DNA of 64,000 nucleotides, taken from the NCBI GenBank assembly GCA_021776235.1, contig JAJFGG010000152.1:1-64000 (forward strand), in the 5' to 3' direction. Position numbers and translations under genes: made by a program. This document shows, one piece after another, positions 1-64,000 of the stretch. The notes under the pieces were generated by a model. That model searched no databases. It saw only the letters and a list, made by a program, of their open reading frames with translations, and was not told the origin of the DNA. Numbering within the stretch: position 1 is the first letter of the stretch; each line of letters begins with the position of its first letter. This stretch comes from Alphaproteobacteria bacterium. GTDB lineage: Bacteria; Pseudomonadota; Alphaproteobacteria; GCA-2731375.

Positions 1-1
1 T

Positions 2-226
2 GACGCTAACGCGAACCAGGCCTCGAGCGACGCCCCCACGGCGAAAGATAACTCTAGGTGTGCACGCGACACTGTGGCCACTATTGTGGCCACGACCGAG
101 CCCGCGGCCGGCGGCGATAATCAAGACGGTAATCAAGACGATCAAGGAAACGATACCGCCGGTAACGAACAGGCTGGAGGGGATCCTGAAAATTCCTCAC
201 AGCAGGAGGATAACAGCCAATCCTAA
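2..226 (+). CDS. C-terminal tail of a FecR-like envelope protein (5' end outside window)
   Basis: An open frame enters from the left edge and ends at TAA 224-226, giving 74 residues. It is rich in Asn, Gln, Asp and Gly and ends QQEDNSQS. The stretch TVATIVATTEPAAGG closely matches TTVVALATEPAAGD near the C-terminus of the FecR-domain protein at 6914-8401, and both tails end in a Ser/Gln/Asn-rich segment. I infer that this is the end of a paralogue of that protein; the FecR domain itself would lie to the left. Just after the stop, CCCGGC/GCCGGG (234-239/244-249) can form a short hairpin that may end the transcript, although no T-run follows. Confidence 0.65.
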   Translation, partial: DANANQASSDAPTAKDNSRCARDTVATIVATTEPAAGGDNQDGNQDDQGNDTAGNEQAGGDPENSSQQEDNSQS

Positions 227-315
227 TGAGGCTCCCGGCGTTTGCCGGGCGTCGCCGCAGGCTTGTTTGTGGGAATAATATTGCGAATGATTCTAATGAT
301 GAGGGCCAAAACCTA

Positions 316-1695
316 ATGACTTATGGATTGCGGCATTTTGTTTTGCCGCACTGCGAAGATGATCCCGGCGAGCGTTGGCGTATCGCCGTGGGCGCCGCAA
401 TTATGGTCATGGCGTTGACGGTGGCGCTGGCGGTTCCGCGGCCGGCCCTGGGTCAAAGCAAGGATGGGCCGCGGCGTGGCCAGACCGTCCAAGGCAAGGA
501 TCAGACGCCGCGGCGTGGCCAGAGCGTCCAGGAACGTCAACAGGAGCGGCAGCAGAGCGAAGATTACGCGCCCATTGGCGCCCGTGTGGGCTCCTTTCAG
601 TTTTTCCCGGCCATCGACGTTGATGTGGAATTCGGCAGCAATATCTTCGCCGTGCAGAACGGCGACCAGAGCGATACACTGACCCGGATAAGGCCCGAAA
701 TGGCGCTGAATTCGGATTGGAATCAGCACGCCCTGAACTTCAATGTCAGTTCCGAGATCGTCCGCTATTACCGCTTCGATGATGATGACGTGGAAAATTA
801 CAACGTCGGGGCTGATGGGGTCGTTGATATATTGCGTAACCTGCAGGTGACATGGGGCAGCGCATATAGCCTGGACCACGAAGATCGAGGCGACCCCGAT
901 GCCTCCGGCACCGCCAGGGAACCGACCGAGTACGCCAGTCTTGATTACGATGTAAACGTTGAATACAAACCCAGTAAATTTTCCTCTAAATTGGCTGCCA
1001 TATTCGTGGATCGGGACTATGACGATGATACCAACATAGATGGCAGTCGCACCAACAACGATGACCGGGATCGGGATGGCTATGAAATAGGCGGTCGATT
1101 TGGCTATGAATATCTGCCCGATACCGAGGCTTTTGTAGGGGCGACCTACAACAACGCGGATTATGACTCCAGCTTTGATGACAACGGGGAGAACAGGGAT
1201 TCTGACGGGTATTCGGTTATTGTCGGCACTGGGCTGGATTTTACGGGGCTGGTGACCGGCGAAGTCTATGTCGGTTATTTAGAGCAAACCTACGATGATC
1301 CCAACTTGAAAAAGCTTTCCGACTTCAATGCAGGCGCCAGTGTGCAGTGGGATGCGACGCCATTGATTACCGTCAATGGATTGCTGTCCCGTACAGTTCA
1401 GGAAACCACCCAGGCCGGAAGCTCAGGGTTCCTGTCGACCTTTATGTCGCTGACCGCGGATTACGAGATTCTGCGCCAACTGACGGCGAATGCCAATTTC
1501 AGCTTTACCAATGATGATTACGCCACGATCCGTCAGGATGACGATACTTACGAAATTGGCATCGGCGCCAAATACCTTTTTAATCGAAACCTGGTCGCGT
1601 CGCTTGGTTATAACTACAAAGATAAAGACTCCAATGTCGATGGCAGTTCCTATCAACAGCATACCGCTCTGTTGACCGTGAGGGGGCAATTCTAG
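316..1695 (+). CDS. Outer-membrane beta-barrel protein of an exopolysaccharide locus (BBP2_2-like)
   Basis: The protein has 459 residues. The frame is open from 226, but I chose ATG 316: it is preceded by GAGGG and begins a plausible signal sequence with a hydrophobic core at residues 23-40 (cleavage near PALG-Q). A short basic linker follows, carrying two imperfect copies of KDxxPRRGQ(S/T)VQ. From about residue 75 the sequence alternates polar, aromatic and Asp/Asn-rich strands in the style of beta-barrel porins, and it ends in phenylalanine (VRGQF) as outer-membrane proteins often do. The segment around VGSFQFFPAI resembles the start of the putative beta-barrel porin 2 family found in polysaccharide export loci. 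The Wza-type gene starts 10 bp downstream, so both probably belong to one operon for moving polymer across the outer membrane. Confidence 0.75.
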   Translation: MTYGLRHFVLPHCEDDPGERWRIAVGAAIMVMALTVALAVPRPALGQSKDGPRRGQTVQGKDQTPRRGQSVQERQQERQQSEDYAPIGARVGSFQFFPAIDVDVEFGSNIFAVQNGDQSDTLTRIRPEMALNSDWNQHALNFNVSSEIVRYYRFDDDDVENYNVGADGVVDILRNLQVTWGSAYSLDHEDRGDPDASGTAREPTEYASLDYDVNVEYKPSKFSSKLAAIFVDRDYDDDTNIDGSRTNNDDRDRDGYEIGGRFGYEYLPDTEAFVGATYNNADYDSSFDDNGENRDSDGYSVIVGTGLDFTGLVTGEVYVGYLEQTYDDPNLKKLSDFNAGASVQWDATPLITVNGLLSRTVQETTQAGSSGFLSTFMSLTADYEILRQLTANANFSFTNDDYATIRQDDDTYEIGIGAKYLFNRNLVASLGYNYKDKDSNVDGSSYQQHTALLTVRGQF

Positions 1696-1705
1696 GCGGG
1701 CGTTC

Positions 1706-2290
1706 ATGTTTGGCGGCGGCAATATCAAAGATGTAGGCAACAAGTTCTGGCTCCGGGTCAGCCTGCAATGCGTCGTGTTCTGCCTCTTGTTCGCATTCGT
1801 CGCGGCTGACCTGAAAGCGCAAGACTCCTCCCGGGAATACACTTTGGGCACCGCCGATCAGGTGCGGGTTCTGGTGTTCGATGAAGAGGATCTATCCGGC
1901 GAACACGAACTGAACGCCAATGGATATATCTCCATACCGCTGATCGGCGAGGTGAGGGCCTCCGGTCTGAGCGAACGCGGTCTGGCGGCCGCCATTGCCG
2001 ATAAATTGCGGGATGGTTTCCTGATTAACCCGCGGGTCTCGGTGCAGGTGCTCAATTATCGGCCGTTTTATATTATGGGCGAAGTCAACAAACCTGGCGG
2101 CTACGCCTATCGCAACGGTATGACAGTGCTGAATGCCGTGGCAGTGGGAGGCGGCTTTACTTACCGCGCCGACGAGGACAATATTGTCGTCACCCGCGCC
2201 AATGATCCCGGGCAAACAAAGGAAAAGGTCGAAATCAGGACCAGAGTATTCCCTGGTGATGTCATCAAGGTTATGGAACGTACGTTCTGA
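1706..2290 (+). CDS. Polysaccharide export protein, Wza-type (Poly_export + SLBB)
   Basis: The protein has 194 residues. A hydrophobic segment at about 18-36 ending LKA-Q looks like a signal peptide, with no clear lipobox cysteine. YTLGTADQVRVLVF starts a Poly_export domain (about 44-115), followed by an SLBB domain (about 118-190) with the hallmark FYIMGEVNKPGGY. Family members form the periplasmic and outer-membrane channel for capsule or exopolysaccharide. The gene is short compared with Wza (about 380 residues) and resembles the compact one-SLBB versions common in alphaproteobacteria. It follows the beta-barrel gene by 10 bp and faces the Wzc operon convergently. Confidence 0.9.
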   Translation: MFGGGNIKDVGNKFWLRVSLQCVVFCLLFAFVAADLKAQDSSREYTLGTADQVRVLVFDEEDLSGEHELNANGYISIPLIGEVRASGLSERGLAAAIADKLRDGFLINPRVSVQVLNYRPFYIMGEVNKPGGYAYRNGMTVLNAVAVGGGFTYRADEDNIVVTRANDPGQTKEKVEIRTRVFPGDVIKVMERTF

Positions 2291-2327
2291 TCTTGGTCAA
2301 TCCGGAAATGGTATAGCGGTTTTCGAC

Positions 2328-3050
2328 TCAGTTTTTGAGGGCGGCGCGCAATGCGGCCTGTCGTTCTGGGTGGCTGGCCAGGGCGGTCAGTGCAATGACC
2401 TTAAGGTTACGATTGTTGCCGACGATTTGGTGCAACCTACGGCGGTCGAAACGATCGAGAAAAACGATCTGGTCATGCACCAGGGCTTGTTGGCTGGCGT
2501 TGAGCCTGTGCCAAACTGCCAACCCGTATCGAATGCGGCTGGGTGCAAGACTGCGTTCATAGGGGCCGGTAAACAGGGACAAAACCAAGCTATTCTTGGC
2601 ATCGGCGTTCTGGTCTTTCCGCCGCAGTTTGAGGAATGTCAGGCGGGCCCAGGCATAAGCATTGGCCGGTGCCTTCGACAGGCCGGTTTCTACCGCCTTC
2701 GCGCCTTGCTCGATATAGATGCTGCCGCTTTTCGTACCGTATCCGGCCTGTTTGGCGAGGTTCAGATACCCCAGGCCCAGGTCTGTCCAAGCGCGGCCCG
2801 TATCGATCCATTCCAGGGCATGTTCGCGGCTGGCTATAAAGCCATTGAGATCATCGCCGGTCACGGGTTCGCCCAACTGGATGGCCCGCAACACGGGGTC
2901 GCCGGGCAAATTGATGAAGGCCGCCATTGTTCGCGGAATGGCCAACCATATCAAGGCGAGACCCAAGGCCAGGCCGGCCGCGATCCGTACGCCTTCAGGC
3001 CAGATACGGAGCAGTCGGGCCAGTCTGATACCTGTTGGCTTAATCGGCAT
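2328..3050 (-). CDS. Small membrane protein of the Wzc operon, family not recognised
   Basis: The protein has 240 residues. I start it at ATG 3050 (MPIKPTGIR), which overlaps the end of the Wzc gene by 11 bp; a longer frame to 3107 would run deep into Wzc. One transmembrane segment lies at about residues 20-43, after a basic N-terminus. The rest is predicted periplasmic and helical, with TPR-like spacing (WTDLGLGYLNLAKQAGY, AYAWARLTFLKL, and a C-terminal ALASHPERQAALRAAL). I do not recognise a family. Translational overlap with the tyrosine kinase suggests an accessory role in exopolysaccharide polymerisation or export. Confidence 0.7.
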   Translation of the reverse strand: MPIKPTGIRLARLLRIWPEGVRIAAGLALGLALIWLAIPRTMAAFINLPGDPVLRAIQLGEPVTGDDLNGFIASREHALEWIDTGRAWTDLGLGYLNLAKQAGYGTKSGSIYIEQGAKAVETGLSKAPANAYAWARLTFLKLRRKDQNADAKNSLVLSLFTGPYERSLAPSRIRYGLAVWHRLNASQQALVHDQIVFLDRFDRRRLHQIVGNNRNLKVIALTALASHPERQAALRAALKN

Positions 3051-5310
3051 AGTACTCTTTGTGACGGCCGTAATAATCTCCGGTGTCACCATAGCCATAC
3101 TGGGCATGTTTCTTCACGTCGACGTGGGTCAAAACCGTGCCCGCCAGAGGCAGGTGAGCGTCAACGATTTGCTTTAGCCCCGCCGCAACGGCTTCACGAG
3201 GCGTGTCGTTCCATTTAATGCAATAAATAATCTTGTCTGAATACTGGCCGATGACTTTGATGTCCGAAACGGCGAGGATTGGCGGCGTATCAATGATCAC
3301 CTGATCGAAACCGCCGCGCAGGCCGCTAATGAAATTCCGCATGGCGTTGGAACTAAGTACGTCCATGGGATTACCGTGAAGCACTTTGCCCGGAATGACG
3401 ACCAGTCCCGTGCTTTCTTCAACCTGTTGGACTTCGGCCATTTGTAACGAGCCGTTCAGCAGTTCAATGAGACTTTTTTCATTGGCAATGTCCAGGGATC
3501 TGTGCAGGCGCGGACGGCGGAGATCACCGTCGATAAGCAAGACCCGTTGGCCGGAGGCGGCAGCAACACGCGCCAGATTCAGGCTCAACATGGTTTTGCC
3601 TTCATAGGGCAGGGTCGAGGTAACGGCAATGACTTTGGGCGGGTCATCGACATCGGACAGCATCATCGATGTGCGAATAGAGCGAATGGATTCCGAGACC
3701 GAAGACGTTGGCTTGTAAATGACGTAGCGATCCACATGCCTTTGGTTTGCTTTGCCTCCAACTTTCGGAATCATTCCCAGGGATGGAACGCCGGTCCGTT
3801 GTTCGATCTGCTGCGCGGTTCGAAAGCCATTATCCAATCGTTCGAGGAGAAATACCAAAAACACGCCCAGAAACGCCGAGCCCGCGACGGCAATGGCAAC
3901 GATCAAACGTTTTTTTGGAAAGGATGCCTCATTGGGTATCTCGGCCCGGGATATGATGCGGGCATCCGCCTGTTGCAATTCCTCCTGCTGGGAGGTCTCT
4001 TTGAACCGGCTGAGAAAACTCTCAAATAAAAGGCGGTTTGCTTGCGCTTCACGTTCCAAGGCGCGGAGTTGAATCTGGCTGCGTCCCTGGCCGGCGGTCT
4101 TTGTCTCGAGTTTGGCGAGGCCTTTCTGCAGGCTTTTTTCACGCGCACGCGCGACGGCAACCTCGTTTTCCAGGTTTTTGGCGATACGGGAGACCTCCAG
4201 ACCTATTTTCTGTTCGATGTCGCGCAATTCGGCGCGCATGTTAATCATTTTCGGATGGCGTTCACCATAGCGTGTCGAGAGTTCGGAGGCTTTGCGCAGA
4301 ACTTTGGCCTCTTCTTCCTTCAAATTCTGAATGAGTGGCGACGACAGGACTTCGGCGGCCGATTCAACGCCGTCTTTCGAGGTTAACAAGGCCTTGGCCT
4401 GGAGATAGCGGGCTTCGGCTTCAGCGCGATCACTGGTGGCCAATATCAATTGAGTGTTCAACTCCGAGAGTTGCTGGGTGGTAATGCTGGTATTCTTACC
4501 CTGCACTAAACCCTTTCTGCTCCGGAACAATGCGACGGCTCTCTCGGACTCCTCGACTTTCTTGCGGAGATCGCCCAGCCGGTCATTCAGCCACGAAGTG
4601 GCGCGACGGGTAGCTTCGAATTTCGCTTCCAGTTGATCGACAATGTAATGATTGGCCAGGGCGTTGGCGACCGATGCGGCTCTGCGCGGGTCCTCGGACC
4701 GAAATGTGATGTTGATGACATATGAGCGGCTGACTGGAGCGGCCGTAAAACCTTTGACGACGCTATCGATGATCCTGGCGCTGATTTGGTCTTCAATCTC
4801 GGCCGCGCTCATTTCGCGGGCCCGATCTGTTCCGAGTACCGCCCGGGATATTACATTCCAGTCCAACCAGTCCTCCGGCCACCAATTTTTTGGATTCAGG
4901 GTGGTGGCAAAAAAACCTTTCGGTCTCAGGCTCCCATTGAATTCCGCAATGTTGCCCAAATCCAAGTCGGCCACTACCCGTGCAATCAACGTCCGCGAGG
5001 TAAGAATTTCAATCTCGCTTAGAATGGTAGCCGCGTCAGCGGAAAGTCCGGACAAGACAGCCTCCATGTCGACCGTCTGATTGGTCCGGTTATTGATCAT
5101 TACTTTCGTGGAAGCGGTATATATTGGTGTTAGCTGAAAAGAGACCAGGGTTGCCAAAATGGAAGCCAGAAATATGGATGTGAGAATTACCGCTTTTCGC
5201 CGCCAAAGTGTGCGGAGTACCTGCCGAAGGTCAACATCACTGACCATTTGCCCGCCCGCGTCTTGAAGCTTGTGACCCGGTTCCGCGGGGACCGCATACA
5301 AATTGGTCAT
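3040..5310 (-). CDS. Polysaccharide co-polymerase and tyrosine autokinase (Wzc/ExoP-type)
   Basis: This 756-residue inner-membrane protein probably controls exopolysaccharide chain length and couples polymerisation to export. The Wzz-type N-terminal domain has a first membrane segment at about 40-60, then a long coiled-coil periplasmic part (about 210-460) and a second membrane segment at about 470-492. The cytoplasmic bacterial tyrosine kinase domain has Walker A (STLPYEGKT, about 564-572), Walker A' (LLIDGDLRRP) and Walker B (QVIIDTPP, about 673). The C-terminus is a tyrosine cluster (QYGYGDTGDYYGRHKEYY), the usual autophosphorylation tail. Length and domain order are typical of fused Gram-negative co-polymerase/kinases. 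The gene at 2328-3050 overlaps its 3' end. Confidence 0.93.
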   Translation of the reverse strand: MTNLYAVPAEPGHKLQDAGGQMVSDVDLRQVLRTLWRRKAVILTSIFLASILATLVSFQLTPIYTASTKVMINNRTNQTVDMEAVLSGLSADAATILSEIEILTSRTLIARVVADLDLGNIAEFNGSLRPKGFFATTLNPKNWWPEDWLDWNVISRAVLGTDRAREMSAAEIEDQISARIIDSVVKGFTAAPVSRSYVINITFRSEDPRRAASVANALANHYIVDQLEAKFEATRRATSWLNDRLGDLRKKVEESERAVALFRSRKGLVQGKNTSITTQQLSELNTQLILATSDRAEAEARYLQAKALLTSKDGVESAAEVLSSPLIQNLKEEEAKVLRKASELSTRYGERHPKMINMRAELRDIEQKIGLEVSRIAKNLENEVAVARAREKSLQKGLAKLETKTAGQGRSQIQLRALEREAQANRLLFESFLSRFKETSQQEELQQADARIISRAEIPNEASFPKKRLIVAIAVAGSAFLGVFLVFLLERLDNGFRTAQQIEQRTGVPSLGMIPKVGGKANQRHVDRYVIYKPTSSVSESIRSIRTSMMLSDVDDPPKVIAVTSTLPYEGKTMLSLNLARVAAASGQRVLLIDGDLRRPRLHRSLDIANEKSLIELLNGSLQMAEVQQVEESTGLVVIPGKVLHGNPMDVLSSNAMRNFISGLRGGFDQVIIDTPPILAVSDIKVIGQYSDKIIYCIKWNDTPREAVAAGLKQIVDAHLPLAGTVLTHVDVKKHAQYGYGDTGDYYGRHKEYYAD

Positions 5311-5829
5311 GGATTGCCCTTATAAAACATTCCCGATTTCAGGATTTGCAATGCTATTTGCCCTTTGGAGCTTGCCCGGGGCCGCAATTGTGACGGAGTA
5401 TGTATAAAGATTTCTGAATTCCTGAGCAATCTTTGTTCGAGCAATCTTTGCCGCGGCATGGCATAGGTTCGGCGTCCTGAAGGGTCTTCATGATGCCGGT
5501 TCATGCGACTGTCTTCCGTATCCACCGCCAACCGCTGCTCTCTCAAATGCGCCATCGTGATCGTCGCGTCGGGTATGGGCGTCCCGTTGGTGGCTGCTCC
5601 GCCCACAGAAGTAAGTTATGTATCGCAACCGTGCCTTGTTGACCCGCCGCGACACATACGAAGGAATCTTAATCGGTTGAGATCACTCAACGTTTTCAGT
5701 GCCGGGCAATATTGGTGATTTTGATCGCATTTTGATACCTGAAGGCCAATTTCAGATAGACTGAACGCGTGGCCATGATGAAAATCGTTGCCTGGTGGGG
5801 TCAAGTTATGGGAGGCGGATACGGCAAAC
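5311..5829. other. Non-coding gap between divergent Wzc and phosphatase genes
   Basis: This stretch separates the Wzc operon (leftward) from the phosphatase gene (rightward), so it should carry promoters for both. The open frames here (5307-5606 minus, 5503-5718 plus) lack a convincing ribosome site and recognisable composition, and I treat them as chance. GGAGG at 5811-5815 is the likely ribosome-binding site of the phosphatase. I see no clear operator or repeat. Confidence 0.5.
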
Positions 5830-6594
5830 ATGTTTTCTCGGTTGCGGTCGGCGCTATTCCGGACAAGTCAGAAAAAACCTGCGCCCGCGGTTCCCCAGGG
5901 GCAAAGGGTGTACATCGTCGGCGACATCCATGGGCGCGATGATTTGCTGCGCAATCTGCATGAACAAGTGACGGCAGACAGTGAGGCCTACGCCGGAAAA
6001 AAGTGGGTCGTTTATCTTGGGGATTACATAGACCGCGGCCATGAAAGCAAAAATGTCGTAGAGGAATTGATCTCCCACCCGCTGGCGGGATTCGAACGGA
6101 TTTTTCTCAGAGGTAATCATGAAGACGCGCTGTTGAGATTTTTGCGTGATTCTAATGTGGCTCGGGACTGGTTCCAATTTGGTGGCGAAGCGACAGTCTA
6201 TAGTTATGGCGTTGCAATGGCGCCGGGAACACGGTCAGACGTGAGTCTCAAGGCCATTCAAGTCGACCTGCAACGGGCTGTTCCGGAAAGCCATGTTCAG
6301 TTTTTCCAGGCGTTGCGGACATCGTTTGAAATCGGTGACTATTTTTGCGTGCACGCGGGCATCGACCCGCTGCGCGCGTTGCATGACCAAAGGGACGAGG
6401 ATCTGATGTGGATTCGCGACGAGTTCCTGTCGTCGAAAAAGGACCATGAAAAGATGATTGTTCACGGTCACTCAATCCGCGAAACGCCGGACGAGCAGAG
6501 CAACCGCATTGGCATAGATACGGGGGCCTATTATTCCAACTGTTTAACATGCCTGGTTTTGGAAGACTCAGAACGCCGATTCCTGCAAACCTAG
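5830..6594 (+). CDS. PPP-family metallophosphatase (PP1/PP2A-like serine/threonine phosphatase)
   Basis: The protein has 254 residues if started at ATG 5830 (MFSRLRSALF), which follows GGAGG by 14 nt; an upstream TTG at 5788 is less likely. The three metal-binding signatures of the PPP superfamily are intact: GDIHGR at 31-36, GDYIDRG at 64-70 and GNHE at 95-98. Later histidine motifs VHAGID and VHGHS are also present. No signal peptide or membrane segment is visible, so it should be cytoplasmic. It lies back to back with a tyrosine autokinase gene, which makes a role in envelope or polysaccharide signalling plausible but unproven. Bis(5'-nucleosyl)-tetraphosphatase (ApaH-like) activity is a possible alternative within the superfamily. 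Confidence 0.85.
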   Translation: MFSRLRSALFRTSQKKPAPAVPQGQRVYIVGDIHGRDDLLRNLHEQVTADSEAYAGKKWVVYLGDYIDRGHESKNVVEELISHPLAGFERIFLRGNHEDALLRFLRDSNVARDWFQFGGEATVYSYGVAMAPGTRSDVSLKAIQVDLQRAVPESHVQFFQALRTSFEIGDYFCVHAGIDPLRALHDQRDEDLMWIRDEFLSSKKDHEKMIVHGHSIRETPDEQSNRIGIDTGAYYSNCLTCLVLEDSERRFLQT

Positions 6595-6913
6595 AACGTT
6601 TTCAGATCGCTCCATCGAAGCAATGTTGTTTGAAAACACGCTGCCGCTTAATATTGTGCAAGGGCGCATTACAATGGATTGCGATCAGGGCAGTTTGACG
6701 CCTTCGGGGTCCCTGTCAGCCCGGCGACCATGTTAGCACTTCGTTCCTGGCCAAGATTGAGTTCCCTCAATGCAAGCTCAACAGGATCCGGAACTACCGC
6801 CTCAATTGATGTGCATAATATTCTTTACGCTATACTTGAAGTAAATCAGCCGCCAGCCGACGCCAACACTACTCCTAGTACATGGTCTCTGGGACGCTCA
6901 AGGTGCCGTTAGG
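6595..6913. other. Convergent intergenic gap
   Basis: This lies between the rightward phosphatase gene and the leftward FecR gene, so it contains two transcript ends. I find no strong hairpin with a T-run and no supported gene; the 77-codon frame at 6679-6912 has no family features. Confidence 0.4.
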
Positions 6914-8401
6914 CTAGTTTTGACTAACGTCTTGAGAGGGGTTTTCCGCCTCTGGCGAGTCCACTACCGCAGTAACCGGGGTTGTAACTACGGGGGTGGT
7001 GTCGGTCGGGTCGCCGGCCGCTGGCTCGGTGGCAAGGGCGACTACCGTGGTTTGCACGTCATCGTTGAAAGTGTTGACGTCGAGGTTGTTGTCTGTCGCC
7101 ACGATGGAGACGACTTCGGTGGCGATCACGTCCGCGGTATCCTGGGGCAGGGCGTTCAATGCGGATGCCGTGAGCGTGACCAACTGGTCCTGCGGGTTCA
7201 CCTGCCCGCCGAGCGCCAAACCGTCGGCGGCGCTCTGCAGCACGGCGCTCAGGGTGTTGGCATTCAGGTCCTGCAAGTTGGCCGCGGCGGCGTCGACGGC
7301 AGCCGCGGCCTGGTTCGGGTCCGCCTGGGCCGCGTTGCTGGTCGAGGCGACGACCCCGTTGGTGTCGCCGATCTGGGACAGGCCGCCGATCACATCACGG
7401 GTGCCGGCCAGGTGGTTCGCCTGGGAGGCTGCCTGGCCGTCCTGCAAGGCGGCGTCGAGGTTGACTTGCAGCGCGGACGTCTGGTCGTTCAGGTCGTCAA
7501 CGACGAGCTGGAGGTTGGGGCTCAATTGCACGTTGAACACACCGGCATTGTCCAGCTGCGGCACCGCGGAAAGGCCCTGATTGTCCAGGGTCTGGTCCTG
7601 CCGGGCGGCAAGGGCGGCCTGCGTTGCGTTTTGCCGCGCCTGCTGCTGCCCCGGCGTCAGCTGCAGGGCCTGGGTCGAGGCCGGTTGCTGGTTGGCCTGG
7701 GCGTCGCGGGTCCGCCGTTGCTGGCTCCGCTGCGGGATGACGACCCGGGCGCCGAAGACCTGCCTGGCGCGGGAGACTATCTGGCGCCCCACCGAGCGCA
7801 CCGACGGGCCGGTCCGGGGTTGGCCGCCGGGCCTGATCACGCCGGTATTGCCGCGCTGAATGTTGACCGCCGCGTCCGGATTGCCCCGCGGTGCGAAGCT
7901 CGCCTGGCCGTCGGTCGGCACCGCCGCCGTAAAGCCATCGCTGCCGACGACCAAGGGCAGCGTCGAGCCGCGGATTCCTATGGTTGCCGACGGCGTGTTG
8001 ATGGTGATGGTCTGGTTCGGCATGGTCATGCCGGAGACGAACCGGAAGCTGCCGACCAGTGCGGTGATGGTCTGGGTCTTGACGCCTTCCGCCGGGTTGA
8101 AGATGAACTCGTCGATGGTCAGGGCGGAGTTCGGCCCGATCTCCAAAGACGAGCCGTCGCGGAAGGACATGATCGCCGTGGCGTCGGGTTCCGTCGTGAT
8201 GATCTCGCTGAAGAAGATGTCGTCTTCGATCTTGATCTTTTTGGCATCGGCGTCACCGAGTTTGCCTTCGACGTCGCGCTCGACCTTGGCGGCATAGCCG
8301 ACGTGGACCGGCGCCGCCGTGGCGGCATCGGCGACCGTGGACCAGGCCGCAATTGCGACGGCGACCGTCAGCACACATGTGTACCGGGCAATTTTGGTCA
8401 T
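6914..8401 (-). CDS. FecR-domain envelope protein with a long Gln/Asn/Ala-rich C-terminus
   Basis: The protein has 495 residues. A signal peptide spans residues 1-26 (cleavage after VADA). A FecR domain lies at about 55-165, with ATAIMSFRDGSSLEIGPNS, a segment around VGSFRFVSG, and the terminal TPSATIGIRGST typical of periplasmic FecR domains. The remaining 300 residues have low complexity, with repeated Gln, Ala, Asn and Asp, ending PSQDVSQN. It has no transmembrane anti-sigma part, so it is not a classic FecR sigma regulator; an exported surface or matrix-associated protein is more likely. Its tail resembles the truncated protein at 2-226. Confidence 0.8.
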   Translation of the reverse strand: MTKIARYTCVLTVAVAIAAWSTVADAATAAPVHVGYAAKVERDVEGKLGDADAKKIKIEDDIFFSEIITTEPDATAIMSFRDGSSLEIGPNSALTIDEFIFNPAEGVKTQTITALVGSFRFVSGMTMPNQTITINTPSATIGIRGSTLPLVVGSDGFTAAVPTDGQASFAPRGNPDAAVNIQRGNTGVIRPGGQPRTGPSVRSVGRQIVSRARQVFGARVVIPQRSQQRRTRDAQANQQPASTQALQLTPGQQQARQNATQAALAARQDQTLDNQGLSAVPQLDNAGVFNVQLSPNLQLVVDDLNDQTSALQVNLDAALQDGQAASQANHLAGTRDVIGGLSQIGDTNGVVASTSNAAQADPNQAAAAVDAAAANLQDLNANTLSAVLQSAADGLALGGQVNPQDQLVTLTASALNALPQDTADVIATEVVSIVATDNNLDVNTFNDDVQTTVVALATEPAAGDPTDTTPVVTTPVTAVVDSPEAENPSQDVSQN

Positions 8402-8721
8402 TGAAATACACCCCTACTGATCATTGACGATACTGCCCTCGTGCCCTCGAACTGCCATAGTATTTTCTATTTATTGGCCGCACTCTAGCGGTTCTTCCAT
8501 GACTATCAAAGCCTGTTTTTTGGTTATGGTTAACGCAAGCGATGGTTGCCCGCGGCCGGGCAATTGCTTATGAAGTGCGGTCTTGCCGGTAAGGTTGGAT
8601 CCGTCGCGCCGCGGCGAAGCCCTGTGAGTGCGGCGTCAAGGTCTCCCTCACCGCGACCGGTTGCGGTCCAGGCGGTGCCAGGAGCTTGCCTCCACTGTCC
8701 GGAAATCCTCGGTTCAAGCGA
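8402..8721. other. Intergenic region upstream of the FecR gene
   Basis: No gene is supported here; the overlapping frames on both strands look like chance. A 7-bp stem TTGCCCG/CGGGCAA with a CGGC loop lies at 8546-8563. It could terminate transcription of the leftward iron-hemerythrin operon, but no T-run follows on the minus strand. The FecR promoter should lie within about 150 bp of 8401. Confidence 0.35.
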
Positions 8722-9147
8722 CTATCCGTCGGTTGAATTGCCTTTGCGCGAGGCCGCGTCCATAAGAAACGATTTGAAATCCATATCCTCGTTGATGACA
8801 TCGTCCATCAGGAAAAAAATCAGTTCCTTTCGCAAGGCGTCCCTGGCGGCCGTGCTTTCAACCACGCGCTCGGCCAACGCCAGCATGGTATCCATTTTGC
8901 CGTCAAGGGCGGCGTGATGTTCGCGGTGTTTCTCAACCCCGGGATAGCCGTTTTTCGCCAGCAACGCCTCTTCCCGGGCGAAATGCTGCTTTGACAGGGT
9001 GACAAATTCAGGCACCAGCCGGGCGCATTCCGCCTCCCGCTTGTCGTCGAGAGCCTGGGTGATTTCATTGATGATTTTGACCAGACGGCGATGGTCGGAA
9101 TCGATGGTCTCGACCTCAATCTCGTACGAGCGTGTTATTTCCACCAT
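8722..9147 (-). CDS. Bacteriohemerythrin-like protein with one ligand substitution
   Basis: The protein has 141 residues, the usual length of a single-domain bacteriohemerythrin, which binds a di-iron centre and O2 in the cytoplasm. Expected ligands seen are H19 (DSDHRRL), H55 and E59 (KQHFAREE), H74 and H78 (EKHREHH), and D121. In the last helix the family pattern HIxxxD reads DVINED, so the histidine at position 116 is aspartate. This could alter iron occupancy or O2 chemistry. The gene starts 22 bp after the stop of the iron-transport ATPase on the same strand, so it is probably the last gene of that operon. That fits an iron- or oxygen-linked role. Confidence 0.85.
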   Translation of the reverse strand: MVEITRSYEIEVETIDSDHRRLVKIINEITQALDDKREAECARLVPEFVTLSKQHFAREEALLAKNGYPGVEKHREHHAALDGKMDTMLALAERVVESTAARDALRKELIFFLMDDVINEDMDFKSFLMDAASRKGNSTDG

Positions 9148-9169
9148 TCCAACGTCTCCAATGGCTTGG

Positions 9170-10258
9170 TTAGTCCTGAGGGTACTGGAAAACGTGGCGC
9201 GGGTCCACGTGGGCCCATATTTGGCCCTTCTCCGTCAGATCAAAAGCGCCGGCAATTCGAACCTGGAATTCTTCGCCGCGGTTGGCGCCTTCGCGGACCT
9301 GGATACGCACCATGGAACTATCACCAAGCAGATGGGCCGACAGGACATCCACCGGCGTGCCGCCCTCGGCGCCGGCGCCGTTGCTCAGGATCAGGCCTTC
9401 GGGCCGAATCAAGACCCTGACCACCTGGCCTTCCGCGGCGCGTTTCGCCGCCATGATGCCAAAAGAAGATGCCAGCTTGCCCTGTGTGACAACTGCGTCG
9501 ATCATGTTCATGGGCCCGAACAGCCGGGCGACGTATTCGCTCGCCGGCCTGTAGTAGATATCCGCCGGCCGGCCGGCCTGCAGGATGCGGCCGTTTTCGC
9601 CCAGAACCTTGATGCGGTCCGCCATGAACATGGCTTCTTCCGGGTCATGGGTGACCATCAGCGTCGCCACGTTGGTCTGCTTCAATACCGACAAGGTTTC
9701 CTCGCGAATCCTGCCGCGCATATCGGTATCGAGCCCGGAAAATGGCTCGTCCAGCAGTACCAGCCGGGGTTCCGGGGCCAAGGCGCGGGCCAAGGCCACC
9801 CTTTGCTGCTGGCCGCCCGACAGCATATGCGGATGTTGGTCGGCAAAGCGCGCCATGCCGACCTGGCCGAGTACGTCCATGGCCCTGGTATGGGCCGCCG
9901 CCTTGTCCCGGCGGAACAGCCCGAACATCACGTTCTCCAGCACCGATAAATGGGGAAACAGCGCATAGTCCTGGAACATGAAACCGATCCGGCGGTCTTC
10001 CGGCGGCAATTGCAGGTTCGCCTCGGCGACAACCGTTTCGTCGATGGTCACGCTTCCCGCCTGCAGCCTTTCCAGGCCGGCCGCGACGCGCAGAAGCGTG
10101 GTCTTGCCGCAACCCGACGGTCCCAACAGGCAGACCAGTTCACCGGCCGGAACGGTCAGGGAGATATTGTTGAGGACCGGCGTCGAACCATAGGAATGGT
10201 ACACGCCGACCATATGCAGCCCCTGGATAGCGCTGGTTTCCATAGGGCTAGTTTCCAT
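9170..10258 (-). CDS. Iron(III) ABC transporter ATP-binding protein (FbpC-like)
   Basis: The protein has 362 residues from ATG 10258, which overlaps the permease stop by 11 bp; ATG 10243 is an alternative, and an upstream TTG at 10285 is unlikely. Walker A GPSGCGKT is at about 46-53. Q-loop FMFQDYALFPH, signature LSGGQQQRVALARAL, Walker B LVLLDEP and the switch histidine VTHDPEE all follow. A C-terminal TOBE-type regulatory region of about 120 residues (NMIDAVV, VRVLIRPEGL) fits the spermidine/iron importer subfamily. It should energise the fused permease encoded directly upstream. Confidence 0.92.
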   Translation of the reverse strand: METSPMETSAIQGLHMVGVYHSYGSTPVLNNISLTVPAGELVCLLGPSGCGKTTLLRVAAGLERLQAGSVTIDETVVAEANLQLPPEDRRIGFMFQDYALFPHLSVLENVMFGLFRRDKAAAHTRAMDVLGQVGMARFADQHPHMLSGGQQQRVALARALAPEPRLVLLDEPFSGLDTDMRGRIREETLSVLKQTNVATLMVTHDPEEAMFMADRIKVLGENGRILQAGRPADIYYRPASEYVARLFGPMNMIDAVVTQGKLASSFGIMAAKRAAEGQVVRVLIRPEGLILSNGAGAEGGTPVDVLSAHLLGDSSMVRIQVREGANRGEEFQVRIAGAFDLTEKGQIWAHVDPRHVFQYPQD

Positions 10259-11993
10259 GGCGGTGGCCGGGGCGCGATTTTGCAATGGTCAGGCTGAGCA
10301 GTATAACCGGTACGACGCCGACGCCGACGATGGAAAGCGCCGCCAATGCGGCCTCGCCCAACTGCTCATCGGAAGCGTATTGGTGTACGAAAGTGGCGAG
10401 AGTCTGGAAATTGAATGGCTGCAGTATCACAGTCATTGGCAATTCCTTCATACAGTCGACGAAGACCAGAATAACGGCGGTCAGGACGCTGCCGCGGATC
10501 AGCGGCAGATGAACATGCCGCATGGTGGCGAGGGCGCCGCGTCCCAGACTGCGCGAGGCCCCGTCCATGTTGGGCGTGACCTTTGCCAGGCTGGCCTCGA
10601 CCGTGCCCAAGGACAGAGCCAGAAAGCGCACAATATAGCCGAAAGTGACAGCGGCAATGGTGCCGGAGAAAATGAGACCGGTGGAAAGGCCAAAATTGCG
10701 CCGCGCCAATGTGTCGATGCCGTTGTCCAAATTGCCGAGAACGATCAACACGCCGACCGCCAGGACGGCGCCGGGAATGGCATAGCCCATTGCCGCGACG
10801 CGGCTTGCAGCCAAGAGCAAACGGCCGCCATTTATGCGGGCGCTGTAGGCCATGACGATTGCGATCAGCACCGCGATTGTGCCGGCCAGAACCGACAGCC
10901 TGACACTGTTTAGGGCATGCTCCAGGATTTCCAACGCTAGTTCCGGGTCAAAATGCAGTTGCGCGTAGCGCAGCAGGACCAGGGTCGGCAGGACGAACCC
11001 AAGCAAGACCGGCGTCAGGCAACCCGCCGTGGCGAGCAGTCCCAGCCCGCCCGTCAGTTGAAAGCCGGGAAGGGCCTGATATTTGCCCGAGGTGCTGTAA
11101 AAGCGTTGCTTGCGCCGGGCATAGCGCTCGGCCGAAATCAACAGCACCACGAACAACAGCATGACCGAGGCCAGTTGCGCCGCGCCGGAGATATTGTTCA
11201 TGTTCATCCATACGTCGAAAATGCCGAGCGAGAAGGTGTTGACGGCGAAAAAATCCACCGTGCCAAAATCATTCAGCGTTTCCATCAAAACCAGGGACAG
11301 GCCAATCACGATGCCCGGCCGGGCCAATGGCAGCGCGACCGTGAAAAAACTTCGCCATGGGCCCCGGCCCAACGACCGGCTGGCCTCGAAGACGCCGACT
11401 GACTGCTCCAAAAACGCGGCCCGCGCCAGCAGGTAGACATAAGGATAAAGCACCAGCGTCATCATGGCGATGGCGCCGCCGACGGAACGGATTTCGGGAA
11501 ACCAGTATTCCCGTTTGCTGCTCCAGCCAAACAGCTCGCGCAGCATCCCTTGCACGGGGCCGGCAAACTCCAGAATGTCGGTATAGACATAGGCGATGAT
11601 ATAAGCCGGCATCGCCATTGGCAGCAGCATGCCCCATTCGAATATCCGGCGGCCTGGAAAGCGGCACATGGTAACCAGCCAGGCCGTGCTGACGCCGATC
11701 AACAATGTGCCGGTCCCCACCCCCAGCATCAATATCAGCGTCGTCGTAATATAGCCGGGCAGGACGGTCGAAACCAAATGGGGCCAAAGGTCGTCAACGG
11801 GTGTAAATGCCAGATAGAGCACGGCAAGGATCGGCATCGTGACAAGGCCGGCCATGATCATCGTGGCGATTGTCCAGCCGTCCAACCATTGCCAATTCCG
11901 CCGTTGCCGACGTTGCCGTGGCCCGTTCATTGATGCGGATTGAGATGTCACTGTGGTTGCCGTGCCAAACCCGGACCTTCCGCTGCCGGACAT
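10248..11993 (-). CDS. Iron(III) ABC transporter permease, fused two-domain (FbpB-like)
   Basis: The protein has 581 residues with about 12 hydrophobic segments in two homologous halves (about 40-275 and 300-575). Each half contains an inner-membrane permease domain. EAA-type loops can be seen near EASRSLGRGPWRSF and in the second half at DGASRSLGRGALATM, where the ATPase docks. This duplicated single-chain layout is standard for ferric-iron FbpB/SfuB permeases. The start used (MSGSGRSGFG) lies 92 bp after the binding-protein stop; an internal ATG (MNGPRQRRQRR) at residue 22 is possible. Confidence 0.92.
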   Translation of the reverse strand: MSGSGRSGFGTATTVTSQSASMNGPRQRRQRRNWQWLDGWTIATMIMAGLVTMPILAVLYLAFTPVDDLWPHLVSTVLPGYITTTLILMLGVGTGTLLIGVSTAWLVTMCRFPGRRIFEWGMLLPMAMPAYIIAYVYTDILEFAGPVQGMLRELFGWSSKREYWFPEIRSVGGAIAMMTLVLYPYVYLLARAAFLEQSVGVFEASRSLGRGPWRSFFTVALPLARPGIVIGLSLVLMETLNDFGTVDFFAVNTFSLGIFDVWMNMNNISGAAQLASVMLLFVVLLISAERYARRKQRFYSTSGKYQALPGFQLTGGLGLLATAGCLTPVLLGFVLPTLVLLRYAQLHFDPELALEILEHALNSVRLSVLAGTIAVLIAIVMAYSARINGGRLLLAASRVAAMGYAIPGAVLAVGVLIVLGNLDNGIDTLARRNFGLSTGLIFSGTIAAVTFGYIVRFLALSLGTVEASLAKVTPNMDGASRSLGRGALATMRHVHLPLIRGSVLTAVILVFVDCMKELPMTVILQPFNFQTLATFVHQYASDEQLGEAALAALSIVGVGVVPVILLSLTIAKSRPGHRHGN

Positions 11994-12085
11994 GTCCTGC
12001 CAGAGTCAACGAAAGGCAAACCGGAGCGCAACTCCGGCCAGCCTTCCAGCGCGTGACTTGCCGCGCCCATTATGCAGCGGTTCGC

Positions 12086-13156
12086 CTAATTATTAAAGGC
12101 GACCAGATCCACCAGTTTGGTCGCCGTCGTGCGCTCGCTGGCGATCTTCGACAAATAGGCTTTGTCAGCCTTGAATTCACCCCAGGACGCGACCATCGGA
12201 TGCAACGGAACGCCTGCCTTTACAGGATATTCGAAGTTCGCTTCGGCATATATTTTCTGCGCCGTGTCGCCACTCAAGAATTCGATCAGCCGAACGGCAT
12301 CAGCCTTGTTCTTGGCGCTTTTGGTGATGCCCGCGCCGCTGACATTGACATGGGTGCCACGGCCGCTTTGATTGGGAAATACAATGTTGACCGATTTCGC
12401 CCATTTCTTTTGCACCGGATCCTTCTCGTTGGTGGCCATTTTACCCATGTAATAAGTATTGCCGACGGCGACGTCACATTCACCCTCATAAACCGCCTTG
12501 ACCTGGGCCCGGTCATTGCCCTGGGGCTTGCGTGCCAGATTGGCCTTGACGCCCTTGGCCCATTCCTTGGCGCCTTCGGCGCCCTTGGCCACGACAATCG
12601 AGGCCAACAGGGAAACATTGTACACATGCTTGCCCGAACGGGTGCAGACCCGGCCCTTCATCCTGGGGTCGGCCAAATCCTCATATGACGTTACTTCGCC
12701 TGGTTTGACCCTGGTTTTGGAGGCAAAGATAACGCGGGCGCGCACGGTCAAACCAAACCAGTTGCCATCGGGGTGACGGTATTGCGGCGGAATGTTGGCG
12801 GACAGTGTGGCCGACGACACGGGCTGCAGCAGGCCGGCCTTGTCGTGGTTGTGCAGATTGCCGATGTCGGAAACCAGGATCAAATCCGCCGGGCTGTTTC
12901 TACCTTCGGATTTGAGGCGTTCAAGCATGCCTTTCTTTAGATAAACCATGTTGACCTTGACGCCGGTCTCCTTGGTGTAGGCCTGCAGTAGCGGTTTCAT
13001 CAGGAACGGCTGGCGCGAAGAATAGAGATTGACTTCCTCCGCCATGGCCGACGGGCCGGCAGCAAAAACGGCGGCGCCGAGCACTGCCGAAACCAGAAAT
13101 CCACGCTCCAGAAAACTTTTACAGGTCACGCCTATGTACTCCTTTTTGTTTCTCAT
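12086..13156 (-). CDS. Periplasmic iron(III)-binding protein (FbpA-like)
   Basis: The protein has 356 residues. The signal peptide occupies about 1-39 (cleavage after SAMA). The mature protein begins EEVNLYSSRQPFL, the opening strand of FbpA-type ferric-binding proteins. The paired iron-ligand tyrosines are present as NTYYMGK at Y235-Y236. Other conserved stretches include ADLILVSDIGNL and FPNQSGRGTHVNVSGAG. It captures Fe3+ in the periplasm and hands it to the permease and ATPase downstream. A Fur-box-like site lies about 46 bp upstream of the start codon. Confidence 0.93.
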   Translation of the reverse strand: MRNKKEYIGVTCKSFLERGFLVSAVLGAAVFAAGPSAMAEEVNLYSSRQPFLMKPLLQAYTKETGVKVNMVYLKKGMLERLKSEGRNSPADLILVSDIGNLHNHDKAGLLQPVSSATLSANIPPQYRHPDGNWFGLTVRARVIFASKTRVKPGEVTSYEDLADPRMKGRVCTRSGKHVYNVSLLASIVVAKGAEGAKEWAKGVKANLARKPQGNDRAQVKAVYEGECDVAVGNTYYMGKMATNEKDPVQKKWAKSVNIVFPNQSGRGTHVNVSGAGITKSAKNKADAVRLIEFLSGDTAQKIYAEANFEYPVKAGVPLHPMVASWGEFKADKAYLSKIASERTTATKLVDLVAFNN

Positions 13157-13572
13157 CAGGTAACTACCAGCGATGGCTTAATATATGATCAAGATGCAAT
13201 TGAGAATGATTATCATATATAGATAGAGGCAATCGCTTGAACAATAGATAACTGTCAACGTATCCCGTACATCGTCCGTCCGAGACCGTATTGAGCATCC
13301 GTTTGATCCATCTGCGACGATAGGTTGCGACGCGCACGCCGGGAACGTATTCGGTCGCGGTGCGACCATGATGTAACCGAAATAATTAGCAGTTTTACAT
13401 GCGAATTCACGATCAATTCTACGCTAAAACGGACCTTTCCTAGGGGCACTCCGCCAATCGCGCAATGGCCTGCGGGCGCCAATGATAATGGCATGGCGTC
13501 TGCCTGCAGGTGCGCCAAAATGCCGCATGACGACAGGCTCCTGCCGGCGGCCCAGTTGCTATTGAAAATGTA
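13157..13572. other. AT-richer regulatory gap upstream of the iron operon
   Basis: The only strong signal is the Fur-box-like site at 13202-13220. TTGACA occurs on the minus strand at 13258-13253, but it is not properly spaced from an obvious -10. No gene is supported. The exporter gene ends at 13573, so the right part also holds its transcript end. Confidence 0.5.
13202..13220. promoter_or_regulatory. Fur-box-like operator upstream of the iron-transport operon
   Basis: GAGAATGATTATCATATAT matches the palindromic Fur consensus GATAATGATTATCATTATC at 14 of 19 positions, including the whole central ATGATTATCAT. It lies 46-64 bp before the start codon of the iron-binding protein gene and overlaps AT-rich promoter-like sequence (TATGAT on the minus strand). 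Repression by Fur under iron sufficiency is the natural inference. Confidence 0.7.
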
Positions 13573-15498
13573 CTAGGTGCGCACTTTGGCCGAAATTACA
13601 TCTTGCAGCACGCCTTCGGGTATGTCGTCGAAGGATGCGTAATTCAATGCGTAGAGCCTGGCGTACAGACCCTGACGCGCGATCAGCGCGTCATGGGTTC
13701 CGGTTTCGACGATCTGGCCTTCCTGCAGGACAATGATGCGGTCCGCGCCGCGCACGGTCGCCAAACGGTGGGCGATGATGATGCCGGTGCGGCCTTCTAG
13801 CAGCCGGGCCAGGGCGATCTGGATCTGGCGTTCTGTATAACTATCAATATTCGCGGTCGCCTCGTCGAGGATCAGGATCCTGGCATCGGCCACCAGCGCA
13901 CGGGCGAAACTGAGTAACTGCCGCTGCCCCAGCGAGAGGTTGCGCCCCTGCTGAATGAGCATTGTGTTGTAGCCGTCCGGCAGGCCGGCGATGAATTCGT
14001 GGGCGCCGACAACCTTTGCCGCCTTTTCCACATCATCGGGCGTCGCGTCGGCAGTGCGGTAGCGGATGTTCTCGAAAATCGTTCCGGTGAAGAGGAATGG
14101 ATCCTGCAGCACCATGGCGATGTGCCGGCCGAGGGAGGCCTTGGCGTAGTCGCGGACGTCACGTCCGTCGATTGTCACGGCGCCATCCCAGACGTCGTAG
14201 AAGCGATGCAGCAGCGCCGTGACAGAGGTCTTGCCGGAGCCGGTCGGACCAACCAGGGCCACGGTCTCGCCTTTTTTTACCTCGAAGCTTATATCATTCA
14301 GCACCGGCTGGTTGCGGTTGTAGCCGAAGGTGACCTTATGGAATGCGATATCGCCGCGGATCGAGCCCGGATCAGCCGCGTCCGGCTTGTCGGCGATGGC
14401 GAGAGGGACCTCGAGCACTTCGAAGATGCGCTGGCCGGACGCCATTGCCCGCTGCATGACGCTGTACTGGATCGTCAACGAGCGGATCGGATCGAAGAAC
14501 CGTTGTACGTAAAACAAGAAGGCAACCATGACGCCGATGTCGAGCGCGTCGTCAAGGACCATGGCGCCTCCGACGACGATTACAATCCCCATGGCGGCGC
14601 CGGTCAGGGTATCGACGATGGGTACCATGGCCTGGGCGAATTTCGCCGAACGCAGGTGGGCCGCCAGATTTTCGCGGGCTTTATCCTGGTACAGCGTGAA
14701 ATTGACGGTTTCGCGCCCCATTCCCTGCACCGTTCGGACCGCATGAATGCCTTCCGCCAGCGCGCCGTTTGTCGTCGAGTTGGTTTCCCGCGCGCCGCGA
14801 AAGGCGCGGCGCGCCCGGGGCAGCCAGATCAGGCGGACGATAAGCAGCGCCGGAACAACTGAAAGTGTCAAAAGACCAAGTTCCAAATCCAGTATCAACA
14901 TGATAACAACGATGCCGAATAGGAGTACGAGATCGCCAATCGCTGTAATCGAGTTTTCAAGAAACTCCTGCAAAGCGTTCACATCACCCTGGAGCCGCGA
15001 CATCATGCGGCCGATCTCGGTCTTGTCCATGAAGGCGAGGGCAACATGCTGCAGGTGAACAAACATGGCGCGGCGCAGATCAAAAATCACATGCTCGCCG
15101 GTTAGGCCGACCAGACGATCCTGCAAATAGCTTGCCGCGTAGTTGATGATGATGACGGCGCCAAAAGCCAAGATCGCGAGCGTCAGCAAATTCGTGCTGC
15201 CACCGCCCTCGATGAGCGCCTCGTCGATAACGTAGCGGATGATCAATGGGATGGCGAGGTGGGCGCAGGTAAAGACCAGCACGGCGGCAAGCGCCAGGTA
15301 GATTCGATGGCGGTACGGCTGCACATAGGCCAGGAAACGGCGAACGACACGGCCGTCGAACGCGGCCCCGAACATCTCTTCGTCCTGACTGGTCTGCGAG
15401 CCGACGACGGCCCGCGGCGGCCGACCGGCGTTTTGCCCCAAGGGTTCGGCGCCGGAAGCGTCGGTCTTGGAAGAATCTGGCCCGGAAGAGACTGTCAC
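13573..15498 (-). CDS. ABC exporter half-transporter, consensus-Glu partner
   Basis: The protein has 641 residues: six predicted membrane helices (about 50-350) and a nucleotide-binding domain (about 375-620). Walker A is GPTGSGKT, the Q-loop is MVLQDPFLF, and Walker B has the catalytic glutamate (LILDEAT). The signature is degenerate, LSLGQ instead of LSGGQ. The H-loop is IIAHRLA. The gene overlaps the preceding half-transporter by 4 bp (ATGA), and the two ATPase domains are complementary, so they should form a heterodimer. In such dimers the competent ATP site combines this subunit's Walker motifs with the partner's LSGGQ. Substrate unknown; lipids or drugs are typical for the family. Confidence 0.9.
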   Translation of the reverse strand: MTVSSGPDSSKTDASGAEPLGQNAGRPPRAVVGSQTSQDEEMFGAAFDGRVVRRFLAYVQPYRHRIYLALAAVLVFTCAHLAIPLIIRYVIDEALIEGGGSTNLLTLAILAFGAVIIINYAASYLQDRLVGLTGEHVIFDLRRAMFVHLQHVALAFMDKTEIGRMMSRLQGDVNALQEFLENSITAIGDLVLLFGIVVIMLILDLELGLLTLSVVPALLIVRLIWLPRARRAFRGARETNSTTNGALAEGIHAVRTVQGMGRETVNFTLYQDKARENLAAHLRSAKFAQAMVPIVDTLTGAAMGIVIVVGGAMVLDDALDIGVMVAFLFYVQRFFDPIRSLTIQYSVMQRAMASGQRIFEVLEVPLAIADKPDAADPGSIRGDIAFHKVTFGYNRNQPVLNDISFEVKKGETVALVGPTGSGKTSVTALLHRFYDVWDGAVTIDGRDVRDYAKASLGRHIAMVLQDPFLFTGTIFENIRYRTADATPDDVEKAAKVVGAHEFIAGLPDGYNTMLIQQGRNLSLGQRQLLSFARALVADARILILDEATANIDSYTERQIQIALARLLEGRTGIIIAHRLATVRGADRIIVLQEGQIVETGTHDALIARQGLYARLYALNYASFDDIPEGVLQDVISAKVRT

Positions 15499-17417
15499 GG
15501 TGCCGCTCCCTTGGTCATGGATGAGGGGAGGTCCGCGTCATCGCGGCTTTGCAGCGCGAACAGCGCGGCGTAATGGCCGCCGTGCAAAACCAGCTCGTCG
15601 TGGGTGCCGCGCTCGACAATGCGGCCTGCTTCCAGAAAGATAATCTCGTCGGCGTGCCGCAGCGCGCCCAGGCGATGCGAGATGATGATCGTGGCGCAGT
15701 TTTGCATTTGTGTTTTCAGCGACTCGCGGATGCGCTGTTCGGTCTCTGCATCGATCGCAGCGGTTGAATCATCGAATATGAGCACCGCGGCGTGCAGTAT
15801 CGCCGCCCGGGCGATGGCGATCCGCTGCTTCTGCCCGCCCGACAACGAAACGCCCCGCTCGCCGACCAGCGTGCCGTAGCCCTCTGGCAACGCGCCAACA
15901 AAGCTGTCGATCTGCGCCGTCGACGCCGCGTCCTGAATCATCCCGTCATCGGCCCATGGATCACCATAAGCGATATTATTCTCCAGCGACGCGGTAAACA
16001 AAAATGCATCCTGCTGCACGACGCGTACCGCCTGGCGCAGGGTGTCGAGGGTCGCATCACGAATATCCTCGCCGTCGATCGTGATGCGGCCGCCGCTGGG
16101 ATCGTAATAACGCGGCAGGAGATGCGCGATGGTCGACTTGCCGCTACCAGGAGGGCCAACAATCCCCAAGGTTTTGCCGCGTGCCACGGCGAACGATATA
16201 TCATGCAGCACAGGCGGCAGGCCGGCACCGGCCTGGGCGCTGGAATATGCGAATGACACGTTCTCAAACCGGACCGTGCCGTTGGCCGGGCTCAGCGGCC
16301 TGGCGCTATCCCGATCCTGGATCGCAGGTTCGAGATCGAGCACGGCGAACAGTCGCCCGCCGCAGGTGGACGCCCTTGCGATTGAGTTCACCAGCAGGCC
16401 CAATTGGCGTACCGGCTGCTGAAGTATGGTGATAAGTGTGAGGAACACGGTCAGCTCGCCAACCGTCATGGCGCCCTCGAGAACGCGGAGGCCACCGACC
16501 CACAGGACCAGACCCATGGCGATGAAAAATGCGAAGGTCATCACGGAAGTGGATGCGGCGCGGGTCTTGATCCGTTCGTCTGCAATTGTCATGGCCTCGT
16601 CGGCGGCGGTGTCATACTTGCTGATTTCGTACGGTTCGGCGCCAAAGGCACGGACAACCCGGATGCCGGTCAGGTTTTCATCCATGATCTGGCCAAGCAG
16701 CCCCATCCGTTCCTGCAGTGCCAGCCAGAGCGCCCGCAATCGCAGCCGTGCTGTCGACGAGCGCCAGGCGACGAAGGGCACGAAGGCAAAACTGAGCAGG
16801 CCCAGAAGCAAATCGGCCGATAACAGCATATAGCCGCCGCCGCCGATCAAATTTACCAACAAGACCAGCCGCAGCAACCCGGTATTGATGAACATGCGGA
16901 TGCCTTCGAGGTCCAGCATGCCCCGGGTAATCAATTCGCCGCTATGGACCCGGTCGTGAAAGGAAAAGCTGAGCTTTTGCAGCTTGCTGTAAAATGCCAG
17001 CCGTAGATCGTAGGCGATAATGTGGCCGATCGCCTCGCCGCCATAGTTGTGTAGCAGGGTAAAGGCACCGCGCAATACCGAGGCGCCGAGCAGCAACATC
17101 GCCACTTCGAACAGGGCGTCGTGGGCGATCTCCGGCGCGATTGATCCGCCGCCCAGCAGGCCAAGGGCGTTGTCGACCGCGGCCCCGAGAAAGCGTGGAA
17201 TCATAAGCTGAAAGACCGCCGCAGCGACGGTCGCGCCGATGGCGATGGCCATGCGGACCCGATAGCGCAGCGCCAGCCGGATAATCCGCCACAGCACAGC
17301 GGCGTCGGCACCGACGCGCTGTTCGGAATTCTCCGACATTCCCTGATAGGCGTCTTGCCTCAGGGTGATCGCACCGTCAGGCAGTCCACTCGATTGTTCC
17401 GCCTTGCCATTTGCCAT
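15495..17417 (-). CDS. ABC exporter half-transporter, degenerate-site partner
   Basis: The protein has 640 residues from ATG 17417 (MANGKAEQSS); the frame also allows ATG 17495 or 17339, and none has a strong ribosome site. Six membrane helices are followed by an ATPase domain with Walker A GPPGSGKS (about 422), Q-loop VVQQDAFLF, canonical signature LSGGQKQR, and Walker B LIFDDST, where the catalytic glutamate is replaced by aspartate. The H-loop is IISHRLG. This pattern is the mirror image of its partner at 13573-15498 and is the hallmark of asymmetric heterodimeric exporters. Confidence 0.9.
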   Translation of the reverse strand: MANGKAEQSSGLPDGAITLRQDAYQGMSENSEQRVGADAAVLWRIIRLALRYRVRMAIAIGATVAAAVFQLMIPRFLGAAVDNALGLLGGGSIAPEIAHDALFEVAMLLLGASVLRGAFTLLHNYGGEAIGHIIAYDLRLAFYSKLQKLSFSFHDRVHSGELITRGMLDLEGIRMFINTGLLRLVLLVNLIGGGGYMLLSADLLLGLLSFAFVPFVAWRSSTARLRLRALWLALQERMGLLGQIMDENLTGIRVVRAFGAEPYEISKYDTAADEAMTIADERIKTRAASTSVMTFAFFIAMGLVLWVGGLRVLEGAMTVGELTVFLTLITILQQPVRQLGLLVNSIARASTCGGRLFAVLDLEPAIQDRDSARPLSPANGTVRFENVSFAYSSAQAGAGLPPVLHDISFAVARGKTLGIVGPPGSGKSTIAHLLPRYYDPSGGRITIDGEDIRDATLDTLRQAVRVVQQDAFLFTASLENNIAYGDPWADDGMIQDAASTAQIDSFVGALPEGYGTLVGERGVSLSGGQKQRIAIARAAILHAAVLIFDDSTAAIDAETEQRIRESLKTQMQNCATIIISHRLGALRHADEIIFLEAGRIVERGTHDELVLHGGHYAALFALQSRDDADLPSSMTKGAAP

Positions 17418-17570
17418 TCGCGCCCGTCGCCTTGGGGTTGCAATTATTGCCGAGTCGTCAGCAGGATAAACCCTGGGGCGAACCGAGACAAACATGCTGC
17501 TCGGATTATCGGGAAGGCTGCCTACGGCGCCTCTCAGGCGCCCACTTTTTGATCCGGAACGCTGGGCGTT

Positions 17571-18494
17571 CTAACGGACATCGAAGACCAGCTTTCCACG
17601 CAGATGCCTGGCCTCGCTGACCCTATGGGCGGCGGCCGCATCCGACAGGGGATAACGGGTAATCTCCGGGACACGCACGGCGCCGGCCTCCACCAGCTCG
17701 ATAATGCGTTCCAGGTGGGCCCGGTCGCGGCTGACATTGGGCCGCAACGATTGCACATCATCGCGGGGCGGTTCCGGCGCGGTCGGACCTGACGCGATAA
17801 AGGCAGCCCGGCCGCCGGACGTCAGGACGGCGAATGACTGTTGCGCCACATCGCCGCCGACCGTATCGAATACGGCATCGCAGTCCGACGCGACTTTGGT
17901 AAAGTCGTGGGCGTTATAATCGATGATTTCATCGGCGCCCAAATCGCGCAGATAATCATGATTGGCGGGGCTGGCGGTGGTCAGAACGCGGGCGCCTATG
18001 TGCTTGGCCAGCTGTACCGCAAATCCGGCGACGCCGCCGGCGCCGCCCTGAATTAGGATCGTTTCGCCCGCTTTCAGCTTCAAGGTATCTTCGACCGAGA
18101 CCAATGCGGTAAGTCCGATCAGGGCGAGCGCGGCAGCTTCAACATGCGAGACCGAATCCGGTTTCCTGGAAATTATGGCCGCTTTGATCGCTATCTTTTC
18201 GGCGTAAGCGCCCTCTTGGCCAACATCGCAAACGCCAAAGACCGCATCACCGGTTTTTAAATCGGCAACCTCCGCGCCGACCGCGCTGACGACGCCAGAG
18301 AAATCCCGTCCCAGAATGTAAGGAAATTCGAGGTTTGAACCGTATTGGTTGGCGCGAACCTGCCAATCGGCGGCGTTGACGCTGGCGGCATGAATGTCGA
18401 CCACAACCTCGTCCGGTCCCGCCACGGGATCCGGTGCCTCGCCATATATCAGCACCTCCGGCCCGCCGTTTTTCTCAATAAGCGCCGCCTTCAT
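17571..18494 (-). CDS. NADPH-dependent quinone oxidoreductase-like MDR enzyme
   Basis: The protein has 307 residues. It is a zinc-free medium-chain dehydrogenase/reductase: an N-terminal GroES-like half (MKAALIEKNGGPEVL, LGRDFSGVVSAVG) and a Rossmann half with the cofactor loop IQGGAGGVAGFAVQLAKHIGA at about 148-168. The catalytic zinc cysteine and histidine of alcohol dehydrogenases are not evident. It probably reduces quinones or enones in the cytoplasm. It is a single gene between the exporter and the isochorismatase-type hydrolase, on the same strand as both. Confidence 0.85.
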   Translation of the reverse strand: MKAALIEKNGGPEVLIYGEAPDPVAGPDEVVVDIHAASVNAADWQVRANQYGSNLEFPYILGRDFSGVVSAVGAEVADLKTGDAVFGVCDVGQEGAYAEKIAIKAAIISRKPDSVSHVEAAALALIGLTALVSVEDTLKLKAGETILIQGGAGGVAGFAVQLAKHIGARVLTTASPANHDYLRDLGADEIIDYNAHDFTKVASDCDAVFDTVGGDVAQQSFAVLTSGGRAAFIASGPTAPEPPRDDVQSLRPNVSRDRAHLERIIELVEAGAVRVPEITRYPLSDAAAAHRVSEARHLRGKLVFDVR

Positions 18495-18680
18495 TCTATC
18501 CTCCGTGGTTGCTCAGATTTAGCCCCTAACACCATGATGACACGGACGTCGAACCAGCGCAAAACTGCAACACCGGCGGTTCCGGAAATGTGGTCGTCAG
18601 CCTACTGCGATAAGATGCCGGAACTCCGGAAGGCGTCGGCGTCGGTCGCGGTCATCCGGCCGGGCCGGGCTGTTGCTGTT

Positions 18681-19319
18681 TCAGTCCGTCGACAACTGCA
18701 TCGGTTGCCAGAATTGCAATACGTCCTCAACGGTCACGGTCTCGGCGAACAGGAATGCCATGGTGTTGATAGCAAGATCGTGCCGTTCCTTTTCCAGTTC
18801 GCCGGTGGCATCCGTAACGACAAAGGTTTTGTAGTCGCGTTGACTGGCGTCCCGCACCGTGGTCTCGACGCAACAGTTCGTCGTTACGCCACAGACCACC
18901 AGACTGTCTATGTCGAGGCCGTTCAGTATGGGCTCCAGCCCGGTCGCGTAAAAGCTGCTGGGGCGGTTCTTGTCCACCACATAGTCACCATCCTGGGGCG
19001 ACAATGCCTCCACCACCTCGATATCCGGCGTGCCGGCCGCCAAATGGTCCGACTCGCCCAAAGCCGGCAGCAGGTATTTCACCATCACGCCGCCGTCGGC
19101 ATAATCGGCACGATAGATATAGCGGGTATAAATGATAGGTACAGCGGCACCTCTCGCCGCGTCGATTAAACGACGACAAGGCTCGATTGCCGCCTTTAAC
19201 ATGGAGACATCCAGACCGATCTTGGCGCAAGAGCCGCCATCGGTACAAAATGCGTTCTGCATATCGATGACCATGAGCGCGGTGCGGCCCGCTGTCGGTG
19301 TCATGCGAAGTTCCGGCAT
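18681..19319 (-). CDS. Isochorismatase-family cysteine hydrolase
   Basis: The protein has 212 residues. The catalytic triad of the family is visible: D19 in VIDMQNAF, K117 in VVDKNRPSSF and C150 in GVTTNCCVETT, with the preceding Gly-Val-Thr-Thr that usually contains the cis-peptide. Members hydrolyse isochorismate, N-carbamoyl compounds, biuret or nicotinamide. The gene is divergent from an amide/urea-type transporter and close to three amidases, so N-carbamoyl or amide hydrolysis is likelier here than siderophore synthesis. Substrate not determinable from sequence. Confidence 0.88.
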   Translation of the reverse strand: MPELRMTPTAGRTALMVIDMQNAFCTDGGSCAKIGLDVSMLKAAIEPCRRLIDAARGAAVPIIYTRYIYRADYADGGVMVKYLLPALGESDHLAAGTPDIEVVEALSPQDGDYVVDKNRPSSFYATGLEPILNGLDIDSLVVCGVTTNCCVETTVRDASQRDYKTFVVTDATGELEKERHDLAINTMAFLFAETVTVEDVLQFWQPMQLSTD

Positions 19320-19673
19320 ATCATTCTCCCTCGACCATAGGTGCTGCCGTCTGGCGGACGGATCAGGCCCTTTGCTCAGGCCGCAAAGTCTGTCCTATCA
19401 CCTCAGTGCTGTCCATCTACGGTTTTGAGACTCCCTGCCGGCCCGAGCGAGTGCTTCGCCGTGCTGGTCGTTACCGAATGACGCGGTCGCCGATGGTGCG
19501 CGACTTTGCCCGCCGGCACCCGCCATTGCGTCGCTGCCTCGCCCTATCCCCATATGGCAACACTTGCGCACGCGTCTGAAGCTGGCATAATCCATGGGGT
19601 AAGGATGCTTTCACTAAAAACAAATTCGTTTGTACAGGGTATTTCTTGGCTTCACAGAACTGGAGGACTTGCG
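19320..19673. other. Divergent promoter region, hydrolase and amide transporter
   Basis: Promoters of both the leftward hydrolase and the rightward transporter operon must lie here. A long frame continuous with the binding-protein gene begins at 19506, but the Tat-type signal peptide and GGAGG place the true start at 19674. I see no clear operator. Confidence 0.4.
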
Positions 19674-20918
19674 ATGACGCGTGATATTTCTAGACGTTCG
19701 ATGCTTAAAGGTGCGGCGGCGGTTGGCGCGGCCGGGGCCCTTCCCATGCTGCCTTTCGCGGCCGAGGCCGCCGATGAAATCTTGGTCGGTGGTTTGCACG
19801 ATTTGTCCGGCTTTCTCGATTTTGCTGGCATTCCCATGAACCGGATCATGTTGATGGCGATCGAGGAAATCAACGCCAAGGGCGGTCTGCTCGGGAAAAA
19901 GGTCAGGGGCGTGGTCTACGATCCGCAGTCCAATATGTCGATGTATTCCCAGTTCGCGACCCAGTTGGCCCTGAAGGACAAAGCCACGGTGGTTATGGGG
20001 GGCATTACCTCGGCCAGCCGCGAGACCATCCGGCCGATCTTCCACCGTTTCAAGACTTTGTATTTCTATAATACCCTTTACGAAGGCGGTGTTTGCGACC
20101 GCAACGAGATTTCGTTGGGCACCACCCCGGCGCAGACGGTGGAGAAACTTGTGCCCTACACCATGGGCCTCTGGGGCAAGAAGGTCTATACCATCGCGGC
20201 CGACTATAATTACGGTCAGATCACCGCGGCATGGGTGAAACGTTACGTGGAACAGAATGGCGGCGAGGTTGTATCAACCGATTTCTTCCCCCTTGACGTC
20301 ACCAACTTCGGCCCGACCATTTCGAAGATCCAAAGCGCCAAGCCCGATATGGTGATGAGTGTGCTGGTCGGTAGCGGCCATCTCGGCTTTTATAATCAAT
20401 GGGCCGCGGCCGGTATGAAAAACGAAATTCCCATTGCCTCGACCACCTTCGGTGCCGGCGGTGCGGAGATCGAGATTATCAAGCCGGAGGTCGCCAACGG
20501 CATTATCAGTTGCTATGGCTATTACCCGACGGTGGATACGCCGGAAAACAAGGCCTGGGTGCAACAGGTCAAAAAACGTTACCCGGAAAAGACGCCGTTG
20601 CTGACAGAGCTGTCCGCCTTTACCTGGGAAGGCATGATGATCTGGGCCGATGCCGTGCGTTCGGCCGGCAGCATGGATCGGATGAAACTGCTTGAGGTGA
20701 TGGAGTCAGGCAAGACCTACACCATGCCGTCGGGCAAGGTTTCCATTGACCCCAAGACACATCATGCGATCCGGGATGTCTATATCGCCGATCTGAAGGA
20801 CAAGCAGTTCGTCATCAAGAAGAAGTTCTCGCAGGTGCAGCCGGCCGATACACAGCTGGTTTGCGACCTGGAGAAAACGCCGAATGCAAACAAGCATTAC
20901 GAAATATCGCTTGAGTAG
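19674..20918 (+). CDS. Amide/urea-type ABC transporter substrate-binding protein
   Basis: The protein has 414 residues from ATG 19674, preceded by GGAGG at good spacing. The N-terminus carries a twin-arginine signal (ISRRSMLKG, hydrophobic to about 30, cleavage near AEA-A), so it may be exported folded. The mature part is a type-1 periplasmic binding fold (VGGLHDLSGFLDFAG, then YFYNTLYEGG, then TTFGAGG). It resembles the urea/short-chain-amide group (UrtA/FmdD/AmiC) more than LivK. It heads a transporter operon followed by two amidases, so I infer that it binds an amide or urea-like nitrogen compound. Confidence 0.88.
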   Translation: MTRDISRRSMLKGAAAVGAAGALPMLPFAAEAADEILVGGLHDLSGFLDFAGIPMNRIMLMAIEEINAKGGLLGKKVRGVVYDPQSNMSMYSQFATQLALKDKATVVMGGITSASRETIRPIFHRFKTLYFYNTLYEGGVCDRNEISLGTTPAQTVEKLVPYTMGLWGKKVYTIAADYNYGQITAAWVKRYVEQNGGEVVSTDFFPLDVTNFGPTISKIQSAKPDMVMSVLVGSGHLGFYNQWAAAGMKNEIPIASTTFGAGGAEIEIIKPEVANGIISCYGYYPTVDTPENKAWVQQVKKRYPEKTPLLTELSAFTWEGMMIWADAVRSAGSMDRMKLLEVMESGKTYTMPSGKVSIDPKTHHAIRDVYIADLKDKQFVIKKKFSQVQPADTQLVCDLEKTPNANKHYEISLE

Positions 20919-20967
20919 CAGGTAAAAATACCTGGGCGCCCGGGTCATGGGATCTATGGCCCGGGCG
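20919..20967 (+). terminator. Two tandem hairpins between binding-protein and permease genes
   Basis: The first hairpin is CAGGTA-AAAA-TACCTG (20919-20934). The second is a 12-bp stem, CGCCCGGGTCAT (20937-20948) with ATGGCCCGGGCG (20956-20967), one G-T pair and a 7-nt loop. Only a weak TAAAATT follows. Such structures after the first gene of importer operons often give partial termination or protect the upstream mRNA, so more binding protein than permease is made. Confidence 0.6.
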
Positions 20968-20995
20968 TAAAATTGAAGCAACAGGGTGGGCGTCC

Positions 20996-21862
20996 ATGGA
21001 CTATTCCTTGGTGGTGGCGATTGAATTGGTGCGCGAGGTTGCCGGTCTGATCCTGATCGCCACCGGTCTTGCCGTCATCTTCGGGATGATGCGGGTGATC
21101 AATATCGCGCATGGCGAGTTCATGATGCTGGGCGGATATACCGTTGTTTTGACAACCAAGATGGGGGTCAATATCTGGGTGGCTATCCTTATATTGGCAC
21201 CCCTGGCTGTCGGTATTTTCGGCGTCATCGTGGAACGATGCATCATCCGCCACCTCTACGGCCGGATTATCGATTCACTGCTGGCGACCTGGGGCCTGAG
21301 CCTTTTCCTGATCGGCTTCGTCACTGTGGTCTTCGGCAACACCGTGGAAGGGGTCTCCAACCCCTTTGGCGGTTTTGCGGTCGGGCAGTACAAAGTCGCG
21401 GGGTATACCTTCTTTCTGATTTTTGCAGCCGTGGCTTTCATTGCCTCGGTCTATTTGACCTTGAAATATACCAAGGCGGGTTTGATCGCCCGGGCTACCA
21501 TGCAGAATTCGGACATGGTTGAGGCCCTCGGGGTAAATTCAAAGCATGTTTACATGGCCACCTTTGGCATCGGTGCAGCATTCGCCGGCTTGGCGGGCGG
21601 TCTTCTGGCCCCGATCAGCGGCGTGGTGCCCGGCATGGGCGCCCTGCTTATTGGCAAGGCGTTTATTACTGTTGTTACAGGCGGCGCCGCCGTCGTCGCC
21701 GGCACGTTGAGCGCATCGACCATTCTGGGAAGCATCAGCCAGGCGGTGACCTTTGCCACCAATCCGGTCTACGGCGATGCCGCTTTGTTATTCGTCGCCT
21801 TGATACTGCTTCGCCTTCTGCCCCAGGGCATTACGGGGCGCATCTTTACCCGCAGCATCTGA
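20996..21862 (+). CDS. Amide/urea ABC transporter permease 1 (LivH/UrtB-like)
   Basis: The protein has 288 residues and about eight hydrophobic segments. FGMMRVINIAHGEFMMLGGY is the conserved N-terminal signature of LivH/UrtB permeases, and LGVNSKHVYMATFGIGAAFAGLAGGL is the cytoplasmic coupling loop region. It should form the membrane channel with the LivM-type subunit encoded 24 bp downstream. Confidence 0.92.
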   Translation: MDYSLVVAIELVREVAGLILIATGLAVIFGMMRVINIAHGEFMMLGGYTVVLTTKMGVNIWVAILILAPLAVGIFGVIVERCIIRHLYGRIIDSLLATWGLSLFLIGFVTVVFGNTVEGVSNPFGGFAVGQYKVAGYTFFLIFAAVAFIASVYLTLKYTKAGLIARATMQNSDMVEALGVNSKHVYMATFGIGAAFAGLAGGLLAPISGVVPGMGALLIGKAFITVVTGGAAVVAGTLSASTILGSISQAVTFATNPVYGDAALLFVALILLRLLPQGITGRIFTRSI

Positions 21863-21886
21863 AGCCGGCGCAACCGTGAGGATTGC

Positions 21887-22915
21887 ATGTTGAGCAATAT
21901 TTCCAAGGATTGGCTGGGTGTCGGTTTTGTCACGGCCATTGGCCTGGCGGTTCTGATTTTTGTGCCAATGCTGTTCGATCTGTTTGAAGTGCTGCAAATG
22001 ACCAAGTATGTGGTGCTGTCTCTGTTTGCCTTAAGTCTGGCCTACATTTGGGGCTTCGGCGGTATCCTGAGCTTCGGCCAGGCGGGATTCTTTGGTCTGG
22101 GCGGCTATACCTTCGCCGTCTCCGCCATCAATATGGGGCAGACCACGATACCGTTCCTCATGGCCATCGCGATGTGTGCCCTGTTCGCCGCCGCCCTGGG
22201 CTATTTCATGTTTTATGGCCGATTAAATGACGTCTATTTGGGCGTGGTTACCCTGGTGGTGACGCTGATTCTGTGGAAGCTGATCAATCATACCGCAGGC
22301 CCAGAGTTTATCATCGGCAAGGCCCGTTTAGGTGGTTTTAACGGTGTGCCCTCCATACCCATCATGACGCTGCCCTGGCAGCCGGATATGGAAATGGAGC
22401 CGAGCCAGATGTTCCAGTATTTCATGGCCATTCTGATCATCGTCTATCTGTTGCTGCATTTCCTGATCAAGTCGAAGTTTGGCCGTGTCGCCATTTCTAT
22501 TCGCGAGAACGAAATTCGGACCAGCCTGCTGGGTTATGATGTGCGCCTTTACAAGCTGTGGATCTTTACTATTGGCGGCGCAATTGGCGGCGCTGCCGGG
22601 GCCATGTGGGCGACCTATCAGACCTTTATCGACCCTAATGCCTTCAGCCTGGAAGTTTCAGCGAAATGTCTGATCTGGGTTATGGCGGGGGGCGTCGGCA
22701 CCCTTTTTGGCCCCATCGTTGGCGTCATCGCGCTGGAATATCTGTCGCTGAAACTGGGCGAGACCTCTTTTCTCAACAATCTGATCATTTTAGGAACCAT
22801 TCTGATGTTCCTTGTTTTGCTGCTGCCTAAGGGGCTTTTCCCCACTTTCCGGGATCTGGTCATAAAGCTGTGGCAACGGGCAAGGGGCGGAACTTCGGGG
22901 GAGCGGCCGTCATGA
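21887..22915 (+). CDS. Amide/urea ABC transporter permease 2 (LivM/UrtC-like)
   Basis: The protein has 342 residues and about ten hydrophobic segments. FGGILSFGQAGFFGLGGYTF is the signature of LivM/UrtC permeases, and SIRENEIRTSLLGYDVRLYKLWIF is the ATPase-coupling loop. Its stop overlaps the start of the first ATPase gene by 4 bp (ATGA), so the two are translationally coupled. Confidence 0.92.
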   Translation: MLSNISKDWLGVGFVTAIGLAVLIFVPMLFDLFEVLQMTKYVVLSLFALSLAYIWGFGGILSFGQAGFFGLGGYTFAVSAINMGQTTIPFLMAIAMCALFAAALGYFMFYGRLNDVYLGVVTLVVTLILWKLINHTAGPEFIIGKARLGGFNGVPSIPIMTLPWQPDMEMEPSQMFQYFMAILIIVYLLLHFLIKSKFGRVAISIRENEIRTSLLGYDVRLYKLWIFTIGGAIGGAAGAMWATYQTFIDPNAFSLEVSAKCLIWVMAGGVGTLFGPIVGVIALEYLSLKLGETSFLNNLIILGTILMFLVLLLPKGLFPTFRDLVIKLWQRARGGTSGERPS

Positions 22916-23652
22916 CGACATCCGCCGCGCCAGCATTGCTGACCACGGCCGATCTGACCATGCGCTTTGGCGGCGTCGTGGCCGTGGATCAGGTGAATTT
23001 CACCCTGACCAGCGGCGAATTGCGTTGCCTGATCGGTCCCAACGGCGCCGGCAAAAGCACCTTCTTCAAGTGTCTGACCGGCCAGTTGAAGCCGACGGCC
23101 GGAACGATCCAGTTCAACGACCAGGAACTCAGTGGGCAGACGACACATGCGATCGTCCGCAAGGGCATTGGCATCAAGACCCAGGTGCCCAATTTGTTCG
23201 ATGGCTTGCCGGCGCGGGAAAATATCGCCCTTTCGGCGCGGCAGAACCATTCGCAGCAGCAGTCGGAAGAGATCACGGACGAGATGCTGGAGTTGATCTC
23301 CATCGCCGGTTTGGCGCACCGCGAAGTCGGTAATCTGGCCCATGGCGAACGCCAGTTGGTGGAATTGGCCATGGTCCTGGCGGGCAAGCCGCAACTGGTT
23401 CTCCTCGACGAACCGGCGGCCGGCATGACGGCCGAAGAGCGTGGACGCCTGGCTGCCGTGCTGCGCGACCTGGCGGGCCGGACGTCGCTTATTGTGGTCG
23501 AACACGATATGCAATTCATCCGGGAAATCGCGACGGAGATTACCGTCTTTCATCGCGGCCGGGTCTTTCTCGAAGGCGATGTCGCCGAGATCATGGCGCA
23601 CAGCGAAGTTCAGGAAATCTATTTGGGAAAAGAAGCCAATGGCGCTGCTTGA
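22912..23652 (+). CDS. Amide/urea ABC transporter ATPase 1 (LivG/UrtD-like)
   Basis: The protein has 246 residues. The true start is ATG 22912 (MTTSAAPALL), overlapping the permease stop and preceded by GGGGGAG. Walker A is GPNGAGKST and Walker B is LVLLDEPAAGMT. The signature reads LAHGERQLVELAM, the non-LSGGQ form usual for LivG/UrtD. The switch motif is VVEHDMQF. It pairs with the LivF/UrtE-type ATPase that overlaps its 3' end by 14 bp. Confidence 0.92.
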   Translation: MTTSAAPALLTTADLTMRFGGVVAVDQVNFTLTSGELRCLIGPNGAGKSTFFKCLTGQLKPTAGTIQFNDQELSGQTTHAIVRKGIGIKTQVPNLFDGLPARENIALSARQNHSQQQSEEITDEMLELISIAGLAHREVGNLAHGERQLVELAMVLAGKPQLVLLDEPAAGMTAEERGRLAAVLRDLAGRTSLIVVEHDMQFIREIATEITVFHRGRVFLEGDVAEIMAHSEVQEIYLGKEANGAA

Positions 23653-24346
23653 AATCCATGATCTTAGGGCGGCCTATGGTCATGTGCCGATCCTGCACAA
23701 GATCGATATGCATGTTGAGCAGGGAGAATTTGTTGGTGTGCTTGGCCATAACGGCATGGGTAAAACCACGTTGTTGCGGGCGATCATGGGGTTTGTCACC
23801 ACCAAGGGAGGCCGCATCGTCTATCAGGATCAAGAAATTCAGCGGCTGCCGACCTATCGCCGTGCCCGCATGGGCATGTCGTTGGTACCTCAGGGGCGGG
23901 AGATTTTTCCCAATTTGACCGTGCTGGAAAACCTCACGGTAGGCATTCTGGGTAAAAAGGGCTCACTCGACCGGATCGACGAGATGCTGGAATATTTTCC
24001 CCGCCTGCGACCGCTATTGGACCGCCGCGGCGGCGCCCTGAGCGGCGGCGAGCAGCAAATTTTGGCGATCGCCCGGTGCCTGTGTAATCATCCCTCTCTT
24101 ATCCTGCTGGATGAACCGACCGAAGGCGTGCAACCTTCCATCATCCATGAAATCAGTGAAGTATTGCAGAAACTGCAAGGACAGCAGAATCTGACAATTG
24201 TACTTGTTGAGCAAAATTTGGAATTCATCGTGGGTTTGGCGTCGCGTATTTACACCATCTCGCGCGGCGTTCTGGACACCGAGATCCCAATCGATGAAAT
24301 CAAGGATTCGGCCATGGTGGCCGAATACCTCGGCTTTGGAGCCTAA
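23639..24346 (+). CDS. Amide/urea ABC transporter ATPase 2 (LivF/UrtE-like)
   Basis: The protein has 235 residues. The start is ATG 23639 (MALLEIHDLRAAYG), inside the last codons of the preceding ATPase gene; the open frame continues far upstream but that part is not coding. Walker A is GHNGMGKTT, the signature LSGGEQQILAIARCL, and Walker B LILLDEPTEGVQPSII. The segment DEPTEGVQPSII is characteristic of the UrtE branch and supports urea or short amide transport over branched-chain amino acids. Confidence 0.92.
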   Translation: MALLEIHDLRAAYGHVPILHKIDMHVEQGEFVGVLGHNGMGKTTLLRAIMGFVTTKGGRIVYQDQEIQRLPTYRRARMGMSLVPQGREIFPNLTVLENLTVGILGKKGSLDRIDEMLEYFPRLRPLLDRRGGALSGGEQQILAIARCLCNHPSLILLDEPTEGVQPSIIHEISEVLQKLQGQQNLTIVLVEQNLEFIVGLASRIYTISRGVLDTEIPIDEIKDSAMVAEYLGFGA

Positions 24347-24379
24347 TGCCAAGGACCAGGCAATTTCAGGGGAAACCTC

Positions 24380-25900
24380 ATGACCGTGCAACAGCCTACC
24401 GACGAGCAAGTATACGAAATCGCCGAACAACTCGGCCTGAACGTTGACGAAGCCAAGGTGGCGTTACTGCAGCCCCGCTTCGCCGATTATGTTGCCGCCT
24501 ACAAGGCGGTTGACGAGATGGCCGATCCGTTGCCGGAGGTCAAATATCCGCGTACCCCCGGCTATCGGCCCACAGGCGCGGAAAACCCTCATAACGCCTG
24601 GTACTACAAGACCGAAATCAAAGGCGCGGCGGCGGGTAATTTGGTGGGTAAGACCGTCGCGCTGAAAGACAACGTCATGTTGGCCGGCGTGCCCATGATG
24701 AACGGTTCCGCCACAATGGAAGGCTTCGTACCCAACGTCGATGCCACCGTTGTGACCAGGTTGCTGGATGCCGGCGCCACGATCTTGGGCAAGGCCCATT
24801 GCGAATGTTTTTGCCTCTCCGGCGGCAGTCACACCAACGCCACCGGCAACGTTGATAATCCAAGGGCGCCTGGCTATTCCGCCGGTGGTTCGTCCTCGGG
24901 CAGCGCGGCCCTGGTCGCGGCGGGCGATGTGGATATGGCTATTGGCGGCGATCAGGGCGGATCGGTGCGTATCCCGGCGGCCTATTGCGGCATCGTCGCC
25001 ATGAAAGCCACTTATGGCCTGGTGCCTTATACGGGTGTCATGCCGATCGAACCCTTTGTCGACCACACCGGGCCCATGACCGCGACAGTGGCCGACAATG
25101 CATTAATGCTGGAGGCCATAGCCGGTGTGGATGGTTACGACGGCCGGCAACAGAACATCGTTACCCACCCGTACAGTGAACTGCTGGAGGGCGGCGTCGG
25201 CGGCATGAAGATCGCCGTGGTGACGGAAGGCTTTGGCCGCGAGAATTCAGAGGCCGACGTGGATGCCTATGTACGGGCGGCGGCGGCCCGTTTCGCCGAT
25301 CTTGGCGCCACGGTCGAGGAAGTCTCTATCCCCATGCATCTGGACGCCATGGCGATCTGGACCCCCATCGGGCTGCATGGCCTGACCCACACCATGATGA
25401 TGGGTGATGGTTACGGCGTCTCGCGCAGTGATTTGTATTCCACCGCCTTGATGGACTTTCACCGCGGTTGGCGGGAGCAGGCGGATTCCCTGTCGGAAAC
25501 CCTGAAGATGGCCATGATGATGGGGACCCATGTGGACAATACCGTGGGCAAGCGTCTCTATGGCAAGGCGGTCAATCTCTCCTATACCCTGCGCGCGGCC
25601 TATGATGCGGTGTTGGCGGATTATGATTTGTTGCTGATGCCGACTTTGCCTATGAAGGCGACGCCGCTGCCGACCGCGGATGATGACTGGAATTTCTACG
25701 TCGACCGCGCCTTCGAGATGCTGGAAAATACCGCACCCTTCAACATCAGCCACCATCCGTCCCTCTCCATGCCCTGCGGCATGAGTGATGGCCGTCCCGT
25801 GGGGTTGATGCTGACCGGCCGGTTCTTTGACGAGGTCACCATCTACAGGGCGGCCGAAGCGTTCGAAAAATCCGGCGATTGGACATCGTTCACCGCGTAA
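24380..25900 (+). CDS. Amidase 1 (amidase-signature family)
   Basis: The protein has 506 residues. The Ser-cisSer-Lys triad of the amidase-signature fold is intact: K96 (VALKDNVML), the cis-serine in GGSSSGSAA (about 171-172) and nucleophile S195 in GGDQGGSVRIPA. No signal peptide is visible, so it acts in the cytoplasm on imported amides, releasing ammonia. It starts 33 bp after the transporter ATPase and is very probably in the same operon. It is much closer to amidase 3 (27519-29042) than to amidase 2. Confidence 0.92.
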   Translation: MTVQQPTDEQVYEIAEQLGLNVDEAKVALLQPRFADYVAAYKAVDEMADPLPEVKYPRTPGYRPTGAENPHNAWYYKTEIKGAAAGNLVGKTVALKDNVMLAGVPMMNGSATMEGFVPNVDATVVTRLLDAGATILGKAHCECFCLSGGSHTNATGNVDNPRAPGYSAGGSSSGSAALVAAGDVDMAIGGDQGGSVRIPAAYCGIVAMKATYGLVPYTGVMPIEPFVDHTGPMTATVADNALMLEAIAGVDGYDGRQQNIVTHPYSELLEGGVGGMKIAVVTEGFGRENSEADVDAYVRAAAARFADLGATVEEVSIPMHLDAMAIWTPIGLHGLTHTMMMGDGYGVSRSDLYSTALMDFHRGWREQADSLSETLKMAMMMGTHVDNTVGKRLYGKAVNLSYTLRAAYDAVLADYDLLLMPTLPMKATPLPTADDDWNFYVDRAFEMLENTAPFNISHHPSLSMPCGMSDGRPVGLMLTGRFFDEVTIYRAAEAFEKSGDWTSFTA

Positions 25901-25933
25901 CGAACCTTACTATTGGCAAGGGAGACGAGGCAG

Positions 25934-27442
25934 ATGAAACCGACTGACAAACAGCTCCAGGATATTGCCGCGACCTTTGGCGTTACCTTGACGGCGGAGG
26001 ACGCAGAGTTCTTCTCCGCCATATTGGGTCCGCAGTTCGAACTGACGGACGCCGCCCTGACGGGACCCGATGCCTTGCCGGAGGTCAAATATCCCCGCAA
26101 ACCCGGCACCCGGCCAGCGGCCGCAGATAATCCGCTGAACGCCTGGTATTATAAAACCGAGGTAAAGGGCGCCGCCGAAGGCAAACTGGCCGGCAGGACC
26201 GTCGCCTTGAAGGATACCGTGTTGTTGGCCGGCGTGCCTCTGATGAATGGCGCCTCGGTCATGGAAGGCTATGTGCCGGAAGTTGATGCCACGATTGTGA
26301 CCCGCATGCTGGATGCGGGCGCCACCATCACCGGCAAGGCGGTCTGCGAGTATTTTTGTCTTTCGGGCAGCAGTTACACCTCGTCCACGGGCCCGGTGCA
26401 TAATCCCGTCAAACATGGCTATTCGGCGGGCGGCTCGTCGTCGGGCAGCGCCGCGCTGGTGGGCGCGGGCGCCGTGGACATGTCCATCGGCGGCGATCAG
26501 GCCGGCTCCATCCGCATTCCGGCGGCATTTTCTGGCATCGTCGGCATGAAACCGACCCATGGCCTGGTCCCCTATAGCGGCATCATGAGTATGGAAATAT
26601 CCATTGATCACGTGGGGCCGATGACCGCCAATGTGGCTGACAACGCTTTGTTTCTGGAGGTGCTGGCCGGACCCGACGGCTATGACTGCCGGCAGGCCGG
26701 CGTGCGGGCCGACAGCTATACCGAGGAACTGGACCGTGGCGTCGAAGGCCTGCGCATCGCTGTCGTCGACGAGGCCTTCGGCCTGGAAGAATCCGAAGAA
26801 GCGGTTGATGCGGCCGTCTTGGCGGCGGCCGATCTGCTGGCCGGCCTGGGCGCCAAGGTAGAGCGAATTTCGGTGCCCATGCATAGGGACATCGGCAATA
26901 TCTACCTGCCCATGATCGCCGAGGGCATGGTGCGCCAGTTTACCTTTGGCGGCGGCGTGGCCAGTGGGGCGGCGGGCTTCTATCCACCCAGCCTGATTGA
27001 GAAAATCAATGCCGCCGGACGGCGGGCCAATGAATGGCCCGATACGGTGAAAGCCATGACCTTGCTGGGCGCCTGGGTCAGCCAGACCTATGGCGGACGC
27101 ATCTACGGCAAGGGGCAGAATCTCAAGCGCCAGGCCACGGCCCAATATGCGGAACTGTTCAAGGATTGGGATCTGCTGCTGACGCCGACCCTGCCCATGG
27201 CGGCCATGCCCTTGCCCGGCGAGGGCGCCGACCGGTTGAGCAAGATCGAACAGGCCTGGTGCATGCTGGCAAATACCTCGCCCTACAACTATACGGGTAA
27301 TCCGGCCATCTCGGTGCCCTGTGGCCGCAACGCCGACGGCCTGCCGGCTGGATTACAGTTGATCGGCCGTCACTACGACGAACGTACGATTTACCGCGCG
27401 GCGGCGGCGTTCGAGGCCAACTTCGATTGGCGGGAATCGTAA
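25934..27442 (+). CDS. Amidase 2 (amidase-signature family)
   Basis: The protein has 502 residues from ATG 25934, which follows GGGAGACGAGG; a TTG at 25913 is unlikely. The triad is K93, the cis-serine in GGSSSGSAA and S192, but the nucleophile motif reads GGDQAGSIRIPA with Ala where the other two amidases have Gly. Residues around the pocket diverge (for example SSYTSSTGPV against SHTNATG), so a different amide is probably used. It is the last gene of the transporter operon and faces the third amidase. Confidence 0.92.
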   Translation: MKPTDKQLQDIAATFGVTLTAEDAEFFSAILGPQFELTDAALTGPDALPEVKYPRKPGTRPAAADNPLNAWYYKTEVKGAAEGKLAGRTVALKDTVLLAGVPLMNGASVMEGYVPEVDATIVTRMLDAGATITGKAVCEYFCLSGSSYTSSTGPVHNPVKHGYSAGGSSSGSAALVGAGAVDMSIGGDQAGSIRIPAAFSGIVGMKPTHGLVPYSGIMSMEISIDHVGPMTANVADNALFLEVLAGPDGYDCRQAGVRADSYTEELDRGVEGLRIAVVDEAFGLEESEEAVDAAVLAAADLLAGLGAKVERISVPMHRDIGNIYLPMIAEGMVRQFTFGGGVASGAAGFYPPSLIEKINAAGRRANEWPDTVKAMTLLGAWVSQTYGGRIYGKGQNLKRQATAQYAELFKDWDLLLTPTLPMAAMPLPGEGADRLSKIEQAWCMLANTSPYNYTGNPAISVPCGRNADGLPAGLQLIGRHYDERTIYRAAAAFEANFDWRES

Positions 27443-27449
27443 AAAAACT

Positions 27450-27480
27450 GGGGCGCTGCCTCATCTGGATGCAGCGCCCC
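27450..27480 (-). terminator. Intrinsic terminator between convergent amidase genes
   Basis: GGGGCGCTGC (27450-27459) and GCAGCGCCCC (27471-27480) form a perfect 10-bp stem with an 11-nt loop. On the minus strand it is followed by AGTTTTTTT, making a strong terminator for amidase 3. It starts 7 bp past the amidase 2 stop and could also stop that transcript less efficiently. Confidence 0.85.
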
Positions 27481-27518
27481 GAATTCCCGGGTCAGTAGCC
27501 CGGAAGTACTCTATATTT

Positions 27519-29042
27519 TTACATGGATTTCCATTTCGTGCCCAATTCAAAGGCATGGGCGGCGCGGTAAATCGTGGATTCGTCAAAATGTTTGCCGACC
27601 AACTGCATGCTGACCGGCAGGCCTTTTGACATGCCGCATGGTATCGCCATGGCCGGGTGATGAGTGATATCGAACGGTGCCGTATTGTAAAGCATCTCGA
27701 GCGCCCGTTGGACATATTCCTCACGCGAGGCGTCAGGACCGGGCAGGGGGGTCGCCTTGACTGGCGTCGTCGGCATCACCAGTAAATCGTAATCGGCCAA
27801 CACCGCATCGTAAGCGGCCGTCAACAATCGGGTGATGTTCATGGCCTTGCCGTAATAGCGGCTGCCGTGTTGATTGTTGATATAGGTTCCGAACATGGTG
27901 AAAAGCTTGGTCGTCTCCGACATCTCGTCGGCCCGCTCGCGCCAGCCACGATGTTTGTCCATCAGGGACGTAACGTAGAGGTCCGGCCGGCTGCTGCCAT
28001 AGCCGTCGCCATGCATCATGGTCTGGGTCAGGCCTTCTATGCCGATGGGCAGCCACAGCGCGCCGCCCAGGGTATGCATGGGGATCGAGACTTCTTTCAC
28101 CTTGGCGCCCAGGGATTGCAGTTTCTTGACGGCGGCGCGGACCTTGGTGTTGACATCACTTTCCGCGTTCTCCGCCTGGTAGCCTTCCTTGACGACGGCT
28201 ATCTTCATACCCTTGAGACCCTTGGCACCGTCTTCCAACGCCTTGGTATAGCGTTGTGTCCTGACGTTGTATTGACGCGGATCGTAGCCGTCGTCGCCGG
28301 CGATGGCTTCCAGCAACAGGGCATTGTCGGCCACGGTATTGGTCATCGGGCCGGTGTGGTCCACATAGATCTCGATAGGCATGATGCCGGTATAGGGCAC
28401 CAGGCCGTGGGTCGCTTTCATGCCATAGATGCCGCAATACGAAGCCGGCATGCGGATGGATCCGCCCTGGTCACCGCCCATGGCCATGTCGACTTCCCCG
28501 GCCGCGACAAGGGCAGCACTGCCCGAGGACGAGCCGCCGGCGGAATAACCCATCTTGTGCGGGTTATGCACGGCGCCGGTGGCATTGGTGTGGCTGCCGC
28601 CCGACAGGCAAAATGATTCACAATGCGCCTTGCCGACGATAGTGCCGCCAGCATCCAAAATGCGGGTTACCACTGTCGCATCGATCTCCGGCACATAACC
28701 TTCCAAAGTGGCGGCGCCGTTCATCATGGGCACACCGGCCAGCATGATGTTGTCTTTCAAGACGATGGTCTTGCCCTTGAGCTTGCCGCGCGCGGCGCCC
28801 TGTACGGTGGTCTTCACGTACCAGGCGTTATATTTGTTTTCATCGCCGCTGGGCCGATAACCCGGCGTCCGGGCATAGCTGGTTTGCGGCAAATTGTCGG
28901 GCATGGCGTCGATGATGTTGTAAGCCTCGACGTTGCCGCGCATCAATTCGATGTATGAGGCGATATCCGCCTCCGTCAGGTTCAGGCCGATTTCCTCGGC
29001 CACTTCCCAGAGTTGGTCGGGGGTAGGAACTTGGACCGCCAT
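27519..29042 (-). CDS. Amidase 3 (amidase-signature family)
   Basis: The protein has 507 residues. The triad is K96 (IVLKDNIML), the cis-serine in GGSSSGSAA and S195 (GGDQGGSIRMPA). It aligns with amidase 1 almost without gaps around the catalytic core (VPMMNGAATLEGYVPEI against VPMMNGSATMEGFVPNV), so the two are recent paralogues. It is transcribed towards the transporter operon from its own promoter upstream of 29042. Confidence 0.92.
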   Translation of the reverse strand: MAVQVPTPDQLWEVAEEIGLNLTEADIASYIELMRGNVEAYNIIDAMPDNLPQTSYARTPGYRPSGDENKYNAWYVKTTVQGAARGKLKGKTIVLKDNIMLAGVPMMNGAATLEGYVPEIDATVVTRILDAGGTIVGKAHCESFCLSGGSHTNATGAVHNPHKMGYSAGGSSSGSAALVAAGEVDMAMGGDQGGSIRMPASYCGIYGMKATHGLVPYTGIMPIEIYVDHTGPMTNTVADNALLLEAIAGDDGYDPRQYNVRTQRYTKALEDGAKGLKGMKIAVVKEGYQAENAESDVNTKVRAAVKKLQSLGAKVKEVSIPMHTLGGALWLPIGIEGLTQTMMHGDGYGSSRPDLYVTSLMDKHRGWRERADEMSETTKLFTMFGTYINNQHGSRYYGKAMNITRLLTAAYDAVLADYDLLVMPTTPVKATPLPGPDASREEYVQRALEMLYNTAPFDITHHPAMAIPCGMSKGLPVSMQLVGKHFDESTIYRAAHAFELGTKWKSM

Positions 29043-29360
29043 TGTGTGCTCTCCTGTGTTGCTTGAGTTCTTGTTGCAGAATTTTTGCGCCCATACTTGA
29101 AACAGTCAGCAAGCCTAAACTGATGCTTGGTGCCAGGGCAACCGTGTCAATGCGCCTGCCGGCCGGTGTCGGGCGTTTCCCAGCCGCTCTTCGGCGACCC
29201 TCGACCCTGTTAACGCAATTACACCCTGAAATCCTGTTCATTGATATCTGGGTTCCCCGGCGATTTGATCATAAGATAATCCTGGCGGGCGCGATGATGG
29301 TCGTCGGCGCTCTAATTGCGAGTGACGGGGACGCCGGCGCTGGAAAACGGGGAGATGACA
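29043..29360. other. Divergent intergenic region, amidase 3 and SDR
   Basis: Promoters for the leftward amidase and the rightward SDR gene should lie here. Some AT-rich sequence is present near 29265-29280 (TTTGATCATAAGATAAT), but I cannot assign a confident promoter. GGGGAG at 29349-29354 is the SDR ribosome site. Confidence 0.4.
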
Positions 29361-30122
29361 ATGGATCTGGAATTAAGGGGCCTGCGGGCCGTGGTAAGCG
29401 GCGGCACCAAAGGGATTGGCCGGGCGGTAGCGGAACTGTTGGCGGACGAGGGCGCCGCCGTGGCGATTTGTGCCCGCGATGAGGCGGCCGTTACCGCGGC
29501 AACCACGGATCTGCAATCGCGGGGCGCTTCGGCTTTTGGCCAGGCGCTTGATGTCTCCGATGCGGCCGGTCTCAAGGCCTGGATTGAAGCCGCGGCGGAG
29601 GCAATGGGTGGGATCGATATCGTCGTTGCCAATGTATCGGCGTTGGCGATCAACAATGACGAAGACAGCTGGCGCCAGGGCTTCGAGGTCGACTTGATGC
29701 ACAGCGTGCGCATGGTCGACGCGGCCATGCCGTGGCTGGAGAACAGCGCCGCCGCCTCGATCGTAACGGTTTCCAGTGTCTCAGGCCGGGAGATTGATTT
29801 TGCCGCCGGACCTTATGGCGCCTTCAAGGCCGCCCTGCTGCACTATACCCAGGGTCTGGCCAGCCAATTGGCAGGCAAAGGTATCCGGGCCAACTCCGTC
29901 TCGCCCGGGAATACCTATTTCGACGGCGGCGTCTGGCAGCAGATTGAGCAGGGTAACCCTGATTTCTATGCCCAGGCCCTGGGCCTCAATCCCACTGGAC
30001 GCATGGCCAGGCCGGAGGAGGTCGCCCGCGCGGTCGTATTCCTGGCCAGTCCAGCCGCCAGTTTTATCATGGGAACCAATCTGGTTGTGGATGGCGCTCT
30101 GACAAGAGGGGTTCAATTATAA
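29361..30122 (+). CDS. Short-chain dehydrogenase/reductase
   Basis: The protein has 253 residues from ATG 29361; GGGGAG six bases upstream decides this start over ATG 29355. The cofactor motif is SGGTKGIG (about 11-18) and the catalytic pair is Ser in VSSVSGRE plus YGAFK. The usual NNAG reads VANVSA. The family oxidises or reduces alcohols and ketones with NAD(P)H, and the substrate cannot be told. It opens a rightward cluster of catabolic genes. Confidence 0.9.
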   Translation: MDLELRGLRAVVSGGTKGIGRAVAELLADEGAAVAICARDEAAVTAATTDLQSRGASAFGQALDVSDAAGLKAWIEAAAEAMGGIDIVVANVSALAINNDEDSWRQGFEVDLMHSVRMVDAAMPWLENSAAASIVTVSSVSGREIDFAAGPYGAFKAALLHYTQGLASQLAGKGIRANSVSPGNTYFDGGVWQQIEQGNPDFYAQALGLNPTGRMARPEEVARAVVFLASPAASFIMGTNLVVDGALTRGVQL

Positions 30123-30127
30123 GGCCC

Positions 30128-30160
30128 TTCAGGCCGGCGGCCGGCGGTGCCTGGCCTGAA
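30128..30160 (+). terminator. Possible hairpin after the SDR gene
   Basis: TTCAGGCC (30128-30135) and GGCCTGAA (30153-30160) can pair across a GC-rich 17-nt loop. There is no T-run, so termination would be weak or factor-dependent. Confidence 0.35.
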
Positions 30161-30206
30161 TATGCAGGCTGGACAGGCGTGGCAATTAGCTGTGGAAGGC
30201 AAAGGC

Positions 30207-30389
30207 ATGAAGTGGGAACCGGCGAAGATTCGCTTCTATCTGTTGATGTTGGCCTGTGGCCTCGTGGTGGCGGGGGCGATCATTTACACCTTTCTGACCC
30301 CAACCCTTGAAGACTGCCTGCAAGAGCAGGCCGACGAGAATCTCAGTTCAGCCTGTTGGGATCTGCTCAGGTCCCAAGGCAAAATTTGA
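30207..30389 (+). CDS. Small single-span membrane protein, unknown
   Basis: The protein has 60 residues from ATG 30207 (MKWEPAKIRF); the frame also opens at GTG 30147, but that start lies in the hairpin region. One transmembrane helix spans about residues 10-31, followed by a short acidic tail with two cysteines (EDCLQEQ, SSACWDLL). I recognise no family. It may be a small membrane partner of a neighbouring gene, or a chance ORF. Confidence 0.5.
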   Translation: MKWEPAKIRFYLLMLACGLVVAGAIIYTFLTPTLEDCLQEQADENLSSACWDLLRSQGKI

Positions 30390-30547
30390 CGCCGCAATTC
30401 TGCAATCCAATGCGTTGTGAGTGCAGGGCGCGATCGTAAAATCCTCACGGCCTCAAGTTTGCGGTCTCCGTGGGCGCCGCTAAATTGACAATCGGCCCCG
30501 TCCCGTTACTCTGAAATTCAAAATCGCGGACCATATGGAGATCGATC

Positions 30548-31342
30548 ATGACGACGGCAAATTGCTTCAATGACGACAATGAGTATGACTTCAACGCTAT
30601 CATCGACAGTTTGAACCGTTATCTGCGTCTCAAGGCGACGCCGATCGGCATGAAACGCTTCAAGACAGTGGCGGATATGGAGGCCGTGCCGAGAATTCGG
30701 CGCCCGGACCCCAACGAAAAGCTGGCGATGGACCAAATCGTCGGTCAATCCCGCTGGATCGGCTACACCCTTGGCATTACCATGGAAAACCTGATGGGCG
30801 CGCAATGCGGTGCCGTCATCGGTCTGCACCCGCGCAGCAAGGAATGGTTGTCCGGGGACCGGATGAAAGGCGTTTGGTACGGCACCTTGAAAGACAGTTC
30901 TGCCCATCAAAGGGCCATGAGCTGCGCTTCCTATGGTGACTATGAAGCCGTCGCGACCTCGCCCCTGGCCTCGGGCCGGCTGGACAATCCGGATATTTGC
31001 CTGATTTATATGACACCGGGACAGATGATCACTTTTATCAATGGTCTGCAGCACAGAAACTACAAGAAATATGAATTCACCTGCGTCGGCGAGAGTGCCT
31101 GCGCGGATTCCTGGGGCAAGGCGCTGAGTACCGGCGAACCGTCGGTCTCCATCCCCTGTTACGCGGAGCGTAAATTTGGCGGTGTCCAGGACGACGAAAT
31201 GCTGGTGGCGATACCGCCTAGTTTTCTGCCGGGCGTTGTCAAAGGACTTGAAGAACTTAGCCGGGTCGGCCTGCGTTATCCGATACCGAACCACGGTCTG
31301 CAAAAATCGCCCCTCGAAAGCATTTCGAAGAGCTACGGCTAA
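30548..31342 (+). CDS. DUF169-family protein
   Basis: The protein has 264 residues, with GGAG upstream of ATG 30548. The sequence fits the DUF169 family: an N-terminal YLRLKATPIGMKRFK segment, RWIGYTLGITMENLMGAQCGAVIGL in the middle, and PDICLIYMTPGQMITFINGLQ followed by VGESACADSWGKAL with conserved cysteines. DUF169 proteins are cytoplasmic and functionally undefined; they often neighbour redox or metal-dependent enzymes. Here it lies upstream of a CoA-transferase and a selenoprotein, which suggests a shared pathway. Confidence 0.8.
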   Translation: MTTANCFNDDNEYDFNAIIDSLNRYLRLKATPIGMKRFKTVADMEAVPRIRRPDPNEKLAMDQIVGQSRWIGYTLGITMENLMGAQCGAVIGLHPRSKEWLSGDRMKGVWYGTLKDSSAHQRAMSCASYGDYEAVATSPLASGRLDNPDICLIYMTPGQMITFINGLQHRNYKKYEFTCVGESACADSWGKALSTGEPSVSIPCYAERKFGGVQDDEMLVAIPPSFLPGVVKGLEELSRVGLRYPIPNHGLQKSPLESISKSYG

Positions 31343-31454
31343 TCGCTTCCGCGACCGAACCATCCCAGAGCATTTCCGGGCTATTCTGGGTCATTTGACC
31401 GTCCACCAAGGCCCCGTGGCCGCGGTGCGGCACCTGACATAAGGAGATGCCGCC

Positions 31455-32570
31455 ATGAAAGATTGTTTCTCCGGGATAGAGGTTCTGGAGATCGGGGTCA
31501 TGACGCCGGGTAAGTTCGCGGGTTTCCTGCTGGTCGGTTGGGGCGCGCGGTCGCTCCGCATCGAGCGCCCCAGCGGCGGGCCGGATACGATCAGCAACGA
31601 GGACCTGCTGCTCAACCAGGGCAAGCGTTCAATTACGGTCGATCTGCGCTCCGAGGCCGGGCGCCAGGTGGTCCACCGCCTCGCCGCCAGGGCCGACGTG
31701 GTGATCGAAGGCCATCGGCCGGGCGTCGCCGAACGCCTCGGTATCGATTGGGATACGCTTCGCGAGATTAATCAACGGCTGGTTTATTGTTCGATCTCGG
31801 GTTTCGGCCAGCAGGGGCCGGACCGTCTGCGCCCGGGCTTCGACCTGATCTTCCAGGCGGCTACGGGGCTGTTGCACGCGACGACGCCGCCGGGCGCTAC
31901 GCCCGGCGTGCCGGCGACCTTTCTTGCGGACGCTGTTTCGGGCTATGCCGCCGGTTTCGCAATCGCGGCGGCCCTCCGGAAGGCCGCGGCGGAGGGGGTC
32001 GGGTCCTATCTGGATATCTCGATGCTGGAGGCGGCGTTTTCGCTGCTCGCTGTCTCACACGGAACACAGCGTGACGGTATCCTCCCGGATCGACCCGCTT
32101 CAACCGCCGCCTACAACGTTTACCAGGCGGCGGACGGCCGCTATATCGCGATCGGCGCCGCCCGGCGGGCCTCGCGCCGGGCACTTTTCGAACACCTGGG
32201 GCGCGGCGATCTATCCGAGCGAGGCGCCATGCCAGGCGATGCGGAGGCGGCGGCATTCCTTCGTACGGCGATCGCGGCCCGGCCGGCCGAAGAATGGGTG
32301 GCGGAGCTTGGCGCACTGGATATCGAAGTCTCGCTGGTGCGCTCGCCGGCGGAAGCTTTTGCTGATCCTCAACTTCTCGCGCGTGGCATGATCGCGGCCT
32401 CGGAGCACCCGCAAGAGGGACCGCTTCGTCAGATCAATGCCGTTGCCGGGCCGGGTTCCCTTAAACTCGCGCCGGCGCCCGCAATTGGCCGCGACAACGA
32501 GGCCGTCATCGCCGAACTGGGATACAGCAAAGAGGCGGTCATCGCCCTTCGTGGCGAGGACACGGTTTGA
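31455..32570 (+). CDS. CoA-transferase family III (CaiB/BaiF type), copy 1
   Basis: The protein has 371 residues and AAGGAGA precedes ATG 31455. It begins FSGIEVLEIGVMTPGKFAGFLLVGWGA, the usual family opening, contains the strand AGRQVVHRLAARADVVIEGHRPGVAERLGI, and has the expected catalytic Asp in LADAVSGYAAGFAIAAAL, followed by GSYLDISMLEAAF. These enzymes move CoA between carboxylic acids. Substrates cannot be read from sequence. It probably activates an acid for the pathway encoded around it. Confidence 0.9.
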   Translation: MKDCFSGIEVLEIGVMTPGKFAGFLLVGWGARSLRIERPSGGPDTISNEDLLLNQGKRSITVDLRSEAGRQVVHRLAARADVVIEGHRPGVAERLGIDWDTLREINQRLVYCSISGFGQQGPDRLRPGFDLIFQAATGLLHATTPPGATPGVPATFLADAVSGYAAGFAIAAALRKAAAEGVGSYLDISMLEAAFSLLAVSHGTQRDGILPDRPASTAAYNVYQAADGRYIAIGAARRASRRALFEHLGRGDLSERGAMPGDAEAAAFLRTAIAARPAEEWVAELGALDIEVSLVRSPAEAFADPQLLARGMIAASEHPQEGPLRQINAVAGPGSLKLAPAPAIGRDNEAVIAELGYSKEAVIALRGEDTV

Positions 32571-32645
32571 CGTCGTTTTGCGGCCCGCCCTATTGCCGCT
32601 ATACTTGACGGATGCGGTACCAGCCAGAAACAAGGAATGCATAGC

Positions 32646-33521
32646 ATGAGCCATGTTGAATATATGCGACGGATCCGGGACTACTATCTGGGTCAGGGCT
32701 ATGAGAAGCCCTATACCTGGGCGCATTTCGAGGATGTTCCCTTTACGCCGCTGCAGAAGCCGCTGTCTGAATCCACGGTTACTCTGTTCTCGACATCGGA
32801 CGTCTCGGTCCGGCAAAAGGACGGCGCTGCGCTGTCGGCAGTGGAGACCACGGTCGGTGAAGTTTACTCGGTTCCCTGGAACACACCGATTGGGGAGTTA
32901 TACAGCCGGCAGGAAAGCTTCGACCGGTACGCGACCTCGCTCGATGATGTCGACTCTTACCTGCCGCTGACCCGCCTACGGGAATTCGTCGAGGCGGGAC
33001 GCATCGGTGCGGTGACACGCAGCTTTCACAACATCAACCGCGGCTACAGCCAGAAACTGATGCTGGAGACCTCGGCGCCGGCCGCTTTGGCGAAGTGCCG
33101 TGAAGAAGGGGCCGACGTCGCGATACTCACGCCCGTCTGACCCGTCTGCCACCAGACCGTGAGTCTGGTCGCACGTCACTTGGAAGAAAACGGCATACCC
33201 ACGGTGATCATTGGTGCGGCGCGCGACATTGTCGAGCATTGCGGCGTTTCGCGCTTCGTCTTCGTGGACTTTCCGCTGGGAAGCCCCTGCGGCGAACCCT
33301 TTGATGGCGATATGCAGAGCCGGGTCGTCGCTACGGCGCTGGATTTGCTTGAAACAGCCAAGGCGCCCCGCACCACCATTACCATGCCGCTTGCCTGGTC
33401 CGGGGGCGAGGCCTGGAAGGATACCGTCTTTACGGCCGAGCAACCCTTCCTTTCGCAAGACCAGGTGAAGAACTGGGAGGCGCGGAAGCAACGCTATCGC
33501 GACCAAAAAACACCAACCTAG
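32646..33521 (+). CDS. Selenoprotein of the glycine/betaine/D-proline reductase B family (in-frame TGA = Sec165)
   Basis: The protein has 291 residues when TGA 33138-33140 is read as selenocysteine; the real stop is TAG 33519-33521. ATG 32646 lies about ten bases after AAGGA. The first half (164 residues) ends ADVAILTPV and the second continues in the same frame as PVCHQTVSLVARHLEENGIPTV, so the redox motif is U165-P-V-C168. Downstream, FVFVDFPLGSPCGEP matches the family's conserved block. GrdB/PrdB enzymes use this Sec-x-x-Cys to reduce C-N bonds of glycine, betaine or D-proline. Its size is closer to PrdB (about 240) than GrdB (about 435). No pyruvoyl-type partner subunit (PrdA/GrdE-like) is seen nearby, so the substrate is open. 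A SECIS-like hairpin follows the TGA. Confidence 0.9.
33151..33169 (+). promoter_or_regulatory. SECIS-like hairpin of the GrdB/PrdB-family selenoprotein
   Basis: ACCAGAC (33151-33157) pairs perfectly with GTCTGGT (33163-33169) around a CGTGA loop. The loop begins 17 nt after the TGA and its first G is the 19th base after it, inside the known distance range for bacterial SECIS elements bound by SelB. The element lies within the coding sequence, as in other bacterial selenoprotein genes. Confidence 0.8.
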
Positions 33522-33657
33522 TGGCGTGATTGCAACGGCTAGTTTCCGTCCGTAAGGATCGGGCGCATAGCAAAAGCAGCGATGGCCGGCCGGGCGATCC
33601 CGGTCAATTCGGAAATGCGCCTGGCGACACCGTAGACAATCTACGATGGGAGAAAAC

Positions 33658-34692
33658 ATGACGAAGGAAGACTTTACCCATGGCATGAAGACCGAGCGTA
33701 TGACCGACATCGCGCTTGCCTTCAAGAAAACCGGCACGCTGCTGGCGGCGATCGAGTTGGGATTGTTCTCCCACATCTCGGGCGGTGCGGGCACGGCCGG
33801 GGAACTGGGAGCGGCGATGGGCATAGAGGCCGAGAAGGCCGACCGCTTGCTCACCGCCTGCAAGGCAATGGACCTGCTGCGCGAAGTCGATGGCCGCCAC
33901 GTCAACATGAGCGATGTGGAGCGTTATCTGGTTAAGGACAGCCGCACTTATTTTGGCGACTATCTGACCTATATCGCGCAGCGCGACTATGCCAACTGGG
34001 ACCATATCGCCGACGATCTGACGGCGGCTTCCGACGGCGACGGGCGTGACGAGCGTAGCTACCTCAATTACCTGCAGGACCCAGAGGCCGCGCGGCGCTT
34101 TACCGTTGCCGGTTACGAGGCATCCATCGGCCTGGGCCACAAACTGGCCAAGGAGTACGATTTCTCGCGATTTGGCCACTGGCTGGACATCGCTGGCGGC
34201 TCGGGCTGTTATGCAATCGCGGCCTCCGAGCGTAATCCGGATCTGCGGGTGACCATCATGGACCAGCCCAACGTGATCCTGATCGCACAGGAGTTTGTCG
34301 CCAAACATGGGCTGGAAGCGCGCATCGACACCGTGCCTGGGAACTTTCTGGAGACGCCTTTCCCCGGCGGACATGACCTGGCCTCGTACATCACGCCGTT
34401 GCAGGGTTACATGCCCGACGAGATCATCGCCGTACTGCGCCGGACACAGGATGCGCTCAAACCCGGCGGTGAAATGCTGATCATCGATTACATGCTGCAG
34501 GACGACAAGACCGGTCCGCTGGATCCGGCTTTCGTCAATTTGGCCGGCGTGCGCCGGGGCCGTTATCTCGGGCGCGTCAATACCGGTGCCGAATGGTGTG
34601 ACTTCCTTGGCCAGGCGGGCTATGTCAATGCCGTTGCGCGCTGGTTTACGCCGCATCAGCTGGGCCTGATCACCGCGCAGAAACCTGTTTAG
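33658..34692 (+). CDS. SAM-dependent O-methyltransferase-like protein with dimerisation domain
   Basis: The protein has 344 residues from ATG 33658, preceded by GGGAGAA; ATG 33646 is too close to that site. The N-terminal part (about 15-90) looks like the winged-helix dimerisation domain of plant-type O-methyltransferases (LLAAIELGLFSHI, AGELGAAMGIEAEKADRLL). The Rossmann part has the SAM motif LDIAGGSGCYAIAASERNPDL and a later ALKPGGEMLIIDYML. It could methylate a hydroxyl of a pathway intermediate; the family also includes enzymes with other activities. Confidence 0.85.
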   Translation: MTKEDFTHGMKTERMTDIALAFKKTGTLLAAIELGLFSHISGGAGTAGELGAAMGIEAEKADRLLTACKAMDLLREVDGRHVNMSDVERYLVKDSRTYFGDYLTYIAQRDYANWDHIADDLTAASDGDGRDERSYLNYLQDPEAARRFTVAGYEASIGLGHKLAKEYDFSRFGHWLDIAGGSGCYAIAASERNPDLRVTIMDQPNVILIAQEFVAKHGLEARIDTVPGNFLETPFPGGHDLASYITPLQGYMPDEIIAVLRRTQDALKPGGEMLIIDYMLQDDKTGPLDPAFVNLAGVRRGRYLGRVNTGAEWCDFLGQAGYVNAVARWFTPHQLGLITAQKPV

Positions 34693-34799
34693 GGCCTGTC
34701 CTGGAAGAATCCAACCGCCAGGCGACGCCTTGTGGATAAAACCCTGCCCCGCGGTTCCTTGAGCGTTAGCGGTTTGCAGTTCAATTGGGAGCCAGATAC

Positions 34800-35909
34800 T
34801 TGAAAGCACTTGTCATCGGCGGCACGGGACCGACCGGACCATACCTGGTGAACGGCTTAATCGCGCAGGGCTATGATGTAACGATCATGCATCGTGGGAC
34901 CCATGACAGCGATGAAATTCCCCGTTCCGTCGGGCGGATCATTGGTGATCCACATTTCCGGGAAACCATTCGCGAAGCGCTGCATGGCCGTTCGTTCGAC
35001 CTGATAATCGCGACCTACGGACGCATCCGCTATATCGCCGAACTGGCGGGCAGTTACACCGGTCGGCTGATCACGGTTGGCGGCGCGCCGTGCTTTCGGG
35101 GCGTATTGCAACCGGACGCTCTATATCCGGCCGGCCTGCAGGTGCCGCTTCCCGAGGATGCGCCGAAGATAGATAGCGAAGAGGAGTTCCGTTTCGGCTA
35201 TCTGGTTCGGCTTGCCGAAGAGGCCGTCATGCAAGGCCATGACGAGGGCCGTTACAGCGCTACGCATTTTCGCTACCCCGTGGTCTATGGTCCCCGGCAG
35301 TTGACCCCGACGGTTTGGACGATCATGCGTCGTTTCATGGACAAACGGCCGTATATGGTGCTGCCTGACGGCGGCCTGACCCTCACGACTCGCGGCTATT
35401 CCGAGAACGTTGCTCATGCCGTTCTGCTGGCCGCGCAGCAGGCCGAAACCGCAGCCGGACAGATTTATGATTGCGGCGACGAGCGCCAACTGACCATGGC
35501 GCAATGGGTCGAAGTGGTTGCGCAGGCGATGAACGGGAAAATCGAAATCATCGGTGTGCCGGATATGTACGCCTATCCGGCACGCGGTTTGATGATGTTC
35601 CATGGTCCGTCGAACCACCAGCTTTTCGACCTTTACAAGGTAAAATCGGAACTGGGTTACCGGGATGTCGTGCCCCCCCTCGACGCCATGGAACGAACCG
35701 TGCACTGGTACCAGGACAACCCGCCAGAGGAGAAACCCGAGTTCGCTGCCGATCTGGCCAAGAACTATGGCCTGGAGGATGCCATCGCTCCAGTGTACCG
35801 GGATGCCTGCAAAAGCCTGGCTGCCATCGCCTATGAAAAGCCGGATTTTCACCATCCCTACCCGCACCCAAAACAGCCCGGATTGAACAAGGACCACCGC
35901 GCCCGCTAG
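34800..35909 (+). CDS. NAD-dependent epimerase/dehydratase family protein
   Basis: The protein has 369 residues. I choose the TTG start at 34800 (KALVIGGTGPTG), eight bases after GGGAG at 34787-34791; TTG 34785 would leave no ribosome site. The Rossmann motif GGTGPTGPYL is at the extreme N-terminus, and an extended-SDR body follows (HFRYPVVYGPRQL, then YDCGDERQLTMAQWVEVV). The canonical YxxxK is not clear, so it may be an atypical family member or a binding protein. It sits in the rightward catabolic cluster. Confidence 0.82.
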   Translation: MKALVIGGTGPTGPYLVNGLIAQGYDVTIMHRGTHDSDEIPRSVGRIIGDPHFRETIREALHGRSFDLIIATYGRIRYIAELAGSYTGRLITVGGAPCFRGVLQPDALYPAGLQVPLPEDAPKIDSEEEFRFGYLVRLAEEAVMQGHDEGRYSATHFRYPVVYGPRQLTPTVWTIMRRFMDKRPYMVLPDGGLTLTTRGYSENVAHAVLLAAQQAETAAGQIYDCGDERQLTMAQWVEVVAQAMNGKIEIIGVPDMYAYPARGLMMFHGPSNHQLFDLYKVKSELGYRDVVPPLDAMERTVHWYQDNPPEEKPEFAADLAKNYGLEDAIAPVYRDACKSLAAIAYEKPDFHHPYPHPKQPGLNKDHRAR

Positions 35910-36144
35910 TCTTGGCAGGAATGAAGCGCTCTGGAATGAGCTGTGGTACAAATTTTTGGCTCGTGATTAGAAATTGGATATTTCCGGTCGGCAGCAAACA
36001 CCGAAGCTTGCCCGTTGTCCGGAGCGGCGTTTCAGCGACATCGATGCCCGTGCCCTTGTAACGCCGCGACGCGGCGGAGAAGATGCTATGATCGCCATGA
36101 ATTTATGGTAATCGGAAAAAGTCACGCTGATTAGGAGCCCAGGA

Positions 36145-36777
36145 ATGTCAGGTATCGAATATTTCTACTCCGCGCATTCGGCCTTTGCCTATCTCGGCTC
36201 CGCCCGGCTGATGGAGATTGCCGCGGCGGCGGGCGCCACGATTGTCCATAAACCCGTGGATCTGCTTCGGGTCATGGTCGAATCCGGCGCCGGATCGACC
36301 CGTGAGCGTGGCGGCCGTCACCGCGACTACTATTTTGGCCGCGAGATTGAGCGCTGGTCCGAATGGCGCAATGCGCCCGTGGTGACCGGCATGCCAACCT
36401 ATCACTACAACGATACGGCATTGTGCAACGGAATGCTGATCGCCGGCATCGGACAGGGCCAAAATGTGGATCGGCTGGCGCACAGGATGCTCGAGGCCCA
36501 CTGGCGCGATGATGCGGATTTGGCCGACCGCGAGACCCTAGTGCGGCTGGCGAAGGAAATTGACCTCGACCCCGCGCCCCTGCTAGACGCCGCCCTGTCG
36601 CCGGAAGTCGCGGCCGTCTATCTGGCCAATACAGAGGAAGCCATACGCCGCTCGGTCTTCGGTTCGCCGACCTATTTTGTCAATGGCGACATGTTCTACG
36701 GCCAGGACCATCTTGAATTCGTCGAACGCGCCCTCAAGCTCCCTTTCAAGGGCGCCTGGCCGCGCGATAGGCGCTAG
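36145..36777 (+). CDS. DsbA-fold isomerase, 2-hydroxychromene-2-carboxylate isomerase-like
   Basis: The protein has 210 residues. The opening IEYFYSAHSAFAYLGS places a serine where DsbA has its CxxC, as in glutathione-dependent HCCA isomerases of the kappa-GST group. The ending FGSPTYFVNGDMFYGQDHLEFVERAL is the conserved cis-Pro and C-terminal region. It has no signal peptide, so it should act in the cytoplasm, probably isomerising an aromatic or chromene-like intermediate with glutathione. Confidence 0.87.
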   Translation: MSGIEYFYSAHSAFAYLGSARLMEIAAAAGATIVHKPVDLLRVMVESGAGSTRERGGRHRDYYFGREIERWSEWRNAPVVTGMPTYHYNDTALCNGMLIAGIGQGQNVDRLAHRMLEAHWRDDADLADRETLVRLAKEIDLDPAPLLDAALSPEVAAVYLANTEEAIRRSVFGSPTYFVNGDMFYGQDHLEFVERALKLPFKGAWPRDRR

Positions 36778-36827
36778 CAATGACTGACTAATCCGCCCGT
36801 GTATCGTTCCGGCGGCAGGGAGGAAAA

Positions 36828-37634
36828 ATGGAAATCGGCGTCTCGATCCGGAACATGGGGCCGCAGTCGACCCGTGAGTTGATTGCAGCCTGCGCCCAAT
36901 CCGTGGAAGACATGGGTTTTGCCTCGATCTGGATCACGGATCACATTGCCATCCCCCCGGACGACGCCGAAGGCAGTGGCGGGCGCTATCTGGACACTTT
37001 GACCACCCTTGCCTGGTTGGCCGGGATCACCGAGCGTGTCAAGCTTGGCTCCGGGGTCCTGATCCTGCCCTACCGTGCAGCGTTGCCGACCGCAAAACAG
37101 GTCGCGACCATACAGGAACTCAGTGGTAATCGGCTGCTGCTTGGTGTCGGCATTGGCTGGATGGAGCCCGAGTTTCGCGCCCTTGGCGTGGACCGGCAGG
37201 CCCGCGGCCGCATTTCCGATGAAACCCTGGCTTTTCTGAACGCCTGCTTTTTGCAGGACGAAGTAGAGGCCAATGGTCAGAGATTCCTTTTCAAGCCGCG
37301 GCCGCAAAAACCGCCCATTCTGATTGGCGGCCGGGCGCCGCATGCCTTGTCGCGGGCCGCTAAATATGGCGATGGCTGGCTGCCGATTTCAAGGACACCC
37401 GGAAACCTGGCCGTGGCCCTGCAAAAGTATCGCGAACTAACCGCGGCAATGAACAAGCCGCCCGGACAAGTCATCGTATCGACACGGCTGCCCTTGTCGG
37501 ACCGGAGCCAAAGCCGCGAACTGCTGGATCATTACCGCACCCTAGGCGTGGACGGACTTATCTGCGGCCTGCCCTATGACACGATTGACGAGTTTAGAAA
37601 GCACCTGGAAAGCCTGAAAACGGCGTTGCATTGA
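36828..37634 (+). CDS. LLM-class flavin-dependent oxidoreductase (F420-type subgroup)
   Basis: The protein has 268 residues in a luciferase-like TIM-barrel pattern: MEIGVSIRNMGP, FASIWITDHIAIP, RVKLGSGVLILPYRAALPTAKQVATIQELSGNRLLLGVGIGWMEPEF and PILIGGRAPHALSRAAKYGDGW. This matches the short subgroup often annotated as F420-dependent, though many bacterial members use FMN. The gene follows the HCCA isomerase-like gene by 50 bp and is probably co-transcribed with it. Confidence 0.88.
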   Translation: MEIGVSIRNMGPQSTRELIAACAQSVEDMGFASIWITDHIAIPPDDAEGSGGRYLDTLTTLAWLAGITERVKLGSGVLILPYRAALPTAKQVATIQELSGNRLLLGVGIGWMEPEFRALGVDRQARGRISDETLAFLNACFLQDEVEANGQRFLFKPRPQKPPILIGGRAPHALSRAAKYGDGWLPISRTPGNLAVALQKYRELTAAMNKPPGQVIVSTRLPLSDRSQSRELLDHYRTLGVDGLICGLPYDTIDEFRKHLESLKTALH

Positions 37635-37765
37635 CGCCACGGTTTATAGCTACTTCAAGACCCGGGCGATCTGAAATCAAGAATGACCCGCCGGCTGCCT
37701 TTGCTTCTCGTGATTAGCCGCGACACGCTCCAATGTGGCAACGCCGCGTAGGGCACAGGCCGGCG

Positions 37766-38998
37766 CTAACCGACCGCTCCGTCCATCTTCAATGCGGCAA
37801 TTGCGGCACTGTTCAGGCCGAGCCAGTCGCTTAGCACCTGATCTGTATGTTCACCCAGCATGGGCGAGGCCTTTAGCCGCGTGGCCTTGCCGTCCACCCG
37901 CACCGGCCAGGCCGGCATCTTGAATGGCCGATGAACAGGATGGACCATCGTCTGCATAACCCCGCGCTGCTCAAACGTGATGTCGCTGTTCAACTCGTCC
38001 GTATCCAGCACGGCACCGGCGGGGATGCCTGCCCCGCCGATCATTTTCATGGCATCAAATTTGCTCTGTCGCCGGGTCCAGGCGGCGATCACCTCGTCCA
38101 CTTCCGCAATATTGGTCACGCGGTCCGCGGGGGTCAAATAGCGTTTGTCGCCGATCAGGTCTTCCCGCCCGATCAGCTTTAGCAACCGGTCCCAGTGCTC
38201 CGGGTTGGCCCGGCTTGTCATGATGTAGACGTAGTCGTTCGGCCCGCCCGGCGAACAGGGATACAGCCCCATGGGCGCGTTGCTGACACCCGGCACCCTG
38301 CTGCCGCCCCGCTGGGCCGCCTCGCCTGTCCGGCCCTGGGTGGCGAAATTGACCCGCATGTAGTGCAGCATCGCATCCTGCATCGCGACCTGAATCTGGT
38401 GGCCCGTGCCGCTCTCCCGCCGTTCGTATAGGGCGCCCAGGATCGTAATCGCCATCAGCATGCCGGTACCCGTATCTCCGATGGTGACGCCGGGCCGGGT
38501 TGGCGGTCCGTCAATATCGCCGGTCACGCTGAAGGTGCCGCCGCTGGCCTGGGCGATCATATCGAAGGAGAGGTTCTTCTCGAACGGACTGCCTTCACCG
38601 AAACCCTTGACCTGGGCATAGATGATGCCCGGATTGATCGCCTGCACCACGTCGTAGGACAGGCCCAGCCGCTCGATCGCGCCGGGGGCGAAGTTCTCGA
38701 TCATCACGTCCGCCTTGCGGATCATGTCCTTGACCAGATCGAGGCCTTCCGCCGATTTCAAGTTGACCGTGACCGACTTCTTATTGGCGTTGAACATGTG
38801 GAAATAGTACGGATCGGTATCCGGCTCGTCTGGCCGCAAACGGCGGCCGGGATCGCCCATTCTTGGATTCTCGATCTTCACCACGTCGGCGCCCAGCCAG
38901 GCCAGGGTCTCGGTGCAGGAAGGACCGGCCTCGAACTGCGTGAAATCGATTACCTTGACGCCTTGCAGGAAAGTGAAGTCGGTCACGTTATCGGACAT
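37766..38998 (-). CDS. CoA-transferase family III (CaiB/BaiF type), copy 2
   Basis: The protein has 410 residues from ATG 38998 (MSDNVTDFTF), preceded by AGAGGAG; the longer frame to 39064 has no such signal. Motifs are LQGVKVIDFTQFEAGPSCTETLAWLGADVVKIENP at the N-terminus, the catalytic Asp in GVTIGDTGTG, and GHQIQVAMQDAMLHY. It is nearer the typical 400-residue length than copy 1 and differs from it throughout. It is convergent with the LLM gene and closes the catabolic cluster. Confidence 0.92.
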   Translation of the reverse strand: MSDNVTDFTFLQGVKVIDFTQFEAGPSCTETLAWLGADVVKIENPRMGDPGRRLRPDEPDTDPYYFHMFNANKKSVTVNLKSAEGLDLVKDMIRKADVMIENFAPGAIERLGLSYDVVQAINPGIIYAQVKGFGEGSPFEKNLSFDMIAQASGGTFSVTGDIDGPPTRPGVTIGDTGTGMLMAITILGALYERRESGTGHQIQVAMQDAMLHYMRVNFATQGRTGEAAQRGGSRVPGVSNAPMGLYPCSPGGPNDYVYIMTSRANPEHWDRLLKLIGREDLIGDKRYLTPADRVTNIAEVDEVIAAWTRRQSKFDAMKMIGGAGIPAGAVLDTDELNSDITFEQRGVMQTMVHPVHRPFKMPAWPVRVDGKATRLKASPMLGEHTDQVLSDWLGLNSAAIAALKMDGAVG

Positions 38999-39246
38999 GG
39001 GCAGGTCTCCTCTGGGCCAGCATGGCGGGGCAATTCGTTTGGCGCCAAGTTTGCCACAGACCAATGGACGACGCCAATAGCATCCATTTGATCCCGGGTT
39101 CAGCCCGCTGAGCCGCTTTCCTGGAGCTTTTCCAGGCCGTCCCTTGCGTCACGTGATTTACGTGGCAACGCCCGGTCCACCCTTGTATCGTCCTTCGTCG
39201 AGAGCGCCCATCGGTTGCGTTCGGAGCAGTTGTGAGGAGATGGACA

Positions 39247-41025
39247 GTGACCAGACCGGAAAGAACTTGCGACCTGGTAATGAAGGGAGGCATCACCAGC
39301 GGCGTGGTCTATCCGCTCGCGATCTATGAGCTTTCGCGCAGTTATCGATTTCAGAATATAGGCGGCACGTCCGCAGGCGCAATCGCCGCGGTCGTCGCTG
39401 CGTCGGCCGAGTATGGACGAGAGGTGGGAGGGTTTGAGAAGATCAAGGCGCTTCCCGATAGCCTGTCCAAGACCCTGCTTGAGAAATTTCAGCCGGTTCC
39501 GGAACTCGCTTCCCTTTTCAAACTGACAATTGCGGTGCTTCGCGGCGGCCTCTTGAACATAGTTTGGTCTCTACTCAGGAATTACTGGCTCTCGGCCGCG
39601 ATCGGTGCCCTCCCTGGGGCGGCGTTGCTGGCTTACGGCATTTTTGCCGCGAACTGGGGCTTCGGTCTGCTTGGCGTGCTTTGCATGGTCCTCTTGGGCC
39701 TCGGCCTTGCCGGAGGTTCCGTCGTTCGCCAAATCACGCGGCAACTGCCAGGCAAGGGCTATGGCATGTGCCCGGGTGTGGGCCAGCCCGGCTTCGAGGG
39801 TATGGCGCTCTCCGACTGGCTGACCGAGACCATCGACGATGTCGCCGGCATTGATGAAGATCGCGAGGTTCCCGCATCACTATCGGGCTTCTCCAATACG
39901 AAAAAATACAAGAAACCCCTCACTATCGGTGACCTGCTCAGCAAAGGGATTAATGTTGCGACCGTGACGACCGATGTCACCAGTCAACGGCCGTATAAAC
40001 TGCCGATGGAAAACAACCTGCATTTTTTCAGCCGCCGGGAATTCCTGACCTACTTCCCGGAGAGAGTGGTGCTGCACATGTGCGCGACCAGCAGTCCCGT
40101 GGATTCCAACACCGTGGAGAATGCGGACGGCGACTTGTTCTATTTCCAGAATACCAACGACCTCCCCGTGGTGGTGCTCGCGAGGATGAGTCTCAGTTTC
40201 CCCTTTCTCTTCACCACCGTTGCGCTTTACCGCTGCGACTATACGTTCAGATCACCAACGGATCGGAAGAGGGCGGTGAAATGCCACTTTTCCGACGGCG
40301 GCATTTCCAGCAATTTTCCCGTGCATTTTTTCGATCAGTTCCTCCCGCAGACACCCACTTTCGGCATTTCTCTCGACCAACTCGACGAGCGCCGTTACAC
40401 CGGCGAACAGAACGAGGCTCGAAGAAAGGGGCAGGAAGACGCAGGCGACCGTGTGCAGTTGCCGACCGATGCGGCCGATGGCTGGTTGCTTCCAACGAAG
40501 TCGTTCGACGGCGTTGCCGGCTTCATTATGGCGCTGCTCAACAGCGCGAAGGACTGGCAGGACACGCTTCAGTCCATACTGACCGGTTACCGCGAGCGCA
40601 TTGTCACGGTCAGCCTGCGGCAAGACGAGGGCGGACTGAATTTGGAGATGCCGCCGGAAAGGATTGCTAGGCTGACCGAGTTCGGCCATGCAGCCGGCAC
40701 AAGGATTACCCGCGACTTTGACCTCGACGAGCATCGATGGCGCCGTCTGCTGGTCGAGATGGGCGCGTTGGAGGAGAAACTGGCGTCGTTTTCCGAGAGC
40801 TATCGCTCGACCAGGATCGGGAAAGCTTATGGCGATCTCGCCACTGACCATAAGTCGGGTGCCTACGCAGATTTGAGCGATCAGCAGAGAAATTTGCTCA
40901 AGGAGCGCGCCGAAAAGCTGGCGGATCTTTGTACCAGTTGGAGTGGTGAGCCGAATATCCGAGACGATAAGAACATGCCCCGGACCCGAAGCGGCATACG
41001 CAACGTCGCGGAAATGGGACACTGA
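39247..41025 (+). CDS. Patatin-like phospholipase with internal membrane segments
   Basis: The protein has 592 residues. I use GTG 39247 (TRPERTCDLV), seven bases after GAGGAG; GTG 39232 is inside that site. The patatin dyad is visible: nucleophile S42 in GGTSAG and the aspartate of SDGGISSNF at about 349, with the oxyanion strand VMKGGITSGVVYP. Two hydrophobic stretches at about residues 110-160 interrupt the catalytic domain and probably anchor it in the membrane. It should hydrolyse acyl lipids. The C-terminal 200 residues are helical and charged, without a family I recognise. Confidence 0.87.
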   Translation: MTRPERTCDLVMKGGITSGVVYPLAIYELSRSYRFQNIGGTSAGAIAAVVAASAEYGREVGGFEKIKALPDSLSKTLLEKFQPVPELASLFKLTIAVLRGGLLNIVWSLLRNYWLSAAIGALPGAALLAYGIFAANWGFGLLGVLCMVLLGLGLAGGSVVRQITRQLPGKGYGMCPGVGQPGFEGMALSDWLTETIDDVAGIDEDREVPASLSGFSNTKKYKKPLTIGDLLSKGINVATVTTDVTSQRPYKLPMENNLHFFSRREFLTYFPERVVLHMCATSSPVDSNTVENADGDLFYFQNTNDLPVVVLARMSLSFPFLFTTVALYRCDYTFRSPTDRKRAVKCHFSDGGISSNFPVHFFDQFLPQTPTFGISLDQLDERRYTGEQNEARRKGQEDAGDRVQLPTDAADGWLLPTKSFDGVAGFIMALLNSAKDWQDTLQSILTGYRERIVTVSLRQDEGGLNLEMPPERIARLTEFGHAAGTRITRDFDLDEHRWRRLLVEMGALEEKLASFSESYRSTRIGKAYGDLATDHKSGAYADLSDQQRNLLKERAEKLADLCTSWSGEPNIRDDKNMPRTRSGIRNVAEMGH

Positions 41026-41354
41026 AATCTATTCCGCGGATCGTTTGGTGTTTCGCATGGGTGGGTCGGTTGAATGCGGACCAGCCGCGAAAATTTCGAG
41101 GCGTCAGCGCTTTCAGTCCGGCAACCGACCCCTTCGCCCGGGGCAGAAGTATGCGGCCGCATCGACGTTTTCTCTAATGCGGTTATCAGGGAAATGCCGT
41201 CCATAAAGGACAATCACGGGCCAACGCTTCGAATTACGCAAAATTGGTATGCCGAAATATCGTTTGGAAAAACCGCATTGGAAACATGTACCGTCAGAGG
41301 GGCAAAACACCGGGCGATATGCACTCTTGCTGAATGGCGAGCCCTGGCGAGACC

Positions 41355-41443
41355 GTCATCCTCGCGAATGCGGGGATCCAGAGACACGAAACAAACCGCG
41401 GAATAGGAGGAAAGATCTGGATATCCGCTTTCGCGATTATGAC
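41355..41443. repeat. Imperfect inverted repeat of the dispersed CGTCAT..GGATCCAG type
   Basis: The left arm at 41355-41381 (GTCATCCTCGCGAATG then CGGGGATCCAG) is matched by the reverse complement of 41417-41443 with a few mismatches; the arms are 27 nt with a 35-nt spacer. The arm resembles the widespread proteobacterial intergenic repeat whose core is CGTCATTCCCGCGAAAGCGGGAATCCAG. It is probably a non-autonomous dispersed element that folds into a long hairpin. Confidence 0.75.
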
Positions 41444-42063
41444 AAGGAAGAGTTGTGACGACGTATGTCATTTACTGCCTGCCAGGTGTTTTGCCCCTCT
41501 TTCCATGTACTCAATCAGCGCTTTCAGCAGCTTTTGGCTCAAAAGCCCGCTGAATTCAGGGTTTTCAGGCCCGCGAGAAACGCCGGGAGGCTGTTGGGAA
41601 CATGCTAATGGCGGCGGGAAAGTGTCTGGGATTCAACTGGCTCTGTTTTGAAGGGCCGGATCTCTTTGACCAAACCAGCGGATTTGGCTATCTGCCAAGC
41701 CACGAGTACCGGGCCGATGTCGTGATGTCCCAATCGGCCATATGTGAAGGAGCAGGACGAGGTGAGATCATGGCGCTGCGAAGCGGCGGGTTAGGGATGC
41801 CGACGGACGGGGCATCAGCAATTGGCGGGGCCTGGACCGAAGGCCGGGGACAGGAACGCGCCCATGGCTGAAACCTATCTCCACACCAGGGTCCTGGCAG
41901 CGCCACGGCGATGGCAAATGGTCGCGGATGCGTTGGGAGAGGATAATGGGGCGAAGCTGGGCGCGGCCGGTGGCCGCCTGTATGGGGTTTGGCGTAGTCA
42001 GATCGGCCGACCGCCAGATAAGCGAACTGCCTGATGTTCTCAATTGCGGTAGTGAGGCGATGA

Positions 42064-42435
42064 CACCAACCCTGCGGCCGGACAACGCCGCGGCGCCGGG
42101 GCAACTACGCCTTTCGTTGGTTCGGTCTGCCGCAGGCGGACTGGCCGAAATGTCTTGACCTCTGCACAGCCGTCGGGCCGGGCTTCGAGGCCTCTTACGA
42201 CAGCCAGGTGATCGGCCTGTGGCGTTGCCTTGACGGTGAGGCCGGCCGCTGCCGCAGCCTGTTGTTGACCCGCCGCCCGGACCTGGCCATGTGGGAGCGT
42301 TCGAAGATTCCTCAGGGTGAGGCGGAGGTCCGCTGCCAGTTCAGCCGGCGCTATGACCTGTGTGACGATACCGTCGTTTGCACCACCACCCTGATCAGCG
42401 CCGAGAACCGTGACGACACTGTGCGCTGGATCTGA
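42064..42435 (+). pseudogene. Coding-like remnant, C-terminal part of an unknown protein
   Basis: The frame is open from just after TGA 42061-42063 to TGA 42433-42435. From about 42103 it reads like protein (NYAFRWFGLPQADWPKCLDLC, then YDSQVIGLWRCLDGE, then RRYDLCDDTVVCTTTLI), with many Trp and Cys. There is no convincing start: the only in-frame one is GTG 42208, deep inside. I take it as the 3' part of a gene whose beginning is lost. Family not recognised. Confidence 0.4.
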
Positions 42436-42520
42436 CATTCGCGGGCTCGGCGCCAATCTGCGAATCGTTCCGATACAGGCATCCCATACGCTGCTCTTGC
42501 CAAGCCCCGCTGGCAACAGA

Positions 42521-42577
42521 GTGTGTCACCCATGTCTTAGGTACAAACTGTTACCTATGTCTCCGGGTCGGACACTC
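42521..42577 (-). mobile_element. Orphan IS481-type element end
   Basis: This segment matches the reverse complement of the sequence at 48113-48164, upstream of the IS481 transposase remnant, at roughly four of five positions over about 53 bases. Shared blocks include ACCCATGT, GGTACAAA and ACCTAT. No transposase frame remains beside it. It is either a solo end left after deletion or the opposite end of a once larger element. Confidence 0.6.
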
Positions 42578-42784
42578 TTCGATGAGGCGGACGCCGCCGC
42601 CCATCTGCCACTGCTGCCGGCCTACTGCCGGGCCGGCGACTGGGGCGATTTCCTGTTCCTGAGCCTGGCGGAAGCAGACCTGAACCGGCCGCGCCCGCAT
42701 GGCCGCGGCGGCCGCGTTCTCGCCGCGGCAGGGTTTATCGCGGCCTGGAAGGCAAAGCTTGGCCACGCCTCACAGCCCGACTGA
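42557..42784 (+). CDS. Short ORF of unknown function, possibly a truncated gene
   Basis: The ORF has 75 residues from ATG 42557. The start lies inside the IS481-like end, so the original gene probably began elsewhere and was cut by the insertion. The text (FDEADAAAHLPLLPAYCRAGDWGDFLFLSLAEADL) is protein-like, with no recognised domain. It may be a 3' fragment. Confidence 0.35.
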   Translation: MSPGRTLFDEADAAAHLPLLPAYCRAGDWGDFLFLSLAEADLNRPRPHGRGGRVLAAAGFIAAWKAKLGHASQPD

Positions 42785-42948
42785 CCGGGCGCCCAAGAAA
42801 GGCCGCAGAAACCAACCAATCAATTATGTTGTCCCCCTTTTTTGTCTAATCCTTGATTCGGGAGATTGTTTGTCTGGATCGGACGTTCGCTTTACTGTGC
42901 TGCTTTGTGGCGCATATGGTTGCCAGAACAGACAAAGAGGAGCGCGCT

Positions 42949-43860
42949 GTGACGTCGGACTATCCTCGCGACATGGTTGGCTATGGCGCCAACCCGCCGG
43001 ACCCGCAATGGCCCGGTGGTGCGCGCCTCGCCGTCAATTTCGTGATCAATTACGAGGAAGGCTCGGAAGCCTCGATCTTCGACGGTGAGGCGCAGACGGA
43101 AACCGGCCTGACTGAAGGTTCCGCCCCATCGTTCGCTCCCGGCGCACGGAATTTGGGCGCCGAGTCGATGTTCGAATATGGTAGCAGGGCCGGGTTCTGG
43201 CGGTTGATGCGGCTGTTCGCCGCACATGATATGCCAGTCACGATTTTCGGCTGCGCCTTGGCATTGGAGCGCAACCTGGAGACGGCCGCTGCGATCCGCG
43301 AGGCCGGGCATGACGTTTGTTGCCACGGCTGGCGTTGGGTTGAGCACTACAAGCTCGACGAGGCGACCGAACGGGAACATATAAGGCGCGCCGTCGCTTC
43401 GCTGCAGCGTACCGTGGGCGAAAGGCCGTTGGGCTGGTACTGCCGTTATGCGCCGAGCGAGAACACGCGTAGGCTGTTGGCGGAGGAAGGCGGGTTTATC
43501 TACGATTCCGATTCATATAGCGACGATCTGCCCTACTGGACCGAAGTCGGCGGCAAACCGCATCTGATCGTGCCCTATTCGTTGACCAATAACGACGTCA
43601 AGTTCATGCGCGGTTATCTGGCGACCGCTGATGACTACTTCCACTTCATCAAGGACGGTTTCGATATGCTCTACCAGGAGGGCGCAACGGCGCCAAAAAT
43701 GATGTCGGTGGGGCTGCACATGCGCATCATGGGACACCCGGCGCGCGCCGCGGGTCTGGCCCGATTGCTCGAATACATCGCGGGCTTCGACGATGTCTGG
43801 GTGTGCCGCCGGGCCGAAATCGCAAGACACTGGATTGAACGGCATCCATTTGGCGCGTAA
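42949..43860 (+). CDS. puuE: Allantoinase PuuE (polysaccharide-deacetylase fold)
   Basis: The protein has 303 residues from GTG 42949 (TSDYPRDMVGYG), seven bases after GAGGAG; the frame opens upstream at 42853 without a ribosome site. It starts DMVGYGANPPDPQWPGGARLAVNFVINYEEGSE, typical of PuuE, in which the deacetylase TFDDG motif is replaced by NYEEG. AGHDVCCHGWRWVEHY, RPLGWYCRYAPSENTRRLL and FIYDSDSYSDDLPYW follow. The family opens allantoin to allantoate in purine-nitrogen recovery. It stands alone between decayed stretches, with no other purine gene in the window. Confidence 0.9.
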   Translation: MTSDYPRDMVGYGANPPDPQWPGGARLAVNFVINYEEGSEASIFDGEAQTETGLTEGSAPSFAPGARNLGAESMFEYGSRAGFWRLMRLFAAHDMPVTIFGCALALERNLETAAAIREAGHDVCCHGWRWVEHYKLDEATEREHIRRAVASLQRTVGERPLGWYCRYAPSENTRRLLAEEGGFIYDSDSYSDDLPYWTEVGGKPHLIVPYSLTNNDVKFMRGYLATADDYFHFIKDGFDMLYQEGATAPKMMSVGLHMRIMGHPARAAGLARLLEYIAGFDDVWVCRRAEIARHWIERHPFGA

Positions 43861-44147
43861 GAGGGAGCGAATTCGTCTGGGATACCGGTGACAGGATACC
43901 ACTAATCTTGTGGCTCGCAGGCTTTGGCCATAGATATTTGGGGCGGCACGTCAGGCGCGCACTGTTCTTCCGGGCTTGCCCCGTCAGGTCACGCGGCGGG
44001 GCAGGGTTTGTCGCGACCTGGGAAGAAAAGCCAGCCATACCTCCAACCGCAGCAACCTGTCCCTGATTTTTCTGTCTCGCCCAAGGGGTGCAGTCCAGTC
44101 TCAATTCAGGGGTTCATTCCACAATACTATCCCCGTTATTCGCGGAA

Positions 44148-44405
44148 ATTCATACGCTGCACCACCCGGCCGGCACGCGGTTCATCCAAGTGCAAAAGAA
44201 TTTGCCCGGCGAGCTTGGCCGGCTAAATGCCATCTTCGATGAGCATGGGGTCAACATTGCGTCGCAGCATTACCAGAACGACAGCGAAATTGGTTACGTG
44301 GTATTGGAGGAAGACCACCATCTTGAGGATGCGCCGGCGCTCCTGAAGCAGATACAGGCCATGCCAAATACGATCCGCACGCAGATGCTGCAGGAGGCGG
44401 CATAG
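44148..44405 (+). pseudogene. serA fragment: C-terminal ACT domain of phosphoglycerate dehydrogenase
   Basis: About 85 codons match the regulatory ACT domain at the end of SerA: AGTRFIQVQKNLPGELGRLNAIFDEHGVNIAS, then SEIGYVVLEEDHH, then LKQIQAMPNTIRTQML. Nothing of the catalytic or NAD-binding domains is present upstream, and there is no convincing start, so this is a truncated copy. A free-standing ACT protein is a less likely reading. The functional serA must be elsewhere. Confidence 0.75.
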
Positions 44406-44467
44406 GCGTCACAGGTGTGCGACGGTGATCGGACCGCACCAGGCGCCGTGTGCAACCTTGAAATGCG

Positions 44468-46042
44468 CTAAGTTCCCGGGCCTATGACTTCGAGCGTTGC
44501 TATGCTGTCGTGTCGGATGACGCAATTGCGTCCGCTTCGCTTGGCGGTGTAGACACTTTTATCGGCGGCTTTTAGCAGCGTACCCAAATTATCGCCTTCG
44601 CGCAGTTCGACAAGGCCGATGCTAATGGTAATGTGGGCCGTTCCGTGTTCAACCTCCACCGGCGTTGCCTCGACCGCGGCACGCACCCGCTCGCAGACGC
44701 TTTCGCCAAGTTGAATTCCGGTTTCCGGCATCACGATTCCAAATTCTTCGCCGCCCAACCGGCCAAAAATATCGGTAACGCGAATCTGATCTAGTACGGT
44801 TGCTGCCAGCACCCGCAAAACTTCGTCGCCACCGTGGTGACCATGGGTGTCGTTCACGTCCTTGAACTTGTCGACATCAATCATGGCAACGCAGGCCGTA
44901 TGACCATAACGGGCCGCCAGAGCCAGCCAAGCCTCCGCTTGTTGCACGAAGTGCCGCCTGTTGGATAGGTGGGTTAGCGGGTCGGTCATCGCCAGCATTT
45001 CGAGTTCCCGGTTCACTTGCTGGAGTTCGATGGTACGTTCCTCAACCCGTCGTTCGAGGGACAGATTCGCCTCTCTCAAGCTCTCAAACAATGCATGGTT
45101 CCGAAAAGCACCGGCGATCTTGTTGCAGAATAAGTCCAGCAGCGGTTCATCTAGATTTGACAATGGCGGCGCGGCCAGGAGACAGGCTACGAACTCGCCA
45201 CCTTCTCGGGCGTCCAGGAAAATGGCAGCGTTGCCCTCGTGGAACATATTCGAGCGCATCCGTGCGCATTCAGCAACCAGGGATTTTACGTCGGCCGGTA
45301 TCAGCGCTTCACTAAGTCGCGGATACTTGCCCTGGTCAAGCGGCAGTTCGTCGAACGCGCCGGTTGTCGCCAGGATCGCGAAATCGTTCAGGTCACTGAT
45401 GCCTTCGGCATCCCGGTAGACGCACATCACGCCAGTAGAGCTGGCACCGACAAAGCCGGCGAGTTGCGCAAGAACCGTGGACGCGAATGGCCCCTTGGAG
45501 CGGAGTTCGGGGAATAAATCCAACTCCCTGATAATGCGTTCCAGGCCTCGTCTATTCTTCGCGAGAGCCGCGATGTCATCGTAACCACGCAGGGCAGTAA
45601 TCACGGTCGTGAAGAGTTTTTGGGCGGTCAGTTCTGTCTTCGTCTTGTAGTCGTTGATGTCGTACTCGACGACGATATTTTCTTCTGGCACAAGGCCCGA
45701 CTGACCGGTGCGCAATACGATGCGCACCTCCTTGTTCTCCAGCTCCTCCCGAATTGCCCGCGCGAGTCCTAGGCCCGCATGCTTGGTTTCCATTACGACA
45801 TCAAGCAGGACCAGCGCGATATTACTCTCGGTTTCTAATATTTGGCGCGCTTCCACAGCGGAGTGGGCGTCGAGGATTTCAAGCCCTCGATTTCGGTACC
45901 TCAGGCGGCGGAGAGCGATCCGCGTGACCGCGTGCACCTCCTCATCGTCGTCAACAACAAGTATCCGCCAATTGTTTTCCGATTCTTCCGCAACCGGCGG
46001 CTTGCTGGCACGCTTCCTGGCAAACGCGAATTCCTTTGTCAT
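44468..46042 (-). CDS. Response regulator diguanylate cyclase (REC-DUF3369-GGDEF)
   Basis: The protein has 524 residues. The receiver domain occupies about 25-150, with phospho-acceptor D81 in LVLLDVVM. A DUF3369-type sensor region follows (about 160-320), then a coiled-coil linker and a GGDEF domain with the active GGEEF motif at about 431. The inhibitory I-site RVTD lies five residues before GGEEF, so c-di-GMP synthesis should be feedback-controlled. It overlaps the kinase gene by 4 bp (ATGA), which makes that kinase its likely phosphodonor. Confidence 0.93.
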   Translation of the reverse strand: MTKEFAFARKRASKPPVAEESENNWRILVVDDDEEVHAVTRIALRRLRYRNRGLEILDAHSAVEARQILETESNIALVLLDVVMETKHAGLGLARAIREELENKEVRIVLRTGQSGLVPEENIVVEYDINDYKTKTELTAQKLFTTVITALRGYDDIAALAKNRRGLERIIRELDLFPELRSKGPFASTVLAQLAGFVGASSTGVMCVYRDAEGISDLNDFAILATTGAFDELPLDQGKYPRLSEALIPADVKSLVAECARMRSNMFHEGNAAIFLDAREGGEFVACLLAAPPLSNLDEPLLDLFCNKIAGAFRNHALFESLREANLSLERRVEERTIELQQVNRELEMLAMTDPLTHLSNRRHFVQQAEAWLALAARYGHTACVAMIDVDKFKDVNDTHGHHGGDEVLRVLAATVLDQIRVTDIFGRLGGEEFGIVMPETGIQLGESVCERVRAAVEATPVEVEHGTAHITISIGLVELREGDNLGTLLKAADKSVYTAKRSGRNCVIRHDSIATLEVIGPGT

Positions 46043-47622
46043 GCCTGCCCCCCGGCTGTTCTGCGGGGGCGGCCCTCGTCAGCCGACAAAGGGTGTTTTC
46101 TTGGAAAGCGTAATACAAACGCCGTGCCGCGGCCCAATTCGCTGTTACAAGTCAGCGTCCCCTGTAGCGCCTGACTGGCAAGGTTGTAGGCGATGCTAAG
46201 CCCGAGACCGCTGCCGCCGGAACTCCGGCGCGTGGTGAAAAAGGGATCGAATATCCGATCCACATTCTCCGGTGGGATACCTTTGCCGTCATCGGCAAAA
46301 CGAATTTCAACTTCATCCGTATCAAGCAATCGCGCGGCAATGTTGATGGTGCCCCGATCTGCGTCGTCATAGGCATGCGTCAGCGAGTTCGTGATCAGAT
46401 TGGTGAGCAGTTGGGAAAGCACACCTGGATAGCCATCCACCAAAATGTCCGGCTGAAAGTCCACCAGGATCTGGCTTTGCGGCGTTCTTAACAGAGGTTG
46501 GAGGCTGACCAGCAGGTCGTCGATATATCCCGCCAGATCAAATGTCCGGCGTTCGCCGCCGGTCTGGTCGACGGCCATTTGCTTGAAGCTCTGAATAAGT
46601 TCGGCGGCGCGGCAGCAATTAACGGTCATCAAGTCCGTGGTCTCGATGGTCACATCCATAAAGTCTTCCAGGTCCTCGGCGCTCAATTCCTCGGTGTCAT
46701 AGAGTTGACGGACACGGGCGGTTTCCATCTGGAGCTGCGTGGCGCCCGTCAAGGTCACGCCAACCGGCGTATTAATTTCATGGGCAATGCCCGCGACGAG
46801 CTCGCCAAGCGCGGCCAATTTCTCTGACTGCACAAGGCGTTCCTGGGTTTCCCTCAGGATTTCGTACGCCCGCTCGACTTTCTTGTGCTCCGTGACGTCG
46901 ATGGCGACGACGACGCGGCCGCCTTCTGGCATTCCGTTGATGCGTAGTTGCACCGTGCGATCTTCGGACAAGCTCAGCTCGAGCGGATCCTCCACGGAGT
47001 CTCCGCGCCGGTCGAGCATGGCCCGCAAAGTCTCCTCCACATTGCTTTCACCGGCCGGATTGCCGTCGCTGCAATTGGCCTCTCCAGCAGCGGCGCCGGC
47101 GTCGATCATAATATTTTCGAAGCGTGTGTTGCAGGCAATGAGCCGATCGCCGGAATCGAGCGCCGCTATTCCCGTTCCGGTATGGTCGAGAGTTGCCTGG
47201 AGCAGGTTGGTTTGCTGCGCCAGGGAACGCCGCGCCTCGGCTTGGGCCTGTGCGAATCTGATCGCGCGATCCAGGAGAACCGGTGTCAGCGCATGCTTTT
47301 CCAGATAATCGACCGCGCCCACTTCTGTCGCGGCAAATTCGATTTCGCGCTCAATCAGGCCCGTCAAAAGAATCATAGGAGTTTGCAGGCCATTCGCGTT
47401 CGCGACTTTGATGAGATCAACGCCGGAGTTTGCACCAATCCGATAGTCAACCAGGCAGACATCGAAATTGATCTGCTCCAGTTTCTCCAGACCGGACTCA
47501 AAATTTTGGCACCAGACCACCTCGTATGCGCCACCGGGGATGTCGTCGAAAACAGTTTGCGTCAGCAAGTAATCGTCCTCGTCGTCATCGATCAGCAATA
47601 CGCGGTTCGTTGCATTGCTCAT
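46039..47622 (-). CDS. Sensor histidine kinase with N-terminal receiver and PAS-like domains
   Basis: The protein has 527 residues from ATG 47622 (MSNATNRVLL); the frame continues to 47703. The receiver has D59 in VCLVDYRIG. A PAS-like segment follows (LLQATLDHTGTGIAALDSGDRLIACN), then the H-box GELVAGIAHEINTP (His near 281) and an HATPase domain with N-box LITNSLTHAYDD and G-boxes DDGKGIPPENVDRIFDPFF and GLGLSIAYN. No membrane segment is visible, so it senses a cytoplasmic signal. It is translationally coupled to the diguanylate cyclase. Confidence 0.92.
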   Translation of the reverse strand: MSNATNRVLLIDDDEDDYLLTQTVFDDIPGGAYEVVWCQNFESGLEKLEQINFDVCLVDYRIGANSGVDLIKVANANGLQTPMILLTGLIEREIEFAATEVGAVDYLEKHALTPVLLDRAIRFAQAQAEARRSLAQQTNLLQATLDHTGTGIAALDSGDRLIACNTRFENIMIDAGAAAGEANCSDGNPAGESNVEETLRAMLDRRGDSVEDPLELSLSEDRTVQLRINGMPEGGRVVVAIDVTEHKKVERAYEILRETQERLVQSEKLAALGELVAGIAHEINTPVGVTLTGATQLQMETARVRQLYDTEELSAEDLEDFMDVTIETTDLMTVNCCRAAELIQSFKQMAVDQTGGERRTFDLAGYIDDLLVSLQPLLRTPQSQILVDFQPDILVDGYPGVLSQLLTNLITNSLTHAYDDADRGTINIAARLLDTDEVEIRFADDGKGIPPENVDRIFDPFFTTRRSSGGSGLGLSIAYNLASQALQGTLTCNSELGRGTAFVLRFPRKHPLSADEGRPRRTAGGQA

Positions 47623-48112
47623 GGAGATGTCTCGCGATGGCGCCGAGATGTGTGCCGCCGGGTTGTATGTGATGCCACCGTTGGCGAAAGGGATTCCTGC
47701 CAAGCCCTCTTGTCGGCAGTGTTTAAGCAGGTTCCAGCAGTCGGATGGCGGTGGGCAAGGGCAAGGCGGCTTGCGACCGTTCGTAGTCGCCAGTTCAGAG
47801 TTTTCGCGGCGCTGGCCCCGAGCTCAATTGGGTGCCGTGTTGCGCATAATCCAAGCATTGCCAACGCGATCCTCCCTTGTTTCTTTATGGGTAACGTAGA
47901 TAACAGCCGAATATTAAGACATTATTACATTTGCGCGCGACCGCCGTTATTTTTGGCAATGCTCCCAGTGCTTCACACCGATGCCGTCAATTTCGCCGTC
48001 ATGGCGGTATGAGAGTATTTCGACTTTAGCCGGATTACCGGCGGCGCGACGGCTCGCTTATCAGCTTCAAACACAAGGACGTTGATCTGGAGAAGAGAGA
48101 AATCTGGCAGGA
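47623..48112. other. Intergenic region upstream of the kinase operon, with a small coding-like scrap
   Basis: This should hold the promoter of the kinase-cyclase operon. From 48033 to TGA 48123-48125 a 30-codon frame reads DYRRRDGSLISFKHKDVDLE, ending next to the IS481 end. It looks like the tail of a lost gene but is too short to identify. Nothing else is supported. Confidence 0.4.
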
Positions 48113-48768
48113 CTCAAGTGACTGACCCGAGAGATAGGTGACGCTTTGTACCGGACACATGGGTAACACTTCTGGTTTCTTTTTCGAAGCTGGAGGTGTT
48201 GATGCCGTGGCAGGAGAGTTCGGTTATGGAAGAACGTCTACGATTTGTCGCCCGGCAGCTTGATGGCAAGGGCATGAGCGACGTCTGCCGGTCTTTCGGG
48301 ATATCGCGAAAGACCGGCTACAAGATTTTCAAGCGCTACAAGGAGCATGGCCTCGAAGCCCTATGCGATCGCTCCCGGCGCCCGGTGCGCTATGCCAACC
48401 AGCTTCCCGAGCCGGTTGAGTAGATGATCGTGCGCCTGAAGCGGGAGAAGCCCCATTGGGGTGCGCGGAAGATCCGGGAACTACTGGTGCGCCGGCTTGC
48501 CGGTGATGTACGCATTCCGGCCAAGAGCACGGCGCAGGCGGTGCTGGACCGTCACGGCCTGGTCAAACGGGGGCGGCGGAGACGGCGTAAGAAGGCGCAA
48601 GGAACAGCTCTTTCCGATGCCACCGCACCCAATCAGCTGTGGTGCGCCGATTTCAAGGGCGAATTCAAGCTTGGCAACCGGCAATACTGTTACCCCTTGA
48701 CGGTCACGGGTCAAGCCTCGCGCTTCGTTCTGTTGTGTGAAGCGCGTGAATCGGGGCCTGCCATCTAA
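48113..48768 (+). mobile_element. Truncated IS481-family element
   Basis: The left end (48113-48164) has the GGTGAC..GTACCGGACACATGGGTAACAC pattern seen inverted at 42521-42577. It is followed by the N-terminal 190 codons of the transposase and then unrelated sequence at about 48754. The right part of the element, including the rest of the DDE domain, is missing. Confidence 0.8.
48202..48768 (+). pseudogene. IS481-family transposase, interrupted and truncated
   Basis: ATG 48202 starts a helix-turn-helix domain (MPWQESSVMEERLRF, SDVCRSFGISRKTGYKIFKRY). An in-frame TAG at 48421-48423 falls between PEPVE and MIVRLKREKPHWGARKI, where intact homologues continue. The second part carries the first strand of the rve catalytic domain with its first Asp (NQLWCADFKGEF), and homology stops after FVLLCEARES at about 48754. 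The second Asp and the Glu of the DDE triad are lost, so it cannot be active. Confidence 0.88.
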
Positions 48769-48816
48769 TCTTGAAATACTAATCCTTGCCAACGGCGAAC
48801 TGGTCCCAGGAATATT

Positions 48817-49056
48817 TCAAAAATGCCTTTTTGCGAATGCACGGCCGGAACCGGATTTTAGGTATCTTTCGAAGTTGGTTGCCTTGGCGTTATCTGAAAA
48901 ACTCACGCATACGGAAAGCTTCCACGGTCTGAACTTGTTTGTGTGAATGGATTTGCCGGCATTGTGTTCGTCCAACCGTCGCTTGGGATCAGCGGTTATT
49001 CCGACGTAGTGGCGATCTGGAGAGGATACCGATTCAAGTATGTATACATGGTGCAT
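48817..49056 (-). CDS. GIY-YIG nuclease-domain protein
   Basis: The protein has 79 residues and is almost only a GIY-YIG domain: HHVYILESVSSPDRHYVGITADPKRRLDEHNAG, then a basic stretch with the family's central residues (FRPWKLSVCVSF) and a C-terminal FERYLKSGSGRAFAKRHF. The Arg of the active site is present (RRLDEHN); the first GIY is reduced to VYI and YIG to YVG, as usual. Such stand-alone nucleases are common, often multicopy, and of uncertain function. It faces the IS481 remnant and adjoins palindromic repeats and tRNA-Ser. Confidence 0.85.
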   Translation of the reverse strand: MHHVYILESVSSPDRHYVGITADPKRRLDEHNAGKSIHTNKFRPWKLSVCVSFSDNAKATNFERYLKSGSGRAFAKRHF

Positions 49057-49091
49057 GGACAGGTCCGCCTACGCTGAAGCTTCGGCGTGAC

Positions 49092-49171
49092 ATTCGCCTA
49101 CGCCGCTCGCTAATGATAGATCGGGAATTCATTCCGCCGAAGCCGGAGCGTAGCGAACGGCGTAGGCGAAT
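49092..49171. repeat. Perfect 14-nt inverted repeat abutting tRNA-Ser
   Basis: ATTCGCCTACGCCG (49092-49105) is the exact reverse complement of CGGCGTAGGCGAAT (49158-49171), and a few further bases beyond the arms match partly. A second imperfect pair, GAAGCTTCGGCG near 49076 and CGCCGAAGC near 49135, interleaves with it. The right arm ends on the base that is the last A of the tRNA CCA. It may be a fold-back element or an integration scar. Confidence 0.7.
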
Positions 49172-49260
49172 GGCGGAGGGAGTGGGATTCGAACCCACGA
49201 TACGGTTTCCCGTATACACACTTTCCAGGCGTGCGCCTTCAACCACTCGGCCACCCCTCC
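49171..49260 (-). tRNA. tRNA-Ser (GGA)
   Basis: The 90-nt gene has an encoded CCA. The acceptor stem is GGAGGGG with TCCCTCC (one G-T pair), the D arm GCCGAGTGGTTGAAGGC, the anticodon stem CACGC/GTGTG (with G-T pairing) around loop CTGGAAA, giving anticodon GGA, then a long variable arm (TATACGGGAAACCGTA) typical of serine tRNAs, and the T arm GTGGG-TTCGAAT-CCCAC. It reads UCC/UCU codons. It is not tRNA-Sec. Confidence 0.95.
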
Positions 49261-49398
49261 GCATTTCGATTTCGCGCCTGAACATAGTGATGATTACGGC
49301 GTGCGGCAACATGGTCATCGGGAACAAATTGACAGAAGTGGGCTATTTTTCAATGATTGCCCCCTTGGCTCGATTGTTTTTGTTGCAATGGTGTTTAC

Positions 49399-49719
49399 AT
49401 GGCGATGCGGAAGACCAAAACCGTAGGCTGGTTATTAGGTTGGCTGCTGCTTGCCCTGGCTTTGATGGCGGCGGGGGCCGAGGCGGTGGCCTCGTTGCGG
49501 GCCGGTGAATGGCAGCCCATGGCCCTGGGACAGCTCTGGTACGACCTGGATAGCGGCAGTATCAGTCTGATGCAGGCCGTGGTGCAGCGCTATCTGCATC
49601 CGGCGATCTGGGACCCCGGTGTGGTGGCCGTGCTGCAATGGCCGGCCTGGCTGGTGGCCCTGATTCCCGCGGCGGTCCTGCTGTTGCTCGGCCGCCGCCG
49701 GCGCGGCTCGTTTTCCTGA
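49399..49719 (+). CDS. Small two-span membrane protein, conserved type, unknown function
   Basis: The protein has 106 residues from ATG 49399 ([10 protein letters not shown]); ATG 49405 is possible and neither has a strong ribosome site. Transmembrane helices lie at about 9-30 and 78-98, with a loop ([39 protein letters not shown]) and a basic C-terminal tail [11 protein letters not shown]. This layout recurs in uncharacterised alphaproteobacterial proteins. It is convergent with lepA, 24 bp apart. Confidence 0.7.
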
Positions 49720-49743
49720 ACGGAAAATGCCGGCGCGGCAGCG

Positions 49744-51543
49744 CTATTCGCCGGTTTTCAGGGCCGCGATGAAGGCTTCCTGGGGAATTTCCACCTTGCC
49801 GAAGGTGCGCATGCGCTTCTTGCCCTTCTTCTGCTTGTCCAGCAGCTTGCGCTTGCGGCTGACATCGCCGCCATAGCATTTGGCCAGGACGTCCTTGCGC
49901 ATGGCGCGCACGGTTTCCCGCGCAATGACCCGGCCGCCGATGGCCGCCTGAATGGCAATGGCGAACAACTGCCGTGGTATCAGGTCCTTCAGGCGTTCGC
50001 ACAGGGCCCGGCCCCGCTGTTCGGCGCGGCCGGCATGGACGATCATGGCCAGGGCGTCGACCGGTTCGTGATTGACCAGGATCGACATCTTGACCAGCCG
50101 TTCCGGGCGGTAATCCACCAATTCGTAGTCGAAACTGGCATAACCCCGCGACACCGATTTCAGGCGGTCATAGAAATCGAACACGACCTCGTTCAGGGGC
50201 AGTTCGTATTGCACCATGGCCCGGCTGCCGGCATAGGTCAGATTGATCTGTTTGCCGCGCCGTTCCTCGCACAGCTTCAGGACCTGGCCCAGATAGTCGT
50301 CGGGCACCAGGATCGTCGCCTTGATCCAGGGTTCTTCGATGCGGTCGATCTGCACCGGATCGGGCATATCCGCCGGGTTGTGAATTTCCTGCAGGCCGCC
50401 GTCGTTCATATGGATCCGGTAGATCACGCTGGGCGCGGTGGTGATCAAATCCAGATCGAATTCCCGCTCCAGCCGCTGTTGCACGATCTCCATGTGCAGC
50501 AGGCCCAAAAAGCCACAGCGGAAGCCAAAGCCCAGGGCCGGGGAACTTTCCGTTTCGAAGGCGAAGGACGCATCGTTCAGTTTCAGGCGCGCCAGACTTT
50601 CGCGCAGATCGTCGAAATTTGCCGCGTCCACGGGAAACAGGCCGCAGAACACCACCGGTATGGCAGGCTTGAAACCTTCCAGGGCGGCATTCGTGGGGTT
50701 GCGGTCATCGGTCAGGGTATCGCCCACGCGGGTTTCCGAGACATCCTTGATGGAGGCGGTGAAATAGCCCAGTTCGCCGGGGCCAAGGCTGTCGGTCTTC
50801 TGCAACTTCGGCGTGAAGACACCGACCTGTTCGATCAGGTGGCGGCCGCCCGTGGCCATCAGACGGCCCTGCATGCCTTTGCGCAACCGCCCGTGCATGA
50901 CCCGCACCAGGACGATCACACCCAGATAGGCATCGTACCAGCTGTCCACCAACAGGGCCTGCAGGGGGGCATCGGCATCGCCCACGGGGGGTGGCAGGCG
51001 TTCAACCAGGGCCTCCAGCACCTCTTCGATGCCGAGGCCGGATTTGGCCGAGGTCAGGATCGCCTCCGAGGCGTCGATCCCGATCACATCCTCGATCTGC
51101 GCCCGCACCTGCTCCGGCTCCGCCGCCGGCAGGTCGATCTTGTTCAGGACCGGCACGATTTCATGATTGTTTTCGATGGCCTGATAGACATTGGCCAGGG
51201 TCTGCGCCTCGACACCCTGGCTGGCGTCCACCACCAGCAACGAGCCCTCGCAGGCGGCCAGAGAGCGGTTCACCTCATAGGCGAAATCCACATGACCGGG
51301 GGTGTCGATCAGGTTCAACGTGTAAGTTTCGCCATTCTTGGCGGTATATTGCAGACGCACGGTCTGGGCCTTGATGGTGATGCCGCGCTCGCGCTCCAGA
51401 TCCATGGAATCCAGGACCTGCTCGTGCATCTCGCGGCTTTCCAGGCCGCCGCAATGCTCGATCAGCCGATCGGCCAGGGTGGACTTGCCATGATCGATAT
51501 GGGCGATGATGGAGAAGTTACGGATATGGTTCAAATCTGTCAT
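49744..51543 (-). CDS. lepA: Elongation factor 4 (LepA)
   Basis: The protein has 599 residues, full length for LepA. It is a translational GTPase acting on stalled or mis-translocated ribosomes and in 30S assembly. G1 is [10 protein letters not shown], the switch II region contains DTPGHVDF, and NKID is at about 130. The LepA-specific C-terminal domain is present ([63 protein letters not shown]). Confidence 0.98.
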
Positions 51544-51653
51544 TGCGGGGCGCTTTTAGCACCGCACGGCCACGCGCGGAAGGGTGAAAGCTACCTGCTA
51601 GTTGTTATACTGCTCTTAACGGCCAGGTATGGCCTTGATGGGAGGTAACCAAG

Positions 51654-52442
51654 ATGACCAATGGATACCGTTTTTCCGATGGCCGCCTGGCGGTTGTGAC
51701 CGGCGCGGCCTCGGGCATCGGCCGGGCCACGGCCCTGCTGCTGGCGGCCCGTGGCGCCCATGTTCTGGGCGTCGATCAGAACCCGGCGGGGCTGGAAAGC
51801 CTGGTGGCCGAGGCTGACCCGGGCGGCGCCATCGAAACCCTTGCCGTTGATTTGACCCGGGACGATGCCGGCCGGCAAGTCAGTGCGGCGGCCAAAGCCC
51901 ACGGCAGCCCTTGGCGTATTCTGGTCAACAATGCCGGGGTCGGCCAGGCTCGCTCGGTGCTGCAGACCGATGCCGGCGAATTGGCCCGGATCATGGATAT
52001 CAACCTGGCCGCCGTGTTCGCCCTATGCCGCGCCGCTGTCGAAGTCATGCAGGGCGCGGGCGGCGGCGCCATTCTCAACATGTCGTCGATCTTTGCCCTG
52101 ATCGGCACACCCAACGCCGGCGCCTATGCCGCGTCCAAGGCGGCCCTGAACGGCCTGACGCGGCAGATGGCGGCGGAATTCGGCCCTGACGGCATCCGCG
52201 TCAATTCCATTGCGCCCGGTTTGATCGAAACGCCCATGACCGAGGCCCGCATCCACCAGGCGGGCACGGTGCAACAGCGCATGCTGGTGGAGACGCCCTT
52301 AGGCCGGGTCGGCAGGCCCGGGGATATCGCCCAGGCGGTGGCCTTCCTGTGCAGCGACGAGGCCGCCTTCATCACCGGCCAGGTCCTGGCGGTCGACGGC
52401 GGCTGGGGCGTGGGCAGATACCCGCCGGGTTCGTTGCAATGA
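51654..52442 (+). CDS. Short-chain dehydrogenase/reductase (classical)
   Basis: The protein has 262 residues with GGAGG before the ATG. The cofactor motif is GAASGIGRA, NNAG is intact (LVNNAGVGQAR), and the catalytic Ser and YAASK are in NMSSIFALIGTPNAGAYAASK. The C-terminus has the usual FITGQVLAVDGGW. A classical oxidoreductase of 3-oxoacyl-reductase type, with substrate unknown. Its stop is 37 bp from the convergent UGSC selenoprotein gene. Confidence 0.92.
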   Translation: MTNGYRFSDGRLAVVTGAASGIGRATALLLAARGAHVLGVDQNPAGLESLVAEADPGGAIETLAVDLTRDDAGRQVSAAAKAHGSPWRILVNNAGVGQARSVLQTDAGELARIMDINLAAVFALCRAAVEVMQGAGGGAILNMSSIFALIGTPNAGAYAASKAALNGLTRQMAAEFGPDGIRVNSIAPGLIETPMTEARIHQAGTVQQRMLVETPLGRVGRPGDIAQAVAFLCSDEAAFITGQVLAVDGGWGVGRYPPGSLQ

Positions 52443-52479
52443 ACCCTCGGGCGGGGGCCTCGGCCAGCCTCGAACGGGT

Positions 52480-53004
52480 TTAGGTCATCGACACCCGCGC
52501 GACGATTTCGTCATAGGCCGCCTCGGCCAGGGCGCGCATTTCATCGTCATTGCGGTCCTGGATCGGGTGCGGGACAAAGACCATGGCCGCATCGAAGCCC
52601 AGGGAGGCCGCCTGGGCCGCCGCTGCCTGGGTGAATTCGGAGGAGGCAACGCCAACGCCGGGAATGCCGCGGCCTTCAAGATCCGTGATATCATGCATAC
52701 AGCACGATGTGCACGAGCCTCAATCGGCCAGGCCTTCCACCACCACGTCGACTTCGCCGGCGATCCGCTGTTTCAGATCCACCGGCGCCACGCGGGTAAA
52801 GGTCGGCTTGGCATAGCGTTTCACGGCAATGCCCTTGCCGCGCAACAGCTTGTCCAGTTGATCGAGAAAGACATCGCCGCGCGGCTTGGAAATATCCAAC
52901 AGCCCGACGGTCAAGCCCGCCAGATTTTCCGGCCGCGGCAGCAACTGCCGCCGCGCCGGCGTCTGCTCGGATGTAGGATCGAGCATGATGGTCTTGTCAG
53001 TCAT
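52480..53004 (-). CDS. UGSC-family selenoprotein (in-frame TGA = Sec95)
   Basis: The protein has 174 residues when TGA 52722-52720 is decoded as selenocysteine; the real stop is TAA. The first 94 residues end VDVVVEGLAD and the next residues are U95-G-S-C98-T-S-C101-C102, the motif that names the UGSC family. The flanks fit the family: LTVGLLDISKPRGDVFLDQL upstream and GVGVASSEFTQAAAAQAASLGF, with VFVPHPIQDRNDDEM, downstream. The family is a predicted redox protein of unknown substrate. Its start overlaps the stop of the thioredoxin-like gene by 4 bp (ATGA), so the two are translated together. A SECIS-like hairpin follows the TGA. Confidence 0.92.
52684..52706 (-). promoter_or_regulatory. SECIS-like hairpin of the UGSC selenoprotein
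   Basis: Read on the minus strand, CGTG (52706-52703), a 2-nt bulge CT, GTAT, the loop GCATG, then ATAT and CACG (52687-52684) form eight pairs, including one G-T. The loop starts 24 nt after the TGA. Distance, small loop and a bulged U in the 5' arm all agree with bacterial SECIS elements. Folding software is needed to confirm it. Confidence 0.65.
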
Positions 53005-54434
53005 GACGTTATCTCCTTGGTTACAGGTATGGAGCCAATCTCGCCGGTGGCGGCCCAGCCGCCGATGACGGCGGAGAACATGCCCGCGCCGCCCCCCGCG
53101 CGAATGATATTCAAGCCGCCGGGGCGGAATTTTGGCAGGCTCTGGCCGGCCATTCTGGTGGGGATGCCTTCGGCGATGCCGCCCGCGCCGGCCACCAGGT
53201 CCGCGCCCGGTATCAGCAATAATTCATCGAGTTCACCTTTCAGCCTGGCCTTGCTCCAGCCCGCTGAATGAAAGACCCGTTCGTGTTCCGGCGAAACGAT
53301 TAGGAAGGCATCCCCCGCCATGACCATTTTCGGATGATCCACCACCCGCAGACAGGCCGCGAAGGTGCGGGCCAGGGAGTCAGGCGTACGGGATTTCTGA
53401 TCCGCCACCGCCTGTACGCCGTCGGCCGCGAACAGGGTCACCGTGGAGGCATCGGGGGCGAAGCCGCGCTCCACCGACAGGGAGTCCCAGTTCGAGCCCG
53501 CCTCGTCTTCGGCAAAGCAGAAGGTGTATTTGCCCGGGTTGCCCAGGCAGGCTCGGTCAATGCCGCCCGGCTTGCCGCCGCCCACGTTGCGGATCACCAG
53601 CTGCAGGGCGCGGCCAATGGTGGCGTTGGCCCGGTTGCCCTGGCCCAGGGCATTCTCGCGGCTGTTCATGCCGATCCTGCGGGCCATGGGGCCATTTACG
53701 ACCACCATGGGGCCGGCGAACATGGTGGTGCAGAGCAGGCCATGCATGCAGAATTCGTCGATCAGGGCGGCTTCCACGGCGGCCAGAACCACCGGCAGAT
53801 ACTCGGGCTTGCAGCCCGCCATGACCGCATTGATGGCAACCTTTTCTATCGTGCAGGGGGCCAGGTCGGGGGGGATGACGCCAACCACCTCGTCGGGTGC
53901 GCGAGTGGTGCCTTGCAACATGCGGTAAACCCGGGTTGGGGTCGGAGGTACGACGGGCAGGCCATCGCTCCATTCGCGGTCGAAACAGGCCTCGATTTCG
54001 TCTTCCAGGGGGGCGACTTCGATGCGGCGGGCGGCGATGGGCAGGTCGCCGAAGCGCATGGCCAGATCCTCGGCGATGCCCGGCTCGACACTTTTCGAGC
54101 CGCAGCCCGGACGATAGCCGGGCAAATCCTCGCCCAGATCGGCGATGCCGGTGAAATCCCGCCATTCGCCCCGCTCCCAGCCGACCAGACGCCCGACCTC
54201 CGTGCCGTCTTGCATGCGCAACAGGGTTGGCACGGTCTCTATCTCCAGCCGGAACGAGGCTTCCAACTCGCGATCGTCCAGGACCCCCGCGACCTGGGCC
54301 GGAAAATCAGGATCATCCTGGCTGTAAACCGTAATGCCGCCCGCCGCCAATTGCGCCAGGATCGGTTCAATCAGCACACAGGTCGGACAATCCTGTTTGA
54401 CCACGGCCACCAAGCCATTTGCAATTACGTCCAT
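53001..54434 (-). CDS. Thioredoxin-like domain fused to a large conserved domain; partner of UGSC protein
   Basis: The protein has 477 residues. The first 85 or so form a thioredoxin-like domain: VAVVKQDCPTCVLIEPILAQL with C16-P-T-C19, and the cis-Pro strand VPTLLRMQDGTEVGRLVG. The remaining 390 residues have several cysteines (PGYRPGCGSKSV, MAGCKPEY, FCMHGLLCTTMF) and Gly-rich runs (NVGGGKPGGI, RAGGGAGMFSAV), with no family I can name. No signal peptide is visible. Its 3' end overlaps the UGSC selenoprotein start by 4 bp. I infer that the CPTC domain passes electrons to or from the Sec-Gly-Ser-Cys centre. Confidence 0.8.
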   Translation of the reverse strand: MDVIANGLVAVVKQDCPTCVLIEPILAQLAAGGITVYSQDDPDFPAQVAGVLDDRELEASFRLEIETVPTLLRMQDGTEVGRLVGWERGEWRDFTGIADLGEDLPGYRPGCGSKSVEPGIAEDLAMRFGDLPIAARRIEVAPLEDEIEACFDREWSDGLPVVPPTPTRVYRMLQGTTRAPDEVVGVIPPDLAPCTIEKVAINAVMAGCKPEYLPVVLAAVEAALIDEFCMHGLLCTTMFAGPMVVVNGPMARRIGMNSRENALGQGNRANATIGRALQLVIRNVGGGKPGGIDRACLGNPGKYTFCFAEDEAGSNWDSLSVERGFAPDASTVTLFAADGVQAVADQKSRTPDSLARTFAACLRVVDHPKMVMAGDAFLIVSPEHERVFHSAGWSKARLKGELDELLLIPGADLVAGAGGIAEGIPTRMAGQSLPKFRPGGLNIIRAGGGAGMFSAVIGGWAATGEIGSIPVTKEITS

Positions 54435-54474
54435 CTATCGGGTTCCCATTTGACTGGCGCAAACCGTAGTCAAA

Positions 54475-54885
54475 TTAGATTGCCATGTCGATGGCGGCGG
54501 AAGGGATATCTGTTTGGGGAAAATCATTGCCTTTGTACAACAAAGGCAAATCCATCTGCTTCGCCAAGGCATATGAAAAACAGTCGCCGAAGTTCAATGA
54601 CGCCGCGTGGCCCATTCCTTTTCCATAGTGGCGGAAGGCATCGAATGCGATATCGGCCGTTTCCCTTGTAACGTCGATAATTTTGACGCCAAGATTCTCC
54701 ACAAATGCGTCTATTGCCAATTCCGCCCCTTCTCCGAAGCGGCGAAATAGCACAATGCGGGTCTCAAGCAGGGTCGCCGCGCTCATATAACAAACATCGG
54801 CGCTTACGACAATTTCACTGAGCGCCCGCTTTTCCGGTTCATTGCGCAATATGGCCACGATCGCGGACGAATCTATGACGATCAT
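54475..54885 (-). CDS. vapC: VapC-type PIN-domain toxin
   Basis: The protein has 136 residues. PIN-domain acidic residues are in place: D5 (MIVIDSSAIVAIL), E41 (LLETRIVLF), D101 (FGDCFSYALAK) and D121 (KGNDF). Such enzymes are Mg-dependent endoribonucleases that cut tRNA or rRNA and stop growth. The gene overlaps vapB by 4 bp, the usual antitoxin-first arrangement. Confidence 0.93.
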   Translation of the reverse strand: MIVIDSSAIVAILRNEPEKRALSEIVVSADVCYMSAATLLETRIVLFRRFGEGAELAIDAFVENLGVKIIDVTRETADIAFDAFRHYGKGMGHAASLNFGDCFSYALAKQMDLPLLYKGNDFPQTDIPSAAIDMAI

Positions 54886-55136
54886 TTGGGAAGGCCGAAT
54901 TCGTCGTATCCTATAATCTCGTCGGCGGTTCGGTCATCGAGCACGGGCAAGCTTGCACAATAGTCTGCAATCCGATTGAGTTTTTCGGCGACGCCCTTCC
55001 TTCGTTTCGATTTTTCGCAACGGATTAGCCGTTCCTCGATCGCCGTCTTGACCGCCTTGGCCATGGTTTCGCCCGTGAGATTGGCCAGTTTCCGGGCCAT
55101 CTCGTGGGTTTTCTCATCTTTGATATTCAGGGGCAT
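54882..55136 (-). CDS. vapB: VapB-type antitoxin
   Basis: The protein has 84 residues. MPLNIKDEKTHEMARKLANLTGETMAKAVKTAIEERL is the N-terminal ribbon-helix-helix-like region of the Rv0623-type VapB family, and the acidic C-terminus should wrap VapC. Its ribosome site AGGAGG lies inside a perfect palindrome at 55138-55177, pointing to autoregulation. Confidence 0.92.
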   Translation of the reverse strand: MPLNIKDEKTHEMARKLANLTGETMAKAVKTAIEERLIRCEKSKRRKGVAEKLNRIADYCASLPVLDDRTADEIIGYDEFGLPK

Positions 55137-55137
55137 T

Positions 55138-55177
55138 CAGGATTTCCTCCTATCCTGCAATATAGGAGGAAATCCTG
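55138..55177. promoter_or_regulatory. Perfect 16-bp palindrome, vapBC operator containing the vapB ribosome site
   Basis: CAGGATTTCCTCCTAT (55138-55153) and ATAGGAGGAAATCCTG (55162-55177) are exact reverse complements separated by 8 bases. It lies between the pheT stop (55183) and the vapB start codon (55136). On the vapB mRNA the second arm holds AGGAGGA, so besides binding VapBC as DNA, the RNA hairpin could hide the ribosome site or end pheT transcripts. Confidence 0.8.
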
Positions 55178-55182
55178 AAATC

Positions 55183-57594
55183 TCAACCCCGCAACACAGC
55201 GCCCGTGGCTTTGCCGACGGCGGCGACGATCTTGGCGGCGATGGCTTCGATCTCCGGGTCGGTCAGGGTGTTGTCCTTGGGCTCCAGGCGGGCGGTGATG
55301 GCAACGGACTTCTTGCCCTCGCCGATGCCCTGGCCGGTGTAGATGTCGAACACATTGACCTCCGCGATGAAGGCCTTGTCGGCGCCCTTGGCAGCCCGCA
55401 GGATGGCATCGGCGGTGGTGGCAAGATCGACCACGAAAGCGAAGTCGCGCTGGACCGAAGGCAGGTCGCTGACCAGCAGTTCCGCCCGGTTGCGGCTGGC
55501 CTTGGCCTTGGGCAGGGGGGCGTTGTCGAGCAACACTTCGAAGCCGGCCATGGGGCCGGTCACGTCCAGGCGGTCGAGAATACGGGGATGGATCTCGCCA
55601 AAGGCGGCCAGCAGGTTTTTCGGGCCCAGGCGCAGCACGCCGGAGCGGCCCGGATGGTACCATTCCGGCGCCTCGGCCGCGATCTGGACGCTGGCGGTGG
55701 GGGCGCCGATGGCTTCCAGCACGGCCAGGGCGTCGGCCTTGGCGTCGTAGGCATCCACGGCCCGGGGGGTTCCAGCCCAATGGCGCCGGGCGTTCCGGCC
55801 CCGGCGCAGACCGGTGGCGGCGAAGATCTGGCCCTTTGGCGTCGGGTCACTGTATTGGGGCCCAACCTCGAACAGCGCCACGTCGTCATGGCCCCGGTCC
55901 ACGTTGCGGCCTGCCGCCAGGATCAGATTGCCCAGTATGGAGGGGCGCATGGCATCCAGTTCCGAGGAAATGGGATTGGCCAACTGCAATTCGTCGCCGC
56001 CGCCGCCAAACAGTGTGGCGAAGCGGCGCGGCATGAAGGACCAGGTGACGCATTCCACCATGCCGCGGACGGCCAGGGCCCGTTTGGCCTGGGATGGGCG
56101 GCGCTGGGCCGTGGTCAGGGCCGGTTTGGCGGTCACGGACAGGCGGGGCAGGGGGGTGGACTGGATACGGTCAAAGCCGGCGATCCGCGCCACCTCTTCG
56201 ACAATGTCGGCCTCGCCATCGATATCGCTGCGCCAGGTCGGCGCGGTGACTTGCCAATGGCCGCCATCGCCGCCGTCGGCAATGCCAAAGCCCAGATCCG
56301 ACAGGATCGTCCGCTGTTCCGCCGCCTCTACCACAATGCCAATCAGTTCGTCGACCCGGGCCGGGCGGAAGTCGACCACCTTGGCCGGTCCTTCGGGCGT
56401 GCCGGCCAGGACGATGTGGGAGGTTTCCCCGCCGCACATTTCAAGCACTAGCCGGGTTGCTATTTCGATCCCGGGCTGGGCCATGGCCGGATCCACGCCG
56501 CGTTCAAAGCGGTAGCGGGCATCGCTTTCAATGCCAAGGCGCCGACCGGTGGCCGCCGTGCGGTGAGGATCGAACAGGGCCGCTTCCAGGAACATCTCGG
56601 TGGTCGCCTCGGTGCAGCCCGACGCCTCGCCGCCCATGACGCCGCCAAGGGCTTCCGGCCCATTCTGGTCGGCGATCACGGTAATCTCACCGTCCAGTTG
56701 GTAATCCTTGCCGTCCAGGGCCAGCATGCTTTCCCCCGGCCGGGCCATGCGGGCCTGGATGGGCCCGGTAACCTTGGCGGCATCAAAGACATGCAACGGC
56801 CGGCCCAGATCGTAGGTGACGTAGTTGGTCATATCGACCAGGGCCGAGATCGGGCGCAGGCCGATGGCCAGCAGGCGCCGGCGCAGCCATTCCGGGCTGG
56901 GGCCGTTCTTCAGGCCGCGAAAATGCCGGCCCACAAAGCAGGAACAGGCGCCGTCATACGCGGCCTCGAAATTCAATTCCACGGCAATGGGGCTGTCATA
57001 GGCGCCTGGGATGGCGGCTGCCTCCAGGGGCTTCAAGGTGCCCAGACCGGCCGCCGCCAGATCGCGGGCGATGCCGCGGACGCCCAGGCAATCCTGGCGG
57101 TTCGGTGTAACATTGATATCGATGACCGGATCGTCCAGGCCGGCCACTTCGGCAAACAGCGCGCCGAGGGGGGCGTCTTCCGCCAGTTCGATGATGCCGT
57201 CATGTTCATCGCTCAGGCCCATTTCACGCTCGGAACAGAGCATGCCGTTAGAGTCTTCGCCGCGTATATTGGACGGCTTCAACAACATGCCGGTACCGGG
57301 AATGGTGGTGCCCGACGGCGCGAAGACGCCTTTCATGCCGGTGCGCGCGTTGGGCGCGCCGCAGACCACCTGAACCTGTTCCGCGCCCGTATCGACCAGG
57401 CAGACGCGCAGACGGTCGGCGTTCGGATGCTGTTTGGCCTCGATGACATAGCCGACCGTAAAGGGCGCCAGATCGGCGGCGCGGTCTTCCACGGCTTCCA
57501 GTTCCAGGCCGATGGCGGTCAGCTTTTCGGTAATCTCGGCCAGGGAGGCGTCGGTTTCCAGATGCTCTTTCAACCAGGACAGGGTGAACTTCAT
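55183..57594 (-). CDS. pheT: Phenylalanyl-tRNA synthetase beta subunit
   Basis: The protein has 803 residues from ATG 57594 ([12 protein letters not shown]), overlapping the pheS stop by 4 bp; the frame extends upstream into pheS but that part is not coding. Domains in order: EMAP-type tRNA-binding (about 40-150, [20 protein letters not shown]), B3/B4 editing (about 215-380), B5 (about 400-475), the catalytic-like core, and the C-terminal ferredoxin-fold anticodon-binding domain ([18 protein letters not shown]). It charges tRNA-Phe with PheS. Confidence 0.97.
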
Positions 57595-58670
57595 CGCGAC
57601 AGCCCCCCCGACATGGTGGGCACATCCAGGGGCACAAAGCCGTAGTGGTGCAGCCAGCGCAGGTCGCAATCGAAAAAGGCCCGCAAATCGGGAATGCCGT
57701 ATTTCAGCATGGCGATACGGTCGATCCCCATGCCCCAGGCGAAACCCTGCCATTCGCCGGGGTCGACGCCGCAGGCCTCCAGAACCCGGGGGTTGACCAT
57801 GCCGCAGCCCAGGATCTCCAGCCAGTCATCGCCCTCGCCGATGCGCAACGTACCGCTTTCGTAGGAGCAGCCGATGTCCACCTCGGCCGATGGTTCCGTA
57901 AAGGGGAAATAGCTGGGGCGAAAGCGCATGCGCACGTTGTCGACCTCGAAAAACGCCTGGCAAAAGGCTTCCAGGGTGCCCTTCAAATGGCCCATGTGGA
58001 TGTCGCGGCCAATTACCAGGCCTTCGATCTGATGGAACATGGGCGTGTGGGTCTGATCGGAGTCCGAGCGGTAGGTGCGGCCGGGCACCACGATCCGGTG
58101 CGGCGGCGGCGTATCCTGCATGGTGCGGATCTGCACCGGCGAGGTATGGGTGCGCAGCACCATGGGCATGCCGTCGTCCCGTTGCGGCAAATAGAAAGTA
58201 TCCTGCATTTGCCGGGCCGGGTGCTCGGGCGGAATGTTCAGGGCGGTGAAATTGTGAAAGTCGTCTTCGATATCCGGCCCCTCGGCGATGGTGAAACCCA
58301 TATCGGCAAAGATTGCGGCGATTTCATCCATCACCTGGCTGACAGGATGGATGCGGCCCTGGGCCTGCTGGCGGACCGGCAGGGTAACATCGATGCCCTC
58401 GCTGACCAGGCGGGCCTCCAGATCCGCTTCATGCAGGCTTTGCCGCCGCGCCTCGATGGCTTCCGCCACCAGATCCTTGATCTGGTTCAACGAGGCGCCG
58501 GCCTCGCGCCGCTGCTCGGGGGTCAGTTGGCCCAGGCCTTTCATCTGGGCCGTGATCCGGCCTTTCTTGCCCAAGGTGGCGACGCGTGTCGTCTCCAGGC
58601 CGGCAAGGTCGGCGGCGGCGGCCACTTCGGCCAAAAGCTCGTCCCGCAGGGCGTCAATATCGCTTGTCAT
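57591..58670 (-). CDS. pheS: Phenylalanyl-tRNA synthetase alpha subunit
   Basis: The protein has 359 residues from ATG 58670 ([13 protein letters not shown]); longer starts at 58709 or 58751 lack support. After an N-terminal coiled coil come class II motifs: [11 protein letters not shown]-like [16 protein letters not shown], motif 2 [40 protein letters not shown], and motif 3 [18 protein letters not shown]. It is the catalytic subunit and is translationally coupled to pheT. Confidence 0.97.
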
Positions 58671-58811
58671 TGTTTCGCTTTCACGCAATCGGGTTGCGGT
58701 TATATCCATATGCCAACGGAAACAGGGAGCCGTCCTCGGACAGGCCCCCATTTCTCGTGACTTGGTAATGTTGTCGGGGCCCGATCTTCAGATCGAAGGC
58801 CCGGTCTTGGT

Positions 58812-59168
58812 TCAGGCCAATGCGGCCTGCGCCTGGTCGACCAGGGCCTTGAACGCCTCAGGCTCGCGGACGGCGAGATCGGCCAGGACTTTCCGGTCAA
58901 TCTCGATACCCGCCTGCTTGAGGCCGCTCATAAATCGGGCGTAGTTGACACCATGTTCCCGGCTGGCCGCGTTGATCCGTTGGATCCACAGGGCGCGGAA
59001 AGTACGCTTGCGGACGCGGCGGTCGCGATAGGCGTATTGCCCCGCTTTTTCGACCGCCTGCTTGGCAATGCGAATGGTGTTCTTGCGCCGGCCCTGATAG
59101 CCGGAGGCCTGAGCCAGAACTTTTTTGTGTTTGGCGTGAGATGTCACGCCGCGTTTTACGCGCGCCAT
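58812..59168 (-). CDS. rplT: Ribosomal protein L20
   Basis: The protein has 118 residues, full length for L20. It starts [18 protein letters not shown] and contains [29 protein letters not shown] and [20 protein letters not shown]. It binds 23S rRNA early in 50S assembly. It is 18 bp downstream of rpmI and upstream of pheS on the same strand. Confidence 0.98.
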
Positions 59169-59186
59169 TTTGTGCTACTCCCAGCC

Positions 59187-59384
59187 TCAGCCGTAGGGCA
59201 TGAATTTTTTGATGATCTTGGCATCCGCATCGGACAGCAGGGTGGTGCCGCGATGTTCACGGATCTGCTTGTTCGTGCGTTTGATCATGCCATGCTGTTT
59301 GCCGGCGTGGGAACGGCGAACCTTGCCTGTTCCCGTCAGGCTAAAGCGCTTTTTCACGCTCGATTTGGTCTTCATCTTGGGCAT
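59187..59384 (-). CDS. rpmI: Ribosomal protein L35
   Basis: The protein has 65 residues from ATG 59384 ([14 protein letters not shown]), preceded by GGGAGGA; the frame continues upstream without coding character. The typical L35 body [23 protein letters not shown] and the ending FMPYG are present. infC, often the gene before rpmI, is not found upstream here. Confidence 0.97.
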
Positions 59385-59720
59385 TTTTGATCCTCCCATA
59401 GAGTAGGATATGTCAAGTAAATCGGTGGCCAGGCATGCCCCGGGCCTTGGCCCGCGCCGGCGCACCGCGAAGAAGGCCGGTTTATAACGCCCGCGCCGGG
59501 GCTTCGCAAGCGATGTTTCAGTCCTGCAAAGGCGCAGAGCGAAACAGGATTATCCGGCAATCTTCGAACATTCTGCCTTTTTGCTTTGGTACCTTGGTTA
59601 TGATGACGTCGCCACCTAAGATGCTTGCAAGGGCGAACCGGCGCGCTTGGAAAAGGGACCGGTAAAATCCTGCCGAGAGTTTGTGCGGCATATCTCAATA
59701 GCAGCATGGGGAGATAACGA
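59385..59720. other. Divergent promoter region of rpmI-rplT-pheST and the hydrolase gene
   Basis: No gene is supported. The leader of the ribosomal-protein operon probably starts here. A GC-rich inverted stretch around 59450-59500 could fold, but I cannot identify an L20 or tRNA-Phe leader motif with confidence. Confidence 0.4.
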
Positions 59721-60416
59721 ATGGGCCAGGAAATAGAGATCAGCGCGACCGGCGGCGGTGTCTTCGCCGCCTATCTGGCCCTGCCCGCGGCCACGCCGGC
59801 GCCGGGCATCGTCCTGTTGCCGGAGGTCTTCAACACCAATGATCATATCCGCTCGGTCGTCGACGGTTACGCCGCCGAAGGCTTCACCGTCGTCGCGCCG
59901 GACGTCTACTGGCGCCAGGAGGCCGGCTGCTATCTACCCTATACCGACGAGGGGCGGGCCAAGGCGCAGGCGCTGCGCGCCGATCTGGACACCGATCAAT
60001 TCGCCGATGACCTGGCCGATGCGATTGCCGCCCTGAAAGCGCGGCCCGAGTGCACCGGCAAGGTCGGGGTGATGGGCTTTTGCCTGGGCGGCAAATTCGC
60101 TTATCTCTCCGCCGTGCGGCACGGGATCGACGCCGCGGTGAGTTATTATGGCGTACAGATCGATCAGTATCTGGATGAAGCCGACAACCTGAATTGTCCG
60201 GTCCTGATGCATTTTGCCGGTATCGATCCGCACGTGCCCCAGGCCGAGGTTGATGCGATCCAGGCGCGCATGGGGGCCTGGGACAATGTAGACATTCATG
60301 TCTATCCCGGCGCCGAGCACGGGTTTAACCGCCACGGCTATCCATCTTACAGCGAAGCGGCGGCGGCACCGGCGCGGGCGCGCAGCCTGGCCCATCTTCG
60401 CGGGCTGTTGGGCTGA
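59721..60416 (+). CDS. Dienelactone hydrolase-family protein
   Basis: The protein has 231 residues. The triad is C121 (GFCLGGKF), D169 (FAGIDPHV) and H200 (GAEHGFN), with E36 in LLPEVF, as in carboxymethylenebutenolidase. It hydrolyses dienelactones or similar esters in the cytoplasm. GGGGAGA precedes the ATG. It is 51 bp upstream of an oxidoreductase gene and probably co-transcribed with it. Confidence 0.93.
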   Translation: MGQEIEISATGGGVFAAYLALPAATPAPGIVLLPEVFNTNDHIRSVVDGYAAEGFTVVAPDVYWRQEAGCYLPYTDEGRAKAQALRADLDTDQFADDLADAIAALKARPECTGKVGVMGFCLGGKFAYLSAVRHGIDAAVSYYGVQIDQYLDEADNLNCPVLMHFAGIDPHVPQAEVDAIQARMGAWDNVDIHVYPGAEHGFNRHGYPSYSEAAAAPARARSLAHLRGLLG

Positions 60417-60467
60417 CACGGAGTAATTGGTTTTGATCCGGGAATTGCCGGTGCAGGGAGACGAAGC

Positions 60468-61403
60468 ATGAAAGCAGTGGTGACGAACGCCAAGGCGACG
60501 GGCTGCCTTGAACTGGGCGAGGTGGCGGAGCCGCAGGCTGACTCCAACGAGGCGGTAATCGCTGTCAGCGCGTTCTCGCTCAATCGGGGTGAACTGCGAC
60601 GCGCCGAAGCGGCGCCGGACGGCACGCAAATCGGCTGGGACCTGACCGGTGTGGTCCGAAACACTGCCCGCGACGGCAGCGGCCCGCCCGAGGGTGCGCG
60701 GGTGGTCGGATTTTCCCGCCGTATGCAGGGCTGGGCGCAGTTCGTGGCCCTGCCGACGGCGGATTTCGCGGTCATTCCCGACGCGGTCAGTGACAGCGAC
60801 GCAGCGACATTGCCGGTCGCCGGGCTGACCGCGCTTTACGCTCTGGAACGCTGTGAGCGGCTATTGGGCAGCAAAATTCTGGTCACGGGGGCAAGCGGCG
60901 GCGTCGGCTATTTCGCCTGCCAGCTGGCGCGGTTGATGGGGGCACAGGTGACGGCGCAACTGCGCCGCCCGGACTTCGCAGACATGGTGCGGGCCACCGG
61001 GGTCGATGACGTCGTCATTTCCCCTGACGGTTCCGGCTTTGGCGCGCACGGCAAATTCCGCGGGATCATCGACGGCGTTGGCGGCCAGGTGCTGTCCAGG
61101 CTTCTGTCCCGGCTGGACGAACGCGGCCGGGCCATTCTTTATGGCGTCAGTGGCGGTCCCGAAACCACATTGGCGGTGCGCGAGCTGATGTCCACCGGCG
61201 ACGGCCGCATCGAAGGCTTCCATCTGTACCGAGAATCCGAAATCGAATCCGCGGCCAAAGGGCTGGACCGCCTGTTGCTGCTTTTGGCCGACCAACGCCT
61301 GACGACCCACATACCTGTCACCGGGAGCTGGGAGACCATAGGCGAGACGGCGGCACGCTTGATCGGCCGCGATTTCGCCGGCAAGGCCGTTCTTACGATC
61401 TGA
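60468..61403 (+). CDS. Zinc-free quinone oxidoreductase-like MDR enzyme
   Basis: The protein has 311 residues. The GroES-like N-terminal half (MKAVVTNAKATGCLELGEV, AFSLNRGELRRAE, GWDLTGVV) is followed by a Rossmann half with VTGASGGVGYFACQLARLMGAQVTA at about 142-166. No catalytic zinc ligands are seen, which fits NADPH:quinone reductases. It follows the dienelactone hydrolase with a clear ribosome site (AGGGAGA). Confidence 0.88.
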   Translation: MKAVVTNAKATGCLELGEVAEPQADSNEAVIAVSAFSLNRGELRRAEAAPDGTQIGWDLTGVVRNTARDGSGPPEGARVVGFSRRMQGWAQFVALPTADFAVIPDAVSDSDAATLPVAGLTALYALERCERLLGSKILVTGASGGVGYFACQLARLMGAQVTAQLRRPDFADMVRATGVDDVVISPDGSGFGAHGKFRGIIDGVGGQVLSRLLSRLDERGRAILYGVSGGPETTLAVRELMSTGDGRIEGFHLYRESEIESAAKGLDRLLLLLADQRLTTHIPVTGSWETIGETAARLIGRDFAGKAVLTI

Positions 61404-61427
61404 ACAGTCGCCCTCGTGTGCTTCGGC

Positions 61428-62342
61428 TTAAAGTGGATCCCTGGCCCAGCCATCCAGGATCGCGCGCAGCGCGGCGACGAAGGCCAGGGGTTGATCCAAC
61501 ATGACGTGATGATGGGCCTCGGGAATTTCCACCACCGGCGCCTTCGGGCCCATTATCGATGACATGTAGGTAACGGTTCGCCGCGAGACAATGGCGCTTT
61601 TGTCGCCATAAATCAGCGCGGCCCGGCATGCCAACGCCTTGAGCTCTTCGTCATAGGGCTCCCCGAAGCGCCGGGAGCCCATGACCTTGAAATCGAATTT
61701 CCAGGTCCAGCCGCCCTCAACTTGCTTGACCGAGGTACGGGCAATGAAATCCGTGATAAAGGCGTTCTCGCAGGGTTGCTCGGGCATCAGGCGAAAACGC
61801 GCCAGCGCGGTCGACAGGTCAGCGTGGATGCTGGGCCCGGATCTGGACGGCGGCGCCGGCTTGGGCAGGGGCGTGTCAGTGGGGTCCTGCACCGGGGAAT
61901 CAACGATCACGGTCCCTGACAACGCCGCACCGTGTTCCGCGCCGTACTTCATGGCGATGAGGCCGCCAAAGCTGTGACCGACGACCACCGGGCGCGGCCC
62001 AAGGCCGCTGTGGTCCAGGACGGCACCAATTTCCCGCGCCCAGGTATCAGGGAGATAGGTTTCGCGGGCGCCGCTGTCGCCCATGCCCGATAGATCAATG
62101 GCCGCGACCCGATAAGACGCCGCGAAAAAGGGTGCAATGAAACGCCACCAGTTGGCATGCGCGCCGCCGCCATGAACAAACAGCAGGCCCGGACGATTAT
62201 CGTCTTGCGCGCCATTATTGGCGTCAAACCAGGTCAAATAGTGGACGGCACAACCTTCCACATCGACAAACCGCGAATAGGCCGGATGATCGATGGCGCG
62301 CTGGAACCAGTCAGGTGCGTTGGGCGTCGTTTGGTTCTGCAT
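61428..62342 (-). CDS. Alpha/beta-hydrolase
   Basis: The protein has 304 residues from ATG 62342 (MQNQTTPNAPDWF); the frame runs 50 codons further but reads unlike protein there. The oxyanion loop is LLFVHGGGAHANWW, the nucleophile elbow VVVGHSFGGLIAM, and the catalytic His is in PEAHHHVMLDQP near the end. Substrate unknown. It is convergent with the quinone oxidoreductase gene. Confidence 0.9.
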   Translation of the reverse strand: MQNQTTPNAPDWFQRAIDHPAYSRFVDVEGCAVHYLTWFDANNGAQDDNRPGLLFVHGGGAHANWWRFIAPFFAASYRVAAIDLSGMGDSGARETYLPDTWAREIGAVLDHSGLGPRPVVVGHSFGGLIAMKYGAEHGAALSGTVIVDSPVQDPTDTPLPKPAPPSRSGPSIHADLSTALARFRLMPEQPCENAFITDFIARTSVKQVEGGWTWKFDFKVMGSRRFGEPYDEELKALACRAALIYGDKSAIVSRRTVTYMSSIMGPKAPVVEIPEAHHHVMLDQPLAFVAALRAILDGWARDPL

Positions 62343-62538
62343 TACATTTATCGTGACCAGGTGAATTGATGGCTGCGGGGCGCTTGGCAAAACGGCGCAA
62401 CCCCGCGCGGGCCGGTCGTTTCCAAATACCTGCGCCAATATGCTCGGGAAATCCAGCCGAGACAAGACGAGGTACGCCCGAGCCCGGCCCACGCGGCGCC
62501 ATGGTTGTCCGCCACGGATTTAAAGGCTATCAGGGGAA

Positions 62539-63198
62539 GTGTCGGAGCAAACGGATTTGAGCATGGAAGACACACATTACCGCTATGACGAAGCCATGCG
62601 GGCCCGCATCGCCGCCAACCTCGGTGGTTTCGCGCGGACCCCGGCCTCGGCCGAGGGCCTGAAGCATGCCGCGGTGGCGATTACCCTGGTCTGCGACAGC
62701 AACGGCGAGGGCGCCTACGTGCTGACACGGCGCACGCCGCGCCTGAACAGCCATGCGGGGCAGTTTGCCTTGCCCGGCGGGCGCATCGACGCGGGCGAGA
62801 CGCCCATCGAAGGGGCGCTGCGGGAATTGCGCGAGGAAGTGGACCTGCACCTGGAGGCAGACGCCGTCCTGGGCCTGCTGGACGACTACCGGACCCAATC
62901 CGGCTATCTGATTACGCCGATCGTGGTCTGGGGCGGCGCAGATGCCAAGATGGTGGCCAACCCGCACGAAGTGGCGCGCATTCACCGGATCACGTTTCGC
63001 GAGCTGAACCGGCCGGATTCACCTGAATTTGTTGACATCCCGGAAAGCGAACGACCGGTGATCCGCCTGCTGATGGGCGATGACGACGCGCTGCATGCCC
63101 CCTCGGCGGCCATGGTCTATCAGTTTCGCGAGGTTGGCCTGTATGGCCGTCAGACCCGGGTCGCGCACCTGGGTGAACCGGTATGGGCCTGGCGCTAG
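62539..63198 (+). CDS. NUDIX hydrolase, CoA-pyrophosphatase type
   Basis: The protein has 219 residues from GTG 62539 after AGGGGAA; ATG 62563 is an alternative start. The Nudix box reads GRIDAGETPIEGALRELREEVDL, matching Gx5Ex7REUxEExGU except for Asp at the last Gly. The upstream LTRRTPRLNSHAGQFALPGG fits the CoA-diphosphatase (NudL-like) signature of this family. It probably cleaves CoA or other nucleoside diphosphates. Confidence 0.9.
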   Translation: MSEQTDLSMEDTHYRYDEAMRARIAANLGGFARTPASAEGLKHAAVAITLVCDSNGEGAYVLTRRTPRLNSHAGQFALPGGRIDAGETPIEGALRELREEVDLHLEADAVLGLLDDYRTQSGYLITPIVVWGGADAKMVANPHEVARIHRITFRELNRPDSPEFVDIPESERPVIRLLMGDDDALHAPSAAMVYQFREVGLYGRQTRVAHLGEPVWAWR

Positions 63199-63265
63199 TT
63201 TGATAATCTCGGTTCCGGGTGATTTCCGTTCCCGTCTTTTTGTTGAGATCAGGGGAGAAGAATTG

Positions 63266-64000
63266 ATGTCCTCGCTATCGCGTTTCATGGGCATGGAAAA
63301 ACCCGACTTTTCACAATTGCCTTGCGTTGTCATGCCGCTGAAATTCCCGGGCTTTATCATGGGCGTGGTCGCTTTTGTCGCCACTCTTCTTGGATCGATT
63401 TTCCTTTTGGACAAGTTTCCCGGGCTGATTCCGAAACCGATTGTCTTGATTTTGCCCGTTATTGCCTTTGTCATCGCGCGCCTTCTAATCCTGCGCCGCG
63501 CGGAGACCGTGACAATGGCTGATGAAGAGGTATTCGCCACCCACAACGGCGTTGAACTTTGGCGGGATCATATCCAGGCGTTCGATGGGGTGCTGTGGCA
63601 GGAGGTGCTTGTTGAAGGCTCGAACAACAAAAATTCATTGCATCAGATTGTCGAACTTCGCCACGCGACAATCAGTGACCGGTCGGTTGAATTGTTGGAT
63701 AGTCAAAGTGTCGACGGTGTTCGAAAGGTATGGGAAGACGCGGCGCGGGCATTGAACCTGCCTGCAATTCGCGAGACCGCCGAGGGCTGGGAGCGCCGAA
63801 ATCCGGACGAATTGGACACCTCGCTGGCCGACCGCGTTCGTACGGGACAGATAGAGGCCAAATTCGATCCGGAATCGCCCTCCGGTATCAGTTGGTCGGG
63901 AAGTGACGGCGAAATTGCTGTCACAATTCGACCCGAGGGCAGGTTTCGATTCATACTCATGGCTTTCGGTGGCTTTGGCCTATGCATTGTGACATTCGTG
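63266..64000 (+). CDS. Membrane protein of unknown function (3' end outside window)
   Basis: ATG 63266 follows AGGGGAG and the frame stays open to the right edge, giving 245 residues. Two transmembrane helices lie at about 28-45 and 53-72 (FIMGVVAFVATLLGSIFLL, PIVLILPVIAFVIARLLIL), then a soluble part of about 150 residues (THNGVELWRDHIQAFDGVLWQEV) and a third hydrophobic segment starting at the edge. The pattern suggests a membrane protein with a cytoplasmic middle domain. I recognise no family. Confidence 0.75.
   Translation, partial: MSSLSRFMGMEKPDFSQLPCVVMPLKFPGFIMGVVAFVATLLGSIFLLDKFPGLIPKPIVLILPVIAFVIARLLILRRAETVTMADEEVFATHNGVELWRDHIQAFDGVLWQEVLVEGSNNKNSLHQIVELRHATISDRSVELLDSQSVDGVRKVWEDAARALNLPAIRETAEGWERRNPDELDTSLADRVRTGQIEAKFDPESPSGISWSGSDGEIAVTIRPEGRFRFILMAFGGFGLCIVTFV

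Follow-up and report, generated by a model that had tools for sequence, protein, structure and literature searches.

Since 2005, marine metagenomes have yielded PrdB-like selenoproteins carrying a UxxC motif, with 42 sequences from the Sargasso Sea (PMC1088965) and 235 from the GOS data (PMC2398784). They are among the most common selenoproteins in surface-ocean metagenomes, where their label assigns them to proline fermentation. In genome collections, a 2006 survey credited a single selenoprotein family, FdhA, to the Alphaproteobacteria (PMC1794560). A later survey, from 2016, recorded 131 proline reductases from 110 organisms and termed selenoprotein-rich any organism with six or more selenoproteins; Deltaproteobacteria, Clostridia, and Synergistetes make up most of this category (PMC5029168). 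For D-proline reductase, selenocysteine (Sec) has been proposed to attack the alpha carbon of the pyruvoyl-bound substrate, and a cysteine thiolate to cleave the resulting selenoether; a reviewer noted that organic chemistry has no documented example of either step unless the alpha carbon is activated (PMC10298544). The original prediction for the locus described here stressed that a family best known from Stickland fermenters was found in an alphaproteobacterial gene cluster. This setting proved real but its novelty did not hold, since metagenomes from marine surface waters had already shown the family to be abundant there, and hence outside Stickland fermenters (PMC1088965, PMC2398784). We found no description of an alphaproteobacterial expansion lacking the partner subunit in the open-access literature that we searched.

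The gene under study lies in a 64,000-nucleotide stretch of an alphaproteobacterial contig (hereafter, the window), and its features are listed in Table 1. As predicted, two adjacent ORFs join across a TGA codon into one frame of 291 codons, which contains a single in-frame TGA and ends at the TAG proposed as the true stop. The 291-residue product reads MSHVEYM...ILTPV-U-PVCHQTV...QKTPT, so that the predicted Sec occupies the Sec-x-x-Cys position of the family and aligns with the Sec or Cys of relatives. The selected ATG is supported by a conserved start in orthologues (MSHV, MNNV, or MEHV). Codon-position GC is similar on either side of the TGA (0.61/0.47/0.69 before, 0.63/0.47/0.72 after), and dN/dS values against three congeneric orthologues (0.04–0.11 before, 0.09–0.13 after, i.e., about 0.1 on both sides) indicate that purifying selection continues past this codon. 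Overall, 43 TGAs in the window are flanked by long open frames on both sides, with family support for the one at 33138 only; another Sec candidate, the TGA at 60414, was rejected because it joins two ordinary genes. PADLOC returned no matches on this DNA, structure prediction of the protein reached a pLDDT of 41 from five close sequences only, and a sequence search for related solved structures found none.

Table 1 Features of the selenoprotein gene and its neighbourhood in the window
Feature	Position	Strand	Evidence
DUF169 protein, upstream	30548..31342	+	PF02596, 5e-37
CoA-transferase family III (CaiB/BaiF), 75 bases upstream	31455..32570	+	PF02515, 3e-82; pairing also present in two congeners
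Probable ribosome binding site AAGGA, 9 bases 5' of ATG 32646	32632..32636	+	Inferred from sequence
Selenoprotein CDS, PrdB-like (clade A), UxxC motif, 291 aa	32646..33521	+	TIGR04483, E 9e-31; orthologues 73–87% identical, TGA at same codon
In-frame TGA, Sec165 (codon 165)	33138..33140	+	TGA in clostridial PrdB and 72 distinct relatives; Cys codons (TGC/TGT) in 10 relatives
Bacterial SECIS hairpin	33151..33169	+	Stem ACCAGAC (33151–33157)/GTCTGGT (33163–33169), 7/7 pairs; loop CGTGA (33158–33162)
TAG stop	33519..33521	+	Sequence
O-methyltransferase-like protein, downstream	33646..34692	+	PF00891, 1e-21; kept downstream in two congeners
NAD-dependent epimerase/dehydratase-like protein	34785..35909	+	PF01370, 8e-11
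DsbA-like thioredoxin-fold protein	36145..36777	+	PF01323, 2e-23
LLM-class flavin oxidoreductase	36828..37634	+	PF00296, 3e-43; TIGR03619 over cut-off

The conservation of the TGA across relatives indicates that it encodes an amino acid. Four public orthologues (73–87% identity) all have TGA at the same codon, and exactly one in-frame TGA was found in every match from the genus that spans the site, one contig-end fragment stopping short of it, with the TGA in the aligned column in 66 distinct sequences. Such a pattern among all orthologues and all site-spanning paralogues is more than would be expected by chance. At a threshold of E 1e-20, family members were detected in 28 of 289 alphaproteobacterial genomes, mostly as TGA forms, and across all relatives column 165 is TGA in 72 distinct genes, Cys in 10, and nothing else, in line with the Sec or Cys anticipated there by the original prediction, true PrdB included. 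The non-TGA forms that we examined, together with two plasmid homologues (Roseomonas and Haematobacter), carry TGC or TGT at this position; for genome G081, the TAG reported falls elsewhere and the Sec column is TGC. All members seen share a U-P-x-C or U-P-x-D motif, with C-P in the Cys forms, which are scattered at several places among the Sec forms in the tree.

A bacterial SECIS hairpin lies 13 to 31 bases downstream of the first base of the TGA. Across the 72 distinct Sec genes, stem pairing reaches 6.32 of 7, compared to 4.43 ± 0.11 (maximum 4.72) in 500 runs of synonymous codon replacement, while the ten Cys genes (4.20 vs. a null of 4.16) appear to have lost the hairpin. The covariation score of 0.441 was not attained in any of 500 shuffles (0.166) and fell to at most 0.114 when the stem was slid. 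Whole-stem replacements include CAGAC/GTCTG, CAAAC/GTTTG, and GC-rich types, and the loop is CGT followed by two bases in 71 of 72 Sec genes (GGTCA in the remaining one). For the window gene taken individually, single-sequence folding was not significant (z = −0.9) and the synonymous-codon test gave P = 0.04; it is the family comparison, not this gene alone, that decides in favour of a SECIS element.

The machinery required for decoding was mostly recovered from the same genome. Of the four genes selA, selB, selC, and selD named in the original prediction, SelA and SelB are encoded by adjacent genes of contig C166, and SelD contains Sec as well, in a GGGUGSK motif (L025, G000:C46:22266-23192); selC, encoding tRNA-Sec, was seen in ten congeners but not in this assembly. 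Nine RF01852 matches in its 174 contigs include none shown to be tRNA-Sec, the eight examined being rejected as tRNA-Ser, Tyr, Cys, Phe, or Asp, and neither a pattern search nor ARAGORN detected one on the selAB contig. Since all ten of ten congeners encode a tRNA-Sec with anticodon TCA, its absence here likely reflects an assembly gap. The distribution of selA follows that of the TGA: it is missing from all five genomes in which Cys forms alone occur (G119, G136, G147, G206, G264) and from the Cys-form genome G081, whereas the only TGA-form genomes without it, G004 (94%) and G021 (77%), are both incomplete. In three other alphaproteobacterial genomes a clade-F-type Sec gene sits close to selA, at distances between a few hundred bases and a few kb (G203:C147, G295:C12, G077:C80), and in G077 also near tRNA-Sec, as if travelling with the Sec machinery. 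Overall, UGA165 is almost certainly decoded as Sec, judging from these sequence comparisons, and the gene would encode a genuine selenoprotein.

Beyond what a single window could reveal, the main observation is that this gene is one of nine Sec-encoding paralogues in its genome, and that the family is present in all 11 genomes of the genus, with 6–11 copies each. Ordinary annotation would cut these genes at the TGA, and so the expansion is easily missed. The genus includes record SI072_bin90, which we take from its name to originate from Saanich Inlet, and the O2-using genes found next to family members suggest an aerobic life. In the tree, A, D, and F each form a single clade, while B, C, and E include genes of other genomes or split further, clade letters being working labels; the program warned of long branches, and the apparent join of clade F with PrdB may be due to them. 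Since most groups contain genes from several congeneric genomes, the duplications seem to predate the genus itself. Clade E (L044:7683-8429, with orthologues in L060, L070, L077, L082, L088, L061, and L053) retains Sec but has Asp in place of Cys168 (UPLDHQT), as does a Cys homologue (CPLDHQT, L115), which suggests that the neighbouring Cys is dispensable. Clade F proteins (L046, L047, L054, L055, L084, L100) are longer, at around 410 aa, with an additional C-terminal stretch of some 150 residues that matches no Pfam family. Selenogenes of clades C1 and E are separated by about 4–5 kb on the same strand in this genome (L044, G000:C38) and in several congeners (L060, L070, L082).

Profile comparisons place the window protein as a PrdB homologue outside of the PrdB equivalog. 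The best profile match was to TIGR04483 (PrdB), at 107 bits against a curated cut-off of 300 and 423 for true PrdB; the eight paralogues (68–139 bits) also score below this cut-off. Meanwhile, hhalign against two clostridial PrdBs gave a probability of 99.9% (E 2e-37) over 217 columns with the Sec/Cys positions in register. The homology proposed originally is thus borne out, but the identity with PrdB is not, and we rejected filing the protein under the equivalog based on its score, its motif (no U-G-x-C), and the absence of PrdA. This absence, first predicted for the immediate surroundings of the gene, extends to the whole genome: PF09338, the pyruvoyl PrdA/GrdE subunit, was found in none of 36 genomes, including that of the window (98% completeness), while it recognises clostridial PrdA and matched a control plasmid in the same search. 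It is thus very probable that the enzyme is pyruvoyl-independent and, with the partner subunit needed by PrdB-type enzymes missing, its chemistry is probably undescribed so far. Separately, a Peptoclostridium acidaminophilum plasmid includes a prdB with TGA (L103:5989-6702) and no prdA within 6 kb in its listed annotation.

The neighbours named in the original prediction (DUF169, CoA-transferase III, O-methyltransferase, and LLM oxidoreductase) were all recovered by Pfam, with neighbouring genes called by a simple ORF picker and Pfam checked on representatives only. In clade A, a CoA-transferase III upstream and an O-methyltransferase downstream flank three of four visible loci, and the orthologue in G005 has an upstream amidohydrolase gene in place of the CoA-transferase. 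CoA-transferase III genes also occur on the same strand downstream of clade C1 and upstream of clade F1 genes. These enzymes are 27–35% identical between clades A, C1, and F1, so that the pairings look independent, and adjacency for three of nine genes has a probability of about 4e-4 (given 53 copies in the genome and assuming ~6000 genes). Among the other associations, clade B1 genes are immediately followed by a glutaredoxin gene (9 loci) and mostly have a divergent acyl-CoA synthetase-type gene, clade B2 genes have as neighbours an amidohydrolase gene (Amidohydro_3) and one for a PLP enzyme of the D-serine-dehydratase type, and acyl-CoA dehydrogenase genes are divergent in clade C1 and just upstream of most clade D genes; an LLM gene lies upstream in clade E and a TauD-type dioxygenase downstream in clade F2 (synthetase, dehydrogenase, and LLM genes assigned by eye). 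One of the 53 CoA-transferase III matches (G000:C167:7557-8654) itself contains a single in-frame TGA, possibly as a selenoprotein, a frameshift, or a pseudogene. Elsewhere in the window, three amidase-like proteins (506, 509, and 507 aa, by eye; 24380-29042) adjoin an ABC transporter (20996-24346) of the type that carries branched-chain amino acids or urea.

The explanation we favour, with a probability of around 40%, is a stand-alone, pyruvoyl-independent relative of PrdB and GrdB that would cleave a CoA-activated substrate through Sec165. UGA165 would be decoded by SelA, SelB, and tRNA-Sec through the hairpin directly 3' of it, and the Sec165 selenolate would attack the substrate carbon bearing a leaving group. 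This carbon would most likely be activated as a CoA thioester provided by the adjacent class III CoA-transferase, where PrdB instead uses the PrdA pyruvoyl group. A thiol, either Cys168 in most clades or otherwise glutaredoxin or a small thiol, would then attack selenium and free R-H from R-X, with the remaining Se-S bond reduced by glutaredoxin or thioredoxin. An Se-C intermediate that a thiol opens also figures in published proposals for D-proline reductase (PMC10298544). The paralogues would represent versions of the enzyme for different substrates. We propose CoA because its thioester would supply the carbon activation, no pyruvoyl protein is encoded, and the neighbouring genes are CoA-centred; that the substrate is CoA-bound is nonetheless somewhat doubtful when considered as a separate claim, given that the linkage rests on gene order and that CoA-transferases are common in this genome. 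As in the original prediction, we infer a reductive reaction different from that of the Stickland enzymes.

A truncated 164-aa product or a pseudogene, for which one could cite the tRNA-Sec not seen in this assembly, is extremely improbable: the TGA is kept in all orthologues and paralogues that span the codon, the SECIS stem covaries, selection persists downstream, and SelA, SelB, and SelD are present alongside the tRNA-Sec of congeners, so that we rejected this reading on sequence grounds. More credible, if still a minority possibility, is a general thiol-disulfide or peroxide-type redox protein running a Sec-x-x-Cys selenenyl-sulfide cycle with glutaredoxin as donor, acting on disulfides, sulfoxides, or oxidants without cleaving carbon-heteroatom bonds. 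This would fit both the UxxC motif, which for marine PrdB has been classed with the thiol-redox motifs (PMC1088965), and the glutaredoxin gene found immediately after clade B1 genes. However, UxxD and CxxD forms in clade E and its Cys homologue offer no internal Se-S pair, the profile comparison shows homology with a subunit of a C-N reductase, and divergent paralogues beside different catabolic genes suggest substrate-specific enzymes.

That homology, and the amidohydrolase and PLP enzyme adjoining clade B2, could also be read as a Stickland-like C-N reductase acting on D-proline or another amine with a different, unrecognised carbonyl subunit. We consider this unlikely, as PF09338 is absent from 36 genomes with a positive control, no neighbour common to all clades would serve as a universal partner, and neighbours of the TauD and LLM types, which use O2, speak against a strictly anaerobic host. 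Improbable as well, and more so, is a detoxification in which a halide or comparable group would be reductively stripped from carbon without CoA, as with deiodinases or the GrdB-like protein implicated in monofluoroacetate reduction; in Cloacibacillus, where eight GrdB paralogues are predicted to contain Sec, a GrdB/GrdE-like pair implicated in fluoroacetate reduction is upregulated by this compound (PMC10838667), but that system keeps a GrdE-type subunit.

Returning to the CoA-dependent stand-alone reductase, its broadest form would be a new class of selenoenzymes, probably from aerobic bacteria, in which single-subunit Sec reductases cleave carbon-heteroatom bonds of CoA-activated substrates, the CoA thioester replacing pyruvoyl, with some nine forms of differing substrate specificity within a single genus of marine Alphaproteobacteria; we regard this generalization as unlikely. 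The proline-fermentation label applied in metagenomes seems to be wrong for the group to which the window gene belongs, as the partner enabling proline reduction is missing. The expansion also places an alphaproteobacterial genus in the selenoprotein-rich category, and the reaction could be approached directly through the UxxD clade, the naturally occurring Cys forms, and the adjoining genes.

Among known systems, the window protein shares with PrdB (TIGR04483) one domain of ~240 residues (217 columns aligned), the same Sec column, Cys at +3, and His at +4. It differs in having Pro after Sec, as do all family members seen with Sec, where the two clostridial PrdBs have U-G-T-C, in the extra N- and C-terminal segments, and in the lack of PrdA in the genome. 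The GrdB, GrdF, and GrdH selenoprotein B subunits of glycine, sarcosine, and betaine reductases (PF07355, TIGR01918) are matched in their C-terminal half; however, the window protein scores 36 bits vs. 65 for TIGR01918, has no Pfam match at E 0.001, and has no GrdE. The proteins of Roseomonas and Haematobacter plasmids named by NCBI as "glycine/sarcosine/betaine reductase selenoprotein B family protein" are 43–45% identical and of the same length, with CPVCHQT or CPICHQT, but have Cys for Sec, and the Cys forms as a group show no SECIS pairing above chance. The GrdB set of Cloacibacillus porcorum MFA1 is similar in comprising multiple Sec paralogues proposed to act on different substrates (PMC10838667), yet belongs to an anaerobe with a full glycine reductase system and GrdE partners. 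Finally, the Sargasso Sea and GOS PrdB-like proteins (PMC1088965, PMC2398784) share the family name, the UxxC motif, and the marine setting, whereas these are metagenome sequences likened by name and motif, for which we did not find paralogue number, partner absence, or neighbours described.
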